58,295 bases of DNA from a virus: the IMG/VR virus record IMGVR_UViG_3300049489_000494, positions 1 through 58,295 of that record; one strand, given 5' to 3'. Below are positions 1 to 58,295 of this stretch, piece by piece. The first letter of the stretch is position 1. Each line of letters starts with the position of its first letter. The position numbers and the translations under genes are program-made. Under the pieces are notes generated by a model. It saw only the letters and a list, made by a program, of their open reading frames with translations, was not told the origin of the DNA and did no database searches.

Positions 1-127
1 GATATGACCGAATTACTGACACAGAATGGGAAGATGCGGAAATCATCTGAGAATAGTGAATATGTAACATATAACTGGGGTATACCCGCATATAAGTCGA
101 GGACAGGACTAGTCACATGCCCTATGG
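1..127. repeat. 127-bp direct terminal repeat, left copy (circular closure)
   Basis: Bases 1-127 are identical to bases 58169-58295. An exact 127-base overlap is what a de Bruijn assembler with a k-mer of 127 leaves at the ends of a circular or circularly permuted molecule, so the simplest reading is a closed genome of 58,168 bp. A genuine short terminal repeat of the virion DNA is a less likely alternative. Confidence 0.9.
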
Positions 128-690
128 CAGGCTCATGCGGTCGGTTGGGCGGTTGCTACGCACTACAGGGCTCATATACATGGAGGACGGTTGCCAATGC
201 CTACGAATGGAGACTAGAACAGTCACTGAGTGATTCATTCGTTCAGCTCATGAGTGATGCAATTGCAGTGAAGCAGAGGACTGCTATCAAACATAATAAG
301 CGACTAGTAATTAGAATCCATGACTCCGGTGACTTCTACTCCATGGAATATATACGGAAATGGCTGGAGATTATACACAGAAATGCAGATGTGCAATTCT
401 ATGCATACACGAAACAGGTGCCTATATTCCGTAGATTGGAATTGCCTATTAACTTCACAGTTATATACAGTGAGGGTGGATTGGCTGACGATAGAATCAA
501 TACAGCAACCGACCGTCACAGCCGAGTATTCAGCTCACTCGATGAGCTGCATGCAGCTGGATATGACGATGCAACTGAGGATGATTCTGTAGCATGGCGA
601 TCTACCACAGGTAGAATCGGGCTGGTGTATCACGGCTATAAGTCGAAGCAGTGGACGACTAATAATAATAATGAACAACAAGTAGCATGA
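4..690 (+). CDS. GP88-like phage protein
   Basis: The 228-residue product resembles the phage 'gene product 88' family, whose biochemical role is not established. Family-like features are an N-terminal TQNGKMRKSSENSEYVTYNW segment, a cysteine cluster around residues 40-52 (TCPMAGSCGRLGGCYALQG) and the conserved RIHDSGDFYSMEYIRKWL segment near residues 104-121. The start overlaps the stop of the 48-codon gene that precedes it across the circular junction (58029-58175), and the GGGGGTGAT at 58163-58171 serves as ribosome-binding site. The clustered cysteines suggest metal binding, which is inference. Confidence 0.85.
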   Translation: MTELLTQNGKMRKSSENSEYVTYNWGIPAYKSRTGLVTCPMAGSCGRLGGCYALQGSYTWRTVANAYEWRLEQSLSDSFVQLMSDAIAVKQRTAIKHNKRLVIRIHDSGDFYSMEYIRKWLEIIHRNADVQFYAYTKQVPIFRRLELPINFTVIYSEGGLADDRINTATDRHSRVFSSLDELHAAGYDDATEDDSVAWRSTTGRIGLVYHGYKSKQWTTNNNNEQQVA

Positions 691-698
691 GGTGTGAT

Positions 699-905
699 AT
701 GCGTATAATAGATCTAACACTAGGTGACTGTGATATCGATATAGAATTAGCTGATTCAGTGGTCGACGTGTATGTATCGGGCGGATATTCGAATACAATG
801 GAGCGTGACCTCCATGATATCGAACTCGATCTGATACAGGAATTATATGCAGAGCTGATTGCTCAATATGCATGGGAGTCTGGGAGATGTATCAACCACA
901 ATTGA
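699..905 (+). CDS. Small acidic hypothetical protein
   Basis: The product is 68 residues and acidic (MRIIDLTLGDCDIDIELADS...), with a likely amphipathic helix over its C-terminal half (ERDLHDIELDLIQELYAELI). I do not recognise a family. The ATG at 699 is chosen over the ATG at 687 because GAGGTG at 690-695 sits correctly for 699, while 687 overlaps the upstream stop and has no ribosome-binding site. Confidence 0.65.
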   Translation: MRIIDLTLGDCDIDIELADSVVDVYVSGGYSNTMERDLHDIELDLIQELYAELIAQYAWESGRCINHN

Positions 906-985
906 ACATAGGAATGGACAGTGTATCTATAATAGACACGACAATTAACCATAATTGCGACTACAATGGTCGCACTGGAGTCAAC

Positions 986-1693
986 ATGAGTAAGCAATTA
1001 TCCACTAAGTATGCACCAATTGATCTACCTACAATTGTCACCAATACGGTCGATCTACTGAGTGAGCGTGGTATTACGACACAGGTGTTCAGTAGGCGCG
1101 CTAAGTCTGGCAACCAACAATGTGTCGAGTTGCGGTTAACTAATCGGGATGTATCAGTGTTCGGAGATACATGTAAGCCCCGTATCCTACTATATAATTC
1201 TAATAATGGCACTAGTGCATTCCGTGTGCAGATTGGTATTTACAGACTAGTATGTAGTAATGGACTCACGATCGGACAGAATATATATAGCGAGCGAGTG
1301 ACTCACATAGTTGGACAGAAGTTCGATAGTGCAATGGATGCCATTGAATGGAAGATAGCAGCAGCTATTGAGGTGCTCAATTCAGTAATTACACAATTAC
1401 GGGGATTACCTCTAGGTGAGGATATATCACTAGTACAGGAACATGTACTAACTAATACACTAGGGTTCAGTCCGACACTGACTGCTGAGATAATCAAGTC
1501 ATTACAATCACCTACACGTAGGAGTGTGGATATGGGCAACCTGTGGGGATACTACAATGTGGTCAATGAGGTACTGCGTCAGAGGTCTCGCTCCGAGTAC
1601 CGTAATGAGGTTATCAATGCGACACTCATGGATGATATCATTGCGGCATATATTAATATGATGAATCCAACTCCAACTACACTAGCTGCATGA
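986..1693 (+). CDS. DUF932-like phage/plasmid protein
   Basis: The 235-residue product matches the DUF932 family found on phages and plasmids. The hallmark segment is FRVQIGIYRLVCSNGLTIG near residues 80-98, followed by a helical C-terminal region. The molecular function of the family is unknown; it is often encoded near recombination or single-strand DNA genes. The frame stays open upstream to 872, but the ATG at 986 is preferred for its GGAG at 978-981 and because the residues before it do not look like the family. It is followed directly by the first D-S-V repeat minigene. Confidence 0.85.
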   Translation: MSKQLSTKYAPIDLPTIVTNTVDLLSERGITTQVFSRRAKSGNQQCVELRLTNRDVSVFGDTCKPRILLYNSNNGTSAFRVQIGIYRLVCSNGLTIGQNIYSERVTHIVGQKFDSAMDAIEWKIAAAIEVLNSVITQLRGLPLGEDISLVQEHVLTNTLGFSPTLTAEIIKSLQSPTRRSVDMGNLWGYYNVVNEVLRQRSRSEYRNEVINATLMDDIIAAYINMMNPTPTTLAA

Positions 1694-1702
1694 GGTATAT
1701 AC

Positions 1703-1921
1703 ATGAGTAGTAGAATGGGCAGTGTATATGACAGTGTGTATGACAGTGTGTGGGGCAGTGTGAGGGGCAGTGTGAGGGACAGTGTGAGGGACAGTGTGAG
1801 TGACAGTGTGTGGGTCAGTGTGATTGACAGTGTGAGGGACAGTGTGAGGGGCAGTGTGTGGGACAGTGTGTGGGGCAGTGTGTGGGGCAGTGTGTGGGAC
1901 AGTGTGAATACTGAGGACTGA
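1703..1921 (+). CDS. D-S-V-x tandem-repeat protein, array 1
   Basis: The 72-residue product is a leader (MSSRM), sixteen four-residue units of the form [D/G]-S-V-[W/Y/R/S] and a tail TED. At DNA level it is a 12-bp tandem repeat close to GRCAGTGTGWRN with no frame-breaking change. A GAGGT ribosome-binding site precedes the ATG. Leader and tail are shared with the array at 2180-2314, so the cassettes are related beyond the repeat itself. Valine recurs every fourth residue and aromatic or basic side chains dominate position four, which suggests a regular fibre, solenoid or surface-binding peptide. Function is unknown and no family assignment is claimed. Confidence 0.75.
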   Translation: MSSRMGSVYDSVYDSVWGSVRGSVRDSVRDSVSDSVWVSVIDSVRDSVRGSVWDSVWGSVWGSVWDSVNTED

Positions 1922-1965
1922 CTGCTAATTAGCAACTAATTATTGACATATAATGAGGTGTGAAT

Positions 1966-2187
1966 ATGAACTATTACAGCAATACAACGGGATATCTAAC
2001 ATGGGAACAGTGGACTAGGCGACTACTGAGACAGACTCAATCTAGTAAGCCAGTACTAGTCATCAATCGCATAACTAATCAGATTGAGGATGCACACATC
2101 AATAATGCGCCAATCCTAGAATCTGAGATGATTGATATAGCTGAGTTAGTTAGATTGGAGGATGGGATGGAGGATACTGATGAGTAG
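1966..2187 (+). CDS. Hypothetical protein
   Basis: The product is 73 residues with no family I recognise (MNYYSNTTGYLTWEQW...). The ATG at 1966 is preceded by GAGGTG at 1955-1960; a GTG at 1960 is in frame but overlaps that site. The stop codon overlaps the start of the second D-S-V array at 2180, so this gene and that array are probably translationally coupled. Confidence 0.65.
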   Translation: MNYYSNTTGYLTWEQWTRRLLRQTQSSKPVLVINRITNQIEDAHINNAPILESEMIDIAELVRLEDGMEDTDE

Positions 2188-2314
2188 TAGAATGGGCAGT
2201 GTGTGGGGCAGTGTGTGGGACAGTGTGAGTGGCAGTGTGTATGACATTGTGAGGGACAGTGTGAGGGGCAGTGTATATGACAGTGTGTGGGGCAGTGTGA
2301 ATACTGAGGACTGA
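2180..2314 (+). CDS. D-S-V-x tandem-repeat protein, array 2
   Basis: The 44-residue product has the leader MSSRM, nine four-residue units (one variant D-I-V-R) and the tail TED, the same ends as array 1. Its ATG lies inside the last codons of the upstream gene, so the cassette joins directly onto that gene's end. Unit order differs from array 1, which implies unit gain, loss or shuffling rather than simple duplication of a fixed array. Confidence 0.7.
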   Translation: MSSRMGSVWGSVWDSVSGSVYDIVRDSVRGSVYDSVWGSVNTED

Positions 2315-2344
2315 GGACTAATAACTCAATGGAGGTTACTATAT

Positions 2345-2731
2345 ATGGGAACTAGAGCTGATTACTACATTCGTAGACGTAATGGAACACTTGAATATCA
2401 GGGATCAACTGCGTGGGATGGATATCCTACTGACAATAATCTAATACCACTGATTCGTGCATATGATATCACTACATATGTGCATGTACTAGGAGATATG
2501 AGTAGTAATCGAGATGACTGGTCAGATGAATGGCCGTGGCCGTGGGCGAATAGTACTACTACTGATTATCAGTATGTATGGGATGTAACTACTAGTAGTG
2601 TATTCATATACAATTGGGGTGATCTAGTAACTGGTGGTGTTACTAGTATTAATATCACGGAATGGCCTGATATGAATACAGATACACAGGCAATGGTAGG
2701 TAGTACTCGCAGTGGAATACTGGTGTTCTGA
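2345..2731 (+). CDS. Conserved phage hypothetical protein (MGTRADYYI-type)
   Basis: The 128-residue product begins MGTRADYYIRRRNGTLEYQG and continues with STAWDGYP, a pattern I recognise from uncharacterised proteins of many phages that begin MGTRADFY and carry a WxGSxAxDGYP-like segment. It is rich in aromatic residues and has no signal peptide or membrane segment. A GGAGG at 2331-2335 precedes the ATG. Function is unknown. Confidence 0.8.
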   Translation: MGTRADYYIRRRNGTLEYQGSTAWDGYPTDNNLIPLIRAYDITTYVHVLGDMSSNRDDWSDEWPWPWANSTTTDYQYVWDVTTSSVFIYNWGDLVTGGVTSINITEWPDMNTDTQAMVGSTRSGILVF

Positions 2732-2734
2732 CAT

Positions 2735-2827
2735 ATGTATATAGTAGATGGCCCTGTGTGGAGTCCACTGACTACTGTGTACATCATCAATAGAATAATA
2801 TATGAGGAGATACGTAAGTATGAGTAG
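2735..2827 (+). CDS. Possible 30-residue peptide
   Basis: This short frame (MYIVDGPVWSPLTTVYIINR...) fills the gap between two better-supported genes and its stop overlaps the next start at 2820. The upstream sequence holds only a weak GGTG. It may be a coupled leader peptide or chance. Confidence 0.3.
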   Translation: MYIVDGPVWSPLTTVYIINRIIYEEIRKYE

Positions 2828-3116
2828 AATAGCATTGCTCAATTGTGATAGATGTCATAAGTTATATCCGCACAATTCTGATATAGTTGAATTACATCTA
2901 GAATTTAAATTACTAGTACAATATAAGAAGTATATGGAACTATGTATAAACTGTGGTAGATATATAAGCTCAGTTATACAAGAAGCAACACATTCTCCTA
3001 CATATTACACAAGTGAAGCTACAGTAATCATAGATCATGAGGATAATAGGCATAATCTAAGTAGAACATTAGTTACTAATCAGAAACTAGGAGGTAGCGA
3101 ATATGGGAATCAATGA
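2820..3116 (+). CDS. Small putative zinc-ribbon protein
   Basis: The 98-residue product carries two CxxC knuckles, CDRC near residues 9-12 and CINC near residues 43-46, consistent with one zinc-binding site. The remainder is hydrophilic and unrecognised. ATG 2820 is chosen over 2802 because GAGGAG at 2803-2808 then lies at a proper distance. It overlaps the next gene by 14 bp. Confidence 0.65.
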   Translation: MSRIALLNCDRCHKLYPHNSDIVELHLEFKLLVQYKKYMELCINCGRYISSVIQEATHSPTYYTSEATVIIDHEDNRHNLSRTLVTNQKLGGSEYGNQ

Positions 3117-3366
3117 TCGAGTACCTATATGTGCCATATGTAGTGGCATTGCTGAGACTGTAGACAGTAGTACTACTGCCAGTACAGTAGACATATGTTC
3201 ACTAGTCCTCACTGATATCGAGACTAGGCGTGCAGTGGGGATGGAGAGGTACGGAGTACCGCTAACTCCGAACAATGGGAAGGATGCACTCATGGAATCC
3301 TACGAGGAGGCACTTGACCTCATTATCTACCTCAGGCAGTATATCTATGAACAGCGGGGTAACTAA
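3103..3366 (+). CDS. Conserved phage protein, possible MazG-like all-alpha protein
   Basis: The 87-residue product has a CAIC pair near its start and a C-terminal block (RRAVGMERYGVPL ... NNGKDALMESYEEALDLIIY). I recognise this RYGxPL / NGxDALxxxYEEALDL pattern from small phage proteins. The spaced acidic residues of the helical EEALD stretch recall all-alpha NTP pyrophosphohydrolases such as MazG, but the full E-x2-E and E-x2-D pair is not evident, so that function is a guess. Confidence 0.75.
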   Translation: MGINDRVPICAICSGIAETVDSSTTASTVDICSLVLTDIETRRAVGMERYGVPLTPNNGKDALMESYEEALDLIIYLRQYIYEQRGN

Positions 3367-3367
3367 T

Positions 3368-3424
3368 ATGGTCAGTGTGAGAGACAGTGTATATGACAGT
3401 GTGTATGACAGTGTGAGTGAGTAA
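3368..3424 (+). CDS. D-S-V-x repeat peptide, array 3 (short)
   Basis: The frame encodes 18 residues: M, four units (VSVR, DSVY, DSVY, DSVS) and E. It sits two bases after the stop of the upstream gene and lacks the MSSRM leader and TED tail. It may be a contracted relic of a longer array or a functional minimal version. A GCGGGG just upstream is a weak ribosome-binding site. Confidence 0.45.
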   Translation: MVSVRDSVYDSVYDSVSE

Positions 3425-3466
3425 TTAACAATTGCGTGCATTCATATGCTCGCTAGGAGAATCAAT

Positions 3467-4438
3467 ATGAGCAGTAGTAGTAATACTAAGAAGAATAAGA
3501 AGCAAATAATAGATAAGTTGACACCGGAACAGGAAGCGATGATGCCTATCTATGTAGAGCGATGCACTGCAATCGGCAGAACTACTCAGACATGGGATCA
3601 ATTCACTGCACCTGATAATCAGGCTGCAATTCGCTCACTCATCACAGAGATCTATACCAATGGCGGAGTAACAATGCCTACCGATATCAGGCTAGTCCGT
3701 AACCCACAGGAGGGTATTGATCTAGTCTCATCACTCACAGGTAATACTAAGTATAGTACACTCAATCAGTCATGTTATGGGTCGCATGACATCTCATGGC
3801 TCTCATTCTATATGTTCTGCCACTACGAACTTAACCTACGGGAGGAGACTGCTCGCCTCAAGCCGTTCTGGGAATTAGCCACGAAGTGTGGATGGTGGTG
3901 GCCTCTCTCTGGGGCAGTAGTCATATCACCTATGCCTAGTGCACTGAGACTAGATAAGCAGGGTAGGTTACATGCCGAGGGTGAAGCCGCAGTTGACTAC
4001 TCCAGTCAGCCGTTCGTCTATGCATTACATGGAGTTAGATTTCCAGTGGAGATGGCAATTAAGTGGGTGGTACCTCCAGTCAGTGAACTACCAATAGATC
4101 AGGTACTCAGTATCACTAACACAGAGCAGCGTAGGGAGATAATTAAGAGGATCGGGATACAGAATATGTGGAAGCAACTCAATCCTAGAATGCTAGATAC
4201 AGCGACAATAGCAGGTAATAGCTACCAATTACATGAGATATCATTGACAGGTAATGCATCTAATGATAGAATGAATAGAATATATCTACAGATGCTGAAT
4301 CCCTCAGTCATCGGAGAGATACACATCGAGGGAGTACATCCCGATTGTAGGACTGTGGAACAAGCACTCAACTGGCGCAACTTCGGTACTGTGGATGTAT
4401 CTACTGGTAGATTCGTACCACCACAGGTATTGACATGA
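3467..4438 (+). CDS. DUF6745-like protein
   Basis: The 323-residue product resembles DUF6745 proteins of bacteria and phages, which have unknown function. Supporting features are WLSFYMFCHYEL, the tryptophan-rich CGWWWPLSGAVVIS block, the RLDKQGRLHAEGEAAVDY segment and the following YALHGVRFPVEMAI. A GGAG at 3455-3458 supports ATG 3467; the frame is open back to 3446 but without a better site. The stop overlaps the ATG of D-S-V array 4 by four bases. Confidence 0.8.
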   Translation: MSSSSNTKKNKKQIIDKLTPEQEAMMPIYVERCTAIGRTTQTWDQFTAPDNQAAIRSLITEIYTNGGVTMPTDIRLVRNPQEGIDLVSSLTGNTKYSTLNQSCYGSHDISWLSFYMFCHYELNLREETARLKPFWELATKCGWWWPLSGAVVISPMPSALRLDKQGRLHAEGEAAVDYSSQPFVYALHGVRFPVEMAIKWVVPPVSELPIDQVLSITNTEQRREIIKRIGIQNMWKQLNPRMLDTATIAGNSYQLHEISLTGNASNDRMNRIYLQMLNPSVIGEIHIEGVHPDCRTVEQALNWRNFGTVDVSTGRFVPPQVLT

Positions 4439-4716
4439 GTAGTAGTAGAATGGGCAGTGTATATGACAGTGTGTATGACAGTGTGTGGGACAGTGTGTAT
4501 GACAGTGTGAGTGACAGTGTGTGGGACAGTGTGAGTGACAGTGTGTGGGACAGTGTGTATGACATTGTGAGGGACATTGTGAGGGACAGTGTGAGGGGCA
4601 GTGTGAGGGGCAGTGTGTGGGACAGTGTGAGGGACAGTGTGAGGGACAGTGTGAGTGGCAGTGTGAGGGGCATTGTGTATGTCAGTGTGTATGTCAGTGT
4701 GTGTGGGGCAGTGTGA
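4435..4716 (+). CDS. D-S-V-x tandem-repeat protein, array 4, 3' frameshifted
   Basis: This is the longest array: leader MSSSRM and 21 four-residue units, ending abruptly as CGAV. The end is out of frame with the repeat because of an extra GT in the run GTGTGTGTG near 4697-4705. Removing two bases there restores the reading WGSVRDSVSTDG and a stop at 4740-4742, close to the NTED ends of arrays 1 and 2. I therefore read it as an intact array truncated by a 2-bp slippage. The start overlaps the upstream TGA. Confidence 0.7.
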   Translation: MSSSRMGSVYDSVYDSVWDSVYDSVSDSVWDSVSDSVWDSVYDIVRDIVRDSVRGSVRGSVWDSVRDSVRDSVSGSVRGIVYVSVYVSVCGAV

Positions 4717-4734
4717 GGGACAGTGTGAGTACTG

Positions 4735-4911
4735 ATGGATAATCTATATAGTACACTAATATACCAGATACACAATATAACACTGGTAGATGTCAATCAC
4801 AGGACACCACATGATATATGGTTGATATGGAGAGGATATCATGTAGGAATGATAATGTGGGACAGTAACTCAATAATAGGTATCAACATAGATAGGAGTA
4901 TATATGAGTGA
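4735..4911 (+). CDS. Hypothetical 58-residue protein
   Basis: This frame (MDNLYSTLIYQIHNITLVDV...) begins inside the ancestral tail of array 4 and ends overlapping the next start at 4904. It fills an otherwise empty stretch of about 190 bp. No good ribosome-binding site precedes it, so translation may depend on coupling. No family is recognised. Confidence 0.45.
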   Translation: MDNLYSTLIYQIHNITLVDVNHRTPHDIWLIWRGYHVGMIMWDSNSIIGINIDRSIYE

Positions 4912-5347
4912 TGTATTAATGAACGGAATTGAAAATGAAGTGACAGTACCGAGTGCAACGAGGTACTGGCAACAGGGTGATGTACTACTAATGGCAGTAG
5001 CAGCACTGCCAGAGGGATGTACTGCAATTAATCCAGAGTCTAATGGTGATGTAATACTACAACATGGTGAGACTACTGGACATATGCATAGGTTCCGTGG
5101 CAGTGAGTTAGCTGCAGCCAATACTCAGGTGCAACTCTACGCCTCCACACTACCAATTACAGGCGGGGAATCAGTGGCTAATATCACTGAGCTAGGGGAT
5201 ACACGTAGATATATTGTGATCGGAGATACTGTACTCCTCAGACATGAGGAGCACAATCCAGTACAATTACCAGCAGGTACCTACGAGATCGACATCGTGC
5301 GTGAGTTCGACTATGAGTCTCATGAGATGCGTCGAGTCGTTGACTGA
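4904..5347 (+). CDS. Conserved phage hypothetical protein (GETTGHMHRF-type)
   Basis: The 147-residue, probably beta-rich product carries the block QQGDVLL near residue 23, GETTGHMHRF near residue 55 and a C-terminal LRHEEHNPVQLPAGTYEID followed by the REFDYESHEMRRVVD end. I recognise this combination from uncharacterised proteins of many phages and plasmids; the conserved histidines suggest metal binding. AGGAG at 4893-4897 is a strong ribosome-binding site. Confidence 0.8.
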   Translation: MSDVLMNGIENEVTVPSATRYWQQGDVLLMAVAALPEGCTAINPESNGDVILQHGETTGHMHRFRGSELAAANTQVQLYASTLPITGGESVANITELGDTRRYIVIGDTVLLRHEEHNPVQLPAGTYEIDIVREFDYESHEMRRVVD

Positions 5348-5433
5348 TCTGAGTCACTGATGATACGAGTGGGTATTCGACATGGGATTCCATGGATGGG
5401 ATCTACTAATTACATGAGGTGTATAATAGGAGT

Positions 5434-5520
5434 ATGAGTATGAGTATGAGTAATAGGATGATCAGTGTGAGTGGCAGTGTGAGTGACAGTGTGTGGGACA
5501 GTGTGAGTGGTAGTGTATGA
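5434..5520 (+). CDS. D-S-V-x repeat peptide, array 5
   Basis: The 28-residue product has a leader (MSMSMSNRM) resembling an expanded MSSRM, then ISVS, GSVS, DSVW, DSVS and a final GSV. The leader itself contains a GAGTAT tandem repeat. AGGAG at 5429-5433 lies close to the first ATG; the repeated ATGs at 5440 and 5446 have more usual spacing. The stop overlaps the start of the next gene. Confidence 0.55.
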   Translation: MSMSMSNRMISVSGSVSDSVWDSVSGSV

Positions 5521-5699
5521 GATATCTACTAGCACAACTTACTAGTAGTTGTAATTGGGATAAGGTAGAAATACGGAATAGATTCACTCCACCCTGTTGG
5601 CTCACTATATGGAGACTCATAGATATAGATGAATCAGTGAGTAATTCAGTATATGATTATGTACATGATTCTAATCAATATATATATATAGAGGAATAG
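5517..5699 (+). CDS. Hypothetical protein with a degenerate D-S-V-like tail
   Basis: The 60-residue product starts within the stop of array 5. Residues 39-51 read ESVSNSVYDYVHD, which keeps the period-four valine pattern of the arrays but uses different codons (TCA GTA rather than AGT GTG). This could be an old, diverged repeat remnant fused to a new N-terminus, or coincidence. Confidence 0.5.
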   Translation: MRYLLAQLTSSCNWDKVEIRNRFTPPCWLTIWRLIDIDESVSNSVYDYVHDSNQYIYIEE

Positions 5700-5701
5700 A
5701 T

Positions 5702-5896
5702 ATGCATAGTACTATAATATGTAGAACTGATCATACGTGGTTCAATATACTCACTGATTCAGCTGATAATATATCACACATAATAGGTGTGTCTATATAT
5801 AAGAGAATAGCACGAGATATTAGAGATGAGCTATTCATATCTATATGTGATAGTATACTCGACCTAATATATAGGAGTACGTATGAGCAGAACTAA
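5702..5896 (+). CDS. Hypothetical protein
   Basis: The 64-residue product is unrecognised; a C-terminal amphipathic helix is likely (RIARDIRDELFISICDSILD). GAGG at 5690-5693 supports the ATG and the end overlaps the next gene by 14 bp. Confidence 0.5.
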   Translation: MHSTIICRTDHTWFNILTDSADNISHIIGVSIYKRIARDIRDELFISICDSILDLIYRSTYEQN

Positions 5897-6101
5897 TCTG
5901 AGATTGATCAGAGGCGGGCGGAATGATGACACCTCAACTAATGCAGTCAAGAATTGGAGTGACTACCAGGTGCAGTTAGTGGCTGATAGGAGAACAGGTG
6001 TACTCACTACTACTACTCCACGTGATAGGAGACAGCAGATACGTGAGCTGACATATGAGCTAATGCAACTCAGACTCAGGGAGATTAGTGATGGGGAGTA
6101 G
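5883..6101 (+). CDS. Small basic hypothetical protein
   Basis: The 72-residue product is arginine-rich with a C-terminal helix (RRQQIRELTYELMQLRLREI). AGGAG at 5872-5876 supports the start. No family is recognised. Confidence 0.6.
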   Translation: MSRTNLRLIRGGRNDDTSTNAVKNWSDYQVQLVADRRTGVLTTTTPRDRRQQIRELTYELMQLRLREISDGE

Positions 6102-6282
6102 TGAGTTATTAATAATTCTAACAGAATTGAGAGTAGCACCACAGAGATATGCACTAGCTGGTATATCTCGTAGATATCCAATAGCAGAATTCCTAGATCG
6201 TGTGGAGATTAGGATAGGATATATACCTAGGTGGGATATATGGAATCACCTACAGAATAGTCTAGGTATGTATGTTAGGTAG
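6091..6282 (+). CDS. Hypothetical protein
   Basis: The 63-residue product (MGSSELLIILTELRVAPQRY...) is unrecognised. A GTG at 6088 is in frame, but ATG 6091 is better placed relative to GGGAG at 6079-6083. It overlaps the preceding gene and the following transglycosylase gene, as expected in a compact operon. Confidence 0.55.
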   Translation: MGSSELLIILTELRVAPQRYALAGISRRYPIAEFLDRVEIRIGYIPRWDIWNHLQNSLGMYVR

Positions 6283-6781
6283 TATCAGTGTACAAGTACT
6301 ACTATGTGGGATTGCACTCATGAATCTACATGGAGCTAGGATGCATGATGATCAGTGGGATTCGTTGATAGCACTAGCATCTCATTCCGATAATACCGAT
6401 GTAGCAATAATCGGGTGGATGGAATCTCGCTACCATTATAATATCAGGAGTAGTGCGGGGGCGATAGGGGTGATGCAGGTAATGCCGAGAACTGCACGTG
6501 GTATTGCAATTGAGTGTGGTGTATCTGATATACATTACAGCAGTCCTCTGCCAACTGTCGCAAGACAGTTGACTAATCCAGATATAAATGTTAGAATAGG
6601 TATATGCTATTGGGAGATGATGCTGCAACTGACTGGTGATAGAATAAGTAAGGCGCTAATAGCATACAATGCAGGATTAACTAGACGTAATAATAATGTG
6701 GCACTACTGCCACGTGAGACAATTAACTACGTTACACAATTCCATGTGTACAGAGAGGAGCTAGGACAATGTCGAGACTGA
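6272..6781 (+). CDS. Exported lytic transglycosylase (SLT domain)
   Basis: The 169-residue product cleaves the peptidoglycan glycan strand, judged by a goose-type/SLT fold. The pattern is IIGWMESRYHYNIRSSAGA with likely catalytic Glu51, then IGVMQVMPRTARGIA, a mid-domain NINVRIG-like segment (NPDINVRIGICYWEM) and the C-terminal ALIAYNAG near residue 135. An N-terminal hydrophobic stretch (residues 5-20) looks like a signal peptide or anchor. It overlaps the exported ClpP-like gene by 13 bp, so the two are likely co-translated and act together at the envelope, perhaps in lysis. No obvious holin sits beside it. Confidence 0.88.
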   Translation: MLGSISVQVLLCGIALMNLHGARMHDDQWDSLIALASHSDNTDVAIIGWMESRYHYNIRSSAGAIGVMQVMPRTARGIAIECGVSDIHYSSPLPTVARQLTNPDINVRIGICYWEMMLQLTGDRISKALIAYNAGLTRRNNNVALLPRETINYVTQFHVYREELGQCRD

Positions 6782-7527
6782 GGATTACTACTTATATTAT
6801 CATCACATGGCTACTATTCAATGTGATACATGCTATTACAGCTAGAGCATCCAGCTACAATGCAGTACCTGAGCGTACATTATATATCACAGGTTCCATA
6901 GGAGGACTCTCAATTCTCAAGCAAGCACAGCAACTCCTGAACATGAGTGACTCATCACATGATCCTATCTATCTAGTTATCAACTCACCTGGTGGTGAGG
7001 TAATTACAGGCACACAATTCGTCAGTGCTATGCGTGTGGCGAAGGCACGTGGAGTAGTCCTCAAGTGCCTAGTACCAATGGCTGCAGCATCAATGGCATT
7101 CATTATCTATAACGAGTGCAGCGAGAGATATGCTCTCTCACAGTCGCTATTCCTATGGCATTCCATACGCAGTATGTTATTAGGTGTCTACACTCCAGCT
7201 GAATTAGGAATCATACAGGCAGATATGCTTAGATTCCAATCCAATTTCGACTCACTCATGCAGAGTGAATTAGATATCTCAGCTGAGGAATTCTATTATC
7301 ACTACCACAATAACTCATTACTACCAGCACTATATCTACACTCCATATCACCCTATTACATGACACTAGTAGATGATATAACTGGAGTACTCAATGTGTA
7401 TGATGTAGTGGGTACTGGTGGGGATAAGAGGGAGCAGGGTGAGGTAGGTGAATCTGGTATCAATAATAATCTAATCTGGTTCGGAGAGTGGAACACTAGG
7501 GAGAATACTAATGTCAGAGGACACTAA
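6769..7527 (+). CDS. Exported ClpP-like serine protease
   Basis: The 252-residue product has an N-terminal hydrophobic segment (residues 8-22) and then a ClpP/crotonase-fold protease core. It shows YLVINSPGGEVITG near residues 68-81, the nucleophile Ser108 in MAAASMAF and a likely catalytic His131 in LFLWHS. Its size and signal separate it from cytosolic ClpP and suggest activity in the periplasm or at the inner membrane, like SppA-type peptidases. The C-terminal 40 residues are low-complexity. Its neighbour is the transglycosylase, hinting at envelope remodelling, lysis timing or protection against other phages. A second, unrelated-context ClpP-like protein lies at 55470-56039. Confidence 0.82.
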   Translation: MSRLRITTYIIITWLLFNVIHAITARASSYNAVPERTLYITGSIGGLSILKQAQQLLNMSDSSHDPIYLVINSPGGEVITGTQFVSAMRVAKARGVVLKCLVPMAAASMAFIIYNECSERYALSQSLFLWHSIRSMLLGVYTPAELGIIQADMLRFQSNFDSLMQSELDISAEEFYYHYHNNSLLPALYLHSISPYYMTLVDDITGVLNVYDVVGTGGDKREQGEVGESGINNNLIWFGEWNTRENTNVRGH

Positions 7528-7849
7528 TACACAACACACAGAGGCTGAGCTAGCATTACTGGATTATAGACTACGTAGAATGTGGGAGGAGTATAATCTA
7601 GCCATTGCATCAGGTGGAGGCACTCCAACTCCAACTAGGGGGGCAACTGCTCCCGCTACACCAACTGAGTATGACTCAGGGGAGAATTCACTAGACATGT
7701 GGGTGAATGCTTGGGGTACTGGTGATGTTAATATAGATGCAGAGTATGTCAATGAGCAATGTGACTCACATGACTGGAGAGAATGGCCGCTAGATATAAC
7801 TAGACAATACTGCAGAGTATGTGGTATAGATGAGGGAGTGGAGGACTGA
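7511..7849 (+). CDS. Hypothetical protein with C-terminal cysteine/histidine motif
   Basis: The 112-residue product has a Thr/Pro/Ala-rich linker (residues 36-52) and a C-terminal CDSHDWREW ... YCRVCG segment that could hold one metal ion. It overlaps the protease gene by 17 bp and abuts the next start (the TGATG arrangement at 7847-7851). No family is recognised. Confidence 0.6.
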   Translation: MSEDTNTQHTEAELALLDYRLRRMWEEYNLAIASGGGTPTPTRGATAPATPTEYDSGENSLDMWVNAWGTGDVNIDAEYVNEQCDSHDWREWPLDITRQYCRVCGIDEGVED

Positions 7850-8283
7850 TGAGCACTAATAACAATGTGAAGCAGATGAGTAAGAATAAGCAGCGTATTA
7901 AGGCGAAGCAGGAACAGAAGCGTATCGGGATGAGCACTTATATAAATGAGGGTCAGCTCAATCTCCGAGTGAAGTTAAGTATGCAGGAGTATGAGCGTCT
8001 GAAGTTGGCTGCTACAATATCAGGAGTTCATATGCGTGAGTGTCTCAAGCGTGGTATCTCTCTATATCATGACTTCATTATGCGAGCATATGAGAAACAC
8101 CAGACTGAGGTTAAGGCATTGAAGGAGAAGCAGAATGAGGTACAGATAGAGAACACTACTGATAATAATTCTAATGTGGAGGTAGATACTAATGAGCAGA
8201 CGGGTGGGAAATCCGAGAGCCTCAACACTGAGGGAGTTATGGCGAGTGAGCAATCATCGCTCTCTGATAGTACAGCAAGTTGA
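7849..8283 (+). CDS. Putative ribbon-helix-helix DNA-binding protein
   Basis: The 144-residue product has a lysine-rich N-terminus, then LNLRVKLSMQEYERLKLAAT followed by GVHMRECLKRGISLY. This strand-helix-helix layout is that of Arc/MetJ/CopG-type regulators. The C-terminal third is acidic, low-complexity and coiled-coil prone. It precedes the nuclease and polymerase genes, so it could be an early regulator or a replication accessory. It is one candidate for a protein that binds the repeated DNA motifs of this genome, with no direct evidence. Confidence 0.65.
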   Translation: MSTNNNVKQMSKNKQRIKAKQEQKRIGMSTYINEGQLNLRVKLSMQEYERLKLAATISGVHMRECLKRGISLYHDFIMRAYEKHQTEVKALKEKQNEVQIENTTDNNSNVEVDTNEQTGGKSESLNTEGVMASEQSSLSDSTAS

Positions 8284-8416
8284 AGGTAGACGTAGGGTAT
8301 GGATATTAGGTATGGGACCTGATGGTCAGCATATGATAGGATGGCCTGATGGCACTAGTGATATAACACAATATGATGCAGATGAGCATGGATGGGAATT
8401 GATCAGTGACAATTAG
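8246..8416 (+). CDS. Hypothetical protein (GTG start)
   Basis: The 56-residue product (MSNHRSLIVQQVEGRRRVWI...) contains a compact MGPDGQHMIGWPDG segment and is unrecognised. The frame is open back to 8192, within the preceding gene. GTG 8246 is preferred because AGGGAG at 8231-8236 lies nine bases upstream; ATG 8312 is the other candidate. It ends overlapping the nuclease gene. Confidence 0.5.
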   Translation: MSNHRSLIVQQVEGRRRVWILGMGPDGQHMIGWPDGTSDITQYDADEHGWELISDN

Positions 8417-9404
8417 TAGTGTGAATAATAGAATAGATATACGTAGATTAATGGAATCTGGATTAGCTAAACAGAATGCTGAATCTAGAGCACAGGAGTC
8501 ATTGAAGTTAGGTACATTGAGAGCTGGTAGTACTGGTGTAGTTCTACCAGATGGTCAGATATCAGGTATCTGTCATCGACTCTCACTAGCTAGATATCTA
8601 GGTAATTATACAGATGCAGATTCCTCACGAGCACTCATGTTCGAGGCAGGTAGAACTAATGAGGACATATGGGCTCAGCGTCTGAGGGATGCAGGACTAG
8701 TGATTAAACAGGAGGATGAGATTCCTATTAGATGGGAGTTAGATGGTGTAGTTATAACTGGTCGCCCAGATATTGTTATCATGGATGCTAGCGATAATAA
8801 TCGCCCCCAATTAGGATTGGAACTCAAGTTAGTCAGCTCACTATGGACAGGTAGAGATGTCCTCATCAATAGGAAACCTAAGTTCGATCATCTATGTCAG
8901 GCAGCTCATTATGGAATGCAATTAGGATGTGATTACGAGCTGTGGTACACATCACGTAGTGACTATGCAGTGAGTGGATGGGCTCAGAGATCCTTCCCTA
9001 CATCTGATAATTGTCCTGATGATATTAGAGATGGAATTCAATTCAATGAATCTGGTGGGAAGGAGAATGGGAAGTGTAAGAAGTTGCTACCATTCATGGT
9101 TGGGTATCGTCTAGTGTGGGTAGGTGATGATCTAGATGTCATTGATATACAACGGGGAACTAGAGTACAGACTCCTATAACTAGAACAGCTATTGCTAAT
9201 TACTATCGATATGTGTTATCATTAATTGAGGAGAAACAGTTGGGTAATAGACCAATCAATCTAGAATTCGATGGCTCACTCAGTGACTTCAAGAAGTGTG
9301 ACTATTGTGATCTAGCTCATATATGTAATACAGCTGAGACCAACTACCAGAAATGGGTTGATCTAGTAATGGCGAGATCTAGTATTATAGGTAGTACTAA
9401 GTAA
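8406..9404 (+). CDS. Cas4/RecB-like PD-(D/E)XK nuclease with Fe-S cysteines
   Basis: The 332-residue product is a predicted DNA exonuclease. It shows GRPD with Asp122, LELK with Glu139 and Lys141, and the QxxxY motif QAAHY at 165-169, the order seen in RecB-family nucleases. A cysteine at 56 (GICHRLS) and three C-terminal ones at 298, 301 and 307 (KKCDYCDLAHIC) match the four-cysteine Fe-S cage of Cas4/AddB-type enzymes. A role in phage recombination or end processing beside the polymerase is likely; no CRISPR array is present. The start is a GTG. Confidence 0.85.
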   Translation: MTISSVNNRIDIRRLMESGLAKQNAESRAQESLKLGTLRAGSTGVVLPDGQISGICHRLSLARYLGNYTDADSSRALMFEAGRTNEDIWAQRLRDAGLVIKQEDEIPIRWELDGVVITGRPDIVIMDASDNNRPQLGLELKLVSSLWTGRDVLINRKPKFDHLCQAAHYGMQLGCDYELWYTSRSDYAVSGWAQRSFPTSDNCPDDIRDGIQFNESGGKENGKCKKLLPFMVGYRLVWVGDDLDVIDIQRGTRVQTPITRTAIANYYRYVLSLIEEKQLGNRPINLEFDGSLSDFKKCDYCDLAHICNTAETNYQKWVDLVMARSSIIGSTK

Positions 9405-9434
9405 TTAATAGATATAGGTACGTACAATAACATA

Positions 9435-9447
9435 GTCCCATAGGGAC
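9435..9447 (+). promoter_or_regulatory. Small hairpin next to a ribosome-binding site
   Basis: GTCCC-ATA-GGGAC forms a five-base-pair GC-rich stem directly before the AGAAGGAG ribosome-binding site of the gene at 9463. It may tune mRNA stability or initiation; there is no T tract to make it a terminator. Confidence 0.4.
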
Positions 9448-9462
9448 AGAAGGAGCATTAGT

Positions 9463-9783
9463 ATGTCATTCAAACCGAACAATCAGTCAGGTCAGAAGTC
9501 AGGGTATCAGCGACCAGCAGTTGCAGGTAACACAGCAGTTGCAGCTAGTAATACTCAACAGTCTAATTCTAAGTCAGGTAGTAGTGTACAGCCAGCAGCT
9601 GTCCTCAAATACAGTGAGGCGACTCCAGAGGGCGCAGAGCAATCTAAGATGGTGCGTATTACTGGACTATTCAATTCTAAGTCTGGTAATGGATATACCG
9701 CTACTCTGAAGGAGGCTGTGACAATTCCAGCAGGTGCTCGTCTATTTCTATTCATCAATGACTCCGAGAACACAGCTAAGTAG
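9463..9783 (+). CDS. Hypothetical protein beside DNA polymerase
   Basis: The 106-residue product has a Gln/Ser/Asn-rich, probably disordered N-terminal half and a C-terminal beta-rich half (MVRITGLFNSKSGNGYTATL ... IPAGARLFLFIND). AAGGAG at 9450-9455 is a strong ribosome-binding site and the codon pattern is ordinary. Its position between nuclease and polymerase suggests a replication accessory such as a single-strand-binding protein, but no sequence signature proves it. Confidence 0.75.
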   Translation: MSFKPNNQSGQKSGYQRPAVAGNTAVAASNTQQSNSKSGSSVQPAAVLKYSEATPEGAEQSKMVRITGLFNSKSGNGYTATLKEAVTIPAGARLFLFINDSENTAK

Positions 9784-9808
9784 TCGTCATGTAAATGTGA
9801 GGGATTAG

Positions 9809-10054
9809 ATGTCAGATGCAGTCAGCAGTAAGTCGAAGCGATTGGGTGGATACGCAGGTTATTGGAAGCAGTTAGACATGCTCCACCTAGAATCTTCTAG
9901 GTGGAGTGATACTCAACTACTATCAGGAGTTACGGATAATGAGCAGCCAAGTGATAACACACGAGGGGAATTCAGAGTACTCACTAGTAGTATCGGGGAT
10001 ATCACAACCACGGACAGAACTAATCGAGATAATAACTCAGCCAAGAAGGGGTGA
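9809..10054 (+). CDS. Hypothetical protein overlapping the polymerase start
   Basis: The 81-residue frame has a plausible ribosome-binding site (GAGGGA at 9799-9804) and begins MSDAVSSKSKRLGGYAGYWK. It overlaps the polymerase gene in another frame by about 116 bp, which is long for this genome, and contains the 26-bp palindrome at 9881-9906. Either a short protein is encoded and only its N-terminal part is constrained, or the frame is fortuitous downstream of the hairpin. Confidence 0.45.
   Translation: MSDAVSSKSKRLGGYAGYWKQLDMLHLESSRWSDTQLLSGVTDNEQPSDNTRGEFRVLTSSIGDITTTDRTNRDNNSAKKG
9881..9906. repeat. Perfect 12-bp inverted repeat with 2-nt spacer
   Basis: CTCCACCTAGAA at 9881-9892 is mirrored by TTCTAGGTGGAG at 9895-9906 with only TC between them. 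It lies 33 bp before the polymerase ATG. No T tract follows, so it is not a classic terminator. A dimeric-protein operator, an mRNA hairpin controlling polymerase synthesis or a cruciform are the main options. Confidence 0.8.
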
Positions 10055-12158
10055 TATTGACCGAGTTATTACTCAGGCAGTTGCAGATGCAGCCATTGTA
10101 GCTCTAGATCTAGAGACTAATGGAACTGATGCAGTCGCTGGTGGTGTGATTGTGGGCCTTGCTCTCGCATGGGAGCAGGGCTCTTTCTATTTCAGTATTA
10201 GTAGTATGTCTACTGAGGATACACAATACCTCTACAATAGACTGAGGGAATTACCACTGATAGCACACAATGTATTCTTCGATGCATCATTCCTATATGA
10301 ACAAGTGGGATGGCTTAATTGGCAGTACTGTACATATGGTCTATATATGCATTGTGCTAATGAGGGATTCCCAGGTCAGGGATGGGGCCTCAAGAGAGCA
10401 CAAGTGGAGATGTTGGGATGGGCTGAATCTAATACAGAGATGTTGTATAAGTGGCTAGTGAACAATGGATATACAATGAGTAGTGATGAGACTAGACCTG
10501 ATCTCTCACAGATGTGGAGAGCACCCGCTGAGATACTAGGTCACTACTGTGCTCTAGATGCAGATTCTACATGGCAGTTATGGCATCACGTACTACGTCC
10601 AGTAGTTGAGAGATTCGAGGTACTCAATGAATATCATCAGCGTGATTATCTAGCTGAGGTATTAGTTCTGATAGAACAGAGGAAGCATGGTATCTATATT
10701 GATATTGATTCATTAACTACATATGCAGATGAGTTAAGGATACAGATCAATAATAATAATAATGAATTCCAGGAACTAGAGGTAGTACGTGTAATGACTA
10801 ATGATCGTATAACACGTGCGCTAGCTGAGCATGATCAGAAGCAGCCAGAGATGTATCGTGTAGTTAGATTGGGTGTAGAACCTCCTCGATTCAATAAGAA
10901 GGGGGGCGATAATAAGAATTGGATTAAGTGGTGCGAGAAGCGAGATAGACCTAGAGAGATATCGAAGTCGTACATCAATTGGGTAGATCGTAGGGAATCT
11001 ATACTGAATAATACACGTGGAGATTACACTGTGAATATCAACAGTGATCTACAATTAAGACATATATTCTATACTATATTAGGATTCCCAGTTAATCAAT
11101 ATACAGAATCCGGTCTACCATCTGTAGATGATCAGGCTCTCAGAGGACTAGGTGAGGTAGGTGCGCTCATAGCTAGGAATCGTGAGGTAGTTAAGGAGTT
11201 GAGTTACGTGGATTCCTACATAGAATTAGCTAGGGATAGTATATTGAGACCATCATTCCGAGTACCAGGAACTCTAACAGGCAGACTCAGTGGTAGAGAC
11301 CCTAATATACAACAGATACCTAAGTCGGCTAGAGTAATGGACACATTCCGAGCTAGAGATGGAATGGTATATGTAGATTGTGATCATACATCTATAGAGA
11401 ATGTAGTGCTTGCGGAATTATCTAGAGATACTACACTACTTAACTTGTATGGTCCTCATGCTAATCCAAATCATGATGCATATCTATATGTAGGAGCACA
11501 TCTACCTGTGATTGGTGATGCTATTAGGAGAGCTGGATATGATCCAGAGAATCCTACTCCAGATGGTAGAGATAGAGCGAAGCGTGATGCACGCAAGGAA
11601 AGAGGGATTGCTAAGGTGGTAGTATTAGCATCTAGCTACGGAGCTGGTCCTGGGAAGATTCATAGTACATTGACATCCTCTGGTGTAGATGTTACAATTA
11701 ATCAGGTTAGAACAATACATCGTGAATACTGGCAATTATTCTCAGGCATACGTAAATTCGAGGAGGTACTAATGGAGGAGTGGCGTGTTAATTCGGCAGC
11801 TAGTGGCAGCTCTAATGGATGGGTACTCAATGGTATTGGCAGACCAATATGTGTAGCTGAGTATCTAATGAAGGATATAGTGAATCGTGTAGTGCAGAGT
11901 ACAGCACATGATATACATATGATGTATATACGTATATTAGATTCGATATTCTCTAGTAGAGGATTGGATGTTAAGTGGATAATTGCCGACTTCCATGATC
12001 AGTCTATTGTAGAGTGTAGTCCTAATATTGCGAATGAGGTAGGTATGATAATGGGAGTAGAGGCATATGAGATACTCAATGCAGAACTAGGAGCATATAT
12101 ACCAATCCGAGGTGAGGCTCAGGTGGTAACTAATCTAACACAAGCGAAACTGGGATGA
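9939..12158 (+). CDS. Family A DNA polymerase with 3'-5' exonuclease
   Basis: The 739-residue product is a PolA/T7-type replicative polymerase. Exonuclease motifs are VALDLET (Asp57, Glu59), IAHNVFFDAS (Asp115) and HYCALDAD (Tyr203, Asp207). Polymerase motifs are TGRLSGRDPNIQQIP (447-461), motif A YVDCDHTSIE (Asp480), motif B R555-x3-K559-x3-L563-x3-YG, and motif C FHDQ (Asp687). Leu563 corresponds to Phe762 of E. coli Pol I. Motif C has Gln in place of the usual Glu, and the Arg after motif A IE is Asn. There is no 5'-3' exonuclease. ATG 9939 is chosen for AGGAG at 9925-9929; the frame extends to a GTG at 9906. Confidence 0.95.
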   Translation: MSSQVITHEGNSEYSLVVSGISQPRTELIEIITQPRRGDIDRVITQAVADAAIVALDLETNGTDAVAGGVIVGLALAWEQGSFYFSISSMSTEDTQYLYNRLRELPLIAHNVFFDASFLYEQVGWLNWQYCTYGLYMHCANEGFPGQGWGLKRAQVEMLGWAESNTEMLYKWLVNNGYTMSSDETRPDLSQMWRAPAEILGHYCALDADSTWQLWHHVLRPVVERFEVLNEYHQRDYLAEVLVLIEQRKHGIYIDIDSLTTYADELRIQINNNNNEFQELEVVRVMTNDRITRALAEHDQKQPEMYRVVRLGVEPPRFNKKGGDNKNWIKWCEKRDRPREISKSYINWVDRRESILNNTRGDYTVNINSDLQLRHIFYTILGFPVNQYTESGLPSVDDQALRGLGEVGALIARNREVVKELSYVDSYIELARDSILRPSFRVPGTLTGRLSGRDPNIQQIPKSARVMDTFRARDGMVYVDCDHTSIENVVLAELSRDTTLLNLYGPHANPNHDAYLYVGAHLPVIGDAIRRAGYDPENPTPDGRDRAKRDARKERGIAKVVVLASSYGAGPGKIHSTLTSSGVDVTINQVRTIHREYWQLFSGIRKFEEVLMEEWRVNSAASGSSNGWVLNGIGRPICVAEYLMKDIVNRVVQSTAHDIHMMYIRILDSIFSSRGLDVKWIIADFHDQSIVECSPNIANEVGMIMGVEAYEILNAELGAYIPIRGEAQVVTNLTQAKLG

Positions 12159-12161
12159 ACT

Positions 12162-12335
12162 ATGTATGGGAGATATATGATGCATACTATATATGATCGA
12201 TTATACTACACAATGTGGGATGGATATAGTGGTGCCACACCAATACCAGCAGCTGTATTCGATAGCAGACTGCAGGAGATTTATATACTCCGATTGATAC
12301 TTAATCTAATTGCAGAGGAGGTACATAATGCATAG
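12162..12335 (+). CDS. Hypothetical 57-residue protein
   Basis: The frame encodes MYGRYMMHTIYDRLYYTMWD... with a C-terminal helix (LQEIYILRLILNLIAEEV). GGGAG at 12168-12172 would better serve the internal ATG at 12177. It overlaps the following gene by eight bases. No family is recognised. Confidence 0.5.
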   Translation: MYGRYMMHTIYDRLYYTMWDGYSGATPIPAAVFDSRLQEIYILRLILNLIAEEVHNA

Positions 12336-12474
12336 TGTGTATTCTAACTTAGATATTACTATTGATATGACTAATATTAGATATAAATTACGTAACACAA
12401 TTAGAATGGGACATATAGATTCAATAATTATTATAAAGGATAACATAATGAATGAGGTATGTAGCAATGAGTGA
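12328..12474 (+). CDS. Hypothetical 48-residue protein
   Basis: A strong GAGGAGG at 12316-12322 precedes the ATG, the best evidence that this small frame (MHSVYSNLDITIDMTNIRYK...) is translated. It is slightly richer in A/T than its neighbours and overlaps the resolvase gene. Confidence 0.6.
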   Translation: MHSVYSNLDITIDMTNIRYKLRNTIRMGHIDSIIIIKDNIMNEVCSNE

Positions 12475-13081
12475 ACCACAATACTGGAATGCAGTTAGAC
12501 GATTCAGGAATGTATTACTGGAGGGTAGAGTGGTGGCAATAGATCCTAGTTGTGGTAGTAATAGTTCCATGCCTGGATATGCAATCTACAATGCAGGTAT
12601 ATTAATAGGTAGTGGAGTAATACAAATACCCCTAGCTAGGGAACTACATACCAAGTTACAATGGTTAGCTAATTATCTCAGAACTGATCCTAAATTCCAG
12701 GGTATTGAGCTACTACTCATAGAGGCAATACCTGTAACTAGACATGGTAGAGGAGCTAATCAACTCTCACACTCATCCCTCATCAAGGCAGTGGGTGCTA
12801 TCATTAGTAGTATCAATTGCCCATACATAATGTACGTACCTATACAGACATGGAAGGCTTATGCCAATACAGTGGAATCATACAGTAAGGGTGATGAAGC
12901 AGATGCTCGGATGATTGGAGCTAGTATTATACAATTAGCTACAACCATACCAGGAGATGGGGGTGTTAATTATTACAGTAGTATGGAGATGTCATCGAGT
13001 GACGATGATAGTAGGGCTACTGGTAATCGCAGTAATAGAAGGAAATCTAAGAATACTAAACGATCTAAGCGGAGGAGATAA
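12467..13081 (+). CDS. RuvC/RNase H-fold Holliday-junction resolvase-like protein
   Basis: The 204-residue product has the RNase H-fold acidic quartet expected of RuvC-like resolvases: Asp26 in VVAIDPSCG, Glu86 in LLLIEAIP, and Asp143/Asp146 in GDEADARMI. The first strand continues to GYAIYNAG as in that family. The C-terminal tail is strongly basic (RRKSKNTKRSKRRR) and likely binds DNA. It would resolve branched DNA before packaging. ATG 12467 is chosen over 12452 because GAGG at 12454-12457 fits it. Confidence 0.78.
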   Translation: MSEPQYWNAVRRFRNVLLEGRVVAIDPSCGSNSSMPGYAIYNAGILIGSGVIQIPLARELHTKLQWLANYLRTDPKFQGIELLLIEAIPVTRHGRGANQLSHSSLIKAVGAIISSINCPYIMYVPIQTWKAYANTVESYSKGDEADARMIGASIIQLATTIPGDGGVNYYSSMEMSSSDDDSRATGNRSNRRKSKNTKRSKRRR

Positions 13082-13085
13082 TATT

Positions 13086-13274
13086 ATGTATGAGGATCTA
13101 CTAGATACATGTGAGAGAATACTAGGACACTTCGATAGTGAGGATGGAGAATATCCATCACTACAGACATATGTAGATGGTGAGCCTGTGTGGGGTGTAG
13201 TAGATGGGGAAGTAGCACGTGATCTACTAGAGATGTATGAGTTAGTGAAGCAGCTCAGAGAGAGTGAGGATTAG
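13086..13274 (+). CDS. Small acidic hypothetical protein
   Basis: The 62-residue acidic product (MYEDLLDTCERILGHFDSED...) follows a strong GGAGGAG at 13073-13079, which decides this start over the longer open frame back to 12957. The C-terminal part is helical. No family is recognised. Confidence 0.65.
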   Translation: MYEDLLDTCERILGHFDSEDGEYPSLQTYVDGEPVWGVVDGEVARDLLEMYELVKQLRESED

Positions 13275-13277
13275 TAT

Positions 13278-13361
13278 ATGCTACTAACAGTAGAGACTAT
13301 ACTAGTATCCATAGCTGTAATTATATTCGTAGTCATATTCATTGCAGAGATATTCCAGTGA
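13278..13361 (+). CDS. Single-span membrane micropeptide (27 residues)
   Basis: The frame encodes MLLTVETILVSIAVIIFVVI and six more residues, essentially one transmembrane helix. A GAGG at 13267-13270 precedes it. It may be a small holin-like or regulatory membrane peptide. Confidence 0.5.
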   Translation: MLLTVETILVSIAVIIFVVIFIAEIFQ

Positions 13362-13422
13362 TGAATATCATATTAGAATTAATTGAGTAATACTGTATAC
13401 AGAATCACCACCGGAGATGTAT

Positions 13423-14931
13423 ATGTCAGGGACATTAATTAATGACAGCTCATCTATATTAGCGTCATTCCCATATCCACAGGCTAGGGAAGTACAATCT
13501 GAGTTGCTACAGGCAATTGAGAGAGATTGGAATTCAACAGATGTATTCGTAGTAGTGGCTCCAACAGCATCGGGTAAAACGGCAATATCTAGAACAATAG
13601 GTAAGTGGGCAGGTGACTACTCCATCATAACTCCTACCAATCTCCTAGTGAATCAGTACCTAGATGAGTTCCCAGATGAGGCTACCATACATAAGCAATC
13701 GTCATATCGATGTACTACATTCAGAGATCCACAGCAATCATGTGATGTCACTAAGAAGAAGACTGGAACTAGATGTCATGGTTGCCCGTATACTAGGGAT
13801 ATGATGAAGACTAAGTGGCGTGGAGGTGGTATATATAATTATCACACCTATCTAGCACATCGTATATATAGAGAGACCCTAATAATAGATGAGGCACATA
13901 ACATCCTCCCGCTGATACAGGATCGTGAGGGATTACTCCTATGGCAGCATGAATATAAGTGGGACGCACATACAATCAGAACATATGGAGATATACGTAA
14001 TTGGTTGAATTCACTACCTGAGTATACAATCAATGCAGATACTAAGTTACGGAAGTTGAGGGAAGATGTTAATTCAGATGCACCTAGATATGTAATCGAG
14101 AGAACTGAGATGTTGTGGAGTCAGGTTAAGTGGGCTAAGGGGGAGAGGCCAGAGGATAGACCAGTACTCAGAGTTAGACCTATAGATGTTAGAGATGCTA
14201 AGCCCGTAGTATGGCCATCTAGAGTGAAGAAATTGATACTCATGTCAGCTACTATATCTCCTGTGGATATTGAGGCTCTAGGATTATCTCGTCGTCGTGT
14301 TAGATACTACGAGTGTAGATCCCCAATCGCCCCCGCCAATAGACCGATCGTGTTCAATCCAATTACATCAGTTAATCGTAGTAGTATGACCACTGCCATA
14401 CCTAGATTAATGGATGATATAATCAACGGTATAATGCCCAACTACATAGGTGAGTCTGGAGTAATACATTGTACATACCAGATGTCTGCTCTCATTAATG
14501 ATGAGCTGAATAATAATCATCGATACGAATCTGTTAGAGGGTTATTCATGTTCCACGATCGAACTAATGCGAAGAGGATATATGATGCATGGCGTATGCC
14601 CCACAACCGAGGACGTGTACTAGTAGCGTGTGGTATGTATGAGGGATTGGATATAGTACAAGATCTAGGTAGGTGGCAGGTCATTGCTAAGGTGCCGTGG
14701 CCATCACTAGCAGATCCAGTAGTTAAACATCGTGCAGATAGGAATCAGGATTGGTATGCATGGGAGACACTGAAGCGACTCATACAGGCGTGTGGTCGTA
14801 TCTGCAGAACACCTACTGATTGGGGTGTTACATATATACTTGACTCATCATTCTATAGAGTGTACAATAACAATAGGAACCTAATACCACAGTGGTGGAT
14901 TGAAGCATTGGAGGTAATGCATGGCGAGTAG
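13423..14931 (+). CDS. DinG/XPD-like SF2 helicase with predicted Fe-S cluster
   Basis: The 502-residue product is an ATP-dependent helicase. Walker A is APTASGKT (46-53), motif II is DEAH (156-159), motif III is LILMSATISP and motif VI is QACGRICR near residue 470. Between motifs I and II lie Cys97, Cys107, Cys118 and Cys121 (CHGCPY), the position of the 4Fe-4S domain in DinG/XPD proteins. It is the only replicative-type helicase I find, so it may unwind DNA for the polymerase or act in repair. ATG 13423 fits GGAG at 13413-13416; the ATG at 13417 abuts it. The end overlaps the phosphoesterase gene. Confidence 0.9.
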   Translation: MSGTLINDSSSILASFPYPQAREVQSELLQAIERDWNSTDVFVVVAPTASGKTAISRTIGKWAGDYSIITPTNLLVNQYLDEFPDEATIHKQSSYRCTTFRDPQQSCDVTKKKTGTRCHGCPYTRDMMKTKWRGGGIYNYHTYLAHRIYRETLIIDEAHNILPLIQDREGLLLWQHEYKWDAHTIRTYGDIRNWLNSLPEYTINADTKLRKLREDVNSDAPRYVIERTEMLWSQVKWAKGERPEDRPVLRVRPIDVRDAKPVVWPSRVKKLILMSATISPVDIEALGLSRRRVRYYECRSPIAPANRPIVFNPITSVNRSSMTTAIPRLMDDIINGIMPNYIGESGVIHCTYQMSALINDELNNNHRYESVRGLFMFHDRTNAKRIYDAWRMPHNRGRVLVACGMYEGLDIVQDLGRWQVIAKVPWPSLADPVVKHRADRNQDWYAWETLKRLIQACGRICRTPTDWGVTYILDSSFYRVYNNNRNLIPQWWIEALEVMHGE

Positions 14932-15853
14932 TAGAAGTAGTACTAGAAGTAGAGGGAAATTATCGAAGTCAGGTAGAGGGAAGTCATCGAAGAAGGGTAA
15001 GAGTAGTAGTAAGAAGAGTAGCAAGTCAGAGTACTATGAATTAGTGAAGTCATATGATATTAATGATGAGGTGCGTAGAGCTCTAATCATACCAGACTGT
15101 CATATTCCATATCATGATAATACAGCATACTCATTAATGTTGAGGGTAGCTGAGATGGCAGCAGTCAGTGAGATAGTAATACTAGGTGACTACGCAGACT
15201 TCTATTCAGTCAGTAGTCATGCTAAGGATCCTAACTTCAGTAATGCGCTCAGTGATGAACTAGATCATGTCAATGCATATCTAGATGAATTAGATGAGAG
15301 ATTCCCGGCAGCATCGAAAGTGTATATAGAAGGTAATCATGAGCATCGTCTACAGAGATTCATCAACAGCCGTGCTCCTGAGCTCAATGGATTAACTCGT
15401 GTCGAGTCACTCCTGAGATTAGACACTAGAGAGAATTGGGAGTTCAGGCCATATGAACCTAGTCAGCTATACTCAGTACTAGGATCTAAGCTATTCGCTA
15501 GACATGAACCATATGCAGGATCAACTCATGCAGCACACTGCTCTGTAGTTAAGGCAGGGTGTTCTATAATATTCGGACATGTACATAGAATACAGGAATC
15601 ACAGATTGTATATGCTAGTGGAGAGAATCATAGAGGTATATCATGTGGTTGGTTGGGAGATGTAGAGTCCTCAGTATTCGATTACGTACCCAGTCTACAT
15701 CAGTGGGCTCATGGATTCTCTATAGTGGATGTATTACCAGATGGTACATTCTTCAATAATATGATACATATCATAGATGGGAAGTGTTCATACGGTGGTG
15801 TAATCATAGATATGGATGATGATGTCACTGACTATATACTACTGGACTCGTGA
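14921..15853 (+). CDS. Calcineurin-like metallophosphoesterase
   Basis: The 310-residue product has a basic, serine-rich N-terminal tail (residues 1-37) and the full metal-binding set of metallophosphoesterases: DCH (Asp59, His61), GDYADF (Asp90), GNHE (138-141), His194 and GHVH (His220, His222). SbcD/Mre11 nucleases and small phage phosphoesterases share this fold, and the substrate cannot be told from sequence. Direct overlap with the helicase suggests a DNA-related job. Confidence 0.87.
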   Translation: MASSRSSTRSRGKLSKSGRGKSSKKGKSSSKKSSKSEYYELVKSYDINDEVRRALIIPDCHIPYHDNTAYSLMLRVAEMAAVSEIVILGDYADFYSVSSHAKDPNFSNALSDELDHVNAYLDELDERFPAASKVYIEGNHEHRLQRFINSRAPELNGLTRVESLLRLDTRENWEFRPYEPSQLYSVLGSKLFARHEPYAGSTHAAHCSVVKAGCSIIFGHVHRIQESQIVYASGENHRGISCGWLGDVESSVFDYVPSLHQWAHGFSIVDVLPDGTFFNNMIHIIDGKCSYGGVIIDMDDDVTDYILLDS

Positions 15854-15903
15854 TTCATAGTGAACATTAACTAATAATACCATGTGGTATATTGGAGATT
15901 AGT

Positions 15904-16236
15904 ATGGGATTATTCAGTGTTACATTACTATGTAGTATACCAGAGTGTAGTGCTCGGTGGGATGATCTCATCGAGCGAGATACTCGTGATGACACTCACA
16001 TCTGTGTGGAGTGTGGTGAGATGAGTGCCCGTAGAACTTGGTCTATTCCTAATATAGTAGGTAGGGAATCATATATAGATGGAGGTAGACGTAATGATTC
16101 CACCTACCAACGAGTGAAGGATGCTGCTAAGTTGGAATCCCAGATGTATAATCTACCACCAGATAAGAGGGGTGATCATGCTAATGAGATTAAGAAGTTA
16201 ATAGGTACTACTAGTAATAAGAAGGGAGATAAGTAA
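15904..16236 (+). CDS. Zinc-ribbon protein
   Basis: The 110-residue product has CSIPEC near residues 10-15 and CVECG near residues 34-38, a four-cysteine zinc ribbon, followed by a charged helical C-terminus. GGAG at 15893-15896 supports ATG 15904 rather than the in-frame TTG at 15892. Its stop is immediately followed by the next ATG (TAATG). Such proteins often contact nucleic acid or RNA polymerase, but no target is shown. Confidence 0.7.
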   Translation: MGLFSVTLLCSIPECSARWDDLIERDTRDDTHICVECGEMSARRTWSIPNIVGRESYIDGGRRNDSTYQRVKDAAKLESQMYNLPPDKRGDHANEIKKLIGTTSNKKGDK

Positions 16237-16595
16237 TGGGAGCTGATGGACATATTAGACTAATGGATCTAGATAAGTTAGTGAGAGATACTAATATGAG
16301 TGATGATAATCTATCTAAGTTCATAGAGATAATTAGAGATTCTATGTGTTATTTACAGAAGTTAGAGACTAGGAGAATAATAACTAATTACTGGGGTGAT
16401 AACATCTACAGCAATAGCCTTCTATATAACCTAGCCTATTATGGATATAATAAGGGTAACTGGGAGGATACATTCTACTATGATATAAGAATGAGTGAGA
16501 TAGAGAAGTGTGGGATAGATAGTCGAGTGATATTAGATTGGACTGATTATCTATGGAATAGTTGCTATATAACTGAATGGGAGGTATGGACATGA
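16236..16595 (+). CDS. Hypothetical protein (MGADGHI-type)
   Basis: The 119-residue, mostly helical and tyrosine/tryptophan-rich product starts MGADGHIRLMDL, an opening I associate with uncharacterised phage proteins. GGGAG at 16224-16228 serves as ribosome-binding site. It overlaps the next gene by four bases. Confidence 0.65.
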   Translation: MGADGHIRLMDLDKLVRDTNMSDDNLSKFIEIIRDSMCYLQKLETRRIITNYWGDNIYSNSLLYNLAYYGYNKGNWEDTFYYDIRMSEIEKCGIDSRVILDWTDYLWNSCYITEWEVWT

Positions 16596-17029
16596 TATAT
16601 GCTGTAATAATACTATTCATATGTGTAGTGATTCTATTCATTAATATATATAGATTGTGTGTTAATATGTATTGTGCTAATGAGAATATCAAGGAATTGA
16701 GAGATAGAGTAGATTGGTTATCTAACATGGAGGAGATACAGAAATTGGTAGATGAGATGAATGAATTATCCACCTACCCTAAGTACTATGCTATACCTAA
16801 TTCATCCTCCATACATGAGCGTTATGGTGAGAGTATGTCATTAGATAAGGCACGTAGTCATCGCGATACACTCAAGGCAATTAAATATGATGAAATGAAA
16901 AATCATAAGTGTCCTGATATATCTACTATAGGATTACCAGTTAATCCTGGTGCTACTACTAAGATAGGTAGGTGTACGGTGAAGAATAATAGTGATAAGA
17001 CAGTATATATAGGGGAGGCTAATAAATGA
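16592..17029 (+). CDS. Membrane-anchored coiled-coil protein
   Basis: The 145-residue product opens with one strong transmembrane segment (residues 2-20, IYAVIILFICVVILFINIY) followed by a charged helical stretch (ENIKELRDRVDWLSNMEEIQ). The rest is soluble. The layout resembles small inner-membrane or spanin-like phage proteins, without enough detail to name one. GGGAGG at 16579-16584 decides ATG 16592. Confidence 0.7.
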   Translation: MIYAVIILFICVVILFINIYRLCVNMYCANENIKELRDRVDWLSNMEEIQKLVDEMNELSTYPKYYAIPNSSSIHERYGESMSLDKARSHRDTLKAIKYDEMKNHKCPDISTIGLPVNPGATTKIGRCTVKNNSDKTVYIGEANK

Positions 17030-17352
17030 TACAACTAAGTACAATTGGATGGGCACTGATAGGAATCACATGGATTATAGGCTTCGTAGCTATATTAGGG
17101 TGCATGTATCTATATAAGCAGGTGAGACTACACTCATTCATAGGTGCTACCATAATGTGTCATCTACATAAGAGGAATAGATCATATACTCAATTAGTGA
17201 CGCTATTAGAGAATCTATACGGAGTCCCTGTTGATGAGGTAATGCGCAGTCTAGGTGAGACACCTGCTAACCCTAGCAGTGATCTCAATGTAAAAGAGAT
17301 GCGATATCCAGATGATCATAATTCTAACGGAGGATCTAATAATGCAACTTAG
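17026..17352 (+). CDS. Membrane protein
   Basis: The 108-residue product has one N-terminal transmembrane helix (residues 7-30, IGWALIGITWIIGFVAILGC) and a soluble helical region with a short disordered end. It overlaps its neighbour by four bases. It pairs with the preceding membrane gene; a two-component envelope complex is possible but unproven. Confidence 0.65.
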   Translation: MIQLSTIGWALIGITWIIGFVAILGCMYLYKQVRLHSFIGATIMCHLHKRNRSYTQLVTLLENLYGVPVDEVMRSLGETPANPSSDLNVKEMRYPDDHNSNGGSNNAT

Positions 17353-17650
17353 ACTACGTAATTATTATAGAATGAGGAATAGACCCGATGTATCTTGGGT
17401 ATATATAGATAGTGTCAATCCTGAGATTGTAGACTGGCAGTGTGGTGGTATATATCTACAAGGAGTAGGAGATGCATATGAATTACATAGAGGAACATGG
17501 TGCATGGATGGTCGTTACCAATTAAGTAGAGGTAGTGAATCACCTATGGATCTAACAGTAGAGCTAGGAGATAGAGTGCCTACATGGGGTGATCATATCA
17601 CATTAATTGAGGATATTGTGGATAGGGAGGATGTACCATGGTATATCTAA
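17342..17650 (+). CDS. Hypothetical protein
   Basis: The 102-residue product (MQLRLRNYYRMRNRPDVSWV...) is unrecognised and appears beta-rich. GGAGG at 17330-17334 decides ATG 17342 over the open frame from 17312. It overlaps the following lipoprotein gene by 13 bp. Confidence 0.65.
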   Translation: MQLRLRNYYRMRNRPDVSWVYIDSVNPEIVDWQCGGIYLQGVGDAYELHRGTWCMDGRYQLSRGSESPMDLTVELGDRVPTWGDHITLIEDIVDREDVPWYI

Positions 17651-18186
17651 TAACATCAATGATAGTAATACTAGGAGCATGCAACATACCACATAGTGGA
17701 ATAATAGATGGAGGTAGTGAGGATGGATCTAACGGAGAGATTGGTACTGGGAGCAATACTCCTAGTGATCAATGTACTGCTAACCATAATAGTAATACGC
17801 CTGTTATTGCTACTCATACGATAATCAATGTAGTGATCGATGGTCAATTGAGGACTTGCACTCCTACTACTAGTATGTTATCATTGTTAGGAGACAATGG
17901 ACGTGGTGATCCACATGATGATCATAGTGATGATGGAGAGGAGGATGGAGAGAGCGATGGAGATTCTAATAATGATAGTGAGGGGGGCGATTCTACTACT
18001 GACAATAGTAACAATGTCTATAATAATAATTCCAATAATGGGAGCAATAGCAGTTCATCTAATGCATCGTCTAGCTCTGGATCGGGAGCGAGCTCTACGT
18101 CAGAATCAGGATCCACAGCAGAGCAGCAACAATCAACAGTCATAACTAATAATAACTCAATGGAGGTAATATACACATGCGATTGA
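17638..18186 (+). CDS. Putative lipoprotein with acidic/Ser/Asn-rich tail
   Basis: The 182-residue product has a signal peptide ending in the lipobox LGAC with Cys15. After about 70 residues it becomes extreme low complexity: Asp/Glu/Gly then Asn/Ser. This is the shape of a lipid-anchored protein with a flexible extracytoplasmic arm. Together with the lipoproteins at 18177 and 18895 it suggests modification of the host envelope. Confidence 0.7.
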   Translation: MVYLITSMIVILGACNIPHSGIIDGGSEDGSNGEIGTGSNTPSDQCTANHNSNTPVIATHTIINVVIDGQLRTCTPTTSMLSLLGDNGRGDPHDDHSDDGEEDGESDGDSNNDSEGGDSTTDNSNNVYNNNSNNGSNSSSSNASSSSGSGASSTSESGSTAEQQQSTVITNNNSMEVIYTCD

Positions 18187-18452
18187 TTATTACAATAGTA
18201 ACAACTACAATACTGATGACGACCACTAGTTGCCTACATAATCACTACATAACAGCAGGTGGTGGCTATATGCCTACTGAGATTGAGACTACTAAGTTAG
18301 AGGATGAGGTAACTGTGGATGTACACTCACAGGTAATACCAGTATACTATCTGGGATTCACCACAATCAATAATCGTAGAGGTCTACTACTAGAGACTAA
18401 GGTGATGAGTAATGGTGGCGGTACTGTAGGATTAGGAATTAGACTGGATTGA
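18177..18452 (+). CDS. Small putative lipoprotein
   Basis: The 91-residue product begins with a hydrophobic signal and a weak lipobox (MTTTSC, Cys19), then a beta-rich domain. GGAGGT at 18161-18166 precedes the ATG. It overlaps the previous lipoprotein gene by ten bases. Superinfection exclusion is a possible role, by analogy only. Confidence 0.65.
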   Translation: MRLIITIVTTTILMTTTSCLHNHYITAGGGYMPTEIETTKLEDEVTVDVHSQVIPVYYLGFTTINNRRGLLLETKVMSNGGGTVGLGIRLD

Positions 18453-18463
18453 GGTGAGTGAGT

Positions 18464-18694
18464 ATGCCTATGTACGTATGGCATTGTGACCAGTGCAGTA
18501 AATTAACTGAGATATTCAATTCAATACATGAATCTGATAGTAAACCAGAGAGGTGTAGTAATGATGATTGCCCTAGTAATTCTAGTACTATTAGTAGTAC
18601 TACTAGTGAGTCTACCGGAGTAGTTAGTGCTATCCAGATTAAGTGGACTAAGCAGCTACAACCACAGATTAACAGATGGAGGTATTGTGACTGA
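18464..18694 (+). CDS. FmdB-like zinc-ribbon protein
   Basis: The 76-residue product starts MPMYVWHCDQCSKLTEIF and has a second pair further on (CSNDDC), the layout of FmdB-type zinc ribbons, which usually start MPxYxYxCxxC. The C-terminus is Ser/Thr-rich. GAGGTGAG at 18451-18458 decides ATG 18464. Confidence 0.75.
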   Translation: MPMYVWHCDQCSKLTEIFNSIHESDSKPERCSNDDCPSNSSTISSTTSESTGVVSAIQIKWTKQLQPQINRWRYCD

Positions 18695-18908
18695 GATAAC
18701 TGAGATTACCCTCAAGAGGATATATCCAGAGGATGAGGATGTTAGCATGGAGATTGCATATCCACATATATTCCGTGGATGGAGGAAGTTCGTGGGAGGT
18801 AATAGTGTAATTGTAGAGGATGTATCCTGTAGGATACAGGAGGCACTCAATACACTAGGATTAGCAGCAGATTACCAGATAATCAGGACAATTCATGAGA
18901 TTGAATGA
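18687..18908 (+). CDS. Hypothetical protein (GTG start)
   Basis: The 73-residue product (MTEITEITLKRIYPEDEDVS...) is unrecognised. GGAGGT at 18678-18683 points to GTG 18687, overlapping the previous stop, rather than to ATG 18627. Confidence 0.6.
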   Translation: MTEITEITLKRIYPEDEDVSMEIAYPHIFRGWRKFVGGNSVIVEDVSCRIQEALNTLGLAADYQIIRTIHEIE

Positions 18909-19524
18909 TTATATATTGATACTGGCAGTATTAACTACATATAATTGCTCCTCCAATAGAGAGCCTGATGTAGATATTAGGTATGGTGGCAGTGATAGTG
19001 ATGTAGTTATAGATGAGGAACTCAGACCCTATGTAGGTGCCTATCTATCTCTCATGGATGATGCTAATATCACCCCCGATTGTCCACTGACAGTACCTAG
19101 TATAGGATTCGGTGATGTAACACGTGGTGAGGAGAATAGTACTACAGTTGGATTATGTACAATACACTCATTAGTAGGATTCGAGATATGGGGTGAGGTA
19201 TTAGTTCGTAGGGAGTATTGGGATATGATGTCAGATGTAGTTAGGAGATGGTTGATCTACCACGAGTTAACACACTGCTACTACCAGATGGATCATGTTG
19301 ACAATCCAGATGCTATAATGTATTATACTATACATGGTACTGATGATGCTATGGAGAGTAGATGGAATAGGGAACTAATTAGATTAGTAGGTGATATTCG
19401 TGATGTATGTAATGGAATTAATAGTAGTAGCGACAGTCTCAACATGTCCAATACCAGTAGTAGAGAACCGCAGTGGCCTGGATTGGAATGGAGTAGATAT
19501 ACAGAATATAGTGAGAGTGACTAA
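18895..19524 (+). CDS. Lipoprotein zinc metalloprotease (HExxHxxxxxxH)
   Basis: The 209-residue product has a lipoprotein-type signal (LAVLTTYNC, Cys18) and the extended zinc motif HELTHCYYQMDH, with His123, Glu124, His127 and His134, followed by Met142 in AIMYY as a candidate Met-turn. This is the metzincin pattern. It would be lipid-anchored outside the cytoplasm. An envelope-anchored protease in an early phage operon is unusual; it could degrade host surface proteins or incoming virion proteins. Confidence 0.78.
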   Translation: MRLNDYILILAVLTTYNCSSNREPDVDIRYGGSDSDVVIDEELRPYVGAYLSLMDDANITPDCPLTVPSIGFGDVTRGEENSTTVGLCTIHSLVGFEIWGEVLVRREYWDMMSDVVRRWLIYHELTHCYYQMDHVDNPDAIMYYTIHGTDDAMESRWNRELIRLVGDIRDVCNGINSSSDSLNMSNTSSREPQWPGLEWSRYTEYSESD

Positions 19525-19618
19525 TAGATGTCGTATTCTATATAATACTAATTCATGTCTAGTTCGTGTAATCAAGTTAGGTGAGAGTAATTACTATGTA
19601 GAGTGTAGGGGAGGTTGA
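19511..19618 (+). CDS. Small hypothetical protein (start uncertain)
   Basis: The 35-residue C-terminal portion (RVTNRCRILYNTNSCLVRVI...) reads like a folded beta peptide. The frame is open back to 19391 inside the metalloprotease gene. No strong ribosome-binding site marks a start; GTG 19511 or 19517 is the minimal choice. Confidence 0.4.
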   Translation: MRVTNRCRILYNTNSCLVRVIKLGESNYYVECRGG

Positions 19619-19620
19619 TA

Positions 19621-20046
19621 ATGCATGTATGGGGTGAAGAGGGAGTAGACTGGCGTGGAATCAATGATGCTGCTCAGTATATTAGGGATTATCTAGTTCG
19701 CTGGGGTAGAATTAGCGTGAGAGATTGGAAGGAGAAATATGGTACAGTACGTATTTACTGCTCATTCGGTTGGGAATCTCTACATTCAATAACTCATCCA
19801 GGCTATGTGTATAGTCAATATCCTAAGTGGTTGTGGTCATTCTGTTGTTCTCCTATTAATAGTTGGATATTCACTCAGATCAATCGTGTAGTAGTACCAT
19901 ACCATGTATGGCTCTACCGTAGGGCATATAGAAATGCAATAGAGAAGTGGCCTCATCTAGAGCATGAGATATGCAGTGCAGCTGATTATGGTGAGTTACT
20001 ATATGGAATATACACACCATATTACAATGATGAACAGAATGGTTAA
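19621..20046 (+). CDS. Conserved phage hypothetical protein
   Basis: The 141-residue product, rich in Trp and Tyr, contains DWKEKYGTVRIYCSFGWESL and HPGYVYSQYPKWLW, blocks I recognise from uncharacterised phage proteins. GGGGAGG at 19609-19615 decides ATG 19621. Confidence 0.75.
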   Translation: MHVWGEEGVDWRGINDAAQYIRDYLVRWGRISVRDWKEKYGTVRIYCSFGWESLHSITHPGYVYSQYPKWLWSFCCSPINSWIFTQINRVVVPYHVWLYRRAYRNAIEKWPHLEHEICSAADYGELLYGIYTPYYNDEQNG

Positions 20047-20122
20047 TTATATATCAGTAGGTATATATACGAATAAGCAGGATAATATGGAGGTATTAGA
20101 ATATGGCAACAGCGATAATTAA
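20039..20122 (+). CDS. Possible 27-residue peptide
   Basis: A short frame (MVNYISVGIYTNKQDNMEVL...) spans the gap between two well-supported genes and overlaps both. No clear ribosome-binding site is seen. Confidence 0.25.
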   Translation: MVNYISVGIYTNKQDNMEVLEYGNSDN

Positions 20123-20354
20123 GTATGATATGGAAGATCCACACGATAAGCTAGAATTCAAGAGAGCAACCAGTGCTACTGATGTATATCTAGTTATATG
20201 GGAGATACAACAGGAGCTCAGACGCTTATATAAGTATGAGCCAATCAATGCAGATGGATCACCTCAATATGACACAGATACAATAGAGTATATACGTGAC
20301 TTCCTATATAAGACATTAGAATCTCATGATGTAGATATGAACAATCTGGAGTAG
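20103..20354 (+). CDS. Conserved small phage protein
   Basis: The 83-residue product has the pattern DKLEFKRATSATDVYLVIWE with a following helical region, which I recognise from small uncharacterised phage proteins. GGAGG at 20090-20094 precedes the ATG. Function is unknown. Confidence 0.75.
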   Translation: MATAIIKYDMEDPHDKLEFKRATSATDVYLVIWEIQQELRRLYKYEPINADGSPQYDTDTIEYIRDFLYKTLESHDVDMNNLE

Positions 20355-20382
20355 CTAGATAGTACAATATGGAGAATCACTA

Positions 20383-20514
20383 ATGAGATTAGTAGTATGG
20401 CAGTTGATAGTTGAGAGTGTATTATATATAGTAGCAGGTGTAGCCTATATACTACTCATGGGATGGGTAGTAGATCTAGTATATTATATAATGGACAGAT
20501 ATAATGGAACATGA
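20383..20514 (+). CDS. Small hydrophobic membrane protein (43 residues)
   Basis: The frame encodes MRLVVWQLIVESVLYIVAGV and then YILLMGWVVDLVYYIM, nearly all hydrophobic, so one long or two short membrane helices. GGAG at 20370-20373 precedes the ATG. It could be a holin-like protein. Confidence 0.55.
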   Translation: MRLVVWQLIVESVLYIVAGVAYILLMGWVVDLVYYIMDRYNGT

Positions 20515-20689
20515 TATAATACTGATAGATACAATGTATCACTCTGCTATTGTAGATAGTAGACGATTAATTCCAATTATGATTAGGGTGAGGTACTACG
20601 ATGGAATCATTATACAGGAAGTGGATCAGAGGATCTCGATCATCAATGCTGAATGTGAGAGCAGGAGTACAACCGAGCTACTCACATGA
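20504..20689 (+). CDS. Hypothetical protein (weakly supported)
   Basis: The 61-residue frame (MEHDIILIDTMYHSAIVDSR...) begins over the end of the membrane peptide gene and overlaps the next gene by 89 bp. No ribosome-binding site is apparent. Confidence 0.35.
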   Translation: MEHDIILIDTMYHSAIVDSRRLIPIMIRVRYYDGIIIQEVDQRISIINAECESRSTTELLT

Positions 20690-20981
20690 TTATATATCAG
20701 CAGCAGTGCCTCTACTAGAGGCATTCAATCCTAGCAAGGAGGAGGTAGTTAATAGTGCAACTGCTAATCAACTACTGAAATTGATCCCTGCATGTGATCT
20801 TAATATACAGAGAGGATTCAGAATGCAGATGGAAGTAAATCCAACTCTGCATGAATATGCATTGGTATCATACAATACCCTCCTAGAACCTGGAGATAAG
20901 CCAGTAGTAATGGCTAAGTTCCATCGTAGTATGGAATTCGATCAATTAGATTGGTTAGTCAGATTCTATCTAGTGGAGTGA
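20601..20981 (+). CDS. Hypothetical protein
   Basis: The 126-residue product has a beta-rich C-terminal half (PTLHEYALVSYNTLLEPGDK). GTGAGG at 20588-20593 supports the start despite overlap with the preceding weak frame. Unrecognised. Confidence 0.65.
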   Translation: MESLYRKWIRGSRSSMLNVRAGVQPSYSHDYISAAVPLLEAFNPSKEEVVNSATANQLLKLIPACDLNIQRGFRMQMEVNPTLHEYALVSYNTLLEPGDKPVVMAKFHRSMEFDQLDWLVRFYLVE

Positions 20982-20991
20982 GGATATTACA

Positions 20992-21201
20992 ATGGAAGTA
21001 GTAGGAGTAGTATGTCCTAGATGTGAGACATTCATATACTCCAGACATAGACATGATATGCGCTACTGCCCCTGTGATTATTGTTATGTAGACGGAGGTC
21101 AGGGAGTAGATGGATATCTGAGATTCGGTTGGGGTAGTGATGTAGACATGAGTGTAGCAGAGAAGTATGGAATGCCAATGAGAATTAATAGGGAGGTATA
21201 G
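20992..21201 (+). CDS. Conserved phage zinc-binding protein (DUF7695-like)
   Basis: The 69-residue product has CPRC near residue 8, the block YSRHRHDMRYCPCDYCYVDG and YLRFGW after it. I recognise this as a small conserved phage protein with a CxxC-HDxRxCxC pattern. GTGAGG precedes the start and the stop abuts the next GTG. Confidence 0.75.
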   Translation: MEVVGVVCPRCETFIYSRHRHDMRYCPCDYCYVDGGQGVDGYLRFGWGSDVDMSVAEKYGMPMRINREV

Positions 21202-21488
21202 TGAATACAATAGATATAACTAGTAAGGCTAATGAACTCCTAGTGAAATGGAGTAACGGTAGAGATAAGGCAATTGCAGATTATCACTATTACTGTGGAT
21301 TGATAGATGGCATCAATCAATATATAAGCGGTCTCACTGCAATAAGTAGTGCAGTGAACCATGAGATTGCTAGTATGAGTAGTGACAAGGATGTATATGG
21401 TCAAGAAGAATCAAGGAAAGAAGGGCAAGGGGATGGGTACAGTTACGAGACTAGGTTCGAGAGAACGGAAGACAGCGAAGCGTTATAA
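21201..21488 (+). CDS. Hypothetical protein (GTG start)
   Basis: The 95-residue, mainly helical product follows GGGAGG at 21191-21196. Its last third overlaps the next gene in another frame. No family is recognised. Confidence 0.6.
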   Translation: MNTIDITSKANELLVKWSNGRDKAIADYHYYCGLIDGINQYISGLTAISSAVNHEIASMSSDKDVYGQEESRKEGQGDGYSYETRFERTEDSEAL

Positions 21489-21669
21489 TACTACAGAGAT
21501 TCGTCTCCATGATCTAGAAGTGCAGATGGGTAAGTTGGTAGTTCTACTAGATGAGATGTATGATGTACAGGAACATCATGTTCGCCTCATTGAATATATG
21601 ATTGAACAATTAGCTCGTGAACGTGGTATACTACCTAATTCATCAATTAATATCAACCCATTGGAATAG
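21397..21669 (+). CDS. Hypothetical basic/coiled-coil protein, last rightward gene
   Basis: The 90-residue product has a lysine-rich start (MVKKNQGKKGKGMG) and a helical region (LHDLEVQMGKLVVLLDEMYD). AAGG at 21386-21389 is the nearest ribosome-binding site. It overlaps the convergent leftward gene end by 17 bp, leaving no room for a separate terminator between the two halves. Confidence 0.6.
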   Translation: MVKKNQGKKGKGMGTVTRLGSRERKTAKRYNTTEIRLHDLEVQMGKLVVLLDEMYDVQEHHVRLIEYMIEQLARERGILPNSSININPLE

Positions 21670-21955
21670 GTAGAATAGCACCATCCTCGTCAGATCCATC
21701 ATCCTCATTAGATTCATTACTTGACTTATCTATATATGCCAATCTCTTATTATTCCTATTCCTATTCCTACGTTTCTTATTAATACTAGCAGACTGATCA
21801 CCAGTCAATTCCTCGAATAATCCCAATAGATCATCATCAGTATTACCAGCACTATCAGTGCCTACTGGTTCAGTAGGAGTCATTAATGGTTGATTCTCCT
21901 CACGTAGTTGTGAGAGGATACCTCTCTTCATTGCTCTCTGTTTACTTATTTCCAT
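21653..21955 (-). CDS. Hypothetical charged protein, last leftward gene
   Basis: The 100-residue product has a basic centre (KKRRNRNRNNKR) and acidic end, probably disordered. It closes the virion-gene operon and overlaps the upstream membrane protein gene by 14 bp. Confidence 0.65.
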   Translation of the reverse strand: MEISKQRAMKRGILSQLREENQPLMTPTEPVGTDSAGNTDDDLLGLFEELTGDQSASINKKRRNRNRNNKRLAYIDKSSNESNEDDGSDEDGAILPIPMG

Positions 21956-22145
21956 TGTTAGTACTCCATGTCTGTTTCAATTGTTCCAATAGCTCATTAT
22001 CTAGATTGGATGATGTCTTCTTGACTACCAGCTCCAATATCCATATGATTAACCATCTCATGAATTTCTCTGTCATAAGAGACATAGCTAGGTGGGATAG
22101 TGTACTACCTAGTAATCTCAGTACTGTCATTGCTATAACTGGCAT
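21942..22145 (-). CDS. Small membrane protein, holin-like candidate
   Basis: The 67-residue product has hydrophobic stretches around residues 2-15 and 31-41 and a charged C-terminus. GGAG six bases before ATG 22145 decides the start over the frame open to 22178. A small membrane protein at the end of the late operon fits a holin, without a diagnostic motif. Confidence 0.6.
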   Translation of the reverse strand: MPVIAMTVLRLLGSTLSHLAMSLMTEKFMRWLIIWILELVVKKTSSNLDNELLEQLKQTWSTNNGNK

Positions 22146-22164
22146 ATTATCTCCATATATTATA

Positions 22165-25100
22165 TTAATAATCCTCAATCACATCTAGTAATTGATCCAT
22201 TCTAGTCTCATTGATATCCATTATACGCTTCTGTGGTATTAATTGCAATAGAGATGATCCAGGGGTGATTGATTCTCCGTACTTGAGTATATCTCTACCT
22301 GCTTTACGAGGATCACCACTAACAGCAGCCTGAGTAGCATCAATTAGAGCTGACAGAGCTGGTGGCTTACCGAATTGACCATTGAGTAATCCAGAGATAG
22401 AACTAGCATTAGTCCACTGGAACATAGATCTCCCTAGTAACAGTCTCCTAGTACTGGATTCATCTGCACTAGGTAGAATGAATTGATCTAGAGCAATAGC
22501 AGTTGCTAGTGGATATAAGTACTTATGTAAGGTCTCTCTCTCAGCATCTCTCATCTTATATCGATTACCACTACGGATATTCTGTGCCTGTTCCATTATA
22601 TCACCTAGAATAGCACTAGGCCACTTACTGAACATACTGAACATAGAACCCATTGTCCTACCGAATTCACTCATTGATATTCTATTGTAGTTGAATTGTG
22701 TCTCTGAGTTGAGGAATTGTGAGTATAGCTGAGGCAAATCAGTGTAGTCGTCCTCACGCATCATTGTCTTAACCTTCGCCTGATATGATCTAGGCATCTT
22801 CCTCATAGCTGCAATTGCTGCCTGTTGCTCTCTAGTTGCAGTAGAGCCTGTACGTATAGCAGCTAATCCACGTACGAAGTCATCTGTAATTAGTTCAGAT
22901 GCACGATGTGTGACTGCCCTATTGAGATGATCTGAATAGGAATAGAGCCACATAGAAGTATCCTGCGCCTTCTTAATCATATCACCAGTCCACCCCCGCT
23001 TACTGAGCGCCTTCTCTAACTCATCATTGAGTGTATCTACTGCTGAATTCTGATAGTTAGCAGGTATATGTCCAATTCTAGATAGATTATCTATATCAGG
23101 TCTCCTACCTACCATTAACTGTGCTCTAGCAATCTGCCTCATACCATATGATGGCATTATCTCAGATCCTATTGTAGCAGCTGTTAATTGATATGGTTGA
23201 GTTATATTCCTCAGTACAGCATCTACTCTGAATCCTAGATAGTAGGGATACATATTAGAGCTGAGTGCTGGCCATATATCCCACATCCTCGCCTTCCCAC
23301 GTACTAGTGACTTCTGGAATTCACTAGCTCCCTTACTCTCCAATTCACGTAATCTCTCAGCTGATTTCAATTGGGACTTCAAACGTATATCCTGCATAGT
23401 AGCACGAGCAGTTCCCTGACGAGTACCCTGTATATCTAGTAGTAGATCACTAGCCCACTTAGATCCCTGAGTATCCCCTAGTTTCTCTAGATGCTTAATC
23501 TGATTCCTGAGAGCATCTAATCCCTCACGTAGATATACATGCTTGTATGTATTATGTGCCCATCTAGTGAACAACTTAACTGGATTATACTCACGTATGA
23601 ATTCAGGTATAGTACCTGCTCTATAATGAGAGGATGCTGCCATTGATTCTAGATTAGCCCTGACTCTAGTTGGATTACTCCTGATATTATCTATAGCAGC
23701 CTGTAGAGAATCTACATCTGCAATACCACCAGCAGTACTACTACCAGAGGTTATATCCAGTGCCTTCAACAGTTGCTTCTCAGGTGTATCTAATTCAGCT
23801 CTACGTACTCTAGTATCCTCTAGGAACTTCCCTAGATTGCCCTCATACTTATTAACTATCAGATCATCAACACTAGATCTAATTGTGGATATCAACTCAG
23901 GAGTATCTAACATAGCATGTGGTATATAGACTAGATCGCCCCCCTTATCTGCTCTACTCAATTGTGTAATTGGTAGTCCCATCTCCCTAGCATCATCTCT
24001 GAATCGAGTACCTCTATTGATGAGTGTCTCAACTACACTCCTCTCAACATCACTCTCTAATGATGGGAGGTAGTCAGATCTAACCCAACTCACTGGCTTA
24101 CTATCTATTTCCCTAGTTATCTGTAGTACTCTATCTGCTCCTACCTCACTGAGTACAGGCAGATCACGAGTACGTATATCATCATGTATATTAGCTAATC
24201 GATTAGTGAACTTATTGTAGGATCCTGATAGGGAATCTATGATAGGACGTACAGCAGTGCCATACTTATTATCTAACATAGTAGCTACCTTCGGAGCATC
24301 CATTAGGAATAGGCCAACCCTACGTACCAGACCACCAGATTCACTATTAGTAGGTATAGAGCTACGTATTAGGTCTCGACCAATCTCACCTATTCGGTAA
24401 TCACGTATTGAATTATCTACGAATTCAGCACCCTCAGTAGCTATGCGTTTCCCTATATACTGCATTCCTGTTACATCATCAGTTAATCTAGCTCCTGAAT
24501 TCCTAGCCCAATCATCAGCTATATTATTCAGTCTAGAGTATATATAACGATTAGCCATCTCCTCCACATTATCTGTATCAGTTACATTAGGTATTACATC
24601 TCTGATTCTAGGTAGTTCTCTCCTATAGGCAGCTCTGATTGCATCATCAGATGTTATCCTCTCAGTAGCTAGGAATGAGGATCTCTGTTCTGGAGTTATT
24701 CTCAATTGCTCGTAGGATTGAGGCTGTTTATTCACTAGATTATTAATTACGAACTCCTCAGTCTCAGGTCTCTCATTGACTACTACCATACCTCTACTGA
24801 TGATATCATCCTGTAGATCATCTCTGATTCCAGCTAGTGTACTACCTATAGAATTCCTGATATTATTAATACGAGGAGCTAACTTAGATATTACCCTACC
24901 TGCACCAACTAATCCAGCACCAAGTCCAGCACCTAACCCAGCTCCGACTGTAGCACCTGATACCTCCTCACCCTCTCTAGAATGAGATAATCCAGCAGCA
25001 CCACCAGCTACAGCACCTGCTGCAATCGCTCCTCTCACACCCTTAGAAGCTAATCCAGCCAATCCTGTAGGAACTAGTAGACCTCCAGCAACTTCAACTG

Positions 25101-25506
25101 CAGTCTGTTGCCATGGTTTCTTCTCTGCTATTAACGAAGTTAATTCATCTATCGCTTTCCTCTTATTAGGATCATCCTGCAGTTTCTTATATATAAACTT
25201 GCCAGCACCTAGTAATGCTGCCTCATCTGCTATTGCTAGTACATAACTAACTGGATCTCCAGGTCTCATCTGCTCTCTACGTCCACCTAGAATTGGTATC
25301 TGATCATCTAACCAACTAGGATCTACTCCAGTTCTCATTGCTATATTAGCTATATCTGAATCCTGTATCTTACTCCCATTAGAGTTAGGTAACACGAATT
25401 CATTGTTAGATATAGGAGTAGTGGACATCTCATTAGGTAACTTGAAGTTATCTGTAGATTCTGCTGAGGATGCTGGTACTGATTCTGATGGCAATCTGAA
25501 TGTCAT
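22165..25506 (-). CDS. Large internal virion / DNA-ejection protein
   Basis: The 1113-residue product ends the block of five ejection-protein-like genes. It has a disordered N-terminus, a Gly/Ala-rich hydrophobic zone around residues 140-205 (GAIAAGAVAGGAAGL and GAGLGAGLGAGL) suited to membrane insertion, and long helical regions beyond. By position and size it corresponds to gp15/gp16-class internal proteins of T7-like phages, which form the trans-envelope channel. No enzymatic motif is visible. It overlaps the upstream gene by four bases (ATGA). Confidence 0.75.
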   Translation of the reverse strand: MTFRLPSESVPASSAESTDNFKLPNEMSTTPISNNEFVLPNSNGSKIQDSDIANIAMRTGVDPSWLDDQIPILGGRREQMRPGDPVSYVLAIADEAALLGAGKFIYKKLQDDPNKRKAIDELTSLIAEKKPWQQTAVEVAGGLLVPTGLAGLASKGVRGAIAAGAVAGGAAGLSHSREGEEVSGATVGAGLGAGLGAGLVGAGRVISKLAPRINNIRNSIGSTLAGIRDDLQDDIISRGMVVVNERPETEEFVINNLVNKQPQSYEQLRITPEQRSSFLATERITSDDAIRAAYRRELPRIRDVIPNVTDTDNVEEMANRYIYSRLNNIADDWARNSGARLTDDVTGMQYIGKRIATEGAEFVDNSIRDYRIGEIGRDLIRSSIPTNSESGGLVRRVGLFLMDAPKVATMLDNKYGTAVRPIIDSLSGSYNKFTNRLANIHDDIRTRDLPVLSEVGADRVLQITREIDSKPVSWVRSDYLPSLESDVERSVVETLINRGTRFRDDAREMGLPITQLSRADKGGDLVYIPHAMLDTPELISTIRSSVDDLIVNKYEGNLGKFLEDTRVRRAELDTPEKQLLKALDITSGSSTAGGIADVDSLQAAIDNIRSNPTRVRANLESMAASSHYRAGTIPEFIREYNPVKLFTRWAHNTYKHVYLREGLDALRNQIKHLEKLGDTQGSKWASDLLLDIQGTRQGTARATMQDIRLKSQLKSAERLRELESKGASEFQKSLVRGKARMWDIWPALSSNMYPYYLGFRVDAVLRNITQPYQLTAATIGSEIMPSYGMRQIARAQLMVGRRPDIDNLSRIGHIPANYQNSAVDTLNDELEKALSKRGWTGDMIKKAQDTSMWLYSYSDHLNRAVTHRASELITDDFVRGLAAIRTGSTATREQQAAIAAMRKMPRSYQAKVKTMMREDDYTDLPQLYSQFLNSETQFNYNRISMSEFGRTMGSMFSMFSKWPSAILGDIMEQAQNIRSGNRYKMRDAERETLHKYLYPLATAIALDQFILPSADESSTRRLLLGRSMFQWTNASSISGLLNGQFGKPPALSALIDATQAAVSGDPRKAGRDILKYGESITPGSSLLQLIPQKRIMDINETRMDQLLDVIEDY

Positions 25507-26642
25507 TGTGGTGGTTTATATCCTTGTTTAGCTAAATATGCAGTAGCTGCCTCTGTATCATTATTCATCTGCTTCAGAGTTTCCTTCCATAATTCCATAC
25601 TCAGTGTCTTCATTGTATTATTAGTATTAGTAGTTACATCTGTAATATTAGGTAGTGATTGTTTCCAATTATTAATAGATGATATCATAGCATCATAGTC
25701 ATCACTATACCAATGCATATTCTCATCTAACCATTCCTGTGCTTGTTCTGCAGTACCGCCCGCTCTAACTATGTTATCCTTATACTTAGCTAGGTGATTA
25801 TCCCTAGTCTTACCATCAGTATCAGCAGCATTGAATAACTCAGTCTTAGCCTGTTCTATTAACTGATCTCTATCTTGTTGTTGCTTATTCAGACGCTCCT
25901 GTTGTTTACCTAGAGCTGCCTCCTGCTTATCCTTAGTTCTCTCCTCTGTTCTAGATTTCAACTCATCACTAGATTGCTTATCTCTAATTCTAGCTAGAGT
26001 CATATCGAACTTCCTCCTCCTCGCATCTGCAGCTGCTGTATCTAATCTACTCTGCTCCTTCTCCTGATCCCTCACACTCATCTCATGTGCTCTCTCAACT
26101 GCTCCTCTAGATTGTTCTGTATCTTGTAATCCAGTTCTGAGTTCATCTAGTAGCTGATCATATTGCTTCTCCCAATTACTTCTATTGAACTTGAGACCGG
26201 ACATATCTGTACCTGTCTTCAGACCAGAATATCCAGCTCCTAGTTGTATCAGAGCCTGTCCTATAGTCTCAGCAAGTTCGCCATATTGCTTCTGTTTCTT
26301 AGCTTGTTTATATATATCAGCTAATTCAGACTTCCTAGATTCCCATATTGAGTTATCTACTCCCTCAATCGGTTTGAGTCTGGCTGATAGAGCTGATTCT
26401 CTCCAGTCATACATATTAGGTTCTGTCTTATTATTACTATCAGCATCTACTGGTAGTTCTAGTTTACTCTGATCCCCTAATTCACCAGTATTAGTTGTGT
26501 TACTGGAAGTAGATTGAACTGGAGTAGATCCTACTGTTGATTGTTTACTATTATTATAGTCCTCCTCATCAGCAGCTCTACGCTTACGTAGAGACTCTGC
26601 TAGTGATTCATATTCCTTAACTCTCATACCACGATCACTCAT
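25503..26642 (-). CDS. Internal virion protein, coiled-coil
   Basis: The 379-residue product is predominantly charged coiled coil (residues 170-270 are rich in Glu, Lys, Arg and Gln) with a Ser/Thr/Asn-rich N-terminal linker. It sits between other ejection-type genes and overlaps them by four bases at each end, so the block is translationally coupled. The specific role in the ejection complex is unknown. Confidence 0.7.
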   Translation of the reverse strand: MSDRGMRVKEYESLAESLRKRRAADEEDYNNSKQSTVGSTPVQSTSSNTTNTGELGDQSKLELPVDADSNNKTEPNMYDWRESALSARLKPIEGVDNSIWESRKSELADIYKQAKKQKQYGELAETIGQALIQLGAGYSGLKTGTDMSGLKFNRSNWEKQYDQLLDELRTGLQDTEQSRGAVERAHEMSVRDQEKEQSRLDTAAADARRRKFDMTLARIRDKQSSDELKSRTEERTKDKQEAALGKQQERLNKQQQDRDQLIEQAKTELFNAADTDGKTRDNHLAKYKDNIVRAGGTAEQAQEWLDENMHWYSDDYDAMISSINNWKQSLPNITDVTTNTNNTMKTLSMELWKETLKQMNNDTEAATAYLAKQGYKPPQ

Positions 26643-27478
26643 ATACTAGTTCCTCCTAGTGCAGATCCTGCACCTCCACCTAATGATGCTCCTAGACTGG
26701 CTCCTGCTGCTATTCCTGCTGGACCTGCTACTGACCCTATCATACCACCAGCGACTGCACCTATGAGGGTGCCGCCTGCAGTGAACATTGCATTTCTATT
26801 AGCAGCTGCATTCTGTTTATCTCTAGCTTGCTTCTCTGCGTATTGCTTCATCTCTAGTAGTTGACGCTTAGACTCCTGATCCAACTGTTTACCCTTACTT
26901 ATATACCCTCTCTTCAGAGCGTCACTAACTACCTGATGAGCTCTCTCCATTAATTGAGATTTCCTGGCGTGTGATTGCTCTGCAGTCTGCTGGTAATCAG
27001 CTAATTGCTGCTTCGACTTCCCTGACATCACTGCATAATCTAGTAACTGAGAATCATTGAGTAGTGCCTGACCTGCCTGATCCTGCTCGAACTGCATCCT
27101 ACTATCCAGAATCTCACGTCTAGTCTCTCTACCTAGTCTATCTAATCTCTGTTGTCCTGTGAGTGATTCATTACGCAGTGCTAATTGCCCCTGCTGCTGA
27201 CTCATACCCATCTCATGTTGTTGTTGCTGAGATCCCATCTGAGCTATCTGACCCTGCTGCTTCATTGCTCCCTCAATACCAGCACTAGCCTGTTGTGTCC
27301 TAGTAGCTGCAGCTGCTGTACCAATAGCACCAGAAGTCTGAGCTGTCTGTGGTTGTCCACGACTAGCCGCAACTGCCTGTTGTAATTGAATATCTCTAGC
27401 AGCCTGTTGCCCCTTCGATGTTGGTCTCAACTTCTGTGAGAGTTGCTCTAATGCCTGTAGTCTAGTGCTAACTGCCAT
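26639..27478 (-). CDS. Internal virion protein with glycine-zipper C-terminus
   Basis: The 279-residue product has Gln-rich helices (residues 20-150) and a C-terminal Gly/Ala segment with GxxxG spacing (GGTLIGAVAGGMIGSVAG), typical of pore-forming or membrane-spanning ejection proteins. ATG 27478 is chosen because the protein then begins MAVSTRLQALEQL after a GAGGGC ribosome-binding site, directly at the upstream stop; the longer frame to 27613 lies inside the neighbour. Confidence 0.72.
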   Translation of the reverse strand: MAVSTRLQALEQLSQKLRPTSKGQQAARDIQLQQAVAASRGQPQTAQTSGAIGTAAAATRTQQASAGIEGAMKQQGQIAQMGSQQQQHEMGMSQQQGQLALRNESLTGQQRLDRLGRETRREILDSRMQFEQDQAGQALLNDSQLLDYAVMSGKSKQQLADYQQTAEQSHARKSQLMERAHQVVSDALKRGYISKGKQLDQESKRQLLEMKQYAEKQARDKQNAAANRNAMFTAGGTLIGAVAGGMIGSVAGPAGIAAGASLGASLGGGAGSALGGTSI

Positions 27479-27479
27479 A

Positions 27480-28310
27480 TTATGTTGCCCTCGATCTATT
27501 ACTGTAGATACCAGATTGTGATACATCAGCATCTCCTGGTGGTAATCTATTAGGTATATCTGGACTATTACTGAACATATCAGGATTATTACCCAAGTAA
27601 TTAGCACCTGCACTCACCATCTGACCAGCTCCCTCAGCTATCTGACGTTTACTCCTAGCTGCCATATCATCTCTGAGAATTGCCATTGCACTATCTATAT
27701 CCATTCTACTCATCTCAGTAGCGAATTCACGGTCATCTGCATCCATTAACTCCTGGAACTTATATTGTCTCCCCAGAGCTCTCTCTGCATCTTTGAATAT
27801 ACTACGCTGTAACTCCTGCTTGAATTTCAGATCATTGTCTAGTCTCTTTTTAATACCAACTGCCTCTAGTCGATCTAGATATTCTCGATTCTGTAGTCTC
27901 ATAACGAATCCAGCCTGTTCCAACTTAGCCCTACCACGAGCACTTCCCAATTCAGTACGACTTCTCTCTAGATCCTCTAGTATTGAATTCTCCTGACTAC
28001 TCAATTTACTCATCAGCTCAGCTCTACTTTGCTTCTGTTGTTGCTTATTTATATCCTGTTGTTGTCCTAGTTGTTCCTGCTCCTGCTCTATACCAGCACT
28101 CTGTATTTCCAATTGGGGGCGATATTGATCACTTACCTGTTGCTGCTGCTCCGTGATATTGGATCTAGTTGGAGTAGTTCCACCTCCTACTGCCTTCCCT
28201 CGACTAGCTCTAAGTAGACGAGCAGCTCTCTGTGCCTCATCGTTATTCACGGGCGCAGTCTGCTGTTGTAACTGCTGGAGATTCCCTCTAATTATATCTG
28301 CTAGTGCCAT
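27480..28310 (-). CDS. Internal virion protein, Gln-rich coiled-coil
   Basis: The 276-residue product is Gln/Glu/Arg-rich and helical throughout, with N-terminal MALADIIRGNLQQLQQQ and a short Gly/Pro-rich end. It resembles its downstream neighbour in composition and length, so the two may be distant paralogues or partners in the ejection machinery. Confidence 0.7.
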   Translation of the reverse strand: MALADIIRGNLQQLQQQTAPVNNDEAQRAARLLRASRGKAVGGGTTPTRSNITEQQQQVSDQYRPQLEIQSAGIEQEQEQLGQQQDINKQQQKQSRAELMSKLSSQENSILEDLERSRTELGSARGRAKLEQAGFVMRLQNREYLDRLEAVGIKKRLDNDLKFKQELQRSIFKDAERALGRQYKFQELMDADDREFATEMSRMDIDSAMAILRDDMAARSKRQIAEGAGQMVSAGANYLGNNPDMFSNSPDIPNRLPPGDADVSQSGIYSNRSRAT

Positions 28311-28346
28311 GTCTATATCCTATATATGTGACTGCTATTATTATCT

Positions 28347-30914
28347 CTATTTCTTCTTACTACTACTCTTACTAGATTTCTTACTATTCCCACTACTTGA
28401 TTTCCCATTACCTGACTTAGTACTCGACTTATTCTTACCATCTGACTTGTTACTCTTATTTCCACTATTACTACTACCACTACTAGGTATATCAGCCATG
28501 TAATTACTATCTGTTGTTATATCTACTGCGTCAGTTATAGGTACGAATCCTGTGATATCCTCATTAGGCACATCACCGCTAGATTCTAGTTGATATTTAT
28601 TCAATTTACCCTGCTCCTTCTTACTCAACTGCTTAGTAGATACTGATGATGCGCCTGTTGGAATTGGAGGCTCCGCCTTCTCATCACTACTCAACTTATA
28701 CTTCTTATCACCACTCTTCTTATTTATCTTATCACTAGCACTATCTATATCATCTAGTTGCTTCTTCAATTCAGCTACCAAGTACTTCTTACCATCGGAC
28801 TTCGCTGTAGATATTAGATCCTCTATATTCATTCTAGCAGCACTTAACTCCTTAGAACTCAACTTAGATATACTACTAGGCTTATACTTAACCTGCTTAT
28901 ACATACTAGATAATTCACTATTAATTCTATCCTCTATTGCAGCAGATAACTGCTTCTTCTCCTTCTTGTCAATACCCAGTACATTCCCCTCACCAGCTCC
29001 TCTACTCTGTAATTCCAGTAGATCAGCTATAGTAGCCTTCTTAGTCAACTTCTCCATATCCTTCGAATCTAGATCTAGATGCTTACCCTTACTATCTAGT
29101 AGACCCTTCCCTAGTATATCACTGAGACGACTGAATGTAGAGACTGTAGGGGTGATCGTTGACTTCAATGATTCCATTGGGTTATTACCCTCATGGCCCA
29201 ACTTCGGTGGTGAATTCTCAGATAGATTGAATCCATTCTTACCTAGAATACCAGCCTTAACTACACCTAGAGTATCTGTATCTCGCTTACTTCCAATTGC
29301 ACCATCACGATCGGGATCGAGCATTGATAATGCTGGATTATCTGCGTATGGATCTCCTAGACCTGTTCTAGATTCTCTGTATGCCCTCTTCAGGGCAGCA
29401 TCTACATCAGTCTGATCTACATCTGTACCGAACACCTGATCAATTAATTCCTCAATTGAGGACGTATTATTAACTGCATTATAGGAATTCCTAGTTGATA
29501 TATATGACTGCCACTTCTCTGATGTAGGATCTAAGATGCCGGATAGTCTAATCTGGGACTCGTCCATACCAGCTAATTCACTGGCTAATTCTGGATACTG
29601 ATTGAGTACTCCAGTTAGTGTAGCTCCAGTAGCTGGATCATTTAGTAATTTCACTGCTGGAGGTGCAGATGCTAGATCAATAGGAGTTGCACTACTAGGA
29701 TCCCATCCTGGTAGAAGTGCGGCCATAGTATCATCAGGTAATCCCTGTGCTATCGCCTGATTAGCACTAGTAGTCTCCTGGTAGGCGGTATCAGTATCCT
29801 GTAACTGCTCAACTGAATCCTGTAATGCGGCTCTATGTGACTCAATCCACTTAGTTAATTCAGGTTCTGACTTAGATAACTCGGAGGCTCTAGCTGGATT
29901 GTTGAGGTAGTCGCTCACTAATCCAGTGATGCCATCATCCGACAATAGCTCATCTACTGTATATGACTGTCCACCGAATTGAACCTCATCTGCTGAGTCA
30001 ATTGCATCTCCCAGTTGATTCCACTGCTCCTCATTAGCCCTGACTCCTATCGCCCCCATATCACGTAACTGCTGTCTAGCTTCAGCTCTCTCAGCTGGTC
30101 CTAGATTTGGATCAGTAGCTCTACTAGTCCACTGTTCCATATCCTGTGTATTCTTATCTACCTGAGATTGTATATTACTCTGTAATTGAGATAGATTCAT
30201 ATTACCCAATTCAGTCTCTGATATACCCAGAGCAGCCGCTAATTCAGTATTACTAGTGAATGGCTGTCCCTCACCAACTAGATTGAGTTCTGCGATGCCT
30301 ATCTGATCAGGTGTTGCTGCAGCTAATTGAGTTGATGCAGTAGATTCAGCTGATTGTTGCTGCATGTATTCCTGTGGCGACAATCCACCAGACTTAGCTC
30401 GGAATGCTTCAACTGCAGCTGGAGTTGGATTGCTATTGTAGTCAGCTAGTGCTGTGGATATATCTGGAGTACTAGTAATTACAGGAGCCTGTGCTAGACT
30501 TCGATTCATAGCTCCCTGTATCGCACTCTGCACCCTATCACCTAATCCACCTAACTTAGCTAGATTCTCAGATACAGGTAACTGACCTCGAGTAGCAACA
30601 GCAGTATCTCCTGCCTGTCTAGTTCTCAGTCTATCAGATAGTGTCTCAGTCTGTGGGGCTGCTTGTTGATTGATATCTAGAGCTGCCCTCTTCTGTCTGG
30701 CATCACCAATCATCTTAGCTGAATCAGGTGATGCACCTAGAACAGCGGCTTGCATTGGGGATGTTGGCAACTGCTGATTCTGATCTCCAGCGATTGACTG
30801 AATATCCTCACCAGTCATCTCTTGTAGCTGTCCATCTGGACCACGTACTAGACGCTTCTTACGTCCCTGATTAGCAGCTAGTCGCTCAGCTATTGTCTGT
30901 TGTACATCTGCCAT
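28347..30914 (-). CDS. Large internal virion protein with Ser/Lys tail
   Basis: The 855-residue product starts MADVQQTIAERLAANQGRKK after AGGGAT, is helical and Gln/Ala-rich for about 600 residues, then becomes Lys/Ser-rich and ends in a Ser/Gly/Lys-only tail of about 45 residues. This basic tail may contact packaged DNA. No peptidoglycan hydrolase motif is visible. It is the first gene of the ejection block. Confidence 0.72.
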   Translation of the reverse strand: MADVQQTIAERLAANQGRKKRLVRGPDGQLQEMTGEDIQSIAGDQNQQLPTSPMQAAVLGASPDSAKMIGDARQKRAALDINQQAAPQTETLSDRLRTRQAGDTAVATRGQLPVSENLAKLGGLGDRVQSAIQGAMNRSLAQAPVITSTPDISTALADYNSNPTPAAVEAFRAKSGGLSPQEYMQQQSAESTASTQLAAATPDQIGIAELNLVGEGQPFTSNTELAAALGISETELGNMNLSQLQSNIQSQVDKNTQDMEQWTSRATDPNLGPAERAEARQQLRDMGAIGVRANEEQWNQLGDAIDSADEVQFGGQSYTVDELLSDDGITGLVSDYLNNPARASELSKSEPELTKWIESHRAALQDSVEQLQDTDTAYQETTSANQAIAQGLPDDTMAALLPGWDPSSATPIDLASAPPAVKLLNDPATGATLTGVLNQYPELASELAGMDESQIRLSGILDPTSEKWQSYISTRNSYNAVNNTSSIEELIDQVFGTDVDQTDVDAALKRAYRESRTGLGDPYADNPALSMLDPDRDGAIGSKRDTDTLGVVKAGILGKNGFNLSENSPPKLGHEGNNPMESLKSTITPTVSTFSRLSDILGKGLLDSKGKHLDLDSKDMEKLTKKATIADLLELQSRGAGEGNVLGIDKKEKKQLSAAIEDRINSELSSMYKQVKYKPSSISKLSSKELSAARMNIEDLISTAKSDGKKYLVAELKKQLDDIDSASDKINKKSGDKKYKLSSDEKAEPPIPTGASSVSTKQLSKKEQGKLNKYQLESSGDVPNEDITGFVPITDAVDITTDSNYMADIPSSGSSNSGNKSNKSDGKNKSSTKSGNGKSSSGNSKKSSKSSSKKK

Positions 30915-31140
30915 ATCTATATCCCTATGCATTATCTATGTAATTGTATAATATGTAATACACTACTATGTATAACACTGTGAGTACTACTATGTCGTCG
31001 GCCCCTATCATCACCCCTCCTATTGTATAGCGGTGTGCATGGCCTCCTTAACTCTCTATGTATCTCACTGAGTACCACGCTGTGTTATACTATGTATATA
31101 GTATACATCGTGGTACACTACTTGTCTACCTAATTCTAGA
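30915..31140. other. Intergenic region between nozzle and ejection genes
   Basis: This 226-bp gap has no plausible gene. It contains a nested inverted repeat (31072-31116), one copy of GGGGTGAT on the minus strand (31010-31017) and several short TA-rich direct repeats. No consensus promoter is evident. Confidence 0.6.
31072..31116. repeat. Nested inverted repeat downstream of tail nozzle gene
   Basis: GTACCACG (31072-31079) pairs with CGTGGTAC (31109-31116), enclosing TATACTAT (31086-31093) paired with ATAGTATA (31098-31105) around a GTAT loop. It begins 25 bp beyond the nozzle stop codon, so it may terminate, process or stabilise that transcript. It lacks a T tract. An operator role is the alternative. 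Confidence 0.7.
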
Positions 31141-34100
31141 TTAGCTAGTGGTATCAGCTGCTTCTCTAGTTCCTCTACTATTCAGACCTGCTACCCTCAG
31201 ATCGAATCCTGCTATCTCTACAGGCTCATCTATTGCGCCATTGTAGTATCTAATCTGATGGTAGATACCTCTATTCTTCTTGAGAGATGTCCTGACACTT
31301 TTGATCTTATCATCGAATGTATCACTCAGATTATCAGTGGCACCTACATTGGTAATCTCGAATGAGGTAGTATTGCTGAATTCCTCACTCATATCTACAG
31401 CACTACTGATCTCAGTACCTGTTGAATTAGTGAGTACTCGGAAGTGGGTGATGATGTGTGATATCCATTTCCTGATACCAGAATCACCGCAGTCAGTAGC
31501 TCTAGTGAGAACAGTCATCTCTATTGGTGAGGAATCATCTCTGTAGTCATCTACTCCACCAGTTCTCCTTATTGAGAATACATGACCATTAGTGGATGAG
31601 AGATACGCATCACTACCTAGATTACACCAGCCTGTAGCTGGATGATTAGTGTACCTAGTCCATCCACCAATCTGACTAGTCCCCTCAGATTCACGTGTAT
31701 AATCATATACATATGCCTCCGAATTATCCGTATCACCACTTAGAGGAATACTCAGCTTATACTGACGACCTGTAGAGTAGTTATGACCCTGCATTATATC
31801 TAGTAGATTACGATTAATACGAGGGAGCCAATTACGCTCCATGAGTCTACCTACATACTGTATTGTGAGATCCCTATTGAGACGGTAGATACCAGATTCA
31901 TTAGCGAACATGATACCCTGTCTAGTAGCTGCTATGGAGTATGGAGCAGTACATCCCAGACCATTCGTTTCTAGCCGTTGTACCGCATTGTTTCCTAGGC
32001 GTTTCTCATTGATATCTATGAGATATATACTATTCGATTTAAATACAACGATGATGCCGGACTTCTGAGATCCACCGAATGAGGAATCACCGAAGAATGG
32101 TATGAGACCTGTAATCTCCTGACCATCACTAGCATTGATATCAATAGCAGAATCTGATTCAGTGGCTGAGGGTGTGAATGGTGCATCGAATATCTCTGGG
32201 TAGTTATCGTAGGATACTACTACTCTAGATGGGAATCTCCTACTAATAGCGCTGACCTGATCACTAGGTGATCTACGTATTCCACCAGCATATACATCAC
32301 AGTATGTACCGTAGTTGGGTAATATTAACTCAGGAGTTATATCGCTTACATACGGTTGACGTAGTATGAGCTGACCTACATTGAATTCATTACCAGCAGA
32401 TGCAGTGATCCACGGAGTAAATGTTGATTGTCCGGATATAGAACGATCCACTGCACGCATTGAGGCATTGATAGCACCAGCTAATCTACGCATCGCTAGG
32501 AATGCATATGGCTCTATACTAGATCTATTACCATTAATCTGTCTCCAGTTACGATCCTGACCTGTGAATATAGGTACTCTCTTCCTATTAGATGCATATG
32601 AATAGTTAATACTAGTGCCTAATACGAACGAAGTATCAGTTGCATTATTGAGAATAGTGAATGTATTACCTAATACTGAATTAATCTGCCACCAACCACA
32701 ATATGGTAATTCTCTAGTTGGTGAATTACTACTATCTCTAATATATATCCAATCACCTATTGTGAACCCATGACCTGCCTTAGTTATAGTTAATGATACA
32801 CCATCTGTTTGTGATGTGGCTGTAACTGTATTAGTATTAGAAGTGAATTCATATTCCATGTATGAGTTAACATCTAGAGTTGTGCTAGTCGATCCATTAT
32901 CCCTACGTAATGCCCACACAGATAGAGAACTAGATATCCAATCTGATTGCACTAATGAATTAGAACGAGGATGTACCTGTATATTAATCTCAGGATAGTC
33001 GATTATATTACCTAGAACTAGGGAATTACCAGTTGATGTTAGATACTTAGATATAGGAGGCTGTTCCCATGTAGTACCTAATTCTGCTCCTAGTAATGCA
33101 GAATTGACCTCATCTAGATCATGTATATCTGAATCAGCTGTTACATCTATATAATCAATATAACAATCCCCAGAGGAATTGAATGATACAGGTAGTGTAG
33201 TTATTAGATAATATGGAGCAGTTCCATCTGCAATAGTACGATATATCTGAACTTCAATTCGATCCCAATCATATATATCTAATATAGGAGGAGGTATTAG
33301 ATGATGAGTTATAGAGGAATCATCTGTGTATACCTCAACAATGTGATCATCTGCTCCTGTAACTGCAGATGCTATTATATTCTGGTTACTGTCAATTAGA
33401 TTCAGACGATAGTAATATCTATATAAATAGGCACGACTAACTAGAGATGGTGATGTGTATGTGGTAACACCTGACAATATCATAGTATTATTATTAATAG
33501 CAGTAATAGTAAATGATTCTGTCTCCACACTAGTACCCATTCGGATACGATCACCTACTGAGAATTGTTGAATATCAGTAGCACTGGAGAATGTTAGGAT
33601 GTTACCGGATATAGCAGTAGTAGTTGCATTAATCTCTAGGATTGGAATTGCAGTAGATGGAGTTGAGTCATCTGTGCTGATTGAGAATCCAGATTGCCAT
33701 CTATAGAGACCTGCTCTATATATACTACTACCATCGAACTTCATTACCTCATCATTGCCATTAGTCATGTATAGATTATCATTGACCATAGCACTACGTA
33801 TATATGATTGATTAGTATATGTAGATGAATCGAAGTGACGCTCATATACAGACGGAGTACCTGTGTAGGAATCATCAGGTGCCTCAACTGGTATCCATCT
33901 ACTAGGTACAGTCAGTGAGTAGGAATTCCCGATGGAGTCCTCCCATGTTAGATCCTCATCTATAGATACAGTATTACCTAGTAGTATACCAGATGTCGAT
34001 ATACCTAGTGTAGTCTCGAATTCGAATGTAGTGAGTCCTGTTATAGCACTGATTACCACCTGACCCGTATATACACCTGCCTGATGGAGTTGTATATAGT

Positions 34101-36303
34101 CGCCTACATCTAGGTAGTGAGTATCTCCAGTTAGGAGGGTTACTACTGCATCAGTTACTCCACCTACAATTGTCACATTCCTATTGATATCAGGATTGAT
34201 CGACCTAACACTGAGTAGGCGCTCAATCGGAGTATAACTCAGTGTATCTCCAACTACTAGATTCTCCACTGTATTAGTTGAGGATGTAGAATCACGGAGT
34301 TGTATAACTCTGGAGCTCCTACGTCCAACTAATCTGAGACCTGCAGGTAGTTCTATAGTGTCCACCACACCATTGATTACAGTTGTAGTGAGTGATGTGG
34401 ATACTGCCTCTATCTCCATTGACTCAGTGAATAGCTCGGATTGTATTAGATCGCCAGGTTGGAATGGCGATGTAGTATTAGGGGTTATAATGTCGGTGAA
34501 TATACCGCACAATCCACCTGCGTCTACCTCATTGTAGTCTGCACTGATTATTGAACTAATCTCCACAGATATAGTGATAGTGGAGGCCGATGTGACAGAT
34601 ACACTACGTATAGGGAATTCTCCATTGAGACGTGCATATCCCATCTGCTGGAGAGTTAGATAATCCTCCAATCCTCCAGTAGTACTTATGATTGTAGATA
34701 GATTACCAGTAGTTACAGCTATGGCGGTATCACTGGAATCATATAGAGCCAGTCCTGGAGTTGATATCAGGATATCTACATAGGTAGTTCCTGAGTTATA
34801 GGTAGCTGATAGGACTGTAGCGTAGTTAGATGAGCCATTAGTGTATGTAATGTAGCCACGACTACGACCTGGAGTATCCCCAGTATCATGGAATGCAGGT
34901 GATATCACAGTATCAGTTAACACACGTGTACGTAGATTAGGGTATAGACTCGGCATTAGATAACTCGTAGATGCCTCGTCATATAAACGCTCGGTGTAGA
35001 TATTACCACCTAGTCCTGCAACCAGGCGAGATTCACCAGATCTCCTGTATGAATCTATATGATTGACCCATCCCTGACGCTCATCTGCCACTGAATACAT
35101 CTCCGGTTCGTGACAGAGACCCCATATCGTCGTCTGGACCGATGTGTCACTACCTACACTAGATAGTGACGCATTAGATGTAACTGAGATTCGGTTAGTA
35201 ATTATCTGCCCGTACTCGTAGTATACCTCGAAGTTAGCTGAGGAGCCTGTATCATTAGTGAATTCGACCGTTATATCATTGGAGGTAGAGTTGTACACAA
35301 CTGAATCAGGTATGACCAGCTGCAGAGGAGCCCCGATTGATGGCTCTAGATATATTCCAGTGAATATGAATTCTGAGGTAGGATTAGGTATGGTAATAGA
35401 TAGAGTCGAACCATCAGGTATCGCCCCCACTTCCACCTGAGTAGATGGAGCTGCTCTTAGGATTGAGAATACTGTGATTGGAGATGCGGATCCATTAGTT
35501 AGAGTTACAGTTACATCACCATTAGTTGCAATTACTAGAGAGTCTGGTATATGGCGTATATATGAGGTACCAGTATCCTGGTATAACTCAGGTATAATAT
35601 TGTAGTTGTTGAGTGAGTGCGTAGCTGCTGTGATTGTATATGAGGTGGTGGATGATGCGGGTATTACCTGTGGAGCTCCTATGTATACACTACCTATTAC
35701 AGGAGTACAGTCTAGATAGTAGACGAATATAGGAGTATCAGTTGCAACTGTATATCCGATTGACACGTCATACGTAGTAGTATCAATGGATAGTGAATCT
35801 GGTATGTACAACGAATTGTCTAGGGAGGATATATCTGTACTCTCAACTAGACCTACCAGCAACTCAGGAACTCCTAGAGAATGATCATCTGAATCTAGTA
35901 CTAATGTACCACTAGGAGCAGTGAGCTCATGTCGGAAGTCTGTAGAGAAGTCTGGGTAGTAGTTAACTGTATCGGAGGTACTGAGATCACCATCTGTGGA
36001 GGATGATGTCCTACCGAATATCACTACCGGGGTACTACGTGTGTCTGAGAGATTAATGTGAGTATCAACTGTATATGTTATATTGTATGTGGACAGTGTA
36101 TTGTCCCAGGTAACTCCAGTAGCTCTAATAGGTAGGCATCCTGCAACATTCTGATACCCAACCCTCTTACTGATGTGTCCCTCTGAGTTGAGCTCGACAT
36201 TGATTAGATCCTCTGAGTAGGTGGGGGCGATTCTATTCTCTGCGCTACGGGCATCTATGCCACCTGAGAGATCGTGTTCTGGTATTGTAGTGTAGTTCGT
36301 CAT
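31141..36303 (-). CDS. Tail nozzle / tail tubular protein B-like, enlarged
   Basis: The 1720-residue product begins with a nozzle-type opening, DLSGGIDARSAENRIAP followed by the VELNSEGHISKRVGYQN stretch. It is roughly twice the size of T7 gp12 (about 800 residues). The extra length includes three repeats with IPDS[L/V] at residues 167, 252 and 331 followed by a beta-strand pattern such as VTVTLTN or ITVEFTN. The remainder is beta-rich with many Thr and Ser. It follows the adaptor gene as in T7-like tails and probably forms the tail tip with inserted carbohydrate-binding-like domains. Confidence 0.82.
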   Translation of the reverse strand: MTNYTTIPEHDLSGGIDARSAENRIAPTYSEDLINVELNSEGHISKRVGYQNVAGCLPIRATGVTWDNTLSTYNITYTVDTHINLSDTRSTPVVIFGRTSSSTDGDLSTSDTVNYYPDFSTDFRHELTAPSGTLVLDSDDHSLGVPELLVGLVESTDISSLDNSLYIPDSLSIDTTTYDVSIGYTVATDTPIFVYYLDCTPVIGSVYIGAPQVIPASSTTSYTITAATHSLNNYNIIPELYQDTGTSYIRHIPDSLVIATNGDVTVTLTNGSASPITVFSILRAAPSTQVEVGAIPDGSTLSITIPNPTSEFIFTGIYLEPSIGAPLQLVIPDSVVYNSTSNDITVEFTNDTGSSANFEVYYEYGQIITNRISVTSNASLSSVGSDTSVQTTIWGLCHEPEMYSVADERQGWVNHIDSYRRSGESRLVAGLGGNIYTERLYDEASTSYLMPSLYPNLRTRVLTDTVISPAFHDTGDTPGRSRGYITYTNGSSNYATVLSATYNSGTTYVDILISTPGLALYDSSDTAIAVTTGNLSTIISTTGGLEDYLTLQQMGYARLNGEFPIRSVSVTSASTITISVEISSIISADYNEVDAGGLCGIFTDIITPNTTSPFQPGDLIQSELFTESMEIEAVSTSLTTTVINGVVDTIELPAGLRLVGRRSSRVIQLRDSTSSTNTVENLVVGDTLSYTPIERLLSVRSINPDINRNVTIVGGVTDAVVTLLTGDTHYLDVGDYIQLHQAGVYTGQVVISAITGLTTFEFETTLGISTSGILLGNTVSIDEDLTWEDSIGNSYSLTVPSRWIPVEAPDDSYTGTPSVYERHFDSSTYTNQSYIRSAMVNDNLYMTNGNDEVMKFDGSSIYRAGLYRWQSGFSISTDDSTPSTAIPILEINATTTAISGNILTFSSATDIQQFSVGDRIRMGTSVETESFTITAINNNTMILSGVTTYTSPSLVSRAYLYRYYYRLNLIDSNQNIIASAVTGADDHIVEVYTDDSSITHHLIPPPILDIYDWDRIEVQIYRTIADGTAPYYLITTLPVSFNSSGDCYIDYIDVTADSDIHDLDEVNSALLGAELGTTWEQPPISKYLTSTGNSLVLGNIIDYPEINIQVHPRSNSLVQSDWISSSLSVWALRRDNGSTSTTLDVNSYMEYEFTSNTNTVTATSQTDGVSLTITKAGHGFTIGDWIYIRDSSNSPTRELPYCGWWQINSVLGNTFTILNNATDTSFVLGTSINYSYASNRKRVPIFTGQDRNWRQINGNRSSIEPYAFLAMRRLAGAINASMRAVDRSISGQSTFTPWITASAGNEFNVGQLILRQPYVSDITPELILPNYGTYCDVYAGGIRRSPSDQVSAISRRFPSRVVVSYDNYPEIFDAPFTPSATESDSAIDINASDGQEITGLIPFFGDSSFGGSQKSGIIVVFKSNSIYLIDINEKRLGNNAVQRLETNGLGCTAPYSIAATRQGIMFANESGIYRLNRDLTIQYVGRLMERNWLPRINRNLLDIMQGHNYSTGRQYKLSIPLSGDTDNSEAYVYDYTRESEGTSQIGGWTRYTNHPATGWCNLGSDAYLSSTNGHVFSIRRTGGVDDYRDDSSPIEMTVLTRATDCGDSGIRKWISHIITHFRVLTNSTGTEISSAVDMSEEFSNTTSFEITNVGATDNLSDTFDDKIKSVRTSLKKNRGIYHQIRYYNGAIDEPVEIAGFDLRVAGLNSRGTREAADTTS

Positions 36304-36355
36304 TTACATTCCTCACTAGTTGCTTGTAGCAATTAATGACATTCTAACTAATCAA

Positions 36356-37318
36356 CTAGGTATTCAACCTGGCTGTTCTGTATCTGATCCAATTGGAGTT
36401 GCGCTTACTAACTCGGAGATGTTGTTCTCTACCTGACCAAGTACTCTCCACCTGCTTCTCGAACTTAGTGAGGATTCTATCCTCCAACTCCTGAGATCCA
36501 TTACCTAACTTCCTAGTTAGCTCAGCAACTGAATACTGAATCATGAAGTTGGTCATTGGCTTAGCGAATTGTGGTACACATGTTCCCTGTATGAGGCATA
36601 TGTAGTCATCTGGTTCGATTCCTGTATTCACGATGGAGCCAGCTACATCACGATTGAGTACTGTAGACCTGATTGGTGTTGTCTTGAGAGTGACCCTATT
36701 ATCAGATATGAGTTGTACCTGATGTGTCCCTTTAATCTGACCAGTCTGACCATCTATGATATTGACGTATGATCCCAATGAATCAGACTCAGTGGTGAGT
36801 GATTCTCCTACTGTTTCTAGCAGTACATAATTAGATCCGGTATTGACTACCTCTATACGTCCCTGACTCATTACTAGAGTCTCAGGTGTACGTAGATACC
36901 ACATACGAGCATCATAGGCTCCACTAGGAGTAGATAGAATACGTATAGAACGATTGATTATACAGTAATATTGTGGAACATCACCCCTATTAGGTGACTC
37001 TAGAGCTGATATGTCTCTATATGACACACGAGTTAGTGGATATTGAGATCCATTAGCCGATATCTCGATCCTCTCCACTCTCTCCTCGAAGCAATCCTCT
37101 GGCATATCATATTCTGATTGACCTGCAATGAGATCTAGAGTTGTATATGCGAGGAGTGGTTCCTCGTAGTGACGAGCTAGGATTGAGGATGCATAATCCT
37201 GTGCTCTATTGAGAGCGGGTAGTATATCCTCAGTATCGCTGATAGTGTCTACATTCTCCTCATCTAGGAGTGATCTAACCTGAGCAACTATATCATCTAC
37301 TGTATAATCACGTAGCAT
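36356..37318 (-). CDS. Head-tail adaptor / tail tubular protein A-like
   Basis: The 320-residue product matches podovirus adaptor proteins by an N-terminal helical region (DYTVDDIVAQVRSLLDEENV), LNRAQDYASSILARHYEEPL, the QSEYDMPEDCFE turn and a C-terminal QYSVAELTRKLGNG helix. The middle (residues 155-235) is a beta insertion. It would sit between portal and nozzle. Its place immediately before the nozzle gene supports this. Confidence 0.82.
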   Translation of the reverse strand: MLRDYTVDDIVAQVRSLLDEENVDTISDTEDILPALNRAQDYASSILARHYEEPLLAYTTLDLIAGQSEYDMPEDCFEERVERIEISANGSQYPLTRVSYRDISALESPNRGDVPQYYCIINRSIRILSTPSGAYDARMWYLRTPETLVMSQGRIEVVNTGSNYVLLETVGESLTTESDSLGSYVNIIDGQTGQIKGTHQVQLISDNRVTLKTTPIRSTVLNRDVAGSIVNTGIEPDDYICLIQGTCVPQFAKPMTNFMIQYSVAELTRKLGNGSQELEDRILTKFEKQVESTWSGREQHLRVSKRNSNWIRYRTARLNT

Positions 37319-37379
37319 AATATCTCCATATTATACACTATACTGTATAATCTAGTGTATTTATATACCTGATGAGGTA

Positions 37380-37688
37380 CTAGATAGATTCTGATTCTGG
37401 AGCATCTCCAGAGGGCATCTCTGATTCCAATTCAGCAGATAGACCACGCTTCTTGAACTCTGCCATCAACTCTTCATCAGATGCATCGGAGAGCATAGGA
37501 GATTCACTAGCTGGCATCTCCATCTCTGGATCAGACTCAGACTCCGACTCATCTCCACTATCATTAGATAACTCTAATTCGAGCGAATCTAATTCAGATT
37601 CTGGACCCATCTCTTCTGGTTTCTTCAGCTTCTTCAGCATTTCTTTATTCTTACTAGCACTACTACCTGACTTAGAATTACCCATCAT
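37380..37688 (-). CDS. Small acidic disordered protein
   Basis: The 102-residue product is Glu/Ser/Asp-rich after a short basic start. It could be a chaperone-like or assembly cofactor. AGGAG precedes two adjacent ATGs; either may be used. Confidence 0.6.
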   Translation of the reverse strand: MMGNSKSGSSASKNKEMLKKLKKPEEMGPESELDSLELELSNDSGDESESESDPEMEMPASESPMLSDASDEELMAEFKKRGLSAELESEMPSGDAPESESI

Positions 37689-37790
37689 ATATTACTCCTG
37701 TCTATGTTACTATTTACCTGTATTACTGATATTGTCTATATACATTATTATTGATTACTAATTATTGCTTGTATGCAATGTTATTCTCAG
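37689..37790. other. Intergenic with short hairpin ATTGC..GCAAT
   Basis: The gap contains ATTGCTTGTATGCAAT at 37764-37779, a five-base-pair hairpin. A similar TTGCTTGTAGCAA occurs in the gap before the nozzle gene at 36321-36333. They may be small processing or stability elements. Confidence 0.4.
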
Positions 37791-38009
37791 TTACGGGGAT
37801 ATGTAGGTCCATAATTGTACTAGTAGGAATCCTATCACTGTTACCACCACTGTAGTTACTATACGCACATGTCCCTTCAGCCAGTTAATCGCCTCCTCAT
37901 TACGGCTGATACGATCTAGATGATTATCCAGCTTCCCCTCTAGGGAATCGAATCGTGTATCTATATGATTACGGAGGTTATCCATCTGATTCATATTATT
38001 ACTGTCCAT
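37791..38009 (-). CDS. XhlA-like coiled-coil membrane protein
   Basis: The 72-residue product has an N-terminal amphipathic coiled coil (DTRFDSLEGKLDNHLDRISR), the turn NEEAINWLKGH and one C-terminal transmembrane helix (VTTVVVTVIGFLLVQLW). This is the layout of haemolysin XhlA-type phage proteins associated with lysis. It may be part of the holin system or a virion-linked membrane protein. Confidence 0.72.
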   Translation of the reverse strand: MDSNNMNQMDNLRNHIDTRFDSLEGKLDNHLDRISRNEEAINWLKGHVRIVTTVVVTVIGFLLVQLWTYISP

Positions 38010-38039
38010 GACTACTCACTCCAATCACATCCTGTATAA

Positions 38040-38420
38040 TCATGGCTCTGTAGGCCATGTGGGTGAATCTGGATCACTAGTATTATCTGGTAGATCTCTC
38101 AGTGCCTGACGGTATGTAGCCCAATCTTCCTTCTCCTGTGTGGATAGAGGTGAATCTGGTAGTTGAGTCCAATCACATGCACTCAACTTATTATTCCTCT
38201 GAGATCTGAGTATATCCCATCTAGGTCCTGTCTTGGAGTTGGAGGATATTAGACTGAGAACTCCTTCTATATTCTGAACTATACAATTACCAGGAGCTAC
38301 TCCATTAGGAACTTCTAACCACTGACATTCTGAATTAGAATCATATTCTGATTTTCCAGCTTCATTTGTTAGTGCATATAGAGATTGGGTCTGTATATGA
38401 ACTAACCACCAATTAGACAT
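38040..38420 (-). CDS. Tail fibre assembly chaperone-like protein
   Basis: The 126-residue product ends with the pattern RNNKLSACDWTQLPDSPL followed by WATYRQALRDLPD and a Pro-rich WPTEP, the hallmark of phage tail assembly chaperones that accompany fibres. It lies just downstream of the fibre gene at 38446-40317, as expected. Confidence 0.82.
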   Translation of the reverse strand: MSNWWLVHIQTQSLYALTNEAGKSEYDSNSECQWLEVPNGVAPGNCIVQNIEGVLSLISSNSKTGPRWDILRSQRNNKLSACDWTQLPDSPLSTQEKEDWATYRQALRDLPDNTSDPDSPTWPTEP

Positions 38421-38445
38421 TATTAGTTCTCCTATCTAGTGTATA

Positions 38446-40317
38446 TTAAATACTAACCTTCGTTATTCTAAACAAAGTACTTTGATTCACAGTTGCCTGT
38501 GGTGTTGTATCTGTATGAGCTCTAATTATATCACCAGATATCGCTTCAAAAGTAACCGATATCGCCCCCTCATCTGTAGATACTGATCTAACAAGTCCTA
38601 GCCTATGTGAATTTGTAATAGAGAGAATAGTTGTAGTAAGTTGATTAGAATTCTTCGAGATACCGAAAGTAGAACCAGCTGCAGTATTTCTATCAACATA
38701 GGTTACTGAGTATATTCCATCCTCATTAATTGTGAATGATCCACCATTAGTTGCGCTATCAGCATAGGTAATAGCTGTCCCTACACTTCTAACAGTTGTT
38801 GTAAATCTTCGTATATTTGTATTAGTAGATCCATGGCCATTACCAGCCGTAACCCAAACTTCACTTATAGTCTTATATTTCTCGAACCATTCAATTACAC
38901 GCCATCCCTCTGCAGAATTATAATATACAAGAGTAATGGTAGCACCGTTTACCTTCATAGTTAGATCTGTTGCAGATCCCATAATATTCAGACCATTACG
39001 AGCTACTATGATATTATTAGTAGCATGTGTATCCTCTGGATCTACTATTCGTATTGTATCTCCAATTACAGCAGATGCAGGTAGTGTGATAGTGAATGCT
39101 CCACCAGATGAATCTGCGAATAGATTATCACCAGCTACTGCAGTATAATTAGCTGTCTTAGTTACCCACGTGAATACTGGGGCAGATTGAGATACGAAGG
39201 AGAGATTACCACTACCATCAGTTCTCATCAATTGACCACTAGTTCCATCGGCTACTGGTAATGTGAATTCTACTGAGGTAGCTCCAGCTGGTCCCTTCAG
39301 TCCTGTGAATCCAGTATCACCTGAATTGTTGAACTTGAGAGGATTACCAGATCTAACCTGAGGTCCTCCACTTGAGGTAGATAGTAGTGCGTCTTGATAT
39401 GTCTTACTAGTCAATGTCTGACTAGCATCTGTAGTTACTATTGTAGATGAGTTAGGCAGTGAGTTACCAGAGATAACAACACCTGATGCATCCCTACGTA
39501 TCACCTTATCTGCATCACCTAGTACTGTCTTCAATGTCGATAATGCAAGATCTTGCACTGTGTTATTATCACCATCTATAGTCTTACCTGTGAGTGTCTG
39601 ACTGGCATCCGTTGTAACTATTGTAGATGAGTTAGGTAGGGAGTTACCTGATATTACAATCCCAGAAGCATCCCTACGTATCACCTTGTCAGCATCTGCA
39701 AGTTGAGTCTTCAACGAAGTGAGAGCTAGGTCCTGTACTATATTGTCATCCCCATCAATAGTCTTATTGCTGAGAGTCTGAGTTCCATCGGTTGTGACTA
39801 GATTACCAGCACCTACAGTACCTGCAGTTCCTAACTTCTGGAATTCACCATTATCAACACTGCCATTTGCTATCTTAGTAGCGTCTATTGCAGCTCCAGA
39901 TTTGATATCGGCATCTTCTATATTAGTTACTGTATTCTGGTCAGCATCGATCGTCTTATTAGTCAATGTCTGACTATCAGTTGTACCAACAACATCGCCC
40001 CCAGGCACTGCCTTGGAGGATGATATCACAACACCAGATCCATTCCTATTCAGGAACTTATTGGCATCAGTTACATTGGTTTTCAGACTCGATAACGCAA
40101 TATCCTGCAATGTATTATCGTCGCCATCTATCGTTTTCCCTGTGAGTGTCTGACTGGAGGAGGCAGATGTCAACACCTGATCTGAATCACCTGGAGGTAG
40201 TTGGAAGTCACGTGCAGCTGTATATGTAGTAGACTGACTAGGACGGAGAGTTATCTCCTGATTATTCTTGCGGAATATTGTAGCTACTAGTTCTCTGATA
40301 CTACCGAATATCTTCAT
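38446..40317 (-). CDS. Tail fibre with TLTxKTIDGD repeats and C1q-like end
   Basis: The 623-residue product has a short N-terminal virion-binding segment, then five repeats of about 60 residues beginning QTL[T/S]xKT at residues 56, 116, 180, 240 and 300. A beta domain with AGDNLFADSSGGAFTITLPA follows, and the C-terminal 140 residues (SFTINEDGIYSVTYVDRNTA) resemble a C1q/TNF-like trimer. This is a receptor-binding fibre layout. Poly-A/T runs are commoner here than elsewhere in the genome, a possible sign that the fibre tip was acquired recently. Confidence 0.82.
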   Translation of the reverse strand: MKIFGSIRELVATIFRKNNQEITLRPSQSTTYTAARDFQLPPGDSDQVLTSASSSQTLTGKTIDGDDNTLQDIALSSLKTNVTDANKFLNRNGSGVVISSSKAVPGGDVVGTTDSQTLTNKTIDADQNTVTNIEDADIKSGAAIDATKIANGSVDNGEFQKLGTAGTVGAGNLVTTDGTQTLSNKTIDGDDNIVQDLALTSLKTQLADADKVIRRDASGIVISGNSLPNSSTIVTTDASQTLTGKTIDGDNNTVQDLALSTLKTVLGDADKVIRRDASGVVISGNSLPNSSTIVTTDASQTLTSKTYQDALLSTSSGGPQVRSGNPLKFNNSGDTGFTGLKGPAGATSVEFTLPVADGTSGQLMRTDGSGNLSFVSQSAPVFTWVTKTANYTAVAGDNLFADSSGGAFTITLPASAVIGDTIRIVDPEDTHATNNIIVARNGLNIMGSATDLTMKVNGATITLVYYNSAEGWRVIEWFEKYKTISEVWVTAGNGHGSTNTNIRRFTTTVRSVGTAITYADSATNGGSFTINEDGIYSVTYVDRNTAAGSTFGISKNSNQLTTTILSITNSHRLGLVRSVSTDEGAISVTFEAISGDIIRAHTDTTPQATVNQSTLFRITKVSI

Positions 40318-40517
40318 CTATTAATTACCCCCAGAGTGTTGATGCACTCGATATACTTATACTGTCTATACTACAGTATACATTATTCATACTCAGTCGT
40401 CTAGCATTAATTCCACTAGGTATAGCTGAGTTCTACACAGTCTGGCCTAGTTAATTAGACCAGACTGCATATTATCTACATATTACTCAATATTCCTATA
40501 TTGACGAGGAATCCTAG
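40318..40517. other. Intergenic region between fibre genes
   Basis: About 200 bp without a gene. It holds a hairpin at 40438-40467 and, closer to the downstream fibre gene, GAGTG..CACTC. A weak minus-strand promoter-like pair (TAGACG, 17 nt, TATACT) is present but not convincing. Confidence 0.5.
40438..40467 (-). terminator. Hairpin downstream of fibre gene, no U-tract
   Basis: CAGTCTGG (40438-40445) pairs with CCAGACTG (40460-40467), with an inner CTA..TAG pair. It lies 51 bp beyond the stop of the fibre gene ending at 40518. Without a T run it would need another mechanism to terminate and may instead protect mRNA ends. Confidence 0.45.
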
Positions 40518-41654
40518 TTATTCCTTGTTGGCACATTCCCTAATCATTACAGTATAATCAGCACTAGGTGCCTCAGTAGCAGTTAGAGTGACTTGGTTGA
40601 CAGAATCACGTTGTACGCTATCTAGATATATAGTATTGTAATTAGAGTCATATACCTCAACCATGATGTAACGAGTATTCCAGTTATGTACAACTGAGAA
40701 TGAAGTACCAGATGACCATGTACTAATCTTAGATCTGAGAGCAGTACTAGCATAGTCTAACTTATCAGTATTAACTGAGTCATTAGCCAACTTCGCAGTA
40801 GTAACATTGCTATCTAATATCTTAATTGTAGTAACAGAGTCTGAGGCTAACTCACTAGCTCCAACTGAACCATCTACGATCTTACTTGCATCTACTGAGT
40901 TAGAGGCTAACTTAGCCAACGTTACGTTAGCATCTAAGATCTTCACAGTAGTTACTGAATTACTAGCTAACTTCGCCTCAGTAACAGCTAGAGCAACTAA
41001 CTCAGCAGTATTGACGGAATCATCAGCCATCTTAGCATTAGTAACTGAGTCAGAGGCTAATTCATTAGCAGTAATACCACTAGTACTAACCTTGAGGCCA
41101 GATCCAGATGAGGTTAGAGTGGATCCATCTAACTTAGCTGATATAGATTCAGAGCCTGGTGTAGATACGAACTGTAGACCATTACCGATATCGGCATCTG
41201 CCCAGTTAGTTCCATTGTACATTACAATATCACCAGCAGCAGCTCCACCTAGAGATACATCCTGTAAATCATCGAAGTATGGAATTGAGGAGGAATCAGT
41301 TACCCATGCACTACCATTATATGAATAGAATGCATTAGAATCACGATCCCACGACTTAGCACCCTCACCATAGACAGATGCATCGAATGCAATACGGAAT
41401 TCACTAGATGCAGAGACATACTCAACGATGTCACCATTACCTAGAGTAGCTGCAGTTCCACCAATCAACTTATTGATAGTACCGAAGTTGGCATGGAGTG
41501 AACCTGAGTTACTAATGATATAACGTGTACCATTAGTTGGAGATGCTCCTGGATCCAGAGTATTATCCTGTTGGATATCACTCACGTCCTCCTGGAATGA
41601 GAAGTTACGTGCGGTCAGACGGCCTAGAATGTCCACATTTGCATTGAATAACAT
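40518..41654 (-). CDS. Tail fibre with S-V-x repeats
   Basis: The 378-residue product has an N-terminal DUF2793-like part (GTRYIISNSGSLHANFG ... WDRDSNAFYSYNGSAWV), then about 115 residues of short repeats such as ASDSVTNAKMADDSVNTAEL, and a C-terminal beta domain (HNWNTRYIMVEVYDSNYNTI). That end domain is shared with the next fibre gene (41657-42331). The repeats likely form a trimeric helical shaft. RBS and stop are tightly packed with neighbours. Confidence 0.78.
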   Translation of the reverse strand: MLFNANVDILGRLTARNFSFQEDVSDIQQDNTLDPGASPTNGTRYIISNSGSLHANFGTINKLIGGTAATLGNGDIVEYVSASSEFRIAFDASVYGEGAKSWDRDSNAFYSYNGSAWVTDSSSIPYFDDLQDVSLGGAAAGDIVMYNGTNWADADIGNGLQFVSTPGSESISAKLDGSTLTSSGSGLKVSTSGITANELASDSVTNAKMADDSVNTAELVALAVTEAKLASNSVTTVKILDANVTLAKLASNSVDASKIVDGSVGASELASDSVTTIKILDSNVTTAKLANDSVNTDKLDYASTALRSKISTWSSGTSFSVVHNWNTRYIMVEVYDSNYNTIYLDSVQRDSVNQVTLTATEAPSADYTVMIRECANKE

Positions 41655-41656
41655 AG

Positions 41657-42331
41657 TTATACCTCCTTCAGGTATACCCTATATCCTGCAGATGGAGGTG
41701 GTTCCACTGAGGTTAGGGTTAATTGATTATTATTATTGTAGATCACTGTATTAATAGTGACGAATGCTTGTTGTTGATTATCATAGACAGATACATCTAT
41801 ATCTGTAGTATTGAATCCATGTGTTATTGATTTAGATATACCCTCAGCTATAGACCATGTAACTGCTAGGGTTTGCCCCCCAGTAGATGCTAGGTTATTA
41901 ACCCAATACCACTGTCCTGCTCCATCTGTAGCTAGTATCTGACCACTAGTACCATCTCCATTAGGGAGTATGAACTGTGTGGATGTACTCACTACTGCAG
42001 GAGCTCTGAGTCCTACATAGTGTGAGTTATCGCTATCCCTGAATCTGAGCTCACCAGCTCCCATTATCGATGTGCGGGATGCATACACACTGAGATCCCC
42101 TATAGTATGATCATTCCGACCTATACGTATATCGCCCCCGACACCAGATCCGCCAATGTCAGACGAGTTAGGCTCGATCTCTATATCTATTCTCGATCTA
42201 ATCCTAGTACTACCAATTGTAGTAGTAGTGAATTGTGCTCCGAGTGCATCGAGACGCTCTAGATTCTGTCTAGCCTCTGATGTCAGCTCATCTGATATGA
42301 TTAGTTTTAGATTGGGTGTCCTAGTTGTCAT
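41657..42331 (-). CDS. Short tail fibre / appendage protein
   Basis: The 224-residue product has a helical N-terminus, a central beta region (GELRFRDSDNSHYVGLRAPA and FILPNGDGTSGQILATDG, a pattern shared with fibre stalks) and the C-terminal domain HGFNTTDIDVSVYDNQQQAF ... QLTLTSVEPPPSAGYRVYL, paralogous to the end of the adjacent fibre. It is the first fibre gene after capsid. Confidence 0.72.
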   Translation of the reverse strand: MTTRTPNLKLIISDELTSEARQNLERLDALGAQFTTTTIGSTRIRSRIDIEIEPNSSDIGGSGVGGDIRIGRNDHTIGDLSVYASRTSIMGAGELRFRDSDNSHYVGLRAPAVVSTSTQFILPNGDGTSGQILATDGAGQWYWVNNLASTGGQTLAVTWSIAEGISKSITHGFNTTDIDVSVYDNQQQAFVTINTVIYNNNNQLTLTSVEPPPSAGYRVYLKEV

Positions 42332-42401
42332 TGTTTAGCTTATTAATGAGATTCGGAGTACGTGTAGCCATATATTAATTAGTCCGCTAGTTGTTAACTG
42401 A

Positions 42402-42431
42402 GTTGGGTAGAGCCTCACAGCCCTACCCAAC
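42402..42431 (-). terminator. Hairpin after the major capsid gene, no U-tract
   Basis: On the minus strand GTTGGGTAG pairs with CTACCCAAC (42402-42410 with 42423-42431), enclosed by a further GGC/GGC mismatch loop. It starts ten bases past the capsid stop. Capsid genes often carry a leaky terminator here, but the T tract is missing. Confidence 0.55.
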
Positions 42432-42440
42432 GATTAATTA

Positions 42441-43823
42441 CTAGATAGTGAAGTTATGTAATACGCCAATTGCAGCAGGGTGCTTACAGATGAGTACACA
42501 TAATCCTTGTAGATATGATACTACAGAGTTAACATGTCCACCAGTAGGACCTGGCTTGAGGTGGAAGTCTGACATATCATTAGCCTTGACAGTCTCGAAA
42601 TCAGATCCCCAATATTCCAATACCTTCTTACCATTACTACCAGCTTCTGGGAGGATATATAGACGCTTCTTAGGACAATACTCAGATGTATAAGTCTCAA
42701 CAACGTCATTACCATGGACATATGCGAAGTACTTAATACCTCTCTTATTATCATCCACAGTTTGGAATCGTCGATCGTCCTCACGTGATTCGATGAGTGA
42801 TGCATGAGCCTCTGGAGCCATTGCCATCATCTTCCATTTATACATATCCTGACCTACAGCAACCTTGAGATTGTCTAGACACTTCTGGATATACTTAACA
42901 TCGATTGGTTGATTACCGGCATCCTGACGACTACCAGCACTTGCACCACTCATAGTGATACCATGTACTAATCTACCATCATTAGCAGCTAGAGATTCTA
43001 ATCCTGCGAATACCTCAGTTAGAGTTCCATAGTCGAATCCTGTTGCAGTTAAATCTGGGAATGTAGGCTGACCATATCGGTAGAATACATCTCCAGCATC
43101 TGGCTGAGTAGTAATTGAGGTTAACACGATAGGAGCTAAGTTAGAATCCAATCCCTGTAGAGTTACCTTATTATTCTCTCTATCCTTACTGATAACTGAC
43201 CAGTATGTAGGAGTAGATGGAGCTGTTACGATAGCTGATGCAGTTGCATCATTATCCTTGAGCACTAGGATATCGCCATATTCAAAGAATCCAACGAATC
43301 CACGAGCTGAATCAGATGCGTCCTCTAATTGGAATACAACATTAGATCCACTGAGAACTGCTGGAGTAGCAGATGCATCAACCTGACCCATTACGCCAGA
43401 TCCATCACCGTATAGATCAGCAGAGAGTCTGCGCTTACTAGCAGATGTCTTACTCATGATCTCTAGAGCTAGAGGTTCTGCATACTTCTCAGGGGACTTA
43501 CGTGCTCTATCCCAGAGGTTATACTCTAGTTCAATAGTAGCATTAATCTCCTTGAATTTCGCAGTATGCTCACTAACTGAGATCTGCTGTGCATTAGGGA
43601 ATGATCTACCAGATGTTCCCGGATTCCTGTATTGAATTGCGCCAGGACCGAATGAATTCTGGAATGAGAATCTAATCTCACGAGCTGCTGTATTACCGAT
43701 TCTATTACGATAGATATACTCCCAATCACGGAAGTCCTGACTGATCTGATTACGAACTCCATCACTGAATACGATCTGGAGCAACTTACCTAGATTCAAC
43801 GAATCTATATTACTGAATGACAT
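42441..43823 (-). CDS. Major capsid protein
   Basis: The 460-residue product follows portal and scaffold genes and shows the mixed composition of an HK97-fold capsid protein: a helical N-terminal part (FRDWEYIYRNRIGNTAAREI), FKEINATIELEYNLWDRARK, a long beta-rich centre and the end PGPTGGHVNSVVSYLQGLCV. No processing protease is adjacent. Identification rests on gene order, size and layout. It is preceded by a ribosome-binding site and followed by a hairpin. Confidence 0.85.
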   Translation of the reverse strand: MSFSNIDSLNLGKLLQIVFSDGVRNQISQDFRDWEYIYRNRIGNTAAREIRFSFQNSFGPGAIQYRNPGTSGRSFPNAQQISVSEHTAKFKEINATIELEYNLWDRARKSPEKYAEPLALEIMSKTSASKRRLSADLYGDGSGVMGQVDASATPAVLSGSNVVFQLEDASDSARGFVGFFEYGDILVLKDNDATASAIVTAPSTPTYWSVISKDRENNKVTLQGLDSNLAPIVLTSITTQPDAGDVFYRYGQPTFPDLTATGFDYGTLTEVFAGLESLAANDGRLVHGITMSGASAGSRQDAGNQPIDVKYIQKCLDNLKVAVGQDMYKWKMMAMAPEAHASLIESREDDRRFQTVDDNKRGIKYFAYVHGNDVVETYTSEYCPKKRLYILPEAGSNGKKVLEYWGSDFETVKANDMSDFHLKPGPTGGHVNSVVSYLQGLCVLICKHPAAIGVLHNFTI

Positions 43824-43840
43824 ATTATTATTCCTATTCT

Positions 43841-43856
43841 GCTCATTCTAATGAGC
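43841..43856. repeat. Inverted repeat in capsid gene leader
   Basis: GCTCATT-CT-AATGAGC is a perfect 7-bp stem with a 2-nt loop, located about 20 bases upstream of the capsid start. In mRNA it would form a hairpin close to the ribosome-binding site and may set capsid expression. Confidence 0.6.
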
Positions 43857-43886
43857 TAATTAATTAATTCGAAGTTATGAGGGGGT

Positions 43887-43903
43887 GATCTAACCATTAG
43901 ATC
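43887..43903 (-). terminator. Hairpin just after scaffold gene, no U-tract
   Basis: GATCTAA-CCA-TTAGATC forms a 7-bp stem two bases beyond the scaffold stop. It adjoins a GGGGGTGAT motif on the plus strand. As a terminator it lacks T residues; as an RNA hairpin it could separate scaffold and capsid messages. Confidence 0.45.
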
Positions 43904-43905
43904 TA

Positions 43906-45075
43906 CTACCCGAATAACTTACCATAGCGACCCCAATTCTTGAGGAGCGAACCGATATCACCCTTCTTAATCAGACCACGAGCCTCCGATGCTGAACCTG
44001 ATCCTTGGATACCATTCACTACTCTATGTTGGGCATTCTCTGTAGCTTCCTTCTTCTTAGTAGCTACTACCTGATCAACCTTCTTGTCACTCTCCTTCTT
44101 GACAATACGTTGAATTGATACAGCTACATCTCGGAATTCTCGATTGATTAGATCAGGAGTTAACTCGATCTCATCAGGATATTCCTCTAATCGCTTCATA
44201 GCTCTATTCCATAGTAGATCATTGAGGAGTTGCTCATTCTGTGTATCACCTAACTTCCCTACGAATGAATTCTTAGTGAATGCAGGGTGAATCATTGATG
44301 TTAGAGCCTGTTCTTCTGTTTGCTGCTTAGTTCTAGTCATTTGTTGCTTGAATTCATCATTCTCAGCAGCCATCTTATCTAGACGAGCCTGTAATTCTGC
44401 CTGTTGCTTCTGGGAGTCTAGGAGTCGTAGTTGCTCAGGTGTAGCCTTCGCTCTGAATTCTCTCTCCTTAACCTGACTATCCATGAATTCATTGAATGCA
44501 GTCTCACGACCCTCCAATAGATTCACTATACCAGCCACACCCTGTGACTTATATGCAGATTCCATAGCATTCCAGTTATTACTGATCTCAGTATACTTCG
44601 GCTCTATTTCCTTGAGTTTAGACTGAGCCTGATCTCTCTCGACCTGCCATTTCCTAGCACCATGAGCCATCTGTACATATTTCTTGAGGCGATCCTTATC
44701 TGCGAAGTTGATATCAACTGATCTACGTCCCTTGTCATCTGTAATAGTGACACTCTCGATGTCGGTCGATTTCTCCTCTGGTGTCTTAGCTTCTGACTTG
44801 TTGCTAGATAACTCAGTGGATTCTGGGGATTTCGCTACCTTATTCGGGCTATTACCTGAATTACTAGTAGCCACTTCTGTCTGATCGGATTCCTGTTTAG
44901 ACCCATTCAATAGGGAGTCTAGAGTAGATTCAGTAGACATTGCATCTACATTCTCGCTCTCAACTATAAATTCTGGATCAATCTGTGCTCCAGTCTCGCC
45001 ATATACAGCTACTCCTGGATCCTTACCCTGCGATACCGCTCCAACCGCCTTCGCAATTACATCTGTCAATGCCAT
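43906..45075 (-). CDS. Scaffolding protein
   Basis: The 389-residue product is acidic and disordered in its first 110 residues, then strongly coiled coil (residues 150-270, RDQAQSKLKEIEPKYTE and KQQAELQARLDKMAAENDEF), with a basic C-terminus (RGLIKKGDIGSLLKNWGRYG) suited to binding capsid protein. Position between portal and major capsid is the classic scaffold slot. It is the first gene downstream of the consensus promoter at 45197-45225. Confidence 0.85.
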   Translation of the reverse strand: MALTDVIAKAVGAVSQGKDPGVAVYGETGAQIDPEFIVESENVDAMSTESTLDSLLNGSKQESDQTEVATSNSGNSPNKVAKSPESTELSSNKSEAKTPEEKSTDIESVTITDDKGRRSVDINFADKDRLKKYVQMAHGARKWQVERDQAQSKLKEIEPKYTEISNNWNAMESAYKSQGVAGIVNLLEGRETAFNEFMDSQVKEREFRAKATPEQLRLLDSQKQQAELQARLDKMAAENDEFKQQMTRTKQQTEEQALTSMIHPAFTKNSFVGKLGDTQNEQLLNDLLWNRAMKRLEEYPDEIELTPDLINREFRDVAVSIQRIVKKESDKKVDQVVATKKKEATENAQHRVVNGIQGSGSASEARGLIKKGDIGSLLKNWGRYGKLFG

Positions 45076-45099
45076 ATAACTAACTCCTGATATTCGTCC

Positions 45100-45114
45100 A
45101 TATCCTATGGATAT
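45100..45114. repeat. Hairpin in scaffold mRNA leader
   Basis: ATATCC-TAT-GGATAT is a 6-bp stem with 3-nt loop in the leader between promoter and scaffold start. Similar ATATCC/GGATAT words recur nearby (45160-45170), so alternative pairings in the leader are possible. Confidence 0.45.
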
Positions 45115-45196
45115 CGATGGAATATCTCAATATTGTCCGTAGGAGTCCCTCACTATGATGGATATCCTATTGTGTATATATTGTGTATATCTCTAT

Positions 45197-45225
45197 ATTA
45201 TATCACATTTATAGTCTAGTGTCAA
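45197..45225 (-). promoter_or_regulatory. Perfect consensus sigma70 promoter for scaffold-capsid
   Basis: On the minus strand TTGACA (45220-45225) and TATAAT (45197-45202) are both full matches, with a 17-nt spacer. The predicted start is near 45190, giving a leader of about 115 nt to the scaffold ATG. It lies in the portal-scaffold gap and would boost the proteins needed in most copies. Host RNA polymerase would read it without phage factors. Confidence 0.85.
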
Positions 45226-45256
45226 TAGTATAATCATTGTATTATCTATACACATA

Positions 45257-47278
45257 TTATCCATTAGGTATCGGAGGTAATTCCGCAATAGCTGCCTGTT
45301 CCCCAGTATTACCAGCTACTGGGGGCATCGGACCTGCCATACCATCTGGCCCTGGAACTCCTGGACCTCCTGGCATCATCCCAGGCTGACCCTGACCCAT
45401 ACCACTTCGCTCCTGTGCAGCTATAGCAGCTCTATCATTAATATGCTGTATTATTAGAGGCTTGAGTGAGTCTTCCAAGTACTTATATTCCACAGTCATT
45501 ACATACTGTAGAGCATATGCCATCATATTCTCATGATCCTGTAACTGCTCTGGTGGTATATATGAACCAGTACTAATCATCTCCTCGAATATCTCCCTCT
45601 GACGATCCTCAGCTAATTGCATCATATCGTAGAGGCCCTCCAGCTCGTTCAACTTCATCATTTTCAATGAGACACGAGTTGGAACACCTGCCTTCTCGAA
45701 TAGAGGTTGGAGTGATAGGATCTCCTCACGTCTAGTCATTGGATCTAGAGATAGAGAGGCACCATACTCAACTACAATATCGAAGCCACCATCTATATCA
45801 GCTCCACGTATATCTACTGATTCTAGAGCCTTCTCCCTACCTAATACCTGTATCGTATGAGTAGTAGTCCAGTGCTTCTGTATGAGTGATAGGTAGCTCT
45901 TATATACAGCCTCAACGAATAGTACATACTTATTGAAGAGTCTACGTCTGATCATATTACCCTGATTAGTGGCATACTGCATGGAGAATCCAGATTGCTC
46001 ACGTGACTGCTGACCGAACATCGCCTCATTGACTCCAGACATATCATCTATACCTAGACGAATCTGATCTCTGAGTTGATTAACTGCGGGAGGTAGCGGC
46101 ATTGGTTCCATGAAGTGTGGAGGTTGTACTCCTGTGATTCGAATTACATCCCACGGTGAATTGGTGATGGAGTCGTCACTGATCTCAGCACCCTCTGGTA
46201 GGATAATCCTAGGTATTCCATGTGCCTGAACTGCATCTAGTATACTGGAGTCGAGACGACTGAGGATATCCTGTGGTCCTGTTATGTAGTCTACGAATGA
46301 GGCTCCCCACACACGATGCGCTATGTCTATATCTGTGAATATATGGTATGGTAATCTAGCCCTCTCAGGCATTTTCGAGATACCCTGCAATGTCTTCGCC
46401 TTCCCTGTACTGAATCTGAATGGGTTAGCCCCCACCTGACCTAATACAGTACCATCTGATAGGCAATAACAGAATCTACCTAGATACCCATTAGTAGGGA
46501 GACCTGTCTCCCAATACTCGTATATCTCAACCACATCATACTTAGAATCATCTAGAGTAGAATCATTAGCAGTACTACTTGGTGTACTACTACCACTACC
46601 ACCCTGAATGCGTGTCCTATCTATCAGCTCTCGATACTCAGGCCACTGGAATAGAGCCTCCTCGTATGGAATATAGCGTCTCTCGAATACATATCTAACC
46701 TCATCCCATGAGGATGGATCTGGATCTATGAACATGTTCCATGGCGATGGATTGACGAATGAGAGCTCTCCTTCCAGGGTTAACTCACCAGACTCATCGA
46801 TGTCAATAATATCACCCCTATTAGAGTCCCATATAGTCTTCATGAATCCTGAGCCATATAATAGAGTATCTAGTGATACCTGATCTATTCTCTCCTGCAT
46901 TTTATACTGTCTAATACCATAACGAACTAGACGATCTGCAGCATCCGCCTTCCTCCTATCATCCTGATCATTACTAGTAGGTCTAGCTATAACAGATGGA
47001 GGATTAGCTGATAACTGAGCATGTATGAATCTGAGATTCTTGAATGCATATATTAGGGATAGTGATGCACCTGAATTATTAGGTGCTGAGTCATCACCAA
47101 TTCCTGGATAGAATGTAGATAGAGGATTACGATGATTAGCTCCCTCAGTACCGTAGACAGTCCTCTCTGCTTCCTCCCACTTCCTCTGCATATCCTGCTT
47201 AGATTGAGTAGCATTCCTGAGTCTCCTCTGGAGATTCTGCTTCGCTAGATCAGCTGTCCATGGTTGTATCTTAGCCAT
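45257..47278 (-). CDS. Portal protein
   Basis: The 673-residue product has a podovirus portal layout: basic helical N-terminus (RRLRNATQSKQDMQRKWEEA), LIYAFKNLRFIHAQLSANPP, the YGSGFMKTIWDSNRGD segment, FVNPSPWNMFIDPDPSSWDE and a clip/stem region with FGQQSREQSGFSMQYATNQG. The C-terminal 45 residues are Gly/Pro/Met-rich. It would form the dodecameric DNA entry ring and bind terminase. Its place between terminase and scaffold agrees. Confidence 0.9.
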   Translation of the reverse strand: MAKIQPWTADLAKQNLQRRLRNATQSKQDMQRKWEEAERTVYGTEGANHRNPLSTFYPGIGDDSAPNNSGASLSLIYAFKNLRFIHAQLSANPPSVIARPTSNDQDDRRKADAADRLVRYGIRQYKMQERIDQVSLDTLLYGSGFMKTIWDSNRGDIIDIDESGELTLEGELSFVNPSPWNMFIDPDPSSWDEVRYVFERRYIPYEEALFQWPEYRELIDRTRIQGGSGSSTPSSTANDSTLDDSKYDVVEIYEYWETGLPTNGYLGRFCYCLSDGTVLGQVGANPFRFSTGKAKTLQGISKMPERARLPYHIFTDIDIAHRVWGASFVDYITGPQDILSRLDSSILDAVQAHGIPRIILPEGAEISDDSITNSPWDVIRITGVQPPHFMEPMPLPPAVNQLRDQIRLGIDDMSGVNEAMFGQQSREQSGFSMQYATNQGNMIRRRLFNKYVLFVEAVYKSYLSLIQKHWTTTHTIQVLGREKALESVDIRGADIDGGFDIVVEYGASLSLDPMTRREEILSLQPLFEKAGVPTRVSLKMMKLNELEGLYDMMQLAEDRQREIFEEMISTGSYIPPEQLQDHENMMAYALQYVMTVEYKYLEDSLKPLIIQHINDRAAIAAQERSGMGQGQPGMMPGGPGVPGPDGMAGPMPPVAGNTGEQAAIAELPPIPNG

Positions 47279-47280
47279 TG

Positions 47281-47706
47281 TTATTCACTCCGCTTCTTAC
47301 TATTATCACTATTACTACTACTAGTACTACTAGATAGAGCTTTACTTGCTTGTAATTGTGCCCTGAGCTCGGACATACGAGCTGGATTGAGATTGACACC
47401 ACGATGATCTAATTGCCCATATCTCATTAATATAGGATCCATCATACATAGAAGTTCAATCTCTCTATTACTCAACTTCTTCTTACTCATCAGACGATTA
47501 TATAGACCACGTACTAGATCCCACTCATATTCAGAATCATATCCAGATTCAATCATCTCTAGAGATTCTCGTATAATCTCCTCCGGTGTCTGTCTACTAC
47601 TACTACTCTGCTTAGGTGTAGCTACTACAGGTTCTGGAGTAGGTGTCTCTATCATTATCTGTATAACTTGCCTACGTGATTTCCTATTACTACCAGGTGT
47701 ATGCAT
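47281..47706 (-). CDS. Hypothetical protein between terminase and portal
   Basis: The 141-residue product has a basic start, Pro/Ser-rich linker, a helical core (PEEIIRESLEMIESGYDSEY, LMSKKKLSNREIELLCMMDP) and a Ser-rich end. GGAGG eleven bases before ATG 47706 supports the start; ATG 47655 is an alternative. It may be a small virion or packaging cofactor. Confidence 0.65.
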   Translation of the reverse strand: MHTPGSNRKSRRQVIQIMIETPTPEPVVATPKQSSSSRQTPEEIIRESLEMIESGYDSEYEWDLVRGLYNRLMSKKKLSNREIELLCMMDPILMRYGQLDHRGVNLNPARMSELRAQLQASKALSSSTSSSNSDNSKKRSE

Positions 47707-47711
47707 AGTAG

Positions 47712-47867
47712 TTACTGCCTCCAGTTATTAGTGAATTTAATATTGAGTAGATTGCGACGAATCTCTGCCATCTCATTCCTGAGTCTCATATTACGCCACA
47801 TTATTAGTACGTTAATAGGTAACATTATATGTAGTGAGAATATTAGTGCAATAATTAACGATTCCAT
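47712..47867 (-). CDS. Small membrane protein overlapping terminase end
   Basis: The 51-residue product starts MESLIIALIFSLHIMLPINV, one transmembrane helix, then a basic amphipathic part (RNMRLRNEMAEIRRNLL). GGAG precedes ATG 47867, and the gene overlaps the terminase end by 13 bp. A holin- or spanin-like role is conceivable. Confidence 0.55.
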   Translation of the reverse strand: MESLIIALIFSLHIMLPINVLIMWRNMRLRNEMAEIRRNLLNIKFTNNWRQ

Positions 47868-50311
47868 CTAGATCTAACTCCTCTACCTATTCTACTATTC
47901 CCATTTCTAATACTCTGATTGCGCTGCTTCCTACGCTCATTCTCTAGGTATAACCACTCATGCCATGCTACAGGCTTGAGATTAGGATCTGCCTTCGGTA
48001 TTAGATCAGCGAAGTATTGAGCCGTATCTAGGAGATGGTAGCTCGATGCATTAACAATACGTGATTCTCCATTAGGAGCCCATCTACAACTACGGAATTC
48101 TCCGATTAGATTAGTACACTTCGGTGATATCAATAATCTAACTCCTAATGAACTACGTAAGCCCATTATTAGTTCAGCCTTTCTACTATTCTTATCATAG
48201 GGAGACATATATGGAGGGGTGATTCCAGCTGCAGCAGCTCTACCTAGATACCATGCCTCATGTGGATCACATATTCTCCTGATTATATTAACATGTCGAG
48301 TGCGCTCACGCATCTCCTCTACAATTCGAACAGGATCTAGTATATCCTCTATATACTCAGCAACTATACAATACCATATAGATGTAGCAGGATCCTCTGC
48401 CCAGAGTGTATATCCGAACTTAGACTTCAGTGCAGGATCTACTGATTCTACATGTCTCCATTGTGGGGAGTAGTTAATAGGCTCACGTACATGGATAGCA
48501 GGATCGAGCTCATATACAGAATCCTCACCAACAGACCATGCTCCATAGAGGATAGTATTGCGATACTCCTCTGTATATCCATTCAACTTATCTAGTTCCT
48601 CTTGTATACGAGCTGCATACAGTGGGTTATCCAATTTACTGAGTGAATACTTCCGGCCAGTAGGTTCACTAGCACTATCTACAATCTTCCTAATCTCATC
48701 ATTCCTGAACTTAGGAGTGAAGGTGGCTAGGAAGTAGCCATTACGTGCAGCAACTCGCTGTTGGAGCTCCTCTAATACATATATACTAGAAGGCATCTCA
48801 TCTAACCACACATAGTGAGCAACATAACCCTGCATGTGCTTCCTATGTTTCTCCGAACTATCATTATGTGATAGGAATACAATTGTATCTCCAGTATCAA
48901 TATTCTCTACTGACTGCAGAGATCCACCAACACGCCTCTCCTTCCATTTACTAGTATCTAGGAATTGTGCCAGCTTCTTCCCCCAGAGTTCTATGTCCAT
49001 CATCTTCCGGTCCTGACCTGCTACTATTATTAGTAGTGGTTCAGTTCCCCACTCAGCTGGACGTACCCATGTTGGATGTGTATTAGTTAGAATCCATGTG
49101 ATCTCACGAGCAGCTAGACCCGACTTACCTGAGTTATGAGTTACTAATCCATTTGCTAGACAGTATAGATTAGTTGAGGACTCAACATGTATATCATATG
49201 TATTCACTAACTCAGTAGATCCATTGTGCTTAGCTCCAATCCAATCAGGATTAGTTCTAGTAGCTACTAGATCTGAATATTCTGGCTTCCATTTCTTACT
49301 AGGAGTTACTAGATATGGATCTAACTCATGTAATATACGCTTAGAATATGCATTATTAGCACATCTAATTGAATATGTAGGGCCATTTACGAACTTATCC
49401 CTATCATTAGTATATATAGTTAATTGTGTCTGCCATAGAGCTAGAAATGCATATTGTAGTACTTCCAATACTGTCCTAGCTTGCATCTCAGTCGATATAC
49501 ATAATGTATTCCAACTATCCATGTAGATAGATCCATCAGTATCTATAATACCAGCTACGAATGCTAGTAATGTATCTCTATCCCATCCTCTAACTACATT
49601 GATATCTACCCATTTCTCATGAGCATATCTATCTCGGCACCATTCATTGTAGTACTTAACCTCAGCTCTGCCTATATGCCATGTATAATTCTCACCACCA
49701 CACTTAACTGCAGTAGTTCCACATATATTAGACAACTTATTAGGTATATTAGAATCAGCTGATGATATATAGATCTGCTTACCACCAGCCATACTACATC
49801 CATCACCTAGTAGTGCAGCTATTGCATAGGCCATATCAGGTTCATGTATACTACCAAGTGGAGTATTAAGTTCAACTCGACGAATCTGACTATCTCTATG
49901 GAATTTATCCACAGTTCTCTCACCATCCCTAGTTAGAAATGTATGGTTAGTTGTACACTTAGCTTGAATCATTCCTCTATTAGTTAGAGTTACTACTTCA
50001 CGGGGTCCATTATTGAATACCTGCAATACTCTGATAGGAGAACCATGTTCATTATATACTAGATCATCTATCCTGAGCTCCTCAATTGGTATTGGACCAT
50101 GAGGAGTTGCTACTAGGGTGCCCTCAGCTAGACATTGATTTCCTGCTACTACCCACCTGAATTTGATGAGTCCTATATCGTCTAGTATTGTCTGCTGAGC
50201 TGCTGTAGGTCTGGACGTAACATCAGACGGATCGAAGCATTCTGCTAATTGCAGTTGCCGCATTCTATTAACTGCGGATGCTACTAATTGTTGTTGTCTG
50301 ATGTCGGCCAT
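47855..50311 (-). CDS. Terminase large subunit interrupted by an in-frame intein
   Basis: The precursor is 818 residues; excision of a 334-residue intein leaves a 484-residue terminase. The extein junction is in the ATP-binding P-loop: VVAGNQ before and SGKSGLAARE after, giving GNQSGKS. Walker B is YVWLDE. The nuclease domain has ESVDPALKSKFG and RRICDPHEAWYLG. It packages DNA through the portal. ATG 50311 (MADIRQQQLV) is preferred for AGGA upstream; the frame extends to a TTG at 50365 next to the upstream stop. It lies 6 kb from the small subunit. Confidence 0.9.
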   Translation of the reverse strand: MADIRQQQLVASAVNRMRQLQLAECFDPSDVTSRPTAAQQTILDDIGLIKFRWVVAGNQCLAEGTLVATPHGPIPIEELRIDDLVYNEHGSPIRVLQVFNNGPREVVTLTNRGMIQAKCTTNHTFLTRDGERTVDKFHRDSQIRRVELNTPLGSIHEPDMAYAIAALLGDGCSMAGGKQIYISSADSNIPNKLSNICGTTAVKCGGENYTWHIGRAEVKYYNEWCRDRYAHEKWVDINVVRGWDRDTLLAFVAGIIDTDGSIYMDSWNTLCISTEMQARTVLEVLQYAFLALWQTQLTIYTNDRDKFVNGPTYSIRCANNAYSKRILHELDPYLVTPSKKWKPEYSDLVATRTNPDWIGAKHNGSTELVNTYDIHVESSTNLYCLANGLVTHNSGKSGLAAREITWILTNTHPTWVRPAEWGTEPLLIIVAGQDRKMMDIELWGKKLAQFLDTSKWKERRVGGSLQSVENIDTGDTIVFLSHNDSSEKHRKHMQGYVAHYVWLDEMPSSIYVLEELQQRVAARNGYFLATFTPKFRNDEIRKIVDSASEPTGRKYSLSKLDNPLYAARIQEELDKLNGYTEEYRNTILYGAWSVGEDSVYELDPAIHVREPINYSPQWRHVESVDPALKSKFGYTLWAEDPATSIWYCIVAEYIEDILDPVRIVEEMRERTRHVNIIRRICDPHEAWYLGRAAAAGITPPYMSPYDKNSRKAELIMGLRSSLGVRLLISPKCTNLIGEFRSCRWAPNGESRIVNASSYHLLDTAQYFADLIPKADPNLKPVAWHEWLYLENERRKQRNQSIRNGNSRIGRGVRSRWNR
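49133..50134 (-). mobile_element. LAGLIDADG-containing intein in the terminase P-loop
   Basis: The 334-residue element starts with Cys (CLAEGTLVATPHG), has a block B with TTNHTFLT, two LAGLIDADG helices (AYAIAALLGDG and LLAFVAGIIDTDG) and ends NTYDIHVESS ... LANGLVTHN, followed by Ser as the +1 residue. These are all parts of a bifunctional splicing-homing intein. The second half of each helix keeps an acidic residue, so the endonuclease looks intact. Insertion in the P-loop, an invariant site, is typical and prevents loss. Confidence 0.93.
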
Positions 50312-50366
50312 TGATATTCCTGTGAGCATTACAGTATTAATATACCGTGTGTTGTCTACTGACAAC

Positions 50367-50756
50367 TCACTGCTCCTGTATTACTCTAACCTCATTCACA
50401 GTTAGTGCGGATCCAGCTCCGGTGGTCACTACTACTCGCATACTAGATCTTAGTGGTAGATATGTCCAATCTGCTGAATCATTAGCTAGTAGTCGAATTG
50501 AGTAGATACCATCTGCGGTAATCGCTACCGACTTAGCATCTACCGCCTGAGTAGTGAATCCATCGCTAGATGACTGGAGGATAGCAGTGATACCACTACC
50601 TACAGTAACTCCACTGACTACTATATCAACTACCATGTATAGAGCTCCTCCAGCAGTCACCCTACGACTCTTACTAATAGGTTCCTTCACTAGAGATGCT
50701 CCATATGATGTAGCAGCTCCATATTCAATTCCATCCATTATCCATGCATTACTCAT
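50367..50756 (-). CDS. Beta-rich virion protein, decoration-like
   Basis: The 129-residue product is rich in Gly, Ser, Thr and Val, with a run typical of beta-sandwich virion proteins (MVVDIVVSGVTVGSGITAIL and AITADGIYSIRLL). It sits in a block of similar small beta proteins. Head decoration or tail appendage are both possible. Confidence 0.62.
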   Translation of the reverse strand: MSNAWIMDGIEYGAATSYGASLVKEPISKSRRVTAGGALYMVVDIVVSGVTVGSGITAILQSSSDGFTTQAVDAKSVAITADGIYSIRLLANDSADWTYLPLRSSMRVVVTTGAGSALTVNEVRVIQEQ

Positions 50757-50789
50757 TCTGATTACTCCCGTATTTATATCATTACTATG

Positions 50790-51305
50790 TTATACTATAC
50801 TATTACTATATAATTCCAACCACTCATCTAGAGCTCTAGGTCCATCTACTTCTAATCTAAGAGGTACAGGTAATCCTAGTATATCGATGAGTATATATCC
50901 TATTAGTTCACTGCACACTAATGTACGGGTACCGTCTGATGTAGGATTGGCACCTAATCTGAGTAATCTAGTTAGACCCATACCTAATATCTGTAGTGAT
51001 CCGTACTCCCGACCTGCTGTTAGGATACAGTATCTCATTAGTTCCTGATGCTGCTTCTCCGTCATATGTAGAGTATGTCGCTTAACTACTACATGATTAT
51101 GATCAAACTGTATCGCCCCCACGAATCTAACACCAGTTCCAACTGCTTCGTAGTTCAATTCTACATCCAATGTAGGTGAACGCCACTGTATTCCTACATG
51201 TGAATATGGAGTGCCCTCAACTGCCCTAATAGCGTAGGATAGAGGAGCGAAGCCTCTAGGTCTTGTGAATACTATATCTAGTTGTATTGAGGAACTACTA
51301 CTCAT
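50790..51305 (-). CDS. Permuted papain-fold (YiiX/NlpC-like) peptidase
   Basis: The 171-residue product has the permuted NlpC/P60-type order: His36 in TPYSHVGIQW first and Cys131 in TLVCSELIGYIL later, with VVVKRHTL between. Members of this fold are amidases or peptidases acting on peptidoglycan or lipids. Encoded among structural genes, it may be a virion-associated enzyme aiding DNA entry, or a lysis enzyme complementing the transglycosylase. Confidence 0.75.
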   Translation of the reverse strand: MSSSSSIQLDIVFTRPRGFAPLSYAIRAVEGTPYSHVGIQWRSPTLDVELNYEAVGTGVRFVGAIQFDHNHVVVKRHTLHMTEKQHQELMRYCILTAGREYGSLQILGMGLTRLLRLGANPTSDGTRTLVCSELIGYILIDILGLPVPLRLEVDGPRALDEWLELYSNSIV

Positions 51306-51306
51306 A

Positions 51307-51957
51307 TCATGTCTTCTTATGTAGGAAGAAGTTACACTTCACAGATACAGTACTATTACCTGTATTAGTATAGACAATACGTATATATAGATTAGCTAAT
51401 ATACGTGCTGGATAATCCACCCTAACAGTTCCCTGATCCTGCTTAGATGAGGAGATCTGCCAATTAGTTGCGAATTCATTGAGTACTAGTCCAGCTCCAT
51501 ATCCTAGTACATTATCTACATCAACAACCTGGAACTTAATAGAATCTGTGAAGTTGTGATTCATGAGTATTAGTTGAGCCTCATTAATCCATCTCTCCTC
51601 AGTTAGTCGATAATCAATATTGGATACTGAGTTGGCAACTGCCTCCCCAATCACCCCTACTCCACGGAATAGATATCCATCTGTATTATTGAATGCTCTA
51701 GTTCTGATTATAGGATAACCATCGCTATCTAGATTAGGTATATCCTTGAGGTAGTTAATTGCTCTACTAATATCAGTTATATCACTACTACCATCATTAA
51801 CTACAGCAATTCCTGTAGCTATATGAGTTAATAATAGAGAGTCATTGGCCCATCTACTCAACTCCTGAGATTGAATCTCATACTGATCACTAGCCGCAAT
51901 CTCCATACCTGCATAGGTATGTGGTACTGAATCTACATTTCTAATTATATATAACAT
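51307..51957 (-). CDS. Virion protein, unrecognised
   Basis: The 216-residue product (MLYIIRNVDSVPHTYAGMEI...) has mixed alpha/beta composition with TRAFNNTDGYLFRGVGVIGE and a beta-rich C-terminus. The true start is probably ATG 51957, overlapping the upstream stop, since the longer frame lies in the upstream gene. Confidence 0.65.
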   Translation of the reverse strand: MLYIIRNVDSVPHTYAGMEIAASDQYEIQSQELSRWANDSLLLTHIATGIAVVNDGSSDITDISRAINYLKDIPNLDSDGYPIIRTRAFNNTDGYLFRGVGVIGEAVANSVSNIDYRLTEERWINEAQLILMNHNFTDSIKFQVVDVDNVLGYGAGLVLNEFATNWQISSSKQDQGTVRVDYPARILANLYIRIVYTNTGNSTVSVKCNFFLHKKT

Positions 51958-51958
51958 A

Positions 51959-52423
51959 TCAATCCGGCTCCACCGATAACCAACATATAGGTCTAGCACA
52001 ACTACCAGATGTCACCTTAACCTGAATTTCGTCATTCGCACTCATTGCTGCTGATAATCCAGTTGTAATCCCAGCTCTTGATGATGTGAGTGAGGCTGTA
52101 GTTACAGTTGTAGGTCCAGACCTCTTCTGTATTGTAACAGTGAATGTAGCATTACTCTCACATACTAGAGAGATCTCTCTTAGTATACAATTTCTCACTA
52201 CCACATAACCAGCCTTATCTGAATCCACATTGGAATTGAATTCTAGGAAGCGACCAGAGGAGGCATTACCATCGAAGCCTGCACAGATTACATATCGACC
52301 CTTAGATGAGGCATTATTATTCACCTCCTCGATAGCGGCCTGTACATCTATAGCAGTGAATCCATTAGTTGAATTATTGAATGGAGTAGATGATGCAACC
52401 TGTGACTTAATAGGACCAGACAT
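51959..52423 (-). CDS. Virion appendage protein
   Basis: The 154-residue product begins with a linker common in phage appendage proteins (SSTPFNNSTNGFTAIDVQAA followed by IEEVNN) and continues as a beta domain with a Thr/Ser-rich centre. It overlaps its neighbour by a few bases. A trimerising spike or fibre is plausible. Confidence 0.65.
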   Translation of the reverse strand: MSGPIKSQVASSTPFNNSTNGFTAIDVQAAIEEVNNNASSKGRYVICAGFDGNASSGRFLEFNSNVDSDKAGYVVVRNCILREISLVCESNATFTVTIQKRSGPTTVTTASLTSSRAGITTGLSAAMSANDEIQVKVTSGSCARPICWLSVEPD

Positions 52424-52424
52424 A

Positions 52425-52799
52425 TTAGCTCAATTCCCCTATTGCTATCTTCTTACCAGCACCACTAGCAATTAACCAGACAGCTACTCCTATAGGTAGC
52501 ATGAGGAATTCTCCCTTGAATAGTTCCATGCCAGTAGTTGTAGTTACTCCACTGGAGTAACCATAGTAGATATCATTATCTCTAGGTCTCATTACTACAT
52601 ATTTCCTATTAGCTAGAGCAGATGCTCCGACCTTCAACTCAACAGCAGTAGTTCCTATTGTTAATTCAGCATGGAGACCACTAGTTCTAGCTATATCATC
52701 TATACGTAATTGATCTAGGGTATTACCTATCGTTACTCCGGTAGTGGAGCCCCTCAGGTATACGTCATCGTTATCATCCTGTCCGAATGGAGGGCACAC
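52425..52799 (-). CDS. Beta-domain virion protein (GTG start)
   Basis: The 124-residue product ends with a domain (LANRKYVVMRPRDNDIYYGY ... FKGEFLMLPIG ... KKIAIGELS) that recurs at the C-terminus of the larger gene 53208-54335 (LTNRKYLFLYNNGEHKVYLG ... VRALELS). The start is GTG after GGAGGAGG. The shared module suggests a common head or appendage attachment or capping role. Confidence 0.7.
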   Translation of the reverse strand: MCPPFGQDDNDDVYLRGSTTGVTIGNTLDQLRIDDIARTSGLHAELTIGTTAVELKVGASALANRKYVVMRPRDNDIYYGYSSGVTTTTGMELFKGEFLMLPIGVAVWLIASGAGKKIAIGELS

Positions 52800-52850
52800 T
52801 AGTGAATTCCTCCTCCATTAGTTAATTGTATTATTAACACACTATACATA

Positions 52851-53087
52851 TCACCCCTGATTATTCTCAGATTCAGTATTAGGTTCTGTCTCTGCAACTC
52901 TAACTACCTCAAATACATTAGCTCTAATTCTAGGTATTAGTTGAGATTGAGCCCATCCTAGTAGACGTACATACTCAATCATATCTAACTGCTTAATTGT
53001 GAATTCAGCATGTGAATTAATCATATTGAGTAACTTGATTAACTTCGATACATCGTCCTCTGAGAACTTATTATTAGGTAGACTCAT
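52851..53087 (-). CDS. Small helical protein
   Basis: The 78-residue product (MSLPNNKFSEDDVSKLIKLL...) is helical with a C-terminal disordered end. It is the first gene after the promoter at 53149-53177; AGGAG precedes the ATG. Unrecognised. Confidence 0.65.
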   Translation of the reverse strand: MSLPNNKFSEDDVSKLIKLLNMINSHAEFTIKQLDMIEYVRLLGWAQSQLIPRIRANVFEVVRVAETEPNTESENNQG

Positions 53088-53118
53088 ACTACTCCTATTA
53101 CCACTCCTGAATTAGAAT

Positions 53119-53139
53119 ATGGCGGGAGCACGTATGCCC
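53119..53139 (-). promoter_or_regulatory. 5' stem-loop at the start of a predicted mRNA
   Basis: On the minus strand GGGGGCA-TACG-TGCTCCC forms a 7-bp stem with one G-U pair and a UACG loop of the UNCG class. It lies within a few bases of the start site predicted from the promoter at 53149-53177, so the message would begin with it, much as T7 late leaders begin with a stabilising hairpin. Confidence 0.5.
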
Positions 53140-53148
53140 CCACCACCT

Positions 53149-53177
53149 ATTATACATTATTGTATATGCAATGTCCA
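53149..53177 (-). promoter_or_regulatory. Sigma70-type promoter, leftward
   Basis: On the minus strand TGGACA (53172-53177, five of six) and TATAAT (53149-53154, full match) are separated by 17 nt. It lies in a 120-bp gap and would drive the gene at 53087 and those beyond, through terminase. Confidence 0.75.
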
Positions 53178-53207
53178 CTACTATCTAGTATTACATTAAC
53201 TATATAA

Positions 53208-54335
53208 CTAGCTAAGTTCCAATGCCCTAACTTCGTTAGTACCAGTAGAACTAATTGCATATATATTAATAGCAGAACCAGCTCTCATTTCCATATATGA
53301 ACGAGGAGACAGTGGGAATCCATCTGCATCTGTAACACCTGAACCACCTAGATATACCTTATGTTCGCCATTATTATATAGGAATAAGTACTTACGGTTA
53401 GTTAGATCAGATGCAATGATATCAGTAGCAGTTGTAGTGATATCCTCTACTGTATTAACTATAGCTGTATTAGCTAGAGCTACGTCACCTGATGTAGTAC
53501 TTAGAGCAACTCTTAATTCATTACTAGAATTCATTGAGAATGGGACGTAATCACCATCAGCAGCGAATGGTCCACCAGCATCAGATCTAACAGCTAGAGA
53601 CATCATACCCATATGACCGCTAGAGTGAACTGAATCCTCAGCATGAGATAGGCTCTCGATCTCACTACGGATAGCAGTAGTATCTATACGGATCTGATCT
53701 GCATCTGCTTCGATATTATCTAGGGATGTATTAGCTGATTGTAACTCAGTGATGATACTAGATGTATCTATGTCGATTGCAGCAACTGATGCTTCGATTG
53801 CATCGAGTGACGCATTAGCTAGTACTAATTGATCGTAGCTATCCTTATCGTGAACCCAGAGCTCTCCATTGGAGTTCACATTGAATGATGCATAGTCACC
53901 ATCAGCCGATGTACCAGATGATCTAGTATCACGACGAACTGCTAGACTGAATGCTCCTAGATCTCCACTGACATGGGCAGAATCCTCTGCATATACATAG
54001 TCGAAGTCTACATCTAGATCTGCTAGAACATGTAGAGCTCCGCCAGTAGATCTGAGTCTATCCCAGTTATCACCAACTGAGTCATATCCATAATTGAAGG
54101 ATCTAGAATCCAATCCCCGGAATGTATTGGCAATATTATCCGATGCTCCAGTACCACTAGTTATAGCATTACCAGAACCATCGAAGAGAGCAGATGCTAC
54201 ATTGAGCCAGTCCTCACTATTGATCGACTTCGTATCGATCAGTGTTCCTGTGTTGGTGAGTAGATGCGACCCCACCTTATCGCTGTCTGCAATTGTAGCT
54301 GCAGACGTTGCATTGAAGTGCAGTTGATCTTTCAT
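53208..54335 (-). CDS. Head-fibre or appendage-like virion protein with internal repeat
   Basis: The 375-residue product has two copies of a beta module (AEDSAHVSGDLGAFSLAVRR ... GDYASFNVNSNGELWV and AEDSVHSSGHMGMMSLAVRS ... GDYVPFSMNSSNELRV), separated by a heptad-like helical stalk (IDTSSIITELQSANTSLDNI). It ends with the capping domain shared with 52425-52799. A trimeric fibre with two knobs is likely; the target is unknown. Confidence 0.72.
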   Translation of the reverse strand: MKDQLHFNATSAATIADSDKVGSHLLTNTGTLIDTKSINSEDWLNVASALFDGSGNAITSGTGASDNIANTFRGLDSRSFNYGYDSVGDNWDRLRSTGGALHVLADLDVDFDYVYAEDSAHVSGDLGAFSLAVRRDTRSSGTSADGDYASFNVNSNGELWVHDKDSYDQLVLANASLDAIEASVAAIDIDTSSIITELQSANTSLDNIEADADQIRIDTTAIRSEIESLSHAEDSVHSSGHMGMMSLAVRSDAGGPFAADGDYVPFSMNSSNELRVALSTTSGDVALANTAIVNTVEDITTTATDIIASDLTNRKYLFLYNNGEHKVYLGGSGVTDADGFPLSPRSYMEMRAGSAINIYAISSTGTNEVRALELS

Positions 54336-54364
54336 GATTACTCCTGTATATGTGTGTGATCACC

Positions 54365-54377
54365 GAGCAATATGCTC
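54365..54377. repeat. Short hairpin between virion genes
   Basis: GAGCA-ATA-TGCTC is a five-base-pair stem in the 77-bp gap after the gene ending at 54413. There is no T run. Confidence 0.35.
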
Positions 54378-54412
54378 AGTTAGTTATTGATTGATATACC
54401 TAGCATTAATTA

Positions 54413-54763
54413 CTACGACCAACTAATAATCTCCATTAATTGACCAGATCCAGCAGATTGCACATATATTGTATATACTACTGTAGGATCTAGATTATTC
54501 TCTCTACTCATAGATCTAGGTGCCATCTCGTAGTAGTTAGCTACTGTATTTCCTGCTATATATGCTACCTGTAGTATTCTACTACCGACATTATGTAGTC
54601 TGAATCTGACAGTACCTAGAGGTAGAGTATAGGAATACTCAGTAGCTGCTGCTGGTATTGATAATCGCTGTATAATATTAGGTGATGACGCAATTAGACC
54701 ATCAACTGTAGTTGTAGTACTACCTGTATCTAGGGAGCCACCTGTAGGTGTGAACTTCGACAT
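54413..54763 (-). CDS. Small beta-sandwich virion protein
   Basis: The 116-residue product is beta-rich (AATEYSYTLPLGTVRFRLHN ... LQVAYIAGNTVANYYEM) with a flexible Thr/Gly start. It resembles phage decoration or appendage caps in composition and belongs to the group of small virion proteins here. Confidence 0.65.
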   Translation of the reverse strand: MSKFTPTGGSLDTGSTTTTVDGLIASSPNIIQRLSIPAAATEYSYTLPLGTVRFRLHNVGSRILQVAYIAGNTVANYYEMAPRSMSRENNLDPTVVYTIYVQSAGSGQLMEIISWS

Positions 54764-54783
54764 ACTAAGTAATACTCCAGTTC

Positions 54784-54803
54784 ATATCTATAGGAATAGA
54801 TAT
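54784..54803. repeat. 8-bp inverted repeat in an intergenic leader
   Basis: ATATCTAT-AGGA-ATAGATAT forms a perfect stem with a 4-nt loop, 21-40 bases upstream of the ATG at 54763. It may stabilise or separate mRNAs of adjacent virion genes. Confidence 0.5.
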
Positions 54804-54835
54804 ATTAATGCGAACTCGATTAATTACACAGCACA

Positions 54836-55483
54836 TTAACTAGTCGCCTCTATCAATCGCACATCTATAGATGTACTACCAACTGCATAGATCTCCTGAC
54901 CTGCCTCTATATCTATACCGATACACTCACCACCGCCCATCGGATAACCGATTGTAGTGGTAGCCTCTGCTAGCTTGAATCCGATGTATAGTATGGAATT
55001 AGGTGTATTATTCTTGATGACGATACCTGCCCTATCTACCAGTGCAGCTGGAATCAGTAGTGCGGGTGTAGTTGTAACTGGTGCTGGAGATGCTCTAAGT
55101 TCAGTTGCACCCAGGATACGGGCACTAGTTGTACCTGATCCCATTCCACGACCCACTACTTGTAGATTACATGATCCTGTATATTCTATAACTAATATAG
55201 AATTAGACATGGTATCTGCCGACTTCTTGAGTAGGAGATCGGTAGTAGGTGCAGTTATCTGTGGGAATCTGATGATCTCAACATCCTCACCAGGAGATGT
55301 ATACGTCAGTACATATACATCTAATGTTCCACTAGTTAGCGTACGTACGTATAATGAGACTAGTAATGAATCTGAATCTAGAACAAAGGAGACACGACGA
55401 GATCCAGAGCCTACTAATTCTCCATTGAATAGAGAATGAGACTCTGATCTACCTATACGGTAGCTATGGTTAGATGATGACAT
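54836..55483 (-). CDS. Beta-rich virion protein
   Basis: The 215-residue product has two beta regions: an N-terminal sandwich (RRVSFVLDSDSLLVSLYVRT) and a C-terminal domain (AGIVIKNNTPNSILYIGFKL ... IEAGQEIYAVG) of the same general layout as the capping domains at 52425 and 53208. It overlaps the ClpP-like gene by 14 bp. Confidence 0.67.
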   Translation of the reverse strand: MSSSNHSYRIGRSESHSLFNGELVGSGSRRVSFVLDSDSLLVSLYVRTLTSGTLDVYVLTYTSPGEDVEIIRFPQITAPTTDLLLKKSADTMSNSILVIEYTGSCNLQVVGRGMGSGTTSARILGATELRASPAPVTTTPALLIPAALVDRAGIVIKNNTPNSILYIGFKLAEATTTIGYPMGGGECIGIDIEAGQEIYAVGSTSIDVRLIEATS

Positions 55484-56039
55484 CTAATAATCCCTCAGAT
55501 AGGGCCTGATCTGCAGTCATTATATAATCACTGGTGCATCGCCTGCGCCAGTATTGAGCATTCTTACTACTATCCATCACACTACTACGTAGAGCATAGA
55601 TGTCATACATCTGCTTCCGTATAATGCGGGAATGATCAGCCCATCGTTCGAATGATATCGCCCCCGTCTCACTCGAATTAGTACCATCATGTATCATTAT
55701 TGTTGAGTGGCGTGTGGCCTCCCGTACATCTCCTGCCTGGAGAATAATGGAGGCCATCGACATTGCCTGTCCAACTACTCTGATACTTACCTCATGTGGT
55801 AGTGCACTGATGACATCGTATATCGCTATACCATGTTCCCAATCACCACCCTCAGAGTTGAGGTATATTACAATGGGCTGATCGCCCGACTTCCTTAGTA
55901 TATCTATGTTAGTGAGTGTCCTAGAGGTTAACTCCAGATCAATCTCACCGAATATGTTGATACTACGTGCTTCAACTGAGAGTCCCCATTCATGATATCG
56001 ATCAATCGAATCACCCCTTGTTGCCCTCCCCATCGCCAT
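55470..56039 (-). CDS. ClpP-like prohead-type protease
   Basis: The 189-residue product is a ClpP-fold serine protease of normal length. It has IVIYLNSEGGDWEHG near residues 56-70, Ser94 in VGQAMSMASIIL and His117 in STIMIHDG. No signal peptide is present, so it is cytosolic and probably processes virion proteins. It lies between the small terminase and appendage genes instead of next to scaffold and capsid, where such proteases are usually found. It overlaps the small terminase gene by 29 bp. Confidence 0.85.
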   Translation of the reverse strand: MAMGRATRGDSIDRYHEWGLSVEARSINIFGEIDLELTSRTLTNIDILRKSGDQPIVIYLNSEGGDWEHGIAIYDVISALPHEVSIRVVGQAMSMASIILQAGDVREATRHSTIMIHDGTNSSETGAISFERWADHSRIIRKQMYDIYALRSSVMDSSKNAQYWRRRCTSDYIMTADQALSEGLLDVII

Positions 56040-56547
56040 CCGTATTATCTCCGTCTGCTAACTGTCGTTGATTCTGATTACCAGTATTGATTGTAACACC
56101 CTGTCTATCTAACCACTGCTGGAGCTCGTGTGGACCCATTCTATTGATCCTCTCATCTAGCAACTTCTCCTTAGCATACTTCCGTGGCATCTTATCAGTT
56201 GCCTCTAGGAGTAGCTTCGCTGCATTCACCCTAGCACTTGCATTAGCATCTGGATCTACCAGTAATTGTTCTAGGGTATCTAGAGCTATATGTGCTAGAT
56301 ACTCGGTCCTCTGTCTGAATTCATCCCTATTAGTGAACCATTCCCTGAATCCAGGTTGTGACCACCACTTCGACACCCGACCGTCATTAGTTATCTGCAT
56401 CACTGCAGCTAGTGTGATTGAATTACTGTCAGTAGTGGGATTATCACCCCATACTGCCCAGTATGCTGCCTTAACCTGTCTCTGTGTCGGAGTAGGTACA
56501 TATACCATATCCTCCACCAATGCTGCTATATTACTCAGATTACTCAT
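56011..56547 (-). CDS. Terminase small subunit-like protein
   Basis: The 178-residue product has PTPTQRQVKAAYWAVWGDNP and a helix-turn-helix-like TLAAVMQITNDGRVSKWWSQ, followed by PGFREWFTNRDEF and a helical region ending with LLLEATDKMPRKY, then an Asp/Gly-rich tail. This resembles small terminases that recognise the packaging site. The GC-rich palindromes at 57274-57678 are candidate targets. Confidence 0.75.
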   Translation of the reverse strand: MSNLSNIAALVEDMVYVPTPTQRQVKAAYWAVWGDNPTTDSNSITLAAVMQITNDGRVSKWWSQPGFREWFTNRDEFRQRTEYLAHIALDTLEQLLVDPDANASARVNAAKLLLEATDKMPRKYAKEKLLDERINRMGPHELQQWLDRQGVTINTGNQNQRQLADGDNTDGDGEGNKG

Positions 56548-56565
56548 CTATATATACTCATATCA

Positions 56566-56946
56566 CTAGTGCTTCAGCTTGGGTATATCGAATCCATTGA
56601 GTCGGAGCATGGTCTCAATCTCAGCCTCAACCTCCTGCTCTAATTCGAATTCGATTGGATCATTGGCATCCCCAACTACAGCTACATGGAGGAATCGGTC
56701 CTCCGGTATATTGACCGCTAGAGTGGCTAATCCCCTCCTGGATACGTCCAGATCTCGGATATAGCCCTGAGCCTCCAACCATGTTAGATACTCTCTGAGT
56801 CGTCCTAATGGGACTCTGAGATGTCTAGAGAATGGTCCTAGCTGTATATCTACAGTATCTCCCATCCACTCCATGAACTGGAAGCGGCCCCACATTATTA
56901 GAATGAGACACTTGAATGGATTTAGTCTATGTTTTCGAGTGCCCAT
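56566..56946 (-). CDS. Winged-helix-like protein, first leftward gene
   Basis: The 126-residue product contains LGPFSRHLRVPLGRLREYLT followed by WLEAQGYIRDL, a helix-turn-helix and wing layout, and an acidic C-terminal helix (EFELEQEVEAEIETMLRL). It is the promoter-proximal gene of the virion operon, 30 bp downstream of the leftward promoter, and may regulate this region or take part in packaging. Confidence 0.65.
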   Translation of the reverse strand: MGTRKHRLNPFKCLILIMWGRFQFMEWMGDTVDIQLGPFSRHLRVPLGRLREYLTWLEAQGYIRDLDVSRRGLATLAVNIPEDRFLHVAVVGDANDPIEFELEQEVEAEIETMLRLNGFDIPKLKH

Positions 56947-56975
56947 GTTATCCTAATACTAGTTGCCATGTAATT

Positions 56976-57004
56976 ATTGTATCATAGTTAGACAGTGAAG
57001 TCAA
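56976..57004 (-). promoter_or_regulatory. Leftward sigma70 promoter of the virion operon
   Basis: On the minus strand TTGACT (56999-57004) and TACAAT (56976-56981) are each five of six matches, with a 17-nt spacer. It is about 30 bp ahead of the first leftward gene at 56946 and reads away from the promoter at 57108. Confidence 0.75.
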
Positions 57005-57057
57005 GTGTTAATTATTATTAATAGTAGTAGTGTAGTAGTGATATTACTGGTCGAACT

Positions 57058-57109
57058 AACTACTAGATAGATAACAATCGATAATTACTAGTCTATCTAG
57101 ATAGTAGTT
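57058..57109. promoter_or_regulatory. Inverted repeat overlapping the rightward -35, operator-like
   Basis: AACTACTA-GATAGA (57058-57071) mirrors TCTATC-taga-TAGTAGTT (57092-57109), an 8+6 bp interrupted inverted repeat. Its right arm ends within the TTGACA of the rightward promoter, so a bound repressor would block it. The repressor is not identified. Confidence 0.55.
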
Positions 57110-57135
57110 GACAATTCTGTGGTATGTGGTATAAT
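57108..57135 (+). promoter_or_regulatory. Perfect -35/-10 sigma70 promoter, rightward
   Basis: TTGACA (57108-57113) and TATAAT (57130-57135) both fully match consensus, with a 16-nt spacer. It points towards the early genes, but the next well-supported gene starts at 58029, giving a leader of nearly 900 nt that contains several palindromes. Confidence 0.8.
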
Positions 57136-57273
57136 TAGAACATAGAGAGACTCATAGGAGTAATCATTGATGACATAGAAATCATAGATAATCACCTCTA
57201 TGCCCCTATGCCCTACTGGCGGGGTTAATTATATGATACATAGATTCATAGTATAGTTATACACTACATAGTA

Positions 57274-57289
57274 GTATCACTAGTGATAC
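57274..57289. repeat. Perfect 16-bp palindrome
   Basis: GTATCACTAGTGATAC equals its own reverse complement. It is flanked by ACTACATAG (57263-57271), whose reverse complement recurs at 57305-57313, and by TAGATTCA/TGAATCTA arms, so it lies at the centre of a larger symmetric structure. Confidence 0.85.
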
Positions 57290-57304
57290 ATTGAATCTAA
57301 GTAT

Positions 57305-57322
57305 CTATGTAGTACTACATAG
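57305..57322. repeat. Perfect 18-bp palindrome
   Basis: CTATGTAGTACTACATAG is fully self-complementary and shares its half-site ACTACATAG with 57263-57271. Three copies of one half-site within 60 bp suggest a binding site for a dimeric protein. Confidence 0.85.
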
Positions 57323-57664
57323 CAGTACCTATTGAATAGGGGCTCACTAGGTACACTACCTCATCTCTCGACATCCTACCTATCTCTACTCCTATTCCTA
57401 CTTATATATGCATTCTACCTATTAATTGAGTACTGGTTGTCAATAATGTACCTATTCGTGGGGGCGATATTACTCGGTCTCTATAGGGGCTCTATCTATC
57501 GAATATCATTATATATAGGAGCTAGTTACCAGTCCGACTCATAGCACCTCCCCGAGAATGTGAGGGGGTAACTTGCGATCTAGTCGAACATCAACCCACT
57601 TCCCGATTGGTCGATTGGCCAGTCAATTCATATATTCGATCCTACCACCCATTCATGATGCAAT

Positions 57665-57678
57665 ACCGCACGTGCGGT
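57665..57678. repeat. GC-rich 14-bp palindrome
   Basis: ACCGCACGTGCGGT is perfectly self-complementary and stands out in an otherwise A/T-rich non-coding stretch. It could be a protein-binding or cleavage site, for example for packaging. Confidence 0.75.
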
Positions 57679-58028
57679 GACTAGTGTGTTGTGTTAGTAG
57701 TGGGGAGAAGTACGTCACCCCCCAATATCCTACGGTATACACGATGCAGTGACGCCTCTCCCTATTCATTATATACTATCCAACAATTGCCCAATTATAT
57801 GACGCATGTCTATATAGAGGGATATTCTATTAATATTCCAGTGATATCATATACATACGCACAATTAACTCATATAATTGACTAATCCATCGTCAATTCA
57901 CCCCTCAATGATTCCGCATAGTTAGCTAATCACCCCTAGAATTCATCAATGATATCACGGCTGGCATTAGTCCTGCAATATCTAGTTACGTCAGGCGATG
58001 AGTTAACCAGATAGAATGAGGTGAACTA

Positions 58029-58175
58029 ATGAGAATCGATTACTACATAGACAGCACAGGGTTCTATTGGGCTTGTATTCATAACGGTGATAGTACATAT
58101 AAGCATATCTATCTAGGTATGACTAATCGTGAGCAAACGCGAATTGATATGATACATAGATTGGGGGTGATATGA
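58029..58175 (+). CDS. Small hypothetical protein, first rightward gene
   Basis: The 48-residue product (MRIDYYIDSTGFYWACIHNG...DMIHRLGVI) follows AGGTGA at 58019-58024. Its stop overlaps the start of the GP88-like gene, which continues at position 4 after circular closure. It heads the early operon. Confidence 0.65.
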   Translation: MRIDYYIDSTGFYWACIHNGDSTYKHIYLGMTNREQTRIDMIHRLGVI

Positions 58176-58295
58176 CCGAATTACTGACACAGAATGGGAA
58201 GATGCGGAAATCATCTGAGAATAGTGAATATGTAACATATAACTGGGGTATACCCGCATATAAGTCGAGGACAGGACTAGTCACATGCCCTATGG
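58169..58295. repeat. 127-bp direct terminal repeat, right copy
   Basis: This is the second copy of bases 1-127. It includes the first 124 bases of the GP88-like gene (58172-58295), cut off by the window edge only. It should be counted once in the circular genome. Confidence 0.9.

Follow-up and report, generated by a model that had tools for sequence, protein, structure and literature searches.

A candidate DNA-processing site: a conserved bipartite element in the divergent control region of a family of uncultivated tailed phages

What does a tailed phage keep in a kilobase of gene-free DNA between its two divergent transcription units? We addressed this question in the virus record IMGVR_UViG_3300049489_000494, whose whole stretch of 58,295 nucleotides is referred to here as the window. 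The window is a circularised phage contig in which the first 127 bases equal the last 127, 127 being an assembler word length; without this terminal duplicate the phage genome measures 58,168 bp. Rightward genes run from ~58,029 through 0 to 22 kb and include GP88, DUF932, a family A DNA polymerase, a helicase and a Cas4-like nuclease. Leftward genes run from 56,946 to 22 kb and encode a winged-helix protein, a terminase small subunit (TerS)-like protein, a ClpP-type head protease, the large terminase subunit (TerL) with an intein, the portal, a probable head protein and tail genes. The large terminase gene (47855-50365) is split by this intein, which has a LAGLIDADG-like part. Two Clp-type serine proteases are encoded, one in the early region beside an SLT transglycosylase (6769-7527) and one in the head-gene operon (55470-56039), and a 180-bp tandem repeat (39401-39800, 2.2 copies) lies within the gene at 38446-40317.

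The window is a member of an uncultivated tailed-phage family. Its portal had no match among 50,697 deposited phage records, and a single phage, represented by two records, was all that the C-terminal part of its terminase matched, at 24% identity. Relatives were gathered with a portal alignment, which returned about 100 from IMG/VR; alignments of the TerS-like and winged-helix proteins offered no conserved blocks for scanning. The closest proteins among these relatives share 57-62% identity, and for the gap no DNA-level relative was found among them, nor any DNA similarity to GenBank phages. Four family contigs (L233, L234, L235 and L236) had been binned in metagenome-assembled genomes (MAGs) of Nanoarchaeia, Saprospiraceae, Oligoflexales and Thiomargarita, organisms so different that the bin labels are no guide to the host. 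Two further candidates (L237 and L238) were rejected as unrelated chance matches of one permissive pattern.

A preliminary description of the sequence had placed a gene-free region between two operons and proposed it as a replication origin, packaging site or structured RNA. The region does exist: it spans 1082 bp (56947-58028), contains no supported gene and is bordered or occupied by the following features.

56011-56547, minus strand: tentative TerS-like protein, 178 aa (weak match to PHROG 2538, terminase small subunit, E 0.0067; helical low-confidence model)
56566-56946, minus strand: winged-helix DNA-binding protein, 126 aa, first gene of the leftward operon (AlphaFold pLDDT 83; helix-turn-helix plus wing; best PDB folds of MarR/ArsR type, weak E 0.02-0.06)
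56976-57004, minus strand: predicted sigma70 promoter of the structural operon, TTGACT-17-TACAAT with extended -10 TG, 10/12 consensus
57108-57135, plus strand: sigma70 promoter TTGACA-16-TATAAT with extended -10 TG, 12/12 consensus, predicted start ~57142
57142-58028, plus strand: untranslated leader of ~887 nt predicted for the early (rightward) operon, based on the promoter and the lack of a supported gene

The first early gene begins at 58029, so that ~887 nt of the gap lie 3′ of the rightward promoter. Sites with a 12/12 match are rare: the window genome has only two, and 27 of 30 simulated genomes had none. The second, TTGACA-17-TATAAT at 45225, points leftward just downstream of the portal gene and probably serves the head genes. 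The leftward promoter of the gap points into the winged-helix/TerS-like operon. Counterparts of the rightward promoter were found in eight relatives (L105, L124, L125, L132, L133, L134, L242 and L244), all of which carry the divergent pair with 10-12 of 12 consensus positions on both sides. Gene-free gaps in relatives measure ~0.9-1.4 kb where both flanking genes are present. No T-run terminator was found in the scanned stretch, and scans made of the window genome identified no phage RNA polymerase gene. The best explanation of the gap is a predicted control region, kept across the family, that separates the phage's two transcription units.

In base content the gap is more A+T-rich (38.4% GC vs 41.2%). 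Genome-wide, AAA/TTT is avoided ~12-fold (observed/expected 0.08; AAAA 0.02), and this holds for coding as well as non-coding DNA and for either strand; the 1082-bp gap contains one AAA and no TTT, with about 30 of each expected. This avoidance is common to a subset of relatives (L082 0.07, L105 0.18, L083 0.20, L140 0.28 and L085 0.30; family median 0.94). CTAG is over-represented 2.4-fold in the window genome, while CGCG (0.03), CCGG (0.23) and GCGC (0.26) are strongly under-represented.

The most conspicuous sequences in the gap are palindromes. With the perfect promoter upstream of them, they fall within the predicted 887-nt leader.

57230-57311, no strand assigned: imperfect inverted repeat (hairpin), 82 nt, spanning the 16-bp palindrome plus a single arm of the 18-bp one
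57274-57289, no strand assigned: 16-bp perfect palindrome GTATCACTAGTGATAC, not conserved in relatives
57305-57322, no strand assigned: 18-bp perfect palindrome CTATGTAGTACTACATAG, no exact match in IMG/VR
57665-57678, no strand assigned: 14-bp palindrome ACCGCACGTGCGGT, 60 bp to the right of the conserved element described below, not conserved

All three palindromes are located where the preliminary description had reported them, as are a tandem CTATGCCC (57198 and 57206) and three ACTACATAG half-sites (57263, 57305 in inverted form, and 57314) within 60 bp. Chance simulations bore out the description's cluster as far as the close 18+16 pair is concerned, but not the single palindromes or the 14-mer. 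In random sequence of leader length and composition, the probability of any palindrome of at least 16 bp was 0.03-0.08 and that of at least 18 bp 0.01-0.03, while an 18+16 pair within 60 bp had a P of about 0.0005 or less. Across 58-kb genomes simulated with order-3 composition, two palindromes of at least 16 bp fell within 60 bp of each other somewhere in 1% of runs. The close pair is therefore unusual, whereas single palindromes are not. Palindromes of at least 10 bp are not in excess in the leader (5 vs 2.7 expected, P 0.165), and about ten perfect ones of at least 14 bp occur elsewhere in the window genome, making the 14-mer unremarkable.

At the RNA level, the segment 57190-57360 folds with a z-score of -3.4. 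By folding z-score the hairpin ranks 11th of 2114 segments across the genome; several higher-ranking ones are 12-bp coding repeats. The whole leader folds little better than its shuffles (z -1.5). A 12-bp repeat, GACAGTGTGWGG, forms five arrays in the early region (1703-1918, 2179-2312, 3373-3417, 4435-4716 and 5463-5516). The 4435-4716 array encodes in-frame tetrapeptide repeats (DSVR/DSVW/DSVY) in a small ORF starting MSSSRMGSV, and the others look alike.

The preliminary description had made its case for the palindromes depend on their conservation in relatives, whose leaders lack them. Comparison with 12 and then 29 leaders recovered none of the window palindromes, and an exact search of IMG/VR for the 18-bp palindrome gave no match. 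Palindrome counts in the 29 leaders are mostly at chance, and exceptions such as L128 and L187 carry unrelated motifs. The palindromes are thus lineage-specific, and the hairpin, at about +90 to +170 of the predicted early transcript, is best read as a putative operator or RNA-processing signal peculiar to this lineage. A more specific proposal makes them operators for a dimeric regulator, perhaps the adjacent winged-helix protein, that would control the early promoter. The paired dyads 130-180 bp 3′ of the early promoter start, the three half-sites and the adjoining winged-helix gene fit this proposal. We nevertheless regard it as unlikely: the palindromes are not conserved although the recognition segment of the winged-helix protein is, the motifs are absent upstream of other window genes save for a shared 10-bp core at 18594, and no conserved dyads were found near the promoter in relatives.

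A different sequence in the leader is conserved. All-against-all comparison of like-oriented leaders first exposed a bipartite element, which in the window lies between the palindromes.

57551-57605, plus strand: conserved bipartite element, AATGTGAGGGGGTAACTTGC-N16-AACCCACTTCCCG, located with a profile that left the window out
57557-57576, plus strand: block 1 of the element, AATGTGAGGGGGTAACTTGC
57593-57605, plus strand: block 2 of the element, AACCCACTTCCCG

The family consensus reads AGTGTGnnGGGGGAAATTCC ... CCCCACTTnCC and includes an inverted AGTG...CACT dyad. In the shared block of ~55 nt, AGTGTG is followed by a G-rich segment and then by AAATTCC; after a spacer of 18-25 free bases comes CCCCACTT. 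A profile built from 17 relatives with the window excluded gave a single significant match in the 58-kb window genome, at 57551-57605 on the plus strand (15.9 bits, E 7.6e-4; next-best match 3.2 bits). None of 40 simulated genomes reached this score (best 11.3 bits), and within 1.74 Mb of collected loci every profile match with E<0.5 fell within leaders of the window's family. Twenty-three leaders carry the element, all with one orientation; its two weakest matches, in L124 and G015, rest on E values of 0.03-0.1. Three contigs from GTDB MAGs that had been excluded from the model all carry it in the expected place and strand (E 7e-7, 8e-5 and 2.5e-4). Scanning IMG/VR with a DNA pattern yielded 21 contigs; wherever the element scored strongly and the flank was long enough, the TerS-like gene was present, and this group includes five viruses new to the set. 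In total, about 31 family members have the element in the same orientation and place. In eight leaders, hand arithmetic places it some 230-660 nt past the predicted early transcript start and some 300-640 nt short of the first early open reading frame. No element was detected in the 1.37-kb upstream stretch of the Thiomargarita MAG contig L236, which has a TerS-like gene, and several truncated leaders gave no match. The proposal of a cis-acting site in the gap is thus supported in outline by the conserved gap, its divergent layout and a strongly conserved element, but the palindromes are not that element. As the element-derived pattern recovers only family members and a few weak chance matches, it can serve as a family-specific sequence tag.

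The winged-helix gene adjoins the TerS-like gene in most relatives, yet it is missing in G001, G002 and G015, where the element is present. L214, L220, L222 and L228 have an extra gene of ~350 aa that separates the winged-helix gene from the element, and in these no strong sigma70 promoter was seen. The TerS-like gene, by contrast, occurs in every element-bearing relative whose flank was covered, and the element lies ~1 kb from it, weak as its assignment is, in all relatives with flank. The element is kept without the winged-helix gene and across an inserted gene, so its presence goes with the divergent gap and the TerS-like gene, not with the winged-helix gene or the promoters; and since it is present where no strong sigma70 promoter was found, it is not merely a promoter operator.

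We then considered whether the conserved sequence acts as DNA or as RNA. RNAalifold placed no consensus pairs on the element in 23 sequences, and an exhaustive helix scan found no covariation, only the invariant AGTG/CACT dyad. Applied to the conserved element, the structured RNA of the preliminary description thus found no covarying pairs to support it. Rfam gave only a sub-threshold chance match on the window (mir-359, 21.8 bits vs a gathering threshold of 68) and no match on the loci of eight relatives. A conserved sequence with inverted half-sites and without covarying pairs is likelier to be a protein-bound double-stranded DNA site than a structured RNA, as judged from these alignments. 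It is rather improbable that the leader is a regulatory RNA region whose palindromes, element or both function within the early transcript, signalling for instance antitermination, processing or stability; an RNA role of the element that needs no base-pairing is conceivable. The perfect promoter puts everything downstream, the element included, in the predicted transcript, the 82-nt hairpin sits at about +90, and the orientation of the element is fixed in every relative. These points are set against the missing consensus structure and Rfam matches, a hairpin that is not conserved, the weak folding of the leader as a whole and the retention of the element in lineages without a strong sigma70 promoter.

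Does the element lie at the physical ends of a linear genome? In lambda-like phages, the terminase-binding sites cosB/cosN occupy a non-coding stretch beside the small terminase gene, a setting that the gap and its tentative TerS-like neighbour resemble. Contig ends at first appear to agree: by hand tally, among 32 contigs extending as far as the winged-helix gene, 22 stop within ~1.6 kb beyond it, ~5x the stop rate between portal and winged-helix gene, and in G008 the element falls inside an exact 124-bp terminal repeat. However, one and the same virus stops at different places across assemblies (L180/L181, L216/L221 and L217/L222), contigs in many lineages continue across the site, and the near-complete contigs G001, G014, G015 and G016 break far from the leader. 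The overlap on which the window genome, G014 and G016 close is exactly 127 bp, an assembler word length. The comparison of same-virus assemblies together with the other near-complete contig ends speaks against fixed cos ends at the leader, and thereby against the packaging site of the preliminary description in its fixed-end form; cos ends or short terminal repeats at the element in general are very improbable. Strain variation or coverage loss would do as a cause of the contig-end clustering. Unlike in lambda-like phages, no fixed ends were found in the contigs of this family.

A packaging-initiation site of the pac type does not require such ends. We consider it quite possible, if short of an even chance, that the element is a pac-like site read by the TerS-like protein. 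The element would be recognised by a phage protein through two half-sites in inverted order, AGTGnGG ... CC(C)CACTT, with about four helical turns between them, and would mark the start of DNA processing. In the likeliest form, the TerS-like protein, encoded ~1 kb away, would initiate packaging at the element; packaging would be headful (pac-type) rather than fixed-end, and the 16/18-bp palindromes would stand apart from it in the leader, as a hairpin or operator specific to this lineage. The tracking of gap and TerS-like gene by the element is consistent with a pac-like site, as are near-complete contigs that close into circles with breakpoints elsewhere; circular assembly of the window would fit the permuted DNA of headful phages. 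Several observations weigh against it: the assignment as TerS is weak; conservation of the element exceeds that of the TerS-like protein (30-45% identity), an unusual pattern for co-evolving partners; and no element was detected in L236 and some truncated leaders.

Known pac sites offer a mixed comparison. The pac of SPP1 comprises several contacts flanking the first cut, that of P22 lies inside the TerS gene, and direct TerS binding is hard to show (PMC9611059). Given these precedents, location and conservation are the usual first evidence for a pac site, not proof. The window's candidate would resemble both as cis-acting DNA near or in the small terminase gene, provided that the weakly assigned TerS-like gene is one, and its two blocks are comparable to the multi-contact pac of SPP1 (PMC9611059). 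It differs from both in lying outside the TerS-like gene, ~1 kb off, in a divergent promoter gap, and its sequence is unlike the 22-bp P22 pac (PMC9611059).

The main rival of the pac-like site is a replication origin, which location and the sign change in GC skew suit about equally. Here, the conserved element would be the origin core: an initiator would bind the two half-sites, flanking A+T-rich hairpin-forming DNA would melt, and bidirectional replication would proceed with transcription. Phage origins can lie in divergent early/late control regions, as in lambdoid and T7-like layouts, with which the window gap shares strong host promoters, a long non-coding leader and a skew change. The gap is comparatively A+T-rich and conserved between the early and late units, and a family A polymerase, a helicase and nucleases are among the phage's own products. 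Cumulative GC skew, a check suggested by the preliminary description, does turn from minus to plus at the gap and back at ~22 kb, but gene direction switches at both of these points as well, so that the two are completely confounded. In contrast to lambdoid and T7-like origin regions, the gap has no iterons, nor tandem repeats beyond a marginal 9-bp one, and no initiator gene was recognised; only weak DnaA-like boxes are present. An origin at the element thus appears possible but doubtful.

There is also a slim chance that the element is a new kind of family-specific cis site, with two inverted half-sites about four turns apart in a transcribed early leader beside the TerS-like and winged-helix genes, where early transcription would compete with the start of packaging or replication for the same DNA. 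For a family whose portal is without deposited matches, the short, orientation-fixed and strongly conserved non-coding element would in any case provide a testable anchor for distinguishing a packaging site from a replication site.
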